Shown in pieces: positions 1 through 23,750 of a stretch of 23,750 nt of DNA. The translations under genes and the position numbers were made by a program. Numbering within the stretch: position 1 is the first letter of the stretch; every line of letters begins with the position of its first letter. The notes beneath the pieces were generated by a model, which did not search any database, was not told the origin of the DNA, and worked only from the letters and a program-made list of their open reading frames with translations. The stretch comes from a virus, in the IMG/VR virus record IMGVR_UViG_3300020203_000236, positions 1 through 23,750 of that record; one strand, 5' to 3'.

Positions 1-1
1 G

Positions 2-856
2 TATCACGCGGACCTCCACGCCGTGGTGGATGCGCTCGGTACGCCGGACAACCTGACCGCGGCCAAGCTGCACATCCCGGACGCCATCCTCGACTGGTGC
101 GACACGATCATCGTCCATCACTTCGAGCACACGTGGCTGGTTCCCCAGTGGGACCGCATCAAGCACAAGCGCGTCATCTGGCGCACGGTCGGTCAGTCCG
201 TCGAAGGCAACGAGATGATGATGGCTCCGCTGCACAAGGCGGGGATGCAGATCGTCCGCTACTCGCCCAAGGAACGGAACATCCCAGGGTATGCCGGTGA
301 GGATGCCCTGATCCGGTTCTACAAAGACCCCGACGAATGGAGGGGCTGGACGGGCCAGCACCCGACCGTCATCAACTTCACCCAACACCTGCGCCAGCGT
401 GAGCCGTACACCAACTGGTCCTTCTGGGACCGGGCCACGCTCGGGCTATCGCGCATCCCGATGGGACCGGGTTCGGAGGCCATCGGCGGTACCGGCGAGA
501 TGTCCCTAGAGATGATGCAGGAGGCGTTGCGCGTCCACCGGGCGTACCTCTACACCGGCACCCAACCGGCGAGCTACACCCTGGGTCTCATCGAAGCCAT
601 GATGACCGGCATCCCCGTGGTCAGCATCGGGCCGAAGTGGATGGGCATATTCCCCTACGGCCCCGACCTGTTTGAGGGTCAGGAGATCGCCGGGGTTTGG
701 CAGCACGAGACGCCGATGGAAGCCCGCGCGGCGCTGAACGCACTGCTGACCAGCCACACCTACGCGCAGCACATCAGCGACCTCCAGCGCGCTCGGGCTA
801 TCGAGCTATTCGGCAAGGCCGCCATCGGGGCGCAGTGGAAGGCGTTCCTCGGATGA
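2..856 (+). CDS. Glycosyltransferase-like protein, 5' partial
   Basis: The frame is open to the left edge of the window, so the true start probably lies outside; the first internal starts are GTG codons at 23 and 26. The C-terminal part reads like the nucleotide-sugar half of a GT-B glycosyltransferase: around 568-630 is a stretch with core GLIEAMMTGIPVVSIG, the usual Glu-containing, Gly-Pro-rich donor-site segment. The front half (HHFEHTWLVPQWDRI) looks like the end of an acceptor-side Rossmann domain. The stop overlaps the next start as ATGA. The role is inferred as sugar transfer onto a phage or host target; donor and acceptor are unknown. It could also be an inactive GT-fold protein. Confidence 0.7.
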   Translation, partial: YHADLHAVVDALGTPDNLTAAKLHIPDAILDWCDTIIVHHFEHTWLVPQWDRIKHKRVIWRTVGQSVEGNEMMMAPLHKAGMQIVRYSPKERNIPGYAGEDALIRFYKDPDEWRGWTGQHPTVINFTQHLRQREPYTNWSFWDRATLGLSRIPMGPGSEAIGGTGEMSLEMMQEALRVHRAYLYTGTQPASYTLGLIEAMMTGIPVVSIGPKWMGIFPYGPDLFEGQEIAGVWQHETPMEARAALNALLTSHTYAQHISDLQRARAIELFGKAAIGAQWKAFLG

Positions 857-1056
857 GGGTGCTGTACCACGCCGAGATCAAGTACTCATGGCCGCCCGGC
901 CGTGAGGACGTGGATATGGAGATGGAAGTCGCAGACCTCCCTCCGCTCATCCAGCGCAACCTTCGGAACGGCGAGTCGATCGAGTCGATGTACGGCGAGT
1001 TCTATCACTGGGAAGCCATCGGTATCGACATGTGGTACTGGGTGCTTCCGCTGTGA
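853..1056 (+). CDS. Small hypothetical protein (67 aa)
   Basis: The product is not recognised. The ATG at 853 overlaps the upstream stop by four bases (ATGA) and its own stop overlaps the GTG of the next gene (GTGA), so it is locked into the glycosyltransferase operon. The protein is acidic in its middle part and aromatic-rich at the end (FYHWEAIGIDMWYWVLPL), with no membrane segment or metal-binding cysteines. A longer reading of the same frame starting further upstream would lie inside the previous gene and is not needed. Its place between two glycosyltransferase genes suggests an accessory role there, but this is inference only. Confidence 0.65.
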   Translation: MRVLYHAEIKYSWPPGREDVDMEMEVADLPPLIQRNLRNGESIESMYGEFYHWEAIGIDMWYWVLPL

Positions 1057-2048
1057 ACGTCCTGATCGACCGCCACCATCACGACCTCTTCAATAGCCTG
1101 TTGGTCCTGTTCGAGGATCGCCTCGGCCATACCGTCTACACGCCGGTCGGCCACGAGTGGTGGGAAGAAGGCTACTGGCGCTTTGGCGAGGGCTACGGCG
1201 ACGACCGCCTCGCCCGCCAGTTCCTGAACCTCGCCGGCTGGCAGATTCTTGACGACGGCACCTACCTATCGGCCGACCCCCACCGCCCGCGACGCGCCAT
1301 CCGTGGCGTAAACGTGGCCGCTGCCAAGTCCCGCGGCTGGGCCTATGTCGTCGCCACGGTGCAGGACAACCAGCGCGGGTTCCACCGGCTGGCATCCGAC
1401 CTCAACGCCAAGTACGTCCTCCAGGTCGGCAACACCAACCAGTCCGTAGATTGGGGCCTCGACCCGCTAGCGCTCGTCAGTTCCGAGGTTCCGATCCGGG
1501 GACGGGGCATCCTCTATCACCAGGAGTTCGACGCCGAAGGGGTCTTCGGTTACACGAAGCCGCCAGCGCCGACCGCTCCGATCCGTTCCTTCGTCAACTG
1601 TTTCGGCTCCACCCCCTGCCAACGCGTCTTTGACGAGGTACGGGCGATGCTGCCGGACCGGACGTTCACCAGTCACGGCATCGACGGCCCCGATGGGAAC
1701 GTCGAGACGGTCGCCGATATCGCCCGACTCATGCGCGAGAGCGCGTGGGGCTGGCACGACAAGGTGCAGGGCGACGGGTTCGGCCACGTCATCCACGACT
1801 GGGCGGCCATCGGGCGGCCCCTTATCGGGCACGCGGCGCACTACCGCGACCTCATGGCGGAACCGTTCTGGGTGGACGGCGTGACGTGCATAGACCTCGA
1901 CAAGCATACGACCACGGAAGTCGCCGAGCGTCTGCGAACGATCACGGCTGACGAGCATCTGGCGATGTGCCGGGCCATCCGCGCCGTCTTCGATGAACAC
2001 GTCGACTTCGCCGCCGAAGCCGAGCGCATCCGGGAGTTCCTGTCGTGA
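1053..2048 (+). CDS. Glycosyltransferase-like protein (331 aa)
   Basis: The protein begins MNVLIDRHHHDLFNSL and resembles the GT-B-like proteins common in uncultured tailed phages, with an aromatic N-terminal part (GHEWWEEGYWRFGEGYGDDRLARQFL). The C-terminal half has a donor-site-like stretch (GHVIHDWAAIGRPLIGHAAHY, about 1783-1845) where a Glu-rich loop would be expected in GT4 enzymes; here the acidic residue is Asp. The GTG at 1053, overlapping the previous stop, is preferred to the GTG at 1032 because of the regular four-base coupling. Its stop overlaps the next GTG. Family assignment is by recall of overall pattern; activity and substrate are unknown. Confidence 0.65.
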   Translation: MNVLIDRHHHDLFNSLLVLFEDRLGHTVYTPVGHEWWEEGYWRFGEGYGDDRLARQFLNLAGWQILDDGTYLSADPHRPRRAIRGVNVAAAKSRGWAYVVATVQDNQRGFHRLASDLNAKYVLQVGNTNQSVDWGLDPLALVSSEVPIRGRGILYHQEFDAEGVFGYTKPPAPTAPIRSFVNCFGSTPCQRVFDEVRAMLPDRTFTSHGIDGPDGNVETVADIARLMRESAWGWHDKVQGDGFGHVIHDWAAIGRPLIGHAAHYRDLMAEPFWVDGVTCIDLDKHTTTEVAERLRTITADEHLAMCRAIRAVFDEHVDFAAEAERIREFLS

Positions 2049-3253
2049 GGATCCTGTTCATCGGCGATGCCGCCGCCACGGGCTTCGGGACGGTCACGGC
2101 TGACCTTGGCCGGGCGCTGCTCGACCTCGGCGAGGATGTCCGGTTCCTCTCGCAGAACGCGACTGGGTTCGTCATCCCCGAGCCGTTGGGCAGTCGCACC
2201 TACCGCCTACGGGACGATGCGAGACCCGAGATGGTGCTAGCCGCCCTGACCGGTGAGGGGATGCCTGACAAGTGGGCACCCGAGGCCATCATCGTCCTTG
2301 GCGATTACTTCGCGGCTCGCTGGATCGTCGTCGATGCCGGCGTCCAGGCGGCGCTCCGGGCGGTCACGAGTTTCCACTACGTGCCAATCGAGGGCGTCGG
2401 CCTCCCGCTCGGCTGGAAGGGCCTGTGGGACATCGTCAAGCCGGTCGCCATGACGCACTTCGGGGCGGGCGAGATCGCCAAGGTCGTCGGATACGAGCCG
2501 CCGATGGTCTATCACGGCGTGGACCAGAGCGTGTTCTATCCGCTGGCCTCCAACCGGCCATCCGCGCACGTCAACGATGACGGCTCGCGCAGCACGTCGA
2601 AGCGCTCGGCCAAGCAGAGTTTCGGCATGGACCCTGACCGGATCGTCCTGTTGCGGACAGATCGACACATGCCGCGCAAGCAATACAACCTCATGCTGCG
2701 GGCGCTGGTGCCGGTCATGGAGCGCAACCCGCTGGTCGATGTGGTCCTGCATTGCCGGGTCCACGACCAAGGCGGGTTCCTGATGGACACCCTTTCCAAG
2801 TTCAGTGACGACTTCCGTAGCCGGGTGATGCTCACGCTGGCCCACGACTCGTGGCAGGGCCTGTCGCGGGAAGAGCTGAACCAGCTTTACAACGCCGCCG
2901 ACATCTACATCCAGAACAGCGCCGAGGGCTTCGGCCTGACGGTCGCCGAGGCGATCGCGTGCGGCGTCCCCGCGGTGGGCATCGACTACTCCGCGGTCCC
3001 CGAAGTCACCGGCCCGGCTGGGCTGACGGCCAAGGTCAGTCACCTGATCGACAACGAATACGATCATATGTGGGCCTGCATCGATCCGGTCGACTGGGCT
3101 GAGAAGGTCGAATACCTGGTACGGCATCCGTCCAAGCGACGCGCTCTCGGGGCTGCCGGTCCCGCCCACGTCAAAGCCAACTTCTCATGGGTCCGGGCTG
3201 CCGAGCAGTTCCGCGACCTTGTGCATTCCGCAACTATCGAGGTAGCCGCGTGA
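2045..3253 (+). CDS. Glycosyltransferase family 4-like protein (402 aa)
   Basis: This is a GT-B-fold glycosyltransferase of the GT4/GT1 type. The N-terminus (MRILFIGDAAATGFGTVTADLGRAL) is the first Rossmann strand and glycine loop. The C-terminal signature is clear at about 2890-2985: AADIYIQNSAEGFGLTVAEA with a following GVPAVG, which holds the E-x7-E pair that binds the nucleotide sugar. VLLRTDRHMPRKQYNLMLRA (about 2645-2705) matches the segment after the interdomain linker. The start is a GTG overlapping the previous stop, and the stop overlaps the start of the head-tail connector gene, so it is translated with virion genes. The likely role is sugar transfer onto a virion protein or a nascent glycan; the target is not shown by the sequence. 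Confidence 0.85.
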   Translation: MRILFIGDAAATGFGTVTADLGRALLDLGEDVRFLSQNATGFVIPEPLGSRTYRLRDDARPEMVLAALTGEGMPDKWAPEAIIVLGDYFAARWIVVDAGVQAALRAVTSFHYVPIEGVGLPLGWKGLWDIVKPVAMTHFGAGEIAKVVGYEPPMVYHGVDQSVFYPLASNRPSAHVNDDGSRSTSKRSAKQSFGMDPDRIVLLRTDRHMPRKQYNLMLRALVPVMERNPLVDVVLHCRVHDQGGFLMDTLSKFSDDFRSRVMLTLAHDSWQGLSREELNQLYNAADIYIQNSAEGFGLTVAEAIACGVPAVGIDYSAVPEVTGPAGLTAKVSHLIDNEYDHMWACIDPVDWAEKVEYLVRHPSKRRALGAAGPAHVKANFSWVRAAEQFRDLVHSATIEVAA

Positions 3254-3903
3254 GTCAGTTCGCCACCGCGCAGGAGCTGCGTGACTTCCTCGACATCGCG
3301 TCCACCACCGGGCGGGCGACCACGGCCAACCTGAACCTGCTGCTGACGGCCGCGTCCGACTTCATGGAGCGGGCTACCGGGCGGATCATCACGTCCAGCG
3401 CGTCCAACACCGTTCGCACGTTCAGCACGGACGGCAGGGATGCCATCACCATCCCGGACCTGCGCACGGTGTCAAACATCACGCAACAGGGCTCGGCGCT
3501 GTCGGCGGATAGCACGTACTACCTGCTCCCATCCCGCCAGCAACCGGAGGCGGGCTCGACCGTCTACACGGGCGTCCAGCTTCGGGCCTTCGGGACATAC
3601 GACTACCGATCCAACCCGGAATGGTTCGACCGCAACCTCGACTCCCCGTACTGGTCGATGCGCCGAAACGGCCTGCCCAACGATCTCATCATCACGGGCC
3701 TGTGGGGCTGGACATCGGTCCCGTCACAGTGGAAGTTCACGTCCCTGATCCTGGCGGGGTTTTACTACAAACGGCCCGACTCGCTACTGGCGAACACGGC
3801 CGTCACGCCGGACGGCAACTTACTCGACTTCGGGGTTCTGCCGCTGGAAGTGACCTCCCATATCGACCAGTGGCGGCTTACTGACCACGTGGCGACCCTC
3901 TGA
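3250..3903 (+). CDS. Head-tail connector protein (gp6-like)
   Basis: The 217-aa protein begins MSQFATAQELRDFLDIASTT, followed by helices with an FMERATGRII segment, the pattern of small head-tail connector proteins (HK97 gp6 / SPP1 gp15 type) that form a ring below the portal. The C-terminal part (LILAGFYYKRPD) is also typical. The GTG at 3250 overlaps the stop of the GT4 gene. The upstream in-frame GTG at 3187 would add residues lying inside that gene and is rejected. It is followed by neck and tail-terminator genes with one-base overlaps, the standard order portal - capsid - connector - neck - terminator - tube. Confidence 0.75.
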   Translation: MSQFATAQELRDFLDIASTTGRATTANLNLLLTAASDFMERATGRIITSSASNTVRTFSTDGRDAITIPDLRTVSNITQQGSALSADSTYYLLPSRQQPEAGSTVYTGVQLRAFGTYDYRSNPEWFDRNLDSPYWSMRRNGLPNDLIITGLWGWTSVPSQWKFTSLILAGFYYKRPDSLLANTAVTPDGNLLDFGVLPLEVTSHIDQWRLTDHVATL

Positions 3904-4391
3904 TGGCCGTCGTCAAGGGTCTACGCGCTCAGATTATCGGCATCAAGCAACTGCGCGCCCGCCTGGATGCCGTGAAGACCAACAAGGGTGCTCTGCGGTT
4001 AGTCGCGCAGCAGGGCGTCAAGGAAGCCAAGTTCTTAGTCCCTCGCAAGACTGCCAACCTCGCCCGAACGATCCGTGTCGGGACCGTTACCGACACGACC
4101 GCGACTGTCGTGGCCGGCGGAACCACCAAAGTCGGTTACGCCATCTATGTCGAGCGCGGTACACGTCCGCACGTCATCCGATCCAAGCCGGGCGGGCCCC
4201 CGCTGTCGTGGGGCGGGAAGCGAACGCTCGCCGGCGGTTTGCGCAAGGGATCAAAGCCGACCAACTTTGCCCGGAGCGTGCGCCACCCCGGAACACGGGC
4301 GCAACCGTATCTGGTGCCCGGTGTCCGCAGGGCGCTCCAGAAGGCTGGCCTCAAAAAGGCCATCGTCAAGGCGTGGGATGAGGCCGCCTGA
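3903..4391 (+). CDS. Neck / tail-completion protein (HK97 gp10-like)
   Basis: The protein is 162 aa, basic, and of the HK97 gp10 family type. It starts with a short helix-rich part (IIGIKQLRARLDAV), then the family hallmark VPRKTANLARTIRV, and a beta segment with YAIYVERGTRPHVI (Y-x-x-x-V-E-x-G-T), the most conserved part of the family. These proteins act at the head-tail interface during joining. The ATG shares one base with the upstream stop (TGATG), and the same arrangement joins it to the next gene. Confidence 0.85.
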   Translation: MAVVKGLRAQIIGIKQLRARLDAVKTNKGALRLVAQQGVKEAKFLVPRKTANLARTIRVGTVTDTTATVVAGGTTKVGYAIYVERGTRPHVIRSKPGGPPLSWGGKRTLAGGLRKGSKPTNFARSVRHPGTRAQPYLVPGVRRALQKAGLKKAIVKAWDEAA

Positions 4392-4825
4392 TGGCGACGT
4401 CCTTCCGCTCAGACGTGCGCGCCCAGCTGTACGCGCTGGGTCTGGCATTCGCCACCGCTAATCCGACGTTGCTGAAGCGGTTTTACTCGGTCCGTCCTGG
4501 AGCATTCAACGAACTTCGTTGCGGCTACATCGGGCCACTGTCGGAGACGGTCACGCATTCCGCGGGTATCCGGCGTCGGACGATGTCACCGCAGATCGTG
4601 TTGGTCGATCACCTTCGGGAACCTGCCAGCGAGACAGCCGACGCGCTGGACGACCTCGTGGACGCTTTCCTTGACTACGTCACGGCAAGGCCGCACGCCA
4701 TCAGCAACACCACCCTAACGAGCGTGACCGCCATCGAAGATATCGAACTAGATGGAGAGGTCACGTCCTACCCCGCGGTCATCCTGACTCTCGGGGAAAC
4801 CATCATCCAGGAGGGGCGGCTCTAG
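4391..4825 (+). CDS. Tail terminator-like protein (144 aa)
   Basis: It is assigned mainly by position, size and fold pattern: about 140 aa, between the gp10-like neck protein and the tail tube gene, with an N-terminal helix (VRAQLYALGLAFATANP), a central strand ending IVLVDHL, a long helix (TADALDDLVDAFLDYV) and C-terminal strands (YPAVILTLGE). This matches small tail terminator proteins that cap the tube and join it to the head. It is the last gene before an intrinsic terminator. No catalytic motif is present or expected. Confidence 0.6.
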   Translation: MATSFRSDVRAQLYALGLAFATANPTLLKRFYSVRPGAFNELRCGYIGPLSETVTHSAGIRRRTMSPQIVLVDHLREPASETADALDDLVDAFLDYVTARPHAISNTTLTSVTAIEDIELDGEVTSYPAVILTLGETIIQEGRL

Positions 4826-4850
4826 CCCGCTCCGCTCCCATCGGCCGATG

Positions 4851-4874
4851 ACCCGCCAAGTCGGCGGGTTTTTT
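4851..4874 (+). terminator. Rho-independent terminator after head-tail joining genes
   Basis: A seven-base GC-rich stem (ACCCGCC at 4851-4857, GGCGGGT at 4863-4869) with a five-base loop is followed by a run of T to 4874. It lies 26 bases after the stop at 4825 and before the tail tube gene. It may set the level of the highly expressed tube gene relative to upstream genes, which implies a separate promoter or partial read-through; no good promoter was identified in the 30 bases before 4904. Confidence 0.9.
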
Positions 4875-4891
4875 GATGCCCGCGAAAGGGC

Positions 4892-4897
4892 AGGAGG
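4892..4897 (+). promoter_or_regulatory. Strong Shine-Dalgarno for tail tube gene
   Basis: AGGAGG lies six bases before the ATG at 4904. It is one of the best ribosome binding sites in the window, which fits a protein needed in many copies per virion. Confidence 0.85.
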
Positions 4898-4903
4898 TAT
4901 TCC

Positions 4904-5914
4904 ATGTCCCCGATCGCGGGATTCACGCGCTTCCGCAAGCATCAGGTCGGACACTCGCTGTCGATCTCTTCCAACTCCCCGGCGACACGCATCCTGCCCT
5001 ATCGCGGGGCCATCACCATCGACCCGGCGCGGACCGACCCGGATGTGGACGTCGGCTCGCTCGATCCCATCCTCCAGCCCTTCAACGGGGCGACCGAAGT
5101 GACGGGCAACTGGGAAGGCAACCTCGCCTTCGATGACGCCCCGTACCTGTGGGCCGGGACCGTCAAGGGCGGTGTCAGTCCGACCGGGGCCACGGCCAAG
5201 ACGTGGGTCTTCCAGGCGGCATCGCTCACCGCCGACCCCTTCGCGTTCTTCACGGACCAATGGGGCGACGACTACACGACCGATGTCATCAACGCGGGCG
5301 GCGGCGTCATCGACTCGCTGGAGCTTTCGTTCGGCGATGACTTGTCGGCCTTCGAGGTCAGCGCGGACCTCGTCTACGCCCGTGCGGATGTCTCCGGGTT
5401 CACCGGCGGCCTGACCATCGACGACACCCCCAACTGGGTCTACGGCGCAGACACCGAGGTCTACGTCAACTCGACCCCTGGAGCCATCGGCACCACGAAG
5501 TGGGTTGACGCCATCCACGGCGTCACGGTCAGCATCGGCAACAACCTCGACCGCAAGCGGTTCGCCCAGGGTTCCAACACGCGCTTCCAGCTGTCCGGCT
5601 ACGGCCGCGGCGCTCGCGAGGTCGAAGTGACCATCGTGACGGCCAAGACGACGGATTCCGTGGTCGAAGCGAACACGCTCCAGAACACGCCGGTCCCCAA
5701 CCGGTACATCGAGGTCAAGACGACCAGCCCGGAGATCATCACGGGCGTCATCCCCTACTCGCAGAGCATCCGCGTTCCGGCACGGCTCATCAGCCGGACG
5801 GATGGTGAACTCGGCGGCAACTCCACCATCACGCTCGTCTATCGCGGGTTCTATGACAGCACCCTGACCTACGCCATCCGGGCCGTCGTGGTGAACACGC
5901 TGTCCGCTCTGTAG
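4904..5914 (+). CDS. Major tail protein (tail tube subunit)
   Basis: The 336-aa, beta-rich protein has no enzymatic motif. It is encoded right before the frameshifted chaperone pair and the tape measure, which is the fixed place of the tube gene in siphoviruses. Features such as NGATEVTGNWEGNLAF (about residues 60-75) and a C-terminal region rich in alternating hydrophobic and polar residues (NSTITLVYRGFYDSTLTYAIRAVVV) fit a tube-forming beta barrel. It has its own strong ribosome binding site and follows a terminator, unlike the overlapping genes around it. Family membership rests on context and composition rather than a recognised motif. Confidence 0.8.
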   Translation: MSPIAGFTRFRKHQVGHSLSISSNSPATRILPYRGAITIDPARTDPDVDVGSLDPILQPFNGATEVTGNWEGNLAFDDAPYLWAGTVKGGVSPTGATAKTWVFQAASLTADPFAFFTDQWGDDYTTDVINAGGGVIDSLELSFGDDLSAFEVSADLVYARADVSGFTGGLTIDDTPNWVYGADTEVYVNSTPGAIGTTKWVDAIHGVTVSIGNNLDRKRFAQGSNTRFQLSGYGRGAREVEVTIVTAKTTDSVVEANTLQNTPVPNRYIEVKTTSPEIITGVIPYSQSIRVPARLISRTDGELGGNSTITLVYRGFYDSTLTYAIRAVVVNTLSAL

Positions 5915-5936
5915 TAACGAAAGCGAGGGCACCGTA

Positions 5937-6365
5937 ATGGCCACCGAAGAAGTCCGGGTCCGCGATTGCGCGTGCCCGGACGCGCCCCATACGGATGGCG
6001 ATGTCGTCTACCTGAACGCCACGCTATCCGCCAATGGCGGCATCACCGCCGAGCAGGAGATTGCCAAGGGAACCGCGGACAACGCGGACCTCACTAGGCG
6101 TCTCCTGCTCGTGTTCGCCCGTACCGAGGCCGTGGGCTGGAACCTCACCGACGACAAGGGCAAGGCTGTTCCGTTCGATGTGGACGCCTTGCTCGCTGAC
6201 TGGAAGCTCTCACGGGAGGTCATCAGTCGGGCGGGCGAAATGTATATCAGTGACGCTATCGCCCCTTTCCTGACCAAGCCGGTCGAGCGATCGCCGACTG
6301 GGCGGACGCCGGCTACGACATCTCGCACCCCCAAGCCAACCCGCTCGCCGTCCGCGTTGCAGTAG
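5937..6365 (+). CDS. Tail assembly chaperone, short form (lambda gpG-like)
   Basis: The zero-frame product is 142 aa. The first 111 residues are an ordinary acidic, helical protein (LTRRLLLVFARTEAVGW, VDALLADWKLSREVI). From about residue 116 the sequence turns into a Pro/Thr/Ser/Arg-rich tail (TGRTPATTSRTPKPTRSPS) that looks like coding sequence read in the wrong frame; the real coding continues in the -1 frame. Between tube and tape measure genes, this is the classic position of gpG, whose short and frameshifted forms guide tape measure and tube assembly. A GAGGG ribosome binding site lies about 10 bases before the ATG. Confidence 0.8.
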   Translation: MATEEVRVRDCACPDAPHTDGDVVYLNATLSANGGITAEQEIAKGTADNADLTRRLLLVFARTEAVGWNLTDDKGKAVPFDVDALLADWKLSREVISRAGEMYISDAIAPFLTKPVERSPTGRTPATTSRTPKPTRSPSALQ

Positions 6366-6535
6366 CCGCCGAGTTCGGCGGTTTCGCTGCCATTGACGCT
6401 ATGTCCTGGCAGGACTACGCGCTGGCTCGTCAATATCTTGTCGAGTCGCGCATCGGAACACGCATCCGTGAGCAGCAAGTCGCCGAGAACGTCCAAGCCC
6501 GGCGCTCCACATCGGCCATCCAGCGGAGTAGGTAG
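5937..6535 (+). CDS. Tail assembly chaperone, frameshifted long form (gpG-T-like)
   Basis: Reading the zero frame through 6269 and then slipping back one base gives a 199-aa fusion (111 + 88 residues) that ends at the TAG at 6533-6535, six bases before the tape measure ATG. The -1 part is clearly coding: PDQAGRAIADWADAGYDI, then AAEFGGFAAIDAMSWQDYAL, ending in a charged helix (RIREQQVAENVQARR). This frame has no good start codon of its own near its beginning; the first ATG, around 6400, would cut off half of it. The slippery heptamer is annotated separately. The alternative is a sequencing deletion or insertion, which would make it one continuous gene. Confidence 0.75.
6263..6301 (+). promoter_or_regulatory. 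Probable -1 programmed frameshift site with downstream stem-loop
   Basis: C CCT TTC at 6263-6269 is a full X XXY YYZ heptamer in the zero frame, so both tRNAs (Pro, Phe) can re-pair after a one-base backward slip. The -1 frame is open from just after a TGA at 6251-6253, and the two coding frames overlap across this site. Nine bases downstream a seven-base stem (CCGGTCG 6279-6285 with CGACTGG 6295-6301, one G-U pair, nine-base loop) could act as the stimulator. Confidence 0.75.
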
Positions 6536-6540
6536 ACCAC

Positions 6541-8607
6541 ATGGCCGAGACCCAGCAACTGATCGTCCAACTTGACCTGAAGGGAAACCTTGCCTCGGGC
6601 ATTCAGAAGGCCGAGCGCCAACTGGGCAAGTTCAGCGGGTCCATCGCGCGCACCGGCAAGGGCATCGGTCAGATCGGCGCTGGACTGGGACGTGCCGGGC
6701 TGCTGGTCGGGGGCGCGGCCGTGGGTGGGTTGGTAGCCGTTGCCAAGGCGGCCATCGACTTCGAAGATGCCTTCGCTGGCGTTCGCAAGACGGTTAACGA
6801 GGCAGACCTCACGAAGGTCGGTCTGTCGTTCGACAAGTTGTCCACGTCGTTCCGCAAGATGGCGACCGAGATCCCCATCTCCGCGGTGGAGTTTGCGCGG
6901 CTTGGCGAGACGGCCGGTGCGCTCGGCATCAAAGCTCAGGATATCGAAGAGTTCAGCCGGGTCACGGCGCTCATGGGCGTCACGACTAACCTGTCCGCTG
7001 ACGAGGCCGCGGACGCCTTCGGGCGCATCGGTACGATCCTCGGCCTGACCGGCAATGACTACGCCGAACTTGCGGACAGCATCGTCGCCTTGGGCAACGC
7101 CGGTGCCTCTACCGAGTCTGAGATAGTCGAGATTACCAAGCGGTTCGCCGCCCAGGGCAAGGCGGCAGGGCTCACAAAGGAGGAGATGGTCGGACTGGCC
7201 TCGGCGACGGCTGCGCTGGGCTTCGAACCGGAGCGCGGCGGTACGGCACTCTCACGTGTGTTTGCCAACATGGCGACAAACCTCGCCTTGGCCAACGCCA
7301 AGGGAGAGGCGTTCGCCAAGACGGTGGGAAAGCCCATCAGTGAACTTCAGAAGTCGCTGAACAAGGGTGATGGCCTAGAAATCTTTACCGGGTTCCTGCA
7401 GTCGCTGAAGGGCCTGTCTGCGACGGACTTGGCCAAGACGCTCAAGGCTGTCGGCATCAACAACACGTCAGACCGGACTATCTTCCAGGCGATGGCCGAC
7501 CAACTGCCGATCGTCAATGAGCAGCTGGACCTCTCTACGAAGGCCACGGGAGCGTTGAGCGAGGAAGCTACCAAGCGGTTCAACACCATCGCGTCCAAGC
7601 TGGCCATCCTTAAAAACAACTTCATCGAAGCTGGCATCACCATCGGCGAGGGGTTCCTGCCAGCCCTCGGTCGCGCGGCCGAAAAGTTGACGGCGTTTCT
7701 AAAGGTGGACGCCAACAAGTCCCAGCTGAAGAGCATCGGCCAGGACATCGGCAAAGCGATCGACGGCATCGACTGGAAGCAGGTTCTAGACGGAGCCAAG
7801 CAGTTCGTCGGCGTCCTGAAGGAAGTCCTGTCCATCGCCAAGATCATGTGGGACGGGTTCAACGCGCTGCCGGGCCAGATCAAGGCCGCGGTAGCCGCCT
7901 TCCTCGTACTGAATAAGGCGTCCGGCGGCCTGCTTGCGTCGGGCGCGGGCAACGTGTTCGGCGGCGTGGCGGAGACGGTCACCCGCGGCCTTGGGTCGAA
8001 GCTCCCTATCGTGGGCAGTCTGTTCGCCCAACCGGTATTCGTCACCAACTTCCCGGTAGGGTTCGGCGGCACGGGCGGGGGTGGTATCCCCAGTGTTCTA
8101 CCGGCCGCCGCGACTGGCATCACCGTGGCGGGTAGTGCTGTCGTGGCCGGGGCAGCCGTGGCGGCGGCGGTGATCGGCACGTCCGTTGCAGGCGCCATAT
8201 ACGGCGCGGAGAACCAGCGGTTCAAGGACAAGGGCCTGACCTCCGCTGAGGTCGCCGCTGTCCGGTACTACGGAGCGAGTTCCAGCGATCAGGCGACCAT
8301 CGCTAAACGACTTGGCGAAGCACCAACCAAGGCCGACTACGCCTCGGGCATCGCCAAGACCAGCAGCATGTCAACTGCCCTGACCGCGGCGGCCTTGGAG
8401 ACAAAGCGCGAGACGACCCGCGGCGCAACGCTGACTGCGGCGGCGTCTACTGCCGGCTCGGCCTCTGTCGTGGCGGCCATCTACGCTAACCGGCCGGTCA
8501 TCAACACGAACGTTAACGTGAACGCCACGACGGTTACCAAGGCCGTGGCCGTCAACGCCCGCTATGGCGTGCCATCGGGGAGTCGCAACCGGGATCGGAT
8601 GGAATAG
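6541..8607 (+). CDS. Tail tape measure protein (TP901 type)
   Basis: The 688-aa protein is of the TP901 core tape-measure type. It starts with a helical part (IQKAERQLGKFSGSIART), a short Gly/Ala hydrophobic stretch (about residues 50-75), then the conserved core (FEDAFAGVRKTV, then FARLGETAGALGI, VTALMGVTTNLSADEAADAFGRI, and GFEPERGGTALSRVFANM). A second hydrophobic Ala/Val/Gly segment at about residues 523-555 could be the membrane-penetrating part. It sets tail length; at about 0.15 nm per residue the tail would be near 100 nm. The start is ATG at 6541, six bases after the -1 frame stop. The protein lacks an obvious peptidoglycan hydrolase domain. Confidence 0.93.
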   Translation: MAETQQLIVQLDLKGNLASGIQKAERQLGKFSGSIARTGKGIGQIGAGLGRAGLLVGGAAVGGLVAVAKAAIDFEDAFAGVRKTVNEADLTKVGLSFDKLSTSFRKMATEIPISAVEFARLGETAGALGIKAQDIEEFSRVTALMGVTTNLSADEAADAFGRIGTILGLTGNDYAELADSIVALGNAGASTESEIVEITKRFAAQGKAAGLTKEEMVGLASATAALGFEPERGGTALSRVFANMATNLALANAKGEAFAKTVGKPISELQKSLNKGDGLEIFTGFLQSLKGLSATDLAKTLKAVGINNTSDRTIFQAMADQLPIVNEQLDLSTKATGALSEEATKRFNTIASKLAILKNNFIEAGITIGEGFLPALGRAAEKLTAFLKVDANKSQLKSIGQDIGKAIDGIDWKQVLDGAKQFVGVLKEVLSIAKIMWDGFNALPGQIKAAVAAFLVLNKASGGLLASGAGNVFGGVAETVTRGLGSKLPIVGSLFAQPVFVTNFPVGFGGTGGGGIPSVLPAAATGITVAGSAVVAGAAVAAAVIGTSVAGAIYGAENQRFKDKGLTSAEVAAVRYYGASSSDQATIAKRLGEAPTKADYASGIAKTSSMSTALTAAALETKRETTRGATLTAAASTAGSASVVAAIYANRPVINTNVNVNATTVTKAVAVNARYGVPSGSRNRDRME

Positions 8608-10419
8608 ATGGCACCCGTCTATAAGTTCCGCTCCCCGGCCGGTGTCATCTCCGATATCACGACGTACTTCCGCCTCTACAAGCTGGACGTGGCGACCAAC
8701 GCCGAGGAAGGGACGGTCGCCCAATCGAGCATCCAGGCCGACGACCCGACCGGCGCGTTCGATATCGTCGGGCACCGCATCTTTGAGGTCCTGGAAGACA
8801 CGGCGACCGGCTCAAACACGCAGATCTATGTCGGGTATACCGCTGGTCGGCGCATCTCTCGGGGCGACTATCACCGGACCTCAGCGGGGCGCGTCTGGGA
8901 CATCGACCTCGTAGACATCAACTCCGTCCTATCGCGGCGGGTGATGACCGGGACCGACGCCAACCGGCCCGCGGAGACGGACGTTGCGCGCGTCCAATGG
9001 CTCATGACGACCAACGAAGCCGCGATCATTGTCGACTCGCTGTACCTGAACACGTCGGGCGGGATTGCGATGGACGCGGCCGACTACCGCGGTCAGAAGT
9101 TCAACCAAGTGTTGGACGACTGCGCCCAGGCATCGGGCAAGAACCATTTTGTCTGGTCCCGTCACGAGACGGGCAACTTCTCCCTCTGGTACGACTTCGC
9201 CACCAGCACGAACTACACGTCGCCGCTGCGGCTGTCCAACGTTTCGACCGATGTTGATTCCGTCCTGACGTTCGCCCTGAGCAATGACACCGAACTGTCG
9301 CGCTCGCCGGATCGGGTCAACTCGGGTGCGTATCTGCCCTTCGACGGTGGCGCGGTCTATTCGCAGGACGTCGCCATCGCCAACTCCTTCGCCCGGCGCG
9401 ATGCGGTCATGCCTTCGGAGAACGTCAAGACTTCAGCAAAGGCGACGGCGCGGGCGACCCGCTACCTCACGGAGATGTCCACCGAAGAGGACGTCATCAC
9501 GACCACCGTCCAGCTTCCGGCGGCCAAGGTCAACTTTCTGATGCAGGGGATGCGCGTCCAACTGAGGGCATCGCATCTACCGGGCTACGAGTCCTTCTCG
9601 TGGGGCCGGGTGCTCAATCGGTCGGTCCAGCAAGTCTCCGAAGAGCTATATGACGTCAAGCTGGAGATATCGCCATCCTCGTCTGTCGCGGGCGACGACA
9701 TCCTGATCGCGTTCATCACGCGTAGCCAGACCGACACCGGGATTGTTCCGACGGACCTCTCGACGAACGGCTGGACCAAGGCGTTCTGGTCAGGCAACTT
9801 CGCGGACCCGGCGCAGTCAGCCGGACCGGGCGGAGCCGTCGCCATGGGCATCTGGTATCGCCGCGTCGTTCCCGGTGAATCCGCAACCGTGCTCCAAGTT
9901 GGTGGGGCCAATCCGGGGACCAATGCGGCGTGGGTATTCCAGACGACCGGCGCATTGCTGGCGGGCATCGCGACCAGCAACGCCAATGACAGCGTGACGT
10001 GGGTCGGCAACCCGACCGCTTCCACCGTCGCCAGTGCATCGGCCGCCGTCGCGAGCGTGTGGTTCGGCGGCTTCAGCTTGCAGAAAGTCAACTACGGCCA
10101 GGTGACGCTCATCACGTCCACCAACGGTACGAACCTCATCGACGCCAACGCGTCGAACGTGTCGGGCGGAGTCTGCGCGGTGACAGCCGATAGCGCCCAG
10201 CCCCGGACGTGGATCGGCCACCGTAGCGGGACGGGCGTCCTGACCATCGGCGGCAACCTCACGTGCTCGGGTGCATCGCCTGACTACAACCTATTCGGGA
10301 GAGGGCGCGGCGGGCTGCTCCTGCCGCTCGCGACCGGGGCCACGTTCGCCGTGTCGCAGCAGGGGTTCCACTCCACTGCGGGCGCAGATATCATCGTCAC
10401 GCTCCCGGCCGCGCCATGA
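8608..10419 (+). CDS. Tail-tip / baseplate hub-like protein with C-terminal beta domain
   Basis: The 603-aa protein begins directly after the tape measure stop (TAG-ATG). The first ~350 residues (VISDITTYFRLYKLDVATNAEEG; later FNQVLDDCAQASGKNHFVWS and VQLPAAKVNFLMQGMRVQL) follow the pattern of hub-like tail-tip proteins that bind the end of the tube. The remainder, from about residue 355, is Gly/Thr/Ser-rich beta sequence (DDILIAFITRSQTDTG, WVFQTTGALLAGIAT) with the look of a jelly-roll adhesin or carbohydrate-binding domain. It is the only candidate here for both the distal tail and tail-associated protein roles. The stop overlaps the next ATG. The assignment is by position and composition. 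Confidence 0.65.
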   Translation: MAPVYKFRSPAGVISDITTYFRLYKLDVATNAEEGTVAQSSIQADDPTGAFDIVGHRIFEVLEDTATGSNTQIYVGYTAGRRISRGDYHRTSAGRVWDIDLVDINSVLSRRVMTGTDANRPAETDVARVQWLMTTNEAAIIVDSLYLNTSGGIAMDAADYRGQKFNQVLDDCAQASGKNHFVWSRHETGNFSLWYDFATSTNYTSPLRLSNVSTDVDSVLTFALSNDTELSRSPDRVNSGAYLPFDGGAVYSQDVAIANSFARRDAVMPSENVKTSAKATARATRYLTEMSTEEDVITTTVQLPAAKVNFLMQGMRVQLRASHLPGYESFSWGRVLNRSVQQVSEELYDVKLEISPSSSVAGDDILIAFITRSQTDTGIVPTDLSTNGWTKAFWSGNFADPAQSAGPGGAVAMGIWYRRVVPGESATVLQVGGANPGTNAAWVFQTTGALLAGIATSNANDSVTWVGNPTASTVASASAAVASVWFGGFSLQKVNYGQVTLITSTNGTNLIDANASNVSGGVCAVTADSAQPRTWIGHRSGTGVLTIGGNLTCSGASPDYNLFGRGRGGLLLPLATGATFAVSQQGFHSTAGADIIVTLPAAP

Positions 10420-11237
10420 AGGTAACCCGTCTCGGCCCGACGAAGGTGCTCGTGGGCGCTACCTCGCTGGGCGGCTCCGGTGGCACGCTGGACCCCGCGG
10501 TTGGCTCTGGGCTGGTGCCTACGGCCAGCGGCTCCAACTCGTGGTCCTGGGGTAGCAACGTCGCCCGCATCACGGCCAACGGTTCCAACGGGCTGCTCGG
10601 TCCGTTCGTCAACTTCGCGTCGGGGACGGGTATTACGCTGGCGGTGTCATCGAACACCATGACCATCACGTCCGGGGGCGCGGTGGGCGATTTCGTGACC
10701 ACGACGGCCGGTGGCGGGGAGGTCCTGTCAACGGTCGCGGCGTCGGGTGCGACGGAGACGATCGACCTCGCCACGGCCAACGTCCACGACATCACGCTGA
10801 CCGCCAACTGCGTCTTCACGTTCGCCGCGGTGTCGTCCGGGCGCTCGCGGTCGTTCACGCTGCTGCTCCGCCAGGACGGCACGGGCTCGCGGCTGGCGAC
10901 GTGGCCGGGGTCGGTCGTGTGGCCGGGTGGGGTTGCGCCGACGCTCGCGACCGCGGCGTGGGCGGTGGATGTGTTCGCGTTCTTCACGCTGGACGGCGGG
11001 GCCGTCTGGTACGGCTTCCCCACGGGCGGCTCAGGGGCGACAGGGGCTGCGGGTGGCGATCTGTCGGGCACCTACCCGAACCCGAGCGTGGTGGATGACT
11101 CGCACGCGCACACCGCGGCCACGCTGCCGACGGCGGGTGGCGAGATCCTCATCAGCGACACGCCAGCGGGTAGCCCGCTCATCTTCGCTGACCTCATCCA
11201 GAACGAGGCGCAAGACGACCTCGTTTACAGCGACTAG
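10416..11237 (+). CDS. Tail fibre / appendage-like structural protein (273 aa)
   Basis: This is a Gly/Thr/Ser/Ala-rich protein with alternating beta-strand pattern. At about residues 203-225 it carries a short collagen-like turn (GSGATGAAG) followed by GDLSGTYPNPSV, a motif that recurs in phage tail-fibre and host-recognition proteins. The C-terminal end (HTAATLPTAGGEILISDTPAG) is also fibre-like. It overlaps the upstream stop by ATGA and is followed by two further appendage-type genes. The role is inferred as part of the adsorption apparatus; no enzymatic motif is seen. Confidence 0.65.
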   Translation: MKVTRLGPTKVLVGATSLGGSGGTLDPAVGSGLVPTASGSNSWSWGSNVARITANGSNGLLGPFVNFASGTGITLAVSSNTMTITSGGAVGDFVTTTAGGGEVLSTVAASGATETIDLATANVHDITLTANCVFTFAAVSSGRSRSFTLLLRQDGTGSRLATWPGSVVWPGGVAPTLATAAWAVDVFAFFTLDGGAVWYGFPTGGSGATGAAGGDLSGTYPNPSVVDDSHAHTAATLPTAGGEILISDTPAGSPLIFADLIQNEAQDDLVYSD

Positions 11238-11246
11238 GAGCACGTC

Positions 11247-12008
11247 ATGTCTAAAGCCAGCGATAACGTCTTCCCCAGGTTCCTCATCTCCGAGGGCGGC
11301 TCGACGGCCACGCCCGCCGCTAACCGGGTCACGGTCTACGCCAAGGCCAATGGGCTGCTCTACTCCAAGGACGACGCGGGCGCCGAAACGGCCCTTGGTG
11401 GCGGCTCGGGCTCCGTCGCCACCGACGCCATCTGGGACGCGGCGGGCGACCTCGCGGTCGGCACGGGCGTGGACACCGCGGCTCGGCTTGCCAGGGGTAC
11501 GGCGCTCCAAGTGCTGCGCGTCAACTCGGGCGCGACGACGGTGGAATGGGCCGCGGCGGCTGCGGCCGCCTTTGTCGGGTGCTCAGCGTGGAACTCAGCC
11601 GCGCAGTCTGTGAACAACACCACCTGGACGATCCTGACCTTCGACTCCGAGAACTTCGACACCAGCGCCATCCACTCGACCGGGGCCAACACGGGCCGGA
11701 TGACGATCCCGTCAGGCATGGGCGGCTACTGGCGCTTCACCGCCTACGTCCAGTTCGCGGGTAATACGACGGGGCTCCGCGCCATCGACCTCTACAAGAA
11801 CGGCGTCTCGGTCGGCCCGATGGTGCGCGTTGGCAGCCCGCCGACGACGAATGACGTGTTCACGCTGACGCTCAACTCAGTCTTGAGTCTCGTTGCTACC
11901 GACTACATCGAACTCTATGCCTACCAGGCATCCGGCGGGGCGTTGAACGTCGGCAACGCATCGCAGCCACAGGGCACGCTCTATATCGCTCAGTACCTCG
12001 GCGCCTGA
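11247..12008 (+). CDS. Tail appendage protein with C1q-like C-terminal fold (253 aa)
   Basis: The start codon has an AGGAG ribosome binding site at 11236-11240 that overlaps the stop of the previous gene. Residues 1-105 are a low-complexity linker (LLYSKDDAGAETALGGGSGS; ALQVLRVNSGATTVEW). Residues 110-253 look like a C1q/TNF-type jelly roll: AWNSAAQSVNNTTWTILTF, GYWRFTAYVQFAGNT, RAIDLYKNGVSVGP, then DYIELYAYQASGGALNV and the final strand TLYIAQYLGA. Such trimeric domains are common at the ends of phage fibres and bind surface sugars or proteins. The fold call is by eye. Confidence 0.7.
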   Translation: MSKASDNVFPRFLISEGGSTATPAANRVTVYAKANGLLYSKDDAGAETALGGGSGSVATDAIWDAAGDLAVGTGVDTAARLARGTALQVLRVNSGATTVEWAAAAAAAFVGCSAWNSAAQSVNNTTWTILTFDSENFDTSAIHSTGANTGRMTIPSGMGGYWRFTAYVQFAGNTTGLRAIDLYKNGVSVGPMVRVGSPPTTNDVFTLTLNSVLSLVATDYIELYAYQASGGALNVGNASQPQGTLYIAQYLGA

Positions 12009-12009
12009 T

Positions 12010-12984
12010 GTGCTGGCCCACAGGCTGCTCATCGCCGGCGGCGGCTCATCCTCGTTCAGCCCAGGAGAACCCGTGATCTTCCACGGCTGCATCGCGGCGG
12101 GACTGGACCGGTTTGTAGGAACCGTCTCCAAGACCTCGGGCAGCGGCACGATCACAGGTTCCGGGACAGCGTTCCTGACCGCGGTCAAGATCGGATACAA
12201 GCTGCACATCCCAGGTGGCGCGGTTGATGAGTTCGACCTGTACGTCACGGCCATAGCCAGCGACACGAGCCTGACCGTCTCGCCTGCTCCCACCAGCACG
12301 GCCAGCGGACAGTTGTGCGAACCGGACCAGGAGATCGGCAACGCCACGTTCACCCCGGTCAAGTACGAGTACGACCGGCTGATCCACAGCTCGCTGCTGG
12401 GGGTCTACGACACAGACAACTATCACTACAGTTCGTCAGCCAACCTCACGGGCACGGTCGCCAAGACCAGCGGCAACACGACGATCACCGGCACCGGCAC
12501 AGCCTTCCTCACGGGAGTCGCGGTCAACCAGGTCATCGACGTTCCGGGCGGCGGCGGTACGGACACGCTGGTCATCCGCACCATCGCCAGCGACACGAGC
12601 CTGACGGTGTGGCGTGCGCCGTCGTACACCGCGTCCGGACAGACGGCGAAAAACAACCCGGCGGCCATCGCCATCCCGATCGGTCTCGGCGGTTACTACG
12701 ACATCGGCATCGAAGACGACTGGCGGTACGGGATCGGCACCGTGCGTCAGGGCAACGTCTTCCTCAACCTGTCCACCGGAGTCGCGGCCACACCGGGCGC
12801 GGCACTTGGCGGCGTGAACATGCCGCGGGTTCCCACGAGTGGCGAGACGGCCTACAAGTGGGCCGCACCGCGGAAACTGGCGGAGGGAGACTTCATCGTC
12901 AATCGGGCCTACCAGGACTCGGGGAGTTCCGTGTCACAGACGCCCTACTATGCGATGTGGGTCAGCTACCGGGGGCCGGTGTGA
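12010..12984 (+). CDS. Tail appendage protein with internal duplication (324 aa)
   Basis: Two copies of a ~65-residue beta module are visible: the first begins near residue 37 (GTVSKTSGSGTITGSGTAFL), the second near residue 148 (GTVAKTSGNTTITGTGTAFL), each ending in IASDTSLTV followed by TASGQ. The duplication also shows in DNA (around 12255-12275 and 12588-12610). The C-terminal third (GGYYDIGIEDDWRYGIGT, YYAMWVSYRGPV) is unique. The GTG at 12010 is one base after the previous stop but lacks a ribosome binding site; an in-frame GTG at 12073 has AGGAG (12063-12067) five bases upstream and would give 303 aa. Either start may be used. It is a structural or adsorption protein by context. Confidence 0.65.
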   Translation: MLAHRLLIAGGGSSSFSPGEPVIFHGCIAAGLDRFVGTVSKTSGSGTITGSGTAFLTAVKIGYKLHIPGGAVDEFDLYVTAIASDTSLTVSPAPTSTASGQLCEPDQEIGNATFTPVKYEYDRLIHSSLLGVYDTDNYHYSSSANLTGTVAKTSGNTTITGTGTAFLTGVAVNQVIDVPGGGGTDTLVIRTIASDTSLTVWRAPSYTASGQTAKNNPAAIAIPIGLGGYYDIGIEDDWRYGIGTVRQGNVFLNLSTGVAATPGAALGGVNMPRVPTSGETAYKWAAPRKLAEGDFIVNRAYQDSGSSVSQTPYYAMWVSYRGPV

Positions 12985-13184
12985 GACACCTAGCCCTACG
13001 CCTCGCCGCCGCCTATTGCGTTGACTGCGAACGGCTCGTGTGGCCCTGGCAGGGACGATGTGGTAGCTATCACACCACCTGCAACCACGCGGGCATGGTC
13101 CGTTCGTGGAAGCGGAACCTCGTGGCTACCAACGGGCCTCAGGTCTGCTGGCCGTGCTCATTCTGCGGGGTCCGGCCCGCCTGA
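12981..13184 (+). CDS. Small Cys-rich protein (67 aa)
   Basis: The GTG at 12981 overlaps the previous stop (GTGA), and the gene is the last one before a strong terminator. It has seven cysteines: C13 and C16 (CVDC), C27, C34, then C56, C59 and C62 (CWPCSFC). This spacing fits two zinc knuckles or a treble-clef-like metal site. The net charge is positive. Its function is unknown; at the end of the late operon it could be a host-interaction or assembly factor, but nothing in the sequence decides this. Confidence 0.6.
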   Translation: MRHLALRLAAAYCVDCERLVWPWQGRCGSYHTTCNHAGMVRSWKRNLVATNGPQVCWPCSFCGVRPA

Positions 13185-13195
13185 CCTTTGCCCTG

Positions 13196-13232
13196 ACGCC
13201 CCTGTCTCCGTAGTGGAGGCGGGGGCGTTTTT
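13196..13232 (+). terminator. Strong intrinsic terminator ending the late operon
   Basis: The stem is 14 base pairs: ACGCCCC (13196-13202) pairs with GGGGCGT (13222-13228), and the inner seven bases pair with two G-U wobbles. It has a five-base loop and a T tract at 13228-13232. It sits between the last late gene and the stop of the leftward gene at 13239. There is no T run on the other strand, so it looks one-directional. Confidence 0.92.
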
Positions 13233-13238
13233 GGCGTT

Positions 13239-13496
13239 TCAGGCGAACGGCTCGCCGCAGTGGTTGCAGAGGCGTTCGCGGTCCTGAGCGACGATCTTGC
13301 CGCAGTTGACGCACACGCGTCCCTGACGAGCCACCACGCCGGGTTTCGCCATGGCAGCGCCGATCAGCCCTATCGGCCCCAGAAGGAACCCCACGACACC
13401 GGCGGACCCCGCATCGTCGCGGCCTTTCTGGGCAGTGATGAGGTACGCCCCGATACCACAGATGAGCCAGACGGCCAAGACTGCGTAGACCTCCAT
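13239..13496 (-). CDS. Small membrane protein with C-terminal zinc ribbon (85 aa)
   Basis: Two hydrophobic segments at residues 4-21 (YAVLAVWLICGIGAYLI) and about 31-50 (SAGVVGFLLGPIGLIGAAMA) are joined by a charged loop (AQKGRDD). A zinc ribbon follows with C62/C65 (CVNC) and C77/C80 (CNHC). The start at 13496 is backed by GGAGGT eight bases upstream. It lies downstream of, and on the same strand as, the repressor gene, so it may be expressed in lysogens. The type (two membrane spans plus zinc ribbon) is common in high-GC bacteria. A superinfection-exclusion or lysogenic-conversion role is possible but only inferred. Confidence 0.8.
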   Translation of the reverse strand: MEVYAVLAVWLICGIGAYLITAQKGRDDAGSAGVVGFLLGPIGLIGAAMAKPGVVARQGRVCVNCGKIVAQDRERLCNHCGEPFA

Positions 13497-13504
13497 CGAC
13501 CCCT

Positions 13505-13510
13505 ACCTCC
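13505..13510 (-). promoter_or_regulatory. Shine-Dalgarno deciding the start of the leftward membrane protein
   Basis: GGAGGT on the minus strand lies eight bases before the ATG at 13496. It fixes that start codon and supports the ORF being real, as the plus-strand reading of the same stretch has no such site. Confidence 0.75.
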
Positions 13511-13577
13511 GGCTTCCCGTAGTTCGTTGTTGAGTCGCAGCTAAGCGCACGTCCCTACCCTCTCCTGTTGAGAGTCA

Positions 13578-13784
13578 ATGACCGACTCCCAGCCGGCCGT
13601 GGCTCTGGAAACACTACAGGGAGCCATCGTGGCCGATATCAACGTCCCGATCCCGTTGTCTCGCGAGGAACAGGCGGGGCTGCTCGTGCTGCGAGGTCTT
13701 GTTCGACTAGGCGTGCTACGACCGCCTCCACCCCGTGGGTCCAAGCCTCCCGCTCGCGACGCATCTCGGCCAGCTCAGCCGTAA
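13578..13784 (+). CDS. Doubtful small ORF overlapping the repressor 3' end (68 aa)
   Basis: The first ~36 residues have protein-like composition and high third-position GC (MTDSQPAVALETLQGAIVAD, then PLSREEQAGLLVLRGL). The second half falls inside the repressor gene on the other strand (from 13639), loses the codon bias and becomes Pro/Arg-rich. Only GAGAG at 13570-13574 could serve as a ribosome binding site, at a short distance. It is either a small gene convergent with the repressor that ends within it, or a chance frame. Confidence 0.3.
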   Translation: MTDSQPAVALETLQGAIVADINVPIPLSREEQAGLLVLRGLVRLGVLRPPPPRGSKPPARDASRPAQP

Positions 13785-14049
13785 GGGCGCGGATCGCACC
13801 GGCGAGGTCGTCGGGGGGCGCGGAGTCGGCCTGCTCCACGAAGGGGCCAAAGAAGCGCTCTAACAGCGGTAGGTGGCGCTTGCTCGGAGCCTTGGTGCCC
13901 GCCTCGTATTCGGCATAGGTGCTCTTCGCGATCTCGATGCCGGCGGTTAGCAGGGCCTGGCGCGCCTTCTCAGCCGTAGCGAGGTTACGGTCTAGGCGAG
14001 AGGCGACGAGCCAACGGCCGTAGGGACCGCGCTCGCTGGGGGACTTCAT
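13639..14049 (-). CDS. XRE-type (CI-like) repressor, 136 aa
   Basis: The N-terminal helix-turn-helix region is readable: ATAEKARQALLTAGIEIAKS, then TYAEYEAGTKAPSKRHLPLL, which matches the XRE pattern (recognition helix TYAEYEAGTKAP, then the helix-5 segment). The C-terminal half is a helical, coiled-coil-like part (AIRALTAELAEMRREREAW), possibly for dimer formation; no LexA-like peptidase motif is seen. The ATG at 14049 is chosen over the one at 14097 because the longer form would cover the operator and promoter at 14059-14087. It is divergent from a Cro-like gene, with three palindromic operators between. It probably keeps early genes silent in lysogens and controls its own promoter. Confidence 0.8.
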   Translation of the reverse strand: MKSPSERGPYGRWLVASRLDRNLATAEKARQALLTAGIEIAKSTYAEYEAGTKAPSKRHLPLLERFFGPFVEQADSAPPDDLAGAIRALTAELAEMRREREAWTHGVEAVVARLVEQDLAARAAPPVPRETTGSGR

Positions 14050-14058
14050 GGCTGCGCG

Positions 14059-14087
14059 ACAGTGACCTTTGTCGCGACTTTTGTCAA
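14059..14087 (-). promoter_or_regulatory. Candidate leftward (repressor) promoter
   Basis: On the minus strand, TTGACA (14087-14082) is a perfect -35. A 17-base spacer leads to CACTGT (14064-14059) as a weak -10. The predicted start point is about 14052, only two or three bases before the repressor ATG at 14049, so the mRNA would be almost leaderless. The palindrome at 14071-14078 fills the spacer. Confidence 0.55.
14071..14078. promoter_or_regulatory. Operator 1, GTCGCGAC palindrome
   Basis: This is a perfect eight-base palindrome flanked by T and A runs (TTTGTCGCGACTTT). It lies between -35 and -10 of the leftward promoter candidate. It is identical in core to the copies at 14114 and 14144, so it is the likely binding site of the repressor or Cro-like protein. 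Confidence 0.75.
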
Positions 14088-14113
14088 TACCCTGCACGAC
14101 ACCACAAGATAAT

Positions 14114-14121
14114 GTCGCGAC
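14114..14121. promoter_or_regulatory. Operator 2, GTCGCGAC palindrome
   Basis: This is the middle copy (AATGTCGCGACTTC), 43 bases after operator 1 and 30 bases before operator 3. It directly follows a GATAAT element (14108-14113) that could be a -10 on either strand, though no good -35 fits. It may bridge the two outer sites for cooperative binding. Confidence 0.7.
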
Positions 14122-14134
14122 TTCGCGAGACCTC

Positions 14135-14163
14135 TTGACTTTTGTCGCGACATCGGCGAAACT
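14135..14163 (+). promoter_or_regulatory. Candidate rightward (early) promoter
   Basis: TTGACT at 14135-14140, a 17-base spacer, and GAAACT at 14158-14163 form a promoter candidate with a good -35 and a weak -10. The predicted start point falls at about 14170, the A of the Cro-like gene's ATG, giving a leaderless mRNA. Operator 3 lies in the spacer, three bases after the -35, the same spacing as on the leftward side. Confidence 0.55.
14144..14151. promoter_or_regulatory. Operator 3, GTCGCGAC palindrome
   Basis: This is the third exact copy (TTTGTCGCGACATC), placed in the spacer of the rightward promoter candidate. Binding here would block early transcription. A weaker match (CTCGCGACTTTTGG, near 14330) lies inside the Cro-like gene and may be a chance relative. 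Confidence 0.75.
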
Positions 14164-14169
14164 CCGGAC

Positions 14170-14373
14170 ATGCCAACCACCGGACTGGACCTTCGCCTAG
14201 AGCGGGTCGCCGCAAGAGTGAAACTGATCGCCCTGGCCGAAGCCATGAAGCGCGATCGACGAACGGTTGCACGATACGAGGGCCTCGCCGTCGTTGATCC
14301 GGGGGTGGTCAACGAGTACCGCGAGTCGCTCGCGACTTTTGGCGATATCGAAACAACGGCAGACGTCGCGTGA
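14170..14373 (+). CDS. Cro-like small DNA-binding protein (67 aa)
   Basis: This short basic protein has a helix-turn-helix-like core: LERVAARVKLIALAEAMKRD then RRTVARYEGL. Its place, divergent from the XRE repressor and first in the rightward early operon, is that of Cro. No Shine-Dalgarno precedes the ATG, and the predicted transcription start coincides with it, which suggests leaderless translation. Its stop overlaps the GTG of the HNH gene. It could instead be an excisionase-like or other small regulator. Confidence 0.7.
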   Translation: MPTTGLDLRLERVAARVKLIALAEAMKRDRRTVARYEGLAVVDPGVVNEYRESLATFGDIETTADVA

Positions 14374-15086
14374 CCAAGATCCCGGCTGGCGATCGACTGC
14401 TACTGGTCGAACGCGTCCGCGGAGGTGAGACATTTGAGTCAGTCGCACGCCACTACGGATGTTCCCGCCAGCGCGTCCAGCAACTCTGGAAGCGGTACGG
14501 GTACGGCGAACGAGTCAGCCACTACCCGGTTGCGTCCTTGGAGCTAGTGCTCAAGTGCCGCTGCGGCGAGCACTACGTGGCCGGTACGTACCCAGTCCAC
14601 GTCAAGACGAGCAGCCATACCGATGGGATGCGCGTTCGCTGGGGTCGTGAGTTCTGGGCGCGCGTTCAGCCCGACTCCGGCGGTTGCTGGATCTGGATGG
14701 GCGCTCGGACTCCCGCGGGCTACGGGAGCGTCGGGACGGGTAAGCGAAGTGGCGTGTCGATCGTCTACGCCCACCGCTTTGCGTATGAGCTGGTCAAGGG
14801 TCAGATCCCTGACGGATTGGTCATCGATCACCTGTGCCGGGTCCCGCCCTGCGTCAACCCGGAGCACCTGGAGGCGGTGACGCACCGCGAGAACGTCCGA
14901 CGCGGTAAGAACGGCGTACTGCGCCACCTGCACGCGCCACGAGCATCGAGAGCCAACCCGGATGGGTGCCTTCGTGGACATCCCTACACGACCACCGCGA
15001 GCGGCCGGCGCTATTGCCGAACTTGCGGCGAGGCGTCGCGTCGACGAATGGTCGCCCGCCGAGCCTCGGAAGAGGCCGTCGCCTGA
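14370..15086 (+). CDS. HNH endonuclease with N-terminal helix-turn-helix
   Basis: Residues 8-45 form a resolvase-type helix-turn-helix (GGETFESVARHYGCSRQRVQ), followed by a Cys pair (C63, C65). The HNH_3-type nuclease core lies at residues 134-180: AHRFAYELVKG, then IDHLCRVPPCVNPEHLEAVT, with D153-H154, the zinc-binding cysteines C156 and C161, N163, H166 and N175. A last metal site (C200-x3-H204, C216, C219) ends the protein. It is likely a metal-dependent DNA nicking or cutting enzyme; such genes are often free-standing homing endonucleases or packaging helpers. The GTG at 14370 overlaps the Cro-like stop. Confidence 0.9.
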   Translation: MTKIPAGDRLLLVERVRGGETFESVARHYGCSRQRVQQLWKRYGYGERVSHYPVASLELVLKCRCGEHYVAGTYPVHVKTSSHTDGMRVRWGREFWARVQPDSGGCWIWMGARTPAGYGSVGTGKRSGVSIVYAHRFAYELVKGQIPDGLVIDHLCRVPPCVNPEHLEAVTHRENVRRGKNGVLRHLHAPRASRANPDGCLRGHPYTTTASGRRYCRTCGEASRRRMVARRASEEAVA

Positions 15087-15247
15087 TGCCGACCTGCCGC
15101 CGTTGTGGCGACCCCTTCGAGCGCATGACCGTCGCGCAGGTCCGCTGCCAGCGCTGCGACCGCGAGCTGGCCGTGCGACCGGCGCCCTGCTGGCTCCCGG
15201 CTTGGCGGGAACGCTCGCTGGCCAAAGACATGACGGGCGTCCGATGA
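15086..15247 (+). CDS. Tiny zinc-ribbon protein (53 aa)
   Basis: The ATG shares one base with the HNH stop (TGATG). Two CxxC knuckles, C4/C7 (CRRC) and C21/C24 (CQRC), form a zinc ribbon with a 13-residue loop; the tail is basic and Trp-containing (CWLPAWRERSL). The stop overlaps the next ATG. Function is unknown; similar small ribbons in phages bind nucleic acid or host proteins. Confidence 0.6.
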   Translation: MPTCRRCGDPFERMTVAQVRCQRCDRELAVRPAPCWLPAWRERSLAKDMTGVR

Positions 15248-15357
15248 CCCGCGACGACTGGACGCTTCTGCTCCGCTCGCTGCCCGCCGCCGCGCTCCTG
15301 CTCGTGGCCCTGTGGACGTTCTGCGCGTGGCTCTTCGCGATCGGCGGGCCGGCGTGA
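15244..15357 (+). CDS. Single-span membrane peptide (37 aa)
   Basis: MTRDDWTLLLRSLPAAALLL starts a peptide whose remainder (VALWTFCAWLFAIGG) is one membrane segment of about 20-22 residues with a short charged N-terminus. It overlaps both neighbours by four bases (ATGA, GTGA), which is the main support for such a short gene. It could be a small inner-membrane effector; a holin-type role cannot be claimed from one span and the early position. Confidence 0.5.
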   Translation: MTRDDWTLLLRSLPAAALLLVALWTFCAWLFAIGGPA

Positions 15358-15449
15358 CCCGCCGCATCGGCGTCCTGCTCTGCGTCGTGTTCGGCCACAA
15401 GGTGCCGTGGGGCGTTTGCCCGCGATGTCAGCGGCGAGCGCTCGGATGA
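15354..15449 (+). CDS. Very short Cys-containing peptide (31 aa)
   Basis: The GTG at 15354 overlaps the previous stop, and its TGA overlaps the next ATG at 15446. The peptide (LLCVVFGHKVPWGVCPRCQR) has a His and a CxxC pair, possibly half of a metal site. Support comes only from the unbroken overlap chain and composition. Confidence 0.4.
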   Translation: MTRRIGVLLCVVFGHKVPWGVCPRCQRRALG

Positions 15450-15688
15450 GCTTCCAGCTGGGGCCGTGCGCCATCAAGGGCTGCACCCGGATTCACGGAG
15501 TCGTGAGCGTTCCGGCTTCCCGGCGGCGGCTGGATCCTGACTTGGCCCGGGTGCCTGGGGGCGACCTGGTGAGCCGAGACGCGGATCCAGCCCCGGCCGA
15601 GGCGCCGGTACCGCCTTCGCGCCGTCTGCCGGGCGGCCCCCCTCCCGTCGGCGGCGCGACATCTACGTCAGGCGCCGGGGGCGGCTGA
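15446..15688 (+). CDS. Small protein with Pro/Gly-rich tail (80 aa)
   Basis: The ATG overlaps the stop of the 31-aa ORF. The first 18 residues contain C8, C13 and H17 (CAIKGCTRIHG), a possible metal half-site; the rest (PAPAEAPVPPSRRLPGGPPP) is disordered and Pro/Gly-rich. The 3' half may be coding only by default of GC-rich sequence. It ends seven bases before a long hairpin that separates this group from the next gene. Confidence 0.4.
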   Translation: MSFQLGPCAIKGCTRIHGVVSVPASRRRLDPDLARVPGGDLVSRDADPAPAEAPVPPSRRLPGGPPPVGGATSTSGAGGG

Positions 15689-15695
15689 CCGACGC

Positions 15696-15727
15696 GGCCC
15701 CGGCGGCGTAGCCCGTCCGCCGGGGCC
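15696..15727 (+). terminator. Long perfect GC hairpin without T tract
   Basis: GGCCCCGGCGG (15696-15706) and CCGCCGGGGCC (15717-15727) form a perfect 11-bp stem with a 10-base loop, directly after a stop codon at 15688. No T run follows, so it may be a Rho-assisted terminator, an attenuator, or an mRNA end-protecting structure inside the early operon. Confidence 0.5.
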
Positions 15728-15735
15728 AGCAACCA

Positions 15736-15765
15736 AACGGGCTAACGGGCTAGGAGAACGGGCTA
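15736..15765 (+). repeat. Three copies of AACGGGCTA in a gene leader
   Basis: AACGGGCTA occurs at 15736-15744, 15744-15752 and 15757-15765; the last copy runs into the ATG at 15765. AGGAG, the ribosome binding site (15752-15756), lies between copies two and three. A bound protein or RNA structure here could control translation of the next gene. Confidence 0.6.
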
Positions 15766-16040
15766 TGACGACAGAGACGACGACCCCGACGACGACCGCG
15801 GTGGCGCTCGGCGCGGCATGGGCTGAGGCTGAGGCCGCGTTGCCAGAGGGATGGGCCATTCTGTCGCTCCGCTCCTTCGACGTCGTCCTGCCCGCCAGAA
15901 TTGCCTGGTTCGCCGCGGCCGACGCACCCGGCCTTGTCGGCCGACCGTGGCACGAGCGGCATGTGCGCGCCCACGGCTCCACCCCTGCGGAAGCCATGCT
16001 CGCGCTCGCCGCCGCGCTCCGCGACGTGGCCGTCCGATGA
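15765..16040 (+). CDS. Hypothetical protein (91 aa)
   Basis: This is an Ala-rich protein with a Thr-rich N-terminus (MTTETTTPTTTAVALG), then AAWAEAEAALPEGWAILSLR, a strand-rich middle and a C-terminal helix (TPAEAMLALAAALRDVAV). That pattern (GWxI followed by strands and a final helix) is like small phage proteins that accompany host-takeover genes, but no family is recognised. It has an AGGAG site eight bases before the start, after the only real intergenic gap in this part of the operon, so it probably starts a translational unit. Confidence 0.65.
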   Translation: MTTETTTPTTTAVALGAAWAEAEAALPEGWAILSLRSFDVVLPARIAWFAAADAPGLVGRPWHERHVRAHGSTPAEAMLALAAALRDVAVR

Positions 16041-16291
16041 CCCGCGATCCCGGCATCCTGGAACGAGCGCACGCACGGGCGCAGCGCCGCCTTCGGACGA
16101 TGGTCGCGGTCCGCGCGTACCCGGACCCCGCTGCCCCTGAGACGCGCCTGTACGTCGAGTCCGAGCGGCTGGTGGACGCGCTGCTCACGGAGCTTCGCTG
16201 GGAGACACAGGCCGAGTGGGCTGAGTACGTGGCGGTCGAGGACGAATGGGCCGGTGACCACTACGTATATCCGGCCGGGGTCGGGCGATGA
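16037..16291 (+). CDS. Hypothetical protein (84 aa)
   Basis: Not recognised. The ATG overlaps the previous stop by four bases. The N-terminus is helical and basic (ILERAHARAQRRLRTMVAVR), the C-terminus acidic and aromatic (WETQAEWAEYVAVEDEWAGD). The 17 bases at its start junction (16031-16047) are identical to those at the start of the 37-aa membrane peptide (15238-15254). Confidence 0.6.
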   Translation: MTRDPGILERAHARAQRRLRTMVAVRAYPDPAAPETRLYVESERLVDALLTELRWETQAEWAEYVAVEDEWAGDHYVYPAGVGR

Positions 16292-16563
16292 CCGCCCTCT
16301 ACCTCACCGACCCCGACCTCGCCCGCGACACGGCGGAAGCCGCGCTGGCGTGTCCCTCGTGCGGGCACCCCGAACCTGCGCGCCTCGGCCCGGATGGCAC
16401 CGGCCGCGATGGCTGCTCCGAATGCCTCGCCTATGACCGCTGCTACGTGTGCAAGAGGTGGACGGGTCTGGAGTGGGGCGCCTACGTCTGGGGCGCGATG
16501 GGCGGCGGCGGGGGCCGGGTGGCTGTCTGCGAGCGGTGCCATGAGCGCGGGGACGGCTCCTGA
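16288..16563 (+). CDS. Zinc-knuckle protein with four CxxC motifs (91 aa)
   Basis: Eight cysteines lie in four CxxC pairs: C22/C25 (CPSC), C43/C46 (CSEC), C52/C55 (CYVC) and C81/C84 (CERC). This can bind two zinc ions in ribbon or RING-like order. Between the last pairs is an aromatic and Gly-rich stretch (WTGLEWGAYVWGAMGGGGG). It overlaps both neighbours. Function is unknown; protein or nucleic-acid binding is likely. Confidence 0.65.
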   Translation: MTALYLTDPDLARDTAEAALACPSCGHPEPARLGPDGTGRDGCSECLAYDRCYVCKRWTGLEWGAYVWGAMGGGGGRVAVCERCHERGDGS

Positions 16564-16982
16564 TGTCGGCCCTCCGCCTGAGCCAACCAGGCCAAGCCAC
16601 CCGCCTCGTCATCGAGGTCGACCCGTACTGGGCCCTCACGCCGCGAACGCGCGACATCATCGAGCGCCTGCGCGGCCACAACGGCAACCGATCGCGGACA
16701 GCGCGTGACCTCGGCATCATGGTCCAGACGGTGCAGCGCGCGGCGCGCCTCGGCCTCGCTGCCGGTGTCCGCGTGCCACCTGCCGCCAAGGGTGGCGCTG
16801 GGCGCGGGCCTGACCTGCGACCGCGCAAGGGCAAGCCCGAGCCGTGTCGCGGCACCCTGACGCGCCACGGTGGGCCGTGTGGGCGCGGCTTCGGGCACGT
16901 CGGCGGGCATCGCTCGCCAGCGTCCGTGGTGTGGGAGCGGCGGGCACAGTCGCGCTATGAGCGGACGGGTGTGCGGTCGTGA
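16563..16982 (+). CDS. Helix-turn-helix protein with C-terminal CCHH finger (139 aa)
   Basis: Residues 26-65 hold a likely helix-turn-helix (TPRTRDIIERLRGHNGNRS, then ARDLGIMVQTVQRAARLGL), as in sigma-70 region 4 or transposase-type readers. A basic Gly-rich linker follows, then C95-x10-C106-x5-H112-x3-H116, a small finger also present in the Bet protein and in the ORF at 19470. It is coupled to upstream and downstream genes by overlapping starts. It is probably a DNA-binding regulator placed just before the recombination genes. Confidence 0.65.
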   Translation: MSALRLSQPGQATRLVIEVDPYWALTPRTRDIIERLRGHNGNRSRTARDLGIMVQTVQRAARLGLAAGVRVPPAAKGGAGRGPDLRPRKGKPEPCRGTLTRHGGPCGRGFGHVGGHRSPASVVWERRAQSRYERTGVRS

Positions 16983-17968
16983 GCGCGGGGATGCGGGCTC
17001 CAGAGCGGCTGTCGGTCCGTCAAGGCACGGACGAATGGCTCGCCATGCGGAAGACCGGCATCGGATCGTCCGACGCGCCAGTCATCGCCGGGGAGGTTGG
17101 GTCGGTCCTGGAATTGTGGGCCGAGAAGTCCGGTCTCGTGGAAAGGGACCCACCCGACGAGGCCACGGCTCGCCTGTTCGAGTGGGGCCACCGCCTGGAG
17201 CCCGTCGTGGCGGATTGGTACGCCGATGCCACCGGCCGCCAGCTACAGCGAGTCAATCAGATGCTCGCGCACCCCGACGTGCCGTACGCGTTCGCCTCGC
17301 TGGACCGGAAGGTGGTCGGCGAGCGACGCATCGTCGAGATCAAGACGACGCGCTTCGGATGGGCAGGCGGGGAGGACGTGCCGGGTCGGGTCCAGTGCCA
17401 GGTCCAGCATCAGCTATGGGTCACGGGCTACGACGTGGCCGACGTGGCGGTCCTGACCGGCGGCAGTGAACCGAAGGTCTACGAGATCGCCCGCGACGAC
17501 GCGTTCATTGCCGACCTCGCTTTCCTCGAAGCCGAGTTCTGGGGCTGGGTCCAGTCGGGCACCCGACCGCCCGTCGATGGCTCGGAGAATGCCCGCCGCG
17601 TCCTGTCCAAGCTCCACCCACGGAACGACGGGACGTTGATTCCGACCACGCCCGACCTCGATGCCGTCGTGACCGATTGGCTGACCGCCAAGGCCGCCGT
17701 GAAGGAAGCCGAGGCGACCGAGGGGACGTTGGCGAACACCATCCGCGCCCTGATCGGTGATGCAGACGGCATCGAAGGACGCGTGACGTGGCGCAAGAAC
17801 GCCGACACGAGCCGAGTCAACTGGCCGGCCGTCGCCAAGGCATACCGGGTCCTGCTAGATGAGGAGTACGGCCACACCCGTTGCGAAGACCTCGACGCCG
17901 TCGAGTCCATCCATTCAACCACCGTCGAGGGACCGCGCGTCCTTCGACCTGTTGGAGGCAAGCAATGA
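16979..17968 (+). CDS. YqaJ-type phage recombination exonuclease (329 aa)
   Basis: This lambda-exonuclease-like PD-(D/E)XK nuclease degrades one strand of double-stranded ends to give 3' single strands for the annealing protein next door. Visible family signs: RQGTDEWLAMRKTGIGSSDA (residues 14-33), EWGHRLEPVVADWY (E68, E74), and the catalytic core D109 (FASLDRK) with E120-x-K122 (IVEIKTT), then QVQHQLWVTG (Q144). The C-terminal ~110 residues are a helical extension. The GTG start overlaps the upstream stop; its own stop overlaps the Bet ATG. Confidence 0.92.
   Translation: MSAGMRAPERLSVRQGTDEWLAMRKTGIGSSDAPVIAGEVGSVLELWAEKSGLVERDPPDEATARLFEWGHRLEPVVADWYADATGRQLQRVNQMLAHPDVPYAFASLDRKVVGERRIVEIKTTRFGWAGGEDVPGRVQCQVQHQLWVTGYDVADVAVLTGGSEPKVYEIARDDAFIADLAFLEAEFWGWVQSGTRPPVDGSENARRVLSKLHPRNDGTLIPTTPDLDAVVTDWLTAKAAVKEAEATEGTLANTIRALIGDADGIEGRVTWRKNADTSRVNWPAVAKAYRVLLDEEYGHTRCEDLDAVESIHSTTVEGPRVLRPVGGKQ
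17954..17958 (+). promoter_or_regulatory. Shine-Dalgarno for the Bet-like gene
   Basis: GGAGG lies six bases before the ATG at 17965 and inside the end of the exonuclease gene. It decides this start over an in-frame upstream one at 17881. Confidence 0.7.
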
Positions 17969-18888
17969 CCGAAGAGTTCGCGCTCACCACCACGGATTCC
18001 ATCGACCCCGACATCAGCGCCGCGATGACCGTCTACGAACGGCTCCAGCCGTTGCAGGACGCGCTCGGGCTGTCCAAGCTGACCGTTCAGGAGATGCAGC
18101 TGTTCGCGATGGTCGCCCACCACACCGGGCTGGATCCGTTCACGAAGCAGATCTACGCCATCAAGCGCAACGGCAAGGTCAACCACCAGACGGGCATCGA
18201 CGGCTACCGCTCGACGGCCGAGCGAACGGGCCAGTACCGCGGATCGGATGCGCCCGAGTTCGAGGCGTGCGAATGCGGAGACAGCGGCTCGCCGACGCCT
18301 CACCCGCGCATCGCCCGCGTCACGGTCTACCGCGCCTATCCGGACGGCATCCGGCCCCAGGTCGGCGACGCGCGCTGGCACGAACTGAAGCCAAAGCACA
18401 CGAAGGGCGAATACAGCTACGCCGACGATATGTGGTGGCAGATGCCTGAGAACCAGCTTGCCAAGTGCGCCGAGGCCAACGGGCTGCGCAAGGCGTTTCC
18501 GCGGGTCCTCGGTGGCGTCTACATCTCCGACGAGATGGAACAGGCCGGGCCACCGGAGAATGCTCCCTTGGTCGCTGCCGCTGCCCAGCCGACCGCTCGC
18601 GAACGGATCGCGGCACGACGCCAAGCGTTGGAGGTCACGGAGCCACAGGAAGCCGCCACGGTCGCGCCAGAAGCCACGGAGACGCCCGCAGAGGCACAGG
18701 ACACCGGTACGGGGCCGGTCGACGTACAGGCGGCTGCTGAGGCCATCTTCCGAGAGGATGCCCTGTGCGGCTGGCGAGTCGAGACGAAGGTGGGCCTCGT
18801 CGATTGCACCCTCGCGGAGATGCACGAGGGACAGCATTCCTGGCACGACGCCGCCATCAAGGACGGCGGCAAGGTCGTCCGCCCATGA
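17965..18888 (+). CDS. Single-strand annealing protein, Bet/RecT family, with C-terminal finger
   Basis: The protein has 307 aa, and residues ~35-185 carry the Bet signature: GLDPFTKQIYAIKRNGKVNH (residues 55-74), QTGIDGYRSTAERTGQYRG, later WWQMPENQLAKCAEANGLRK (157-176) and AFPRVLGGVYISDEM. It binds the single strands made by the upstream exonuclease and anneals them to homologous DNA. After a Pro/Ala/Glu-rich linker (about 200-260) comes an extra C268-x12-C281-x5-H287-x3-H291 element, not part of the core family. The gene overlaps both neighbours. Confidence 0.92.
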   Translation: MTEEFALTTTDSIDPDISAAMTVYERLQPLQDALGLSKLTVQEMQLFAMVAHHTGLDPFTKQIYAIKRNGKVNHQTGIDGYRSTAERTGQYRGSDAPEFEACECGDSGSPTPHPRIARVTVYRAYPDGIRPQVGDARWHELKPKHTKGEYSYADDMWWQMPENQLAKCAEANGLRKAFPRVLGGVYISDEMEQAGPPENAPLVAAAAQPTARERIAARRQALEVTEPQEAATVAPEATETPAEAQDTGTGPVDVQAAAEAIFREDALCGWRVETKVGLVDCTLAEMHEGQHSWHDAAIKDGGKVVRP

Positions 18889-19175
18889 AGGCCACCGACG
18901 CCCTGCGGATCGCGCTTGTTCGCATCCCGCCCCCGGCTGACTTCGATGCGTACCACGCGGCGGTGATGGCGTCTCTCGACGAACAGGGCTACCTCATCCT
19001 CGCCCGCGACGCCTACGAACTGCTGGCCAAGGTAGCCGAGTCCGCGTTGGTGCCGACCGGCGAGCATCGCCTTATCAACGGCTACTGCCCGGACTGTCAG
19101 GGCGGATGCATGTTGGGCTTCGGCGCTGAGGAAGTGCAGTACGTCGAACCGTCGCCGATTGAGCCGAAGCCATGA
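18885..19175 (+). CDS. Small protein with Cys cluster (96 aa)
   Basis: The ATG overlaps the Bet stop. The first 60 residues are helical (DALRIALVRIPPPADFDAYH, AVMASLDEQGYLILARDAYE); a Cys cluster follows (C68, C71, C75: CPDCQGGC), then an acidic Pro-rich end. It is not recognised as a family. The position next to Bet suggests a recombination or replication accessory role, which is only inference. The longer in-frame start at 18765 would lie inside the Bet gene. Confidence 0.6.
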   Translation: MKATDALRIALVRIPPPADFDAYHAAVMASLDEQGYLILARDAYELLAKVAESALVPTGEHRLINGYCPDCQGGCMLGFGAEEVQYVEPSPIEPKP

Positions 19176-19453
19176 AAGCTGGCCTCTGGGAAGCCGTGAT
19201 GCTCAGAGACGGCGGATGTGTCCTGCACCACCTGGAGCCCGGCCACGTCTGCCGGACCGTCTGGGGAACCGAGCATCCGTGGGACGCAATCGACATGCTC
19301 ACGACGGAACACGTGAAGTCGGACCTCCGCATGGGCGTCCGGGCGTCCGACGACATGGGCTTCCTCGTTGCCCTGTGTGGAGCCGCCAATAACCGACCGC
19401 CGACGAAGGTGCAGCGCGGCCTCTTCCGTGAGTACCTAGCGATGACGGCATGA
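19172..19453 (+). CDS. HNH-like nuclease-fold protein (93 aa)
   Basis: Begins MKAGLWEAVMLRDGGCVLHH with C16 and C27 (CRTVWG), then LTTEHVKSDLRMGVRASDDM, where E46-H47 matches the first His of small actinophage HNH-like proteins, and LVALCG (C69). Relatives usually carry one or two His after this Cys; here the stretch reads AANNRPPTKVQRGLFREYLA, with N73-N74 but no His. So the fold looks right, but the active site may be altered. It overlaps the upstream stop (ATGA). The distance of 16 bases to the next start is one of the few gaps here. Confidence 0.65.
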   Translation: MKAGLWEAVMLRDGGCVLHHLEPGHVCRTVWGTEHPWDAIDMLTTEHVKSDLRMGVRASDDMGFLVALCGAANNRPPTKVQRGLFREYLAMTA

Positions 19454-19469
19454 GCGCCGAGCGTAACCT

Positions 19470-19835
19470 GTGATCCGCCTCCCTGGCCTCTGCATCGTCT
19501 GCCGTGAGCCTGTCGTCTGGACAGGCCAACACTGGAAGGCCGCGATCAATCTGGAGCGGACCCACATCTGTCCTGAGGATCGCGCGGTGTGCGGCGCGTG
19601 GATGGTCCGTGTCAAGGAACGCTGCGCACGTCGGCCCCGACACGGCACCCCGCACCGGACGGCCTACGCGCTGGCGAACGCTCGGCGGATGCGCGGATGT
19701 GAAGTACCTCGCGCGAGGTATAATCCGGGTGTCGGTAGTAGCGACGAATCGAATACCATCGCGGACGGCGCCCGTCTCTCGGCTACTACCCGATTGGCGG
19801 GCGTCATCGCGTCTATCGAGGTAGTAGCTCGATGA
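19470..19835 (+). CDS. Zinc-finger protein (121 aa)
   Basis: The GTG at 19470 gives MIRLPGLCIVCREPVVWTGQ with C8/C11, then C34, and the finger C41-x10-C52-x5-H58-x3-H62, the same pattern as in the ORF at 16563 and at the end of Bet. After about residue 80 the sequence (GVGSSDESNTIADGARLSAT) is low in recognisable structure and overlies a promoter-like TATAAT and three GGTAGTAGC elements. The stop overlaps the next ATG, which supports the full length. Function is unknown; DNA binding is likely. Confidence 0.6.
   Translation: MIRLPGLCIVCREPVVWTGQHWKAAINLERTHICPEDRAVCGAWMVRVKERCARRPRHGTPHRTAYALANARRMRGCEVPRARYNPGVGSSDESNTIADGARLSATTRLAGVIASIEVVAR
19719..19724 (+). promoter_or_regulatory. TATAAT -10 element, candidate internal early promoter
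   Basis: A perfect TATAAT is rare in such GC-rich DNA. It lies inside the end of the zinc-finger gene and about 107 bases before the replication gene start. The -35 region is poor (GATGTG at 19696-19701 with 17-base spacing). A start point near 19731 would put the first GGTAGTAGC right at +4. Confidence 0.45.
19734..19828. repeat. Three GGTAGTAGC elements, the middle one inverted
   Basis: GGTAGTAGC occurs at 19734-19742 and 19820-19828, and its inverse GCTACTACC at 19782-19790. All are within 100 bases before the start of the replication-organizer-like gene at 19832 and after the TATAAT element. They could be operators, or RNA stems: the middle copy can pair with either outer one. Confidence 0.55.
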
Positions 19836-20563
19836 GTGAACGTGCTCCCTATTCGCGGGTCTATTGGTCGATCGTCGATGACCCGAAGTTCGCGTCCATC
19901 TATGACGACGACCGCCATCTAGCGGCCTGGCTTCGCTTGCTGGTTGTCGCGGATCAGGCGCATCCAGCCTCCGCGCCCATCCCTCACGGCACCCGCAAGG
20001 CGTCCCTATCGGCGCTTGTCGAGGCGGGTCTGGTGGACCTCGGGACCGGCACCCGTTTCCGCATTCACGGCCTAGACGCGGAGCGCGAACGGCGGAGGCT
20101 GTACGCGACCAGTCGGGGACCGTCTGGTACCCGAACGGTACCCAAACCAAACCCGAACGGGTTTCGCACTACGGGCCTAAGACTAGACGAGACGAGCCAA
20201 GACAAGCAGAGCACCGCGCCCGACCCCTGGGACGACCCGGAGCATGAAGTCCTCGTCTGGCTGTCCAAGCACGGCTGCGACGTCCGACCCGGCAACGGCT
20301 ACCACCGCAAGCTCGTCACGGCTGTCGAGGTCCACGGAGCCAACGCCCTCGTCGGGATGATGGATCGGCTCGCCGACGCCGGGACGAAACAGGGCGACAT
20401 CAAGGGCTTCCTGTTCGGGGCCATCGACGCTCTTGACGCTCGGGGCCGTCCGTCCCTGACCGCGCTCGCCAAGGCCGACCGAGCCGACGAGGTAGCGGCA
20501 TCGTCGCAACGGCAAGTGCAATCGACGCAGCGGTACCTAGCCAATCTGCGAGGCGAGTCATGA
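19832..20563 (+). CDS. Replication organizer / initiator-like protein (243 aa)
   Basis: The N-terminal ~90 residues look like the winged-helix part of phage replication initiators: YSRVYWSIVDDPKFASIYDD, then HLAAWLRLLVVADQAHPASA, and LVEAGLVDLGTGTRFRIHG followed by a basic run ERERRR. A charged, Asn/Pro-rich linker follows, and a helical C-terminus (GYHRKLVTAVEVHGANALVG, DIKGFLFGAIDAL) that may contact a helicase or loader. This fits proteins that mark the origin and recruit host helicase. The ATG overlaps the previous stop. Origin repeats inside the gene were not seen clearly. Confidence 0.65.
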   Translation: MSERAPYSRVYWSIVDDPKFASIYDDDRHLAAWLRLLVVADQAHPASAPIPHGTRKASLSALVEAGLVDLGTGTRFRIHGLDAERERRRLYATSRGPSGTRTVPKPNPNGFRTTGLRLDETSQDKQSTAPDPWDDPEHEVLVWLSKHGCDVRPGNGYHRKLVTAVEVHGANALVGMMDRLADAGTKQGDIKGFLFGAIDALDARGRPSLTALAKADRADEVAASSQRQVQSTQRYLANLRGES

Positions 20564-20964
20564 CCGCCCTCACCGACCAGGACCGAGCACTCCGGGCCAT
20601 GACCGAGGCGAAGTTGCAGGCCGAGGTCATCCGCCAAGCCCGCGACCTCGGCTGGGGCGTGACCCTCTCGGCCCGCAAGGCGATGCTCGCCGAGGCCGCG
20701 CAGTACGGCGTCGGGGCACCGCCTCTCGATGGCCTCGTCTTTCACCCCCGCTACTCGCTGGGGTCGGAGCCCGGTTTCCCAGACTTGACGCTCGTTCGTC
20801 GCCGGGATCGTCGGCTCATCTTCGCCGAACTCAAGTCCGAGAAGGGCTACCTCTCGTCGCGTCAGGCCGAAGTCCTGGAGCTGCTGGAGGAGGTCGGCTG
20901 CACCGTCCACGTTTGGCGACCCTCGGACCTCGCCAGCGGCGCGATCGCTGAGGTGCTTCGGTGA
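20560..20964 (+). CDS. VRR-NUC domain nuclease (134 aa)
   Basis: This is a PD-(D/E)XK nuclease of the VRR-NUC type, common beside phage replication genes, where it may resolve branched DNA. The N-terminal helix is LQAEVIRQARDLGWGV with a Glu at residue 22. The catalytic core is G72-F-P-D75 (EPGFPDLTLV), then E90-x-K92 (IFAELKSEKG), followed by LSSRQAEVLELLEEVG and VHVWRPSDL, which are the standard end of the domain. It overlaps both neighbours by four bases. Confidence 0.88.
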   Translation: MTALTDQDRALRAMTEAKLQAEVIRQARDLGWGVTLSARKAMLAEAAQYGVGAPPLDGLVFHPRYSLGSEPGFPDLTLVRRRDRRLIFAELKSEKGYLSSRQAEVLELLEEVGCTVHVWRPSDLASGAIAEVLR

Positions 20965-20978
20965 AGACCCACCCCATG

Positions 20979-20985
20979 AAGGAGG
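20979..20985 (+). promoter_or_regulatory. Shine-Dalgarno favouring the start at 20994
   Basis: AAGGAGG lies eight bases before the ATG at 20994. It favours that codon over the in-frame GTG at 20961 and ATG at 20976, although the GTG would give the usual four-base overlap. Confidence 0.7.
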
Positions 20986-20993
20986 ACATCGAC

Positions 20994-21347
20994 ATGGAAC
21001 GCCCCAAGCGCCAGAGTCACTACCTCGACTACCTCGACCGACTCGACCGACTCGACCGTCCCGACCCGGACCCCCGCTTTGTTCCCGGCCCCGAGCACCA
21101 GAGTCACTACCTCGATGCGTTCATCGCTGGCCTCGACCCCGACCCGCTGTACGTCACGGAGACGTCGTGCTGCGACCTCGCCTGCTACGAAGACTCTGAC
21201 TGCACCTGCGACGGCTGCAAGGCCATCGACGCCGACCTCGCAGCCTTCGTAGCGGAGTACGGCCCCGAGCCGCCCACCCGCATCTTCCTGTGGATCGGCG
21301 TCGCCGTCGTGGTCGCCGCGATCCTGCTGTGGGTGACGTTGCGATGA
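20994..21347 (+). CDS. Tail-anchored membrane protein with LDR repeats and Cys cluster (117 aa)
   Basis: The N-terminus has tandem Leu-Asp-Arg triplets (YLDYLDRLDRLDRPD) and a repeated QSHYLD element at two places. A Cys-rich centre follows (CCDLACYEDSDCTCDGC, seven cysteines), then an acidic helix and a C-terminal membrane span (IFLWIGVAVVVAAILLWVTL) ending one residue after it. Such proteins insert by the tail and face the cytoplasm. The family is unknown. The alternative start at 20961 would add 11 residues. It is coupled to the next gene by ATGA. Confidence 0.7.
   Translation: MERPKRQSHYLDYLDRLDRLDRPDPDPRFVPGPEHQSHYLDAFIAGLDPDPLYVTETSCCDLACYEDSDCTCDGCKAIDADLAAFVAEYGPEPPTRIFLWIGVAVVVAAILLWVTLR
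21024..21059 (+). repeat. Four tandem nine-base units coding Leu-Asp-Arg/Tyr
   Basis: CTCGACTAC, CTCGACCGA, CTCGACCGA and CTCGACCGT follow each other in frame. A separate exact 18-base direct repeat starts at 21011 and 21098. Copy number may vary by slippage. Confidence 0.75.
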
Positions 21348-21688
21348 ACCCGCACGATCCCGCCAAGCCGTCCACAGAGGCCGCGCGGCACCTGCTCGCA
21401 TGGGCAGCGTCCGGCGGGCACATCCGCCAGGTGGACAGCATCGTCCTGCGCGACTTCGATGCCAACGAGGACGAGCCAAGGCTGCTGCACATTATCCCTA
21501 TCGGGGAGGCCATTGGCTTCGCCATCACGACATCTCGCGCCGCTCCTGACGACAAAGACATCCTCTGGGTGTCGTCGGTAGGGCTGGCCGGTGCCATCGG
21601 GGCTCTCGGCTTCGGCGTGGTCCCAGGAGCGGCGCTCGTGCCTCCGCGTTTCGCAACGCCCGATTACAAGCCGGAGACCAAGCCATGA
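21344..21688 (+). CDS. Hypothetical protein (114 aa)
   Basis: Not recognised. The ATG overlaps the previous stop (ATGA). The N-terminal part is helical (STEAARHLLAWAASGGHIRQ), the middle is strand-rich (SIVLRDFDANEDEPRLLHII), and a Gly/Ala/Val stretch (SSVGLAGAIGALGFGVVPGA) lies near residues 77-97 and could be a weak membrane segment or a buried core. The gene before encodes a clear membrane protein, so a joint role at the membrane is possible but not shown. Confidence 0.6.
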   Translation: MNPHDPAKPSTEAARHLLAWAASGGHIRQVDSIVLRDFDANEDEPRLLHIIPIGEAIGFAITTSRAAPDDKDILWVSSVGLAGAIGALGFGVVPGAALVPPRFATPDYKPETKP

Positions 21689-21939
21689 CCCCCGCCGAAG
21701 TCGCCGAAGTGTTCCTAGTTCGCACAATCGGCGGCCCCTTCCCGGGTGATCGCCAGTCGCACGGCCCGTGGCCGCTGCCCGACACGCTGCCCGACCCGGA
21801 GATGCGCGGCGAGTACGTCAAGGTTGGCCAGAGTCAACTCCCAGACGGCTTCCGGTCGCCTCATGTCATGCGTGGCGTTCAGTACGAATGGCGCGCCGCC
21901 CTCGCCGACCTGGACGCCACCGTGAAGGAGATGCCGTGA
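21685..21939 (+). CDS. Hypothetical protein (84 aa), shares both ends with the ORF at 22169
   Basis: Begins MTPAEVAEVF and ends WRAALADLDATVKEMP. The gene at 22169 begins MTPAEVAAAL and ends LRAALADLDAAVKELP. The DNA is 46 of 49 identical at the 3' end and identical over 19 bases at the 5' start, while the middles differ (here Pro/Gly-rich, DRQSHGPWPLPDTLPDPEMR). The C-terminal helix is a likely interaction element. Function is unknown. It overlaps both neighbours by four bases. Confidence 0.6.
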   Translation: MTPAEVAEVFLVRTIGGPFPGDRQSHGPWPLPDTLPDPEMRGEYVKVGQSQLPDGFRSPHVMRGVQYEWRAALADLDATVKEMP

Positions 21940-21941
21940 GC
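21893..21941 (+). repeat. Direct repeat, copy 1 (49 bases, partner 22551-22599)
   Basis: 46 of 49 bases match the partner. The repeat covers the last codons of the gene, its stop and the start of the next gene, so the repeat edge coincides with a gene junction. Confidence 0.85.
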
Positions 21942-22172
21942 CGAGATGAAGTCGCAGCCAAGGCCCAGCATTCATGGGTAGACCGGGTAATCGGCCGACA
22001 CGATTGGGTTATCCAGCCCTCGTCGTACTACTACTTCCGGGCGGGCGGCACCGCGGTCTTCGAATACGAATGCCGGTGCGGCGCTCTGAAGGAGTCCGTA
22101 TGGCCCGGCGAGCACGCGGCGGGGCGTCGCCTGACCGTCGAGGAGAAGAAGGCGCTAGGGCCGTATCTGTGA
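21936..22172 (+). CDS. Hypothetical protein (78 aa)
   Basis: The GTG at 21936 overlaps the previous stop. The N-terminus (MSRDEVAAKAQHSWVDRVIG) is helical; the centre has an aromatic run (SSYYYFRAGGTAVFEYECRC) with two cysteines (C46, C48) and a Trp-Pro-Gly-Glu-His element. It is sandwiched between two genes with shared ends. No family is recognised. The GTG overlap decides the start. Confidence 0.6.
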   Translation: MSRDEVAAKAQHSWVDRVIGRHDWVIQPSSYYYFRAGGTAVFEYECRCGALKESVWPGEHAAGRRLTVEEKKALGPYL

Positions 22173-22597
22173 CCCCCGCCGAAGTCGCAGCGGCGCTGGC
22201 CGCGAGGACCGAGGGGCGCGTCCATTCGCTCACCGTAGGCTGCCACGACCAGAAGCAAGCCGCCGCAAAGGCGTTCCTCGCGGTGATGGCGACAGGAGCC
22301 GTAGGCAACCCCGACATCCAGTACAGCGACCTCTCGTGGGTGGACTTCGGTGACGCCGACCACCTTGCGATGGTCGGCAACGGACCCAACGGACCCGAGA
22401 ACGCCCTCGCCATCGTGGTCGCCGTCAACCTCGCCGATCCCCTGTGGCGCGTAGCTGAGGCGGCACGGGAGGCCGTGAGCGAGTACGACGACGCCGGGCT
22501 CGAACATGACCTCCACTACGAGGAGCTTGCAGAGTCCCTGCGAGACCTCCGCGCCGCCCTCGCCGACCTGGACGCCGCCGTGAAGGAGCTGCCATGA
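22169..22597 (+). CDS. Hypothetical protein (142 aa), paralogous ends to the ORF at 21685
   Basis: Starts GTG (MTPAEVAAALAARTEGRVHS), overlapping the previous stop. The middle is an alpha/beta stretch (AIVVAVNLADPLWRVAEAAR) with acidic HDLHYEELAESLRDLRAALA leading into the shared C-terminal helix LADLDAAVKELP. The N- and C-terminal pieces match the ORF at 21685, and the central ~110 residues are unique. It may be a mosaic of a shared docking frame and an exchanged core. No known domain is recognised. Confidence 0.6.
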   Translation: MTPAEVAAALAARTEGRVHSLTVGCHDQKQAAAKAFLAVMATGAVGNPDIQYSDLSWVDFGDADHLAMVGNGPNGPENALAIVVAVNLADPLWRVAEAAREAVSEYDDAGLEHDLHYEELAESLRDLRAALADLDAAVKELP

Positions 22598-22599
22598 GC
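22551..22599 (+). repeat. Direct repeat, copy 2 (49 bases, partner 21893-21941)
   Basis: The differences from copy 1 are two codon changes near the end of the gene (Thr/Ala, Met/Leu) and one base at the stop-start junction that turns GTG into ATG for the following gene. A second repeat pair, 19 bases, marks the gene starts (21686-21704 and 22170-22188). Confidence 0.85.
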
Positions 22600-22923
22600 G
22601 AGCCGCGAACCGAGGCCGGGAAGTGGCTACTTAGGCCGTCCCGCACTCCACACCGCCACTGCTGGCTAGACGGTACCGGCGTGTGCATTGAGTGCGGGAC
22701 GACTAAGGCGTTCCTCCCGGTTGAGCGCGGTATCCAGATGGGAAGACCAACCCTCGCCGAAATCCTCGCCATTGAAGCCGAAGCCGCCACCCCGCCAGCG
22801 CTGGACCGCGAGACGATCCGCAGCGCCCTCAAAGGTGCCCGCGGCCTTGCCTTCGACGAAGGTGAGACGGACCTCGACGCCGAGCTAAAGCGCGCCATCG
22901 ACCTGCTGGACGGGCTGCCGTGA
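22594..22923 (+). CDS. Small zinc-knuckle protein (109 aa)
   Basis: The ATG overlaps the previous stop. A His/Cys metal site is visible near the N-terminus: H20, H22, C23, C31 and C34 (HRHCWLDGTGVCIECG). The C-terminal half is acidic and helical (LAEILAIEAEAATPPALDRE, DAELKRAIDLLDGLP). Its end (DLLDGLP) is similar in type to those of the two repeat-sharing genes. Function is unknown; it may bind a host protein or DNA. Confidence 0.6.
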   Translation: MSEPRTEAGKWLLRPSRTPHRHCWLDGTGVCIECGTTKAFLPVERGIQMGRPTLAEILAIEAEAATPPALDRETIRSALKGARGLAFDEGETDLDAELKRAIDLLDGLP

Positions 22924-23393
22924 CCCGCGCCGCCCTCGTCGTCGTCACGGCGCTGCTCGTCATCGCCGCTACCTCATCGCCGACGGTCCGAACCGGTGCA
23001 ATCCCGGAACGGATCCATTCGTCCATGTCGGCGACCCAAGCCCGCACCGAAGTGCTCGGGGCGATGGTCGGGTCCGTCCTGCTCGGAGGCTGGGCGACCT
23101 GGTACGACGATGGTGACGGTCTGTACGCCGCTGCCGGCCCGGTCCTGCGCGAGGTGCTCGGCGACTGGCGCGGCCAGCGGGTCACGGTCTGCGCCGACGC
23201 CTGTGTCCGCGTCGTGCTCCGTGATTCCTGCGCCTGCGGAGAGCGTCACGGCGACCCGACGCTGCTCGACCTATCGCCCGCCGCGTTCCGCCGCCTGGCC
23301 CCGCTCTCTGCTGGCGTGGCGCGGGTATCCATCGAGGTCGGCGGGCCGCTGATGACCCTGCCGGAAACGGACAGTTTGGAGGAGACGCCATGA
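22920..23393 (+). CDS. Secreted double-psi beta-barrel (RlpA-like) protein (157 aa)
   Basis: Residues 4-17 (AALVVVTALLVIAA) are an N-terminal signal peptide or anchor. Residues ~56-140 look like a double-psi beta barrel of the RlpA/barwin/expansin type: GGWATWYDDGDGLYAAAGP, then RGQRVTVCADACVRVVLRDS with D102 at the place of the catalytic Asp, then LLDLSPAAFRRLAPLSAGVA and RVSIEV. In RlpA this fold cleaves glycan strands of peptidoglycan. Four cysteines (C91, C95, C104, C106) suggest disulfides outside the cytoplasm. The GTG overlaps the previous stop. It is the only cell-wall-acting candidate seen in the window. Confidence 0.75.
   Translation: MTRAALVVVTALLVIAATSSPTVRTGAIPERIHSSMSATQARTEVLGAMVGSVLLGGWATWYDDGDGLYAAAGPVLREVLGDWRGQRVTVCADACVRVVLRDSCACGERHGDPTLLDLSPAAFRRLAPLSAGVARVSIEVGGPLMTLPETDSLEETP
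23378..23384 (+). promoter_or_regulatory. Shine-Dalgarno for the last gene
   Basis: GGAGGAG lies five bases before the ATG at 23390, inside the end of the double-psi barrel gene. Confidence 0.7.
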
Positions 23394-23750
23394 CCCTGAC
23401 CACCGTCGAACGTGACAGCATCGCCACGTTCGTCGCCACCCACGATCTCGTCCACGGCCTTGGCACCAAAGAGGCTGCCTGCACAGTCGCCGCCATCAAC
23501 CTCGCCCTCACCGGCAAGCTAACCGACGACGTCCCGGACTGCATGTCCGCAGTCGTCGGCCGCTGGATCATCCCGACCCAGGACCGGATGTCCATCGAGG
23601 CCCTCAACTCCGACGAATGGCGCAGCCTGATCCCGCTGGCCGCTGGCACCGGCCGTGAGCACGAAACCGAGCGCCTCGCCATCGTCATGGACGCGATGTG
23701 GGACCGACTGGCGCTCGTCCAGCCCACCGCCGACGAATACGGCTTCGGCG
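23390..23750 (+). CDS. Conserved phage hypothetical protein, 3' partial
   Basis: 120 residues are visible, with no stop before the window edge. MTLTTVERDSIATFVATHDL is followed by HGLGTKEAACTVAAINLALT, GKLTDDVPDCMSAVVGRWII and AAGTGREHETERLAIVMDAM. I recognise this pattern as a recurring unnamed protein of phage and metagenome sequences, but know no function for it. It overlaps the upstream stop by ATGA and has a strong ribosome binding site. Confidence 0.8.
   Translation, partial: MTLTTVERDSIATFVATHDLVHGLGTKEAACTVAAINLALTGKLTDDVPDCMSAVVGRWIIPTQDRMSIEALNSDEWRSLIPLAAGTGREHETERLAIVMDAMWDRLALVQPTADEYGFG

Follow-up and report, generated by a model that had tools for sequence, protein, structure and literature searches.

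A probable phage immunity region in which the proposed -35 elements of two divergent promoters are built into putative palindromic operators

Three copies of an 8-bp palindrome lie within 120 bp between two divergently oriented genes of the virus record IMGVR_UViG_3300020203_000236, raising the question of whether they form the operators of a lysis-lysogeny switch. The window analyzed here is the whole record (23,750 bp), which also carries tail genes, YqaJ exonuclease, RecT, and other replication and recombination genes. The leftward gene (13639..14049, - strand, ATG at 14049) encodes a repressor-like protein of 136 aa with a weak HTH_3 match over residues 37-68 (Pfam E=0.0012, below cut-off). 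The rightward gene (14170..14373, + strand, ATG at 14170) encodes a Cro-like protein of 67 aa with a weak XRE-type HTH, and its open reading frame has no alternative start codon upstream. The end of the Cro-like gene is overlapped by a gene encoding an HTH and HNH endonuclease protein (14370..15086, + strand; Pfam HNH_3, 1.8e-16, and HTH_28, 3e-6). On the other side of the intergenic region, a small membrane protein with a zinc ribbon (13239-13496, - strand), weakly like phage 'moron' membrane proteins, is encoded between the tail genes and the repressor gene, and a strong terminator-like hairpin of 11 pairs with a T-run (13200-13224, + strand) was found directly past the tail-region genes. 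On the opposite strand from the repressor gene, a small open reading frame (13578-13784, + strand) overlaps that gene's 3' end and contains a conserved stretch, IPLSREE..., that also occurs in a related contig, L008 (4458-4625, + strand); its codon-position counts do not decide between a real gene and a chance frame.

A sequence-only reading of the intergenic region had described three exact palindromes, and we found GTCGCGAC at 14071..14078, 14114..14121, and 14144..14151. The suggested search for further copies covered the whole 23,750-bp record and returned only these three. TTGAC adjoins the outer two sites, and the right one falls inside the -35/-10 spacer of the proposed rightward promoter. 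The leftward arm, TTGACAAAAGTCGCGAC (14087 to 14071, - strand), and the rightward arm, TTGACTTTTGTCGCGAC (14135-14151, + strand), are present as described. The mirror symmetry seen between them proved imperfect, as the AAAA/TTTT is unmirrored and the 18-nt arms are 78% complementary.

How much does the clustering itself say? The number of exact GTCGCGAC copies in the record is about as expected (3 observed vs 2.4 expected). At least three copies of some 8-mer palindrome occurred within 120 bp in 19/300 (order-2) and 8/300 (order-4) simulated windows, i.e., 3-6%. The triplet by itself is therefore weakly significant and proves little. The motif TTGAC-N4-GTC is expected about 0.37 times per strand in the whole record and was observed once per strand inside 120 bp; its presence on each strand within this distance is much less expected than the palindrome triplet. 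These simulations and the unremarkable total of GTCGCGAC are what speaks for a functionless cluster of the 8-bp palindrome that arose by chance in GC-rich DNA. We consider such an origin highly improbable, because the cluster sits at the position of divergent promoters, its outer sites are exact in L008 amid diverged flanks, and analogous sites are found in a second relative, L004. The main support for the putative switch is thus the comparison with relatives, not the clustering.

The family as found comprises only three members, of which two are closely similar; the Cro-like gene is carried by two other viral contigs, L008 and L004. The L008 contig (42,700 bp) has a 127-bp terminal repeat and therefore represents a circular genome of 42.6 kb. 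It keeps the same gene pair, with a repressor 53% and a Cro-like protein 61% identical to those of the window, and its repressor open reading frame starts at the matching ATG. In the alignment of the intergenic regions, the left site block is kept at 13/13 positions, including an exact left palindrome, and the rightward -35 with the right site at 17/17, while 26/47 positions match in the stretch between the two -35s. The middle palindrome is not kept in L008 (4/8 bases). L004 (40,842 bp) is a distant relative, its Cro-like protein being 41% identical. Its intergenic region contains three TGACARYTGTCA palindromes, where 0 are expected in the genome, and the outer two overlap TTGAC on each strand, giving TTGAC-N4-GTC on both strands. 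The outer palindromes are separated, centre to centre, by 73 bp in the window and in L004 and by 76 bp in L008. Two divergent genes with HTH matches, weak and below cut-off, share an operator/promoter region in the window and in L008, and repeated putative operators over both promoters are kept in the relatives, the outer ones exactly in L008 and in analogous form in L004.

Several further features of these regions were observed. The Cro-like gene opens with 20 bases (14170-14189, ATGCCAACCACCGGACTGGA) that are identical in L004, despite the 41% protein identity. Downstream of its repressor gene, L008 encodes a GT87-like membrane glycosyltransferase (3420-4310, - strand; E=1.1e-4, below cut-off), and the short membrane open reading frame that stands at the repressor's place in L004 (3577-3888, - strand) resembles the C-terminal part of this protein. 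In the window, the left palindrome and the upstream CGCGACA can form a hairpin (14055-14085, + strand) followed by T-rich sequence. This hairpin was not taken as a terminator, because its partner arm is not conserved in L008.

We then examined the proposed promoters. The rightward promoter, preceding the Cro-like gene, has a candidate -35 (TTGACT, 14135..14140, + strand) and a candidate -10 (GAAACT, 14158..14163, + strand) that are separated by a 17-nt spacer. The -35 is conserved as TTGACT in L008 and TTGACA in L004. Written out, the three Cro-like promoters are TTGACT-17-GAAACT in the window, TTGACT-17-CAATGT in L008, and TTGACA-18-TACAGT in L004, and each ends 6 nt before the ATG; a -10-like nAnnnT hexamer thus precedes the Cro-like start at exactly this distance in 3/3 phages. 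The leftward promoter, preceding the repressor gene, has a candidate -35 (TTGACA, 14082..14087, - strand) and a weak candidate -10 (CACTGT, 14059..14064, - strand), again with a 17-nt spacer and here 9 nt before the ATG at 14049. L008 has TAGGCT at the same 9-nt distance from its repressor ATG, and GGTACA at the place aligned with the -35, which is not conserved. As the sequence-only reading had noted, the -10 boxes are weak on both sides: a standard scan yielded no sigma-70 promoter above threshold. The suggestion that an activator or a host-specific sigma factor may matter here found neither support nor counter-evidence.

With 17-nt spacers, the predicted transcription starts do fall at the ATGs or 2-3 nt before them. 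Neither gene has a Shine-Dalgarno, also as claimed: the pairing energies are -2.7 and -2.1, whereas many other genes of the record reach -5.6 to -11.7. Across the phages, weak pairing (-2.1 to -3.3) is seen at the starts of both regulators, and no Shine-Dalgarno is present at these starts in any of the three. Leaderless genes in high-GC bacteria carry the signature TAnnnT some 12 bp ahead of the start codon (PMC3160421). The Cro-like -10 hexamer agrees with this signature in its position, its A, and its last T, being nAnnnT rather than TAnnnT in two of the three phages. A -10 at this distance and no Shine-Dalgarno are seen at the Cro-like start in all three phages, and this pattern is weaker at the repressor start. 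The fixed 6-nt position of the hexamer in three phages and the lack of a Shine-Dalgarno make it most likely, and well supported, that the rightward mRNA is leaderless and would start at the A of the AUG. The leftward mRNA, predicted to start at its AUG or 2-3 nt before, is less well supported, because L008, the nearest relative, has no -35 at the aligned place. The proposal of leaderless transcripts thus holds better for the rightward than for the leftward message. Ordinary leaders could instead arise if transcription began at more distant upstream promoters, for instance within the neighboring gene, with the ATGs used by leadered initiation that is independent of a Shine-Dalgarno. The weak -10 boxes on both sides fit this, as does the precedent of phage PY54, where the 5' end of cro contains a strong promoter for cI (PMC4488713). 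We think it unlikely, as a -10-like hexamer lies exactly 6 nt from the Cro-like ATG in three phages.

What is the operator itself? GTCGCGAC had been taken as the operator, and it is indeed kept in the window and in L008. As a description of the complete operator it fares less well, since L004 and mycobacteriophage BPs, whose operator is the 12-bp palindrome CGACATATGTCG (CGAC-ATAT-GTCG) between the -35 and -10 of PR (PMC4557955), point to 12-bp half sites of the GAC-N4-GTC form. The operator may therefore consist of 12-bp [TC]GAC-N4-GTC[GA] half sites that overlap the -35, with GTCGCGAC appearing where two of them abut. On the left, two such half sites, TGACCTTTGTCG and CGACTTTTGTCA, abut at 14063..14086 with GTCGCGAC as their junction, and can be compared with TGACARYTGTCA of L004. 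On the right, the half site TGACTTTTGTCG (14136-14147) is followed by a degenerate CGACATCGGCGA, together spanning 14136..14159. All three half sites have the [TC]GAC-N4-GTC[GA] form, not the exact BPs sequence. Common to all three phages is TTGAC-N4-GTC at the rightward promoter; GTCGCGAC occurs in the window and L008 and not in L004. Against the half sites, the left site of L008 and the middle site of the window keep GTCGCGAC without the outer TGAC.

The competing description is that GTCGCGAC with its A/T flanks is the operator and that the adjoining TTGAC is just the -35. GTCGCGAC is exact at three places in the window and two in L008, all 5/5 copies have a T before and a T two bases after, and the left site of L008 has lost its outer TGAC and kept GTCGCGAC. 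L004 counts against it, having the GAC-N4-GTC form at both promoters and yet no GTCGCGAC. The half sites of an 8-bp operator would also lie close together for a classical XRE dimer. Overall, we give the GTCGCGAC operator somewhat less than an even chance and regard the two descriptions as about as likely as each other. The pattern TTGACTNNNGTCGCGAC was found at 80 viral loci, and only in the L008 contig was a second GTCGCGAC nearby. The pattern ATGCCNACNACNGGNCTNGANCT returned two loci (L005 and L006), which were set aside as unrelated chance matches. We do not claim dispersed operators elsewhere in the genomes, because the extra GTCGCGAC and TGACN4GTCA copies examined probably lie, judging from open reading frame positions, inside genes or at their beginnings, and GTCGCGAC counts are as expected.

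From this arrangement we infer the binding and the regulatory logic as follows. The divergent promoters would drive the XRE-type repressor gene leftward and the Cro-like gene rightward, with the -35 hexamers forming part of the operators. Binding of either protein at the palindromes, which are rich in GTC/GAC, would mask the -35 and spacer at one or both promoters and so block RNA polymerase. The repressor and the Cro-like protein most likely compete for the sites, and whether the repressor or the early lytic operon is expressed would depend on the occupancy of the left relative to the right site.

Alternatively, the Cro-like protein rather than the repressor could be the main reader of the palindromes, mainly regulating its own gene. 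L004 suggests this: it retains both the Cro-like gene and a set of three operators, a search of its contig found no relative of the window's repressor, and a gene for a short membrane protein occupies the repressor's place. Moreover, L004 departs from the window and L008 in both operator sequence and predicted recognition helix. However, parts of L004 may be missing from its record, a repressor of unrelated sequence may be encoded elsewhere, and the putative recognition helix of the repressor is fully kept between the window and L008. We favor competition between the two proteins and see autoregulation by the Cro-like protein as the less probable option. A broader and rather speculative proposal, which we consider improbable, is that these phages form a family of switches in which each -35, left and right, doubles as an arm of a palindromic operator, operators are swapped wholesale (from the GTCGCGAC to the TGACARYTGTCA type) with promoter geometry and leaderless start fixed, and the Cro-like protein suffices to control the region once the repressor gene is lost.

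HTH_31 matches are weak, below Pfam cut-offs, in all three Cro-like homologues. Phage records contained no match to the repressor (tblastn) or the Cro-like protein, plasmids contained none to the L008 repressor, and a scan of a genome collection with both regulator alignments yielded no confirmed member. A sequence search of solved structures returned only insignificant matches, the best for the repressor being the CI protein 3zhi (E=0.96), and AlphaFold models of both regulators were too poor for use. No cleavage domain was recognized in the short repressor. Rfam and tRNA scans returned nothing.

Taken together, the control region is likely to be the immunity (lysis-lysogeny) region of a temperate phage, with divergent repressor and Cro-like genes and -35s built into the operators. 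Several observations count against this: the HTH matches are below Pfam cut-offs, the -10s are weak and no consensus promoter is present, L008 conserves neither the left -35 nor the middle site, no recognizable repressor gene lies beside the L004 operators, and no integrase family match was found anywhere in the 23.75-kb window. L008 encodes a 515-aa serine recombinase/integrase (PF00239, E=1.1e-18) about 15 kb from its repressor gene, and this protein together with both regulators makes it very probably temperate. The phage behind the window, itself lacking an integrase and having a relative with one, is probably temperate as well. Of the compact switch first proposed, with one operator design for both promoters, the divergent repressor/Cro-like arrangement is backed by two relatives; three equivalent GTCGCGAC operators are less well supported, as only the outer two are conserved.

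These phages add a small family of immunity regions and allow a natural comparison, with changes in both the operator sequence and the regulator but none in promoter geometry. This comparison could help to assign immunity groups and to read operator specificity.

Among the closest known layouts is that of gp33/gp34 of BPs (PMC4557955), which the window resembles, by layout, in its divergent repressor and Cro-like genes and its 136-aa repressor. The putative operators are alike in general form, a 12-bp palindrome paired with a degenerate half site, which is CGAC-N4-GTCG between the -35 and -10 of PR in BPs and [TC]GAC-N4-GTC[GA] in the window. In BPs, 5-8 bp separate the 12-bp palindrome from its degenerate half site (PMC4557955), whereas the half sites of the window abut. 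The BPs repressor gene contains attP and is expressed together with the integrase; the serine integrase of L008 is far off, and integration-dependent immunity of the BPs type is not supported, because no integrase adjoins the repressor. The region also resembles lambda OR, with three putative operators between divergent genes and a predicted leaderless repressor message, the lambda cI mRNA being leaderless (PMC8630535); lambda repressor and Cro compete, as is proposed here. It differs from lambda OR in its short repressor without a recognized cleavage domain and in operator sequence and spacing. The Yersinia telomere phage PY54 has leaderless mRNAs for both cI and cro, determined by RACE (PMC4488713), and is similar in its divergent repressor and Cro genes and short intergenic region, a likeness of layout that leaves the proteins out; unlike the window, it has a single operator for Cro, at a different site. 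Since PY54 already provides a divergent switch whose cI and cro mRNAs are leaderless, and lambda a leaderless cI, the switch in this small phage family, which has no match in the phage collection searched, is of a known kind and an ordinary phage design.

Follow-up and report, generated by a model that had tools for sequence, protein, structure and literature searches.

A probably exported double-psi beta-barrel encoded ahead of lysis and packaging genes in phages that probably infect Chloroflexota

Can a small secreted barrel protein be the only lysis gene of a phage? The question is raised by a gene at the end of the stretch of viral DNA analysed here (the window), which is the whole 23,750-base IMG/VR record IMGVR_UViG_3300020203_000236, of class linear, with incomplete first and last genes. 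The original prediction had described the gene product as a signal-peptide-bearing, RlpA-like double-psi beta-barrel, the only lysis-like gene in view, and bacterial RlpA is described as a lytic transglycosylase in PMC6895207. Our answer is that the picture of a phage with RlpA as its only lysis gene is wrong, and that a testable one takes its place: a barrel family of phages and hosts, restricted to Chloroflexota in a genome scan, whose genes keep a constant position close to lysis genes, among them those of a candidate new papain-like endolysin family. To our knowledge, phage enzymes that open Chloroflexota walls have been little described.

The window is a 23.75-kb piece of a phage of about 40 kb and stops in the gene after the barrel, 0.36 kb past it. 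The absence of an endolysin or holin from it, which was not contradicted by the protein families searched for in the window, means little, because the record is a linear fragment in which no terminase, portal or capsid was found among the annotated proteins. The barrel ORF is a real gene. It overlaps both neighbours by 4 bases in an operon-like arrangement, its product has 58-67% protein identity with its closest relative, and comparison with the gene of L051 (dN 0.40, dS 1.0 over 91 codons) indicates constraint. L002 has only the downstream gene in common with the window and lacks the barrel.

Direct protein searches of GenBank phages, IMG/VR and genome contigs gave no match, and weak phage and plasmid matches at E values up to 10 were treated as chance. 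Relatives were collected with two degenerate patterns. The first (DL....F..LAPLS.G) found 53 IMG/VR stretches; 20 of these and the window protein make up the 21 rows of alignment A1, and the counts leave aside the rest as RlpA-type, 'YAAV'-type, fragmentary, off-frame or doubtful. The second pattern, which fixes DW-C-x-C, found four genome contigs and 23 viral stretches, the latter including 16 new loci. The family thus has 41 members: the window, 20 A1 relatives, 16 new viral loci and 4 genome loci, with L030 and L039 as near-copies within the set. For gene context, genes were called and clustered in 21 barrel-bearing records by a custom script, which made starts too short for some barrels and missed two barrels; G016 was called to base 40,000 of 40,477, that is, without its last 477 bases. 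TerL labels cover clusters 16, 55, 76, 373 and 478, one member of each having been checked by PHROGs, and endolysin searches covered 17 of 23 barrel-bearing records.

The window protein matches Pfam profile PF03330 (DPBB_1) over positions 5-82 of 83 with an E value of 4.5e-6, scoring 27.2 bits against a curated cut-off of 28.8, and 20 of the 21 family rows match it also. An AF2 model built from the 21-row alignment (pLDDT about 88-95 for residues 52-140) has the six-stranded double-psi fold. Foldseek and VIA-align agree that the closest solved folds are domain 1 of expansins (BsEXLX1, the Clavibacter expansin, Ss_EXLX1 and loosenin; VIA-align Z 11.4-12.6), the RlpA-like barrel PA4485 (Z 11.7) and a Streptomyces papain inhibitor (5ntb; Z 10.8). 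The call of an RlpA/expansin-type barrel is borne out, with both RlpA and expansin among the nearest folds. Compared with PDB sequences, the family profile matches 5ntb best (E 6e-10), which has like D-x-C and IDLS...LAPL motifs, although the LAPL portion of this match was imposed by our search pattern.

Kinship with RlpA itself holds for the fold, the PF03330 profile and both Asp positions, but membership is weak. The 157-aa window protein has neither the SPOR domain (only PF03330 was found, and 17 residues follow the barrel) nor the lipobox Cys (the first Cys is residue 91) of RlpA, and the Glu and His of the PA4485-type sequence, which we take to be catalytic, are not conserved in the family according to the 4avr alignment and the A1 columns. 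With expansins, the aligned D...DLS motif is held in common. Counting residues in the alignment with the Clavibacter expansin (4jcw) puts window D117 at D78 and window D102 at D67; 4js7 is, by its title, the structure with D78 mutated. We take D78 to be the equivalent of BsEXLX1 Asp82, and this correspondence, like the mapping of T60, is presumed in part. PMC5072189 treats the D78/Asp82 residue as a mutated functional Asp, and PMC8820737 treats a Vibrio cholerae RlpA Asp mutant as a predicted active-site mutant. D102, which had been singled out as the conserved Asp alongside four cysteines, is indeed present with them and invariant in all 21 A1 rows, as is T/S60, but the functional Asp of expansin and MltA aligns with D117 instead. 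The invariance of D117 and of LAPLS proves nothing, since the first search pattern fixes them. Unlike expansins, the window barrel stands alone, ending where a D2 carbohydrate-binding domain would follow, is predicted to be exported and carries a CxC motif and a PxTD tail, and its target need not be cellulose.

Phage-encoded barrels of this fold have precedents. They include uncultured Caudovirales proteins in BFVD, known here as 'RlpA-like' from their match names, and the lysozyme/RlpA proteins of cyanophages A-1 and N-1 (PMC4916379), which are parts of large proteins (8kea: baseplate initiators), unlike the small window barrel. Other papers report a chitosanase of this fold from a soil virus (PMC9485262) and double-psi barrels as protease inhibitors (PMC7662947, PMC11820871); as a counterpoint to wall activity, the fold serves as a protease inhibitor and as a plant-defence protein. 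Titles and opening lines of abstracts gave no literature on the present family.

The cysteines and the N-terminus point to export. The window barrel has cysteines 91, 95, 104 and 106. In all 41 members the first two occur either as a pair or not at all, though neither search pattern fixes them; a disulfide, and with it an exported protein, would be expected to show this. The C104/C106 pair, by comparison, occurs in 39/41 members, a count biased by the second pattern, which fixes it; among the A1 rows both are found in 19 and neither in two. The window protein passes a hydropathy test for an N-terminal hydrophobic stretch, as 33 of the 41 members do, and the predicted signal peptide is probably right in that the protein is probably exported. 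Of the 41 members, 14 have a PxTD tail after the barrel; among 1020 called proteins only nine have this motif in their last 22 residues, and all nine are barrels of this family. A sortase signal was considered and rejected, as no TM segment lies beyond the tail save in the L035 fusion.

Table 1. Coordinates of features in the window and in related records
Feature	Coordinates	Strand	Basis or remark
Double-psi beta-barrel gene	22920..23393	+	GTG start, 157-aa ORF; profile, model, dN/dS
Preceding small ORF	22681..22923	+	Overlaps barrel gene start
Next gene, truncated at contig end	23390..23749	+	ATG at 23390; one relative with 61% identity, in a record without barrel
N-terminal hydrophobic stretch (residues about 1-20), signal peptide or anchor	22920..22979	+	Sequence, hydropathy
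Double-psi beta-barrel (residues 52-140)	23073..23339	+	AF2 model, fold matches
C91 and C95	23190..23204	+	Both in 22, neither in 19, single in 0 of 41 members
D102-S-C104-A-C106	23223..23237	+	D102 in 21/21 rows; aligned with expansin Asp71-type residue
D117 in LDLS motif	23268..23270	+	Aligned with Clavibacter expansin D78 (presumably BsEXLX1 Asp82, functional Asp)
C-terminal tail LPETDSLEETP	23358..23390	+	[LPA]PxTD tails recur across family
GH25 in G013	17902-18357		2.9 kb past barrel
Second, fused barrel in G014	11518-12294	-	TM and coiled coil; weak Rz-like spanin match
Papain-like peptidase in G003	18650-19462		Family also has members in other records
Papain-like peptidase in G014	9968-10876
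Papain-like peptidase in G020	2610-3428
Papain-like peptidase in G008	2758-3411
Papain-like peptidase in L109	3-497

The structural module of the window is mostly common to seven records (G003, G007, G008, G014, G015, G016 and G020), and 127-base terminal repeats suggest that G003, G009 and G020 are probably complete circles. In relatives the barrel closes the early block, in keeping with the early position originally assigned to it. In all 14 records where TerL is downstream on the same piece, it shares the strand of the barrel and follows it at +1.2 to +9.1 kb. Three further records (G002, G007 and G019) have TerL over 21 kb 'upstream', consistent with a circular map cut open, or with permuted records. 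Several small unknown genes stand between the barrel and the lysis genes in most records. Four records have an integrase-cluster gene 2.7-5.5 kb from the barrel (the cluster was checked on one member), and the window has, at 13239-14373, two small minus-strand genes, one membrane-protein-like, followed by small rightward genes, with the look of an immunity or switch region. On these two grounds the phage may be temperate.

We give about an even chance to the reading that we prefer, in which the barrel is an exported, disulfide-stabilised accessory of expansin/RlpA type that acts on cell-wall glycan in this temperate-looking phage group. It would be produced from the closing part of the early operon, immediately ahead of the genes for lysis and packaging, and would leave the cytoplasm by its predicted N-terminal signal or anchor. 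Its D102/D117 groove would then act on wall glycan strands, which might be loosened or bound uncut in the expansin manner or cleaved in that of MltA and RlpA, and the barrel would supplement rather than replace the endolysin and holin that relatives encode separately. Judged by sequence, the non-cutting mode is slightly favoured over cleavage, because the family retains expansin-type residues and is without those of RlpA.

In a genome collection of 84,980 species the second pattern matched four contigs, all of them from Chloroflexota, two with prophage-like and two with chromosomal surroundings; matches at E 1e-12 were found in 6 of 301 genomes sampled from Chloroflexota. Viral rows and rows from Chloroflexota MAGs interleave in the tree. 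The four contigs and the interleaving suggest a Chloroflexota host, and the phage group probably infects that phylum. Since chromosomal copies lie outside phage contexts, the role of the barrel may be one of general wall biology, and there is a limited but real chance that the gene is a moron or serves lysogeny, being copied from a secreted barrel of the host and changing the host envelope during infection or lysogeny (cell separation, surface change or phage exclusion). The interleaved chromosomal copies, the nearby integrase-cluster genes and the place in the early block all agree with a moron, while the regular placement ahead of lysis and packaging genes, and a spanin-like fused barrel copy that adjoins lysis genes, argue against it.

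Lysis-type genes in the relatives are mostly found between barrel and terminase, the region missing from the window. The absence noted in the window stands, then, but not the idea of a lone lysis gene: that impression arose because the contig is cut just before the region where relatives keep such genes. Besides the barrel, a candidate or known lysis enzyme occurs in 14 of the 17 barrel-bearing records searched. In G016 an Rv2525c-like endolysin (phrog_13480, E 2.8e-37; PF08924) and a 2-TM gene stand directly 5' of the barrel, G013 has a GH25 enzyme, and in G020 a holin (phrog_9752, E 1.5e-21) follows 2.6 kb past the barrel. The second barrel of G014 is fused to a TM segment and a coiled coil with a weak match to Rz-like spanins (phrog_1026, E 6e-4); it scores 31.1 with PF03330, exceeding the 28.8 cut-off, and two genes separate it from a papain-like peptidase. 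In L109, placed in one tree group with the window and L051 (97/81), the barrel, two TM genes and then a papain-like peptidase follow one another within 1.3 kb. Amidase_2, M23, NLPC_P60 and SLT were each found in 0/17 records at the sensitivity used, and in G007, G011 and G018 no GH25, Rv2525c-like or papain-like enzyme was recognised.

The papain-like peptidase family, an undescribed one, is present in 12/17 records, being absent from G013 (with GH25) and G016 (with PF08924), and in 15/301 Chloroflexota genomes. A Cys-His-Asp pattern is almost invariant in it: among 19 rows, of which one is a 35-aa fragment, 18 have the Cys, 18 the His and 17 the Asp. The structural model is weak (mean pLDDT 49), and the best Foldseek match (E 2.5e-3) is a lead, with falcipain, calpains and cathepsins among the first matches; one Chloroflexota relative matches Peptidase_C39 at E 0.039, and the phage members tested gave no Pfam or PHROG peptidase match. 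In G006, G012 and G023 the peptidase lies 5' of the barrel, contrary to a simple cassette. We infer that the peptidase is the endolysin of these phages, and papain-like Cys-His-Asp proteins in lysis position are a candidate new endolysin family. Beside or near the peptidase, G014 (10876-11295) and G002 (26364-26807) encode a secreted-looking protein of 139-147 aa, the G014 copy having a sub-threshold Inhibitor_I36 match (E 0.0099).

A two-part opening of the wall, with the exported expansin-like barrel loosening or trimming glycan before lysis and the papain-like peptidase replacing classical endolysins, seems unlikely to us. Were it true, there would be a phage 'expansin' in an almost unstudied phylum, one version of it anchored in the membrane by a spanin-like fusion.

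That the barrel is a lytic transglycosylase serving as the phage's own lysis enzyme, the literal possibility in the original prediction, we regard as quite improbable. PF03330 does carry the name 'Lytic transglycolase', but the RlpA-type Glu and His are not conserved, and the barrel is not the sole wall enzyme in the lysis slot, as a phage endolysin would be. It co-occurs with three unrelated lysis-enzyme types (GH25 in G013, the Rv2525c-like endolysin in G016 and the papain-like peptidase in 12/17), so it is not the endolysin, and a role as sole lysis enzyme was rejected. The expectation of a role other than final lysis was probably right.

Very unlikely, finally, is a secreted cysteine-protease inhibitor (SPI-like) restraining the phage's papain-like peptidase or a host protease, rejected as a main reading despite the 5ntb match and the frequency of the peptidase, since this phage-encoded family occurs in G013 and G016 with a GH25 or Rv2525c-like enzyme and no such peptidase, part of the match was fixed by our pattern and the peptidase model is weak.

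At the other end of the window, within the structural module and ahead of the head-tail genes, three genes at 2-3253 (clusters 24, 26 and 10) are found again in 5 to 8 of the records compared. The third is a clear group-1 glycosyltransferase, and G003 has a sugar epimerase too at the matching place.
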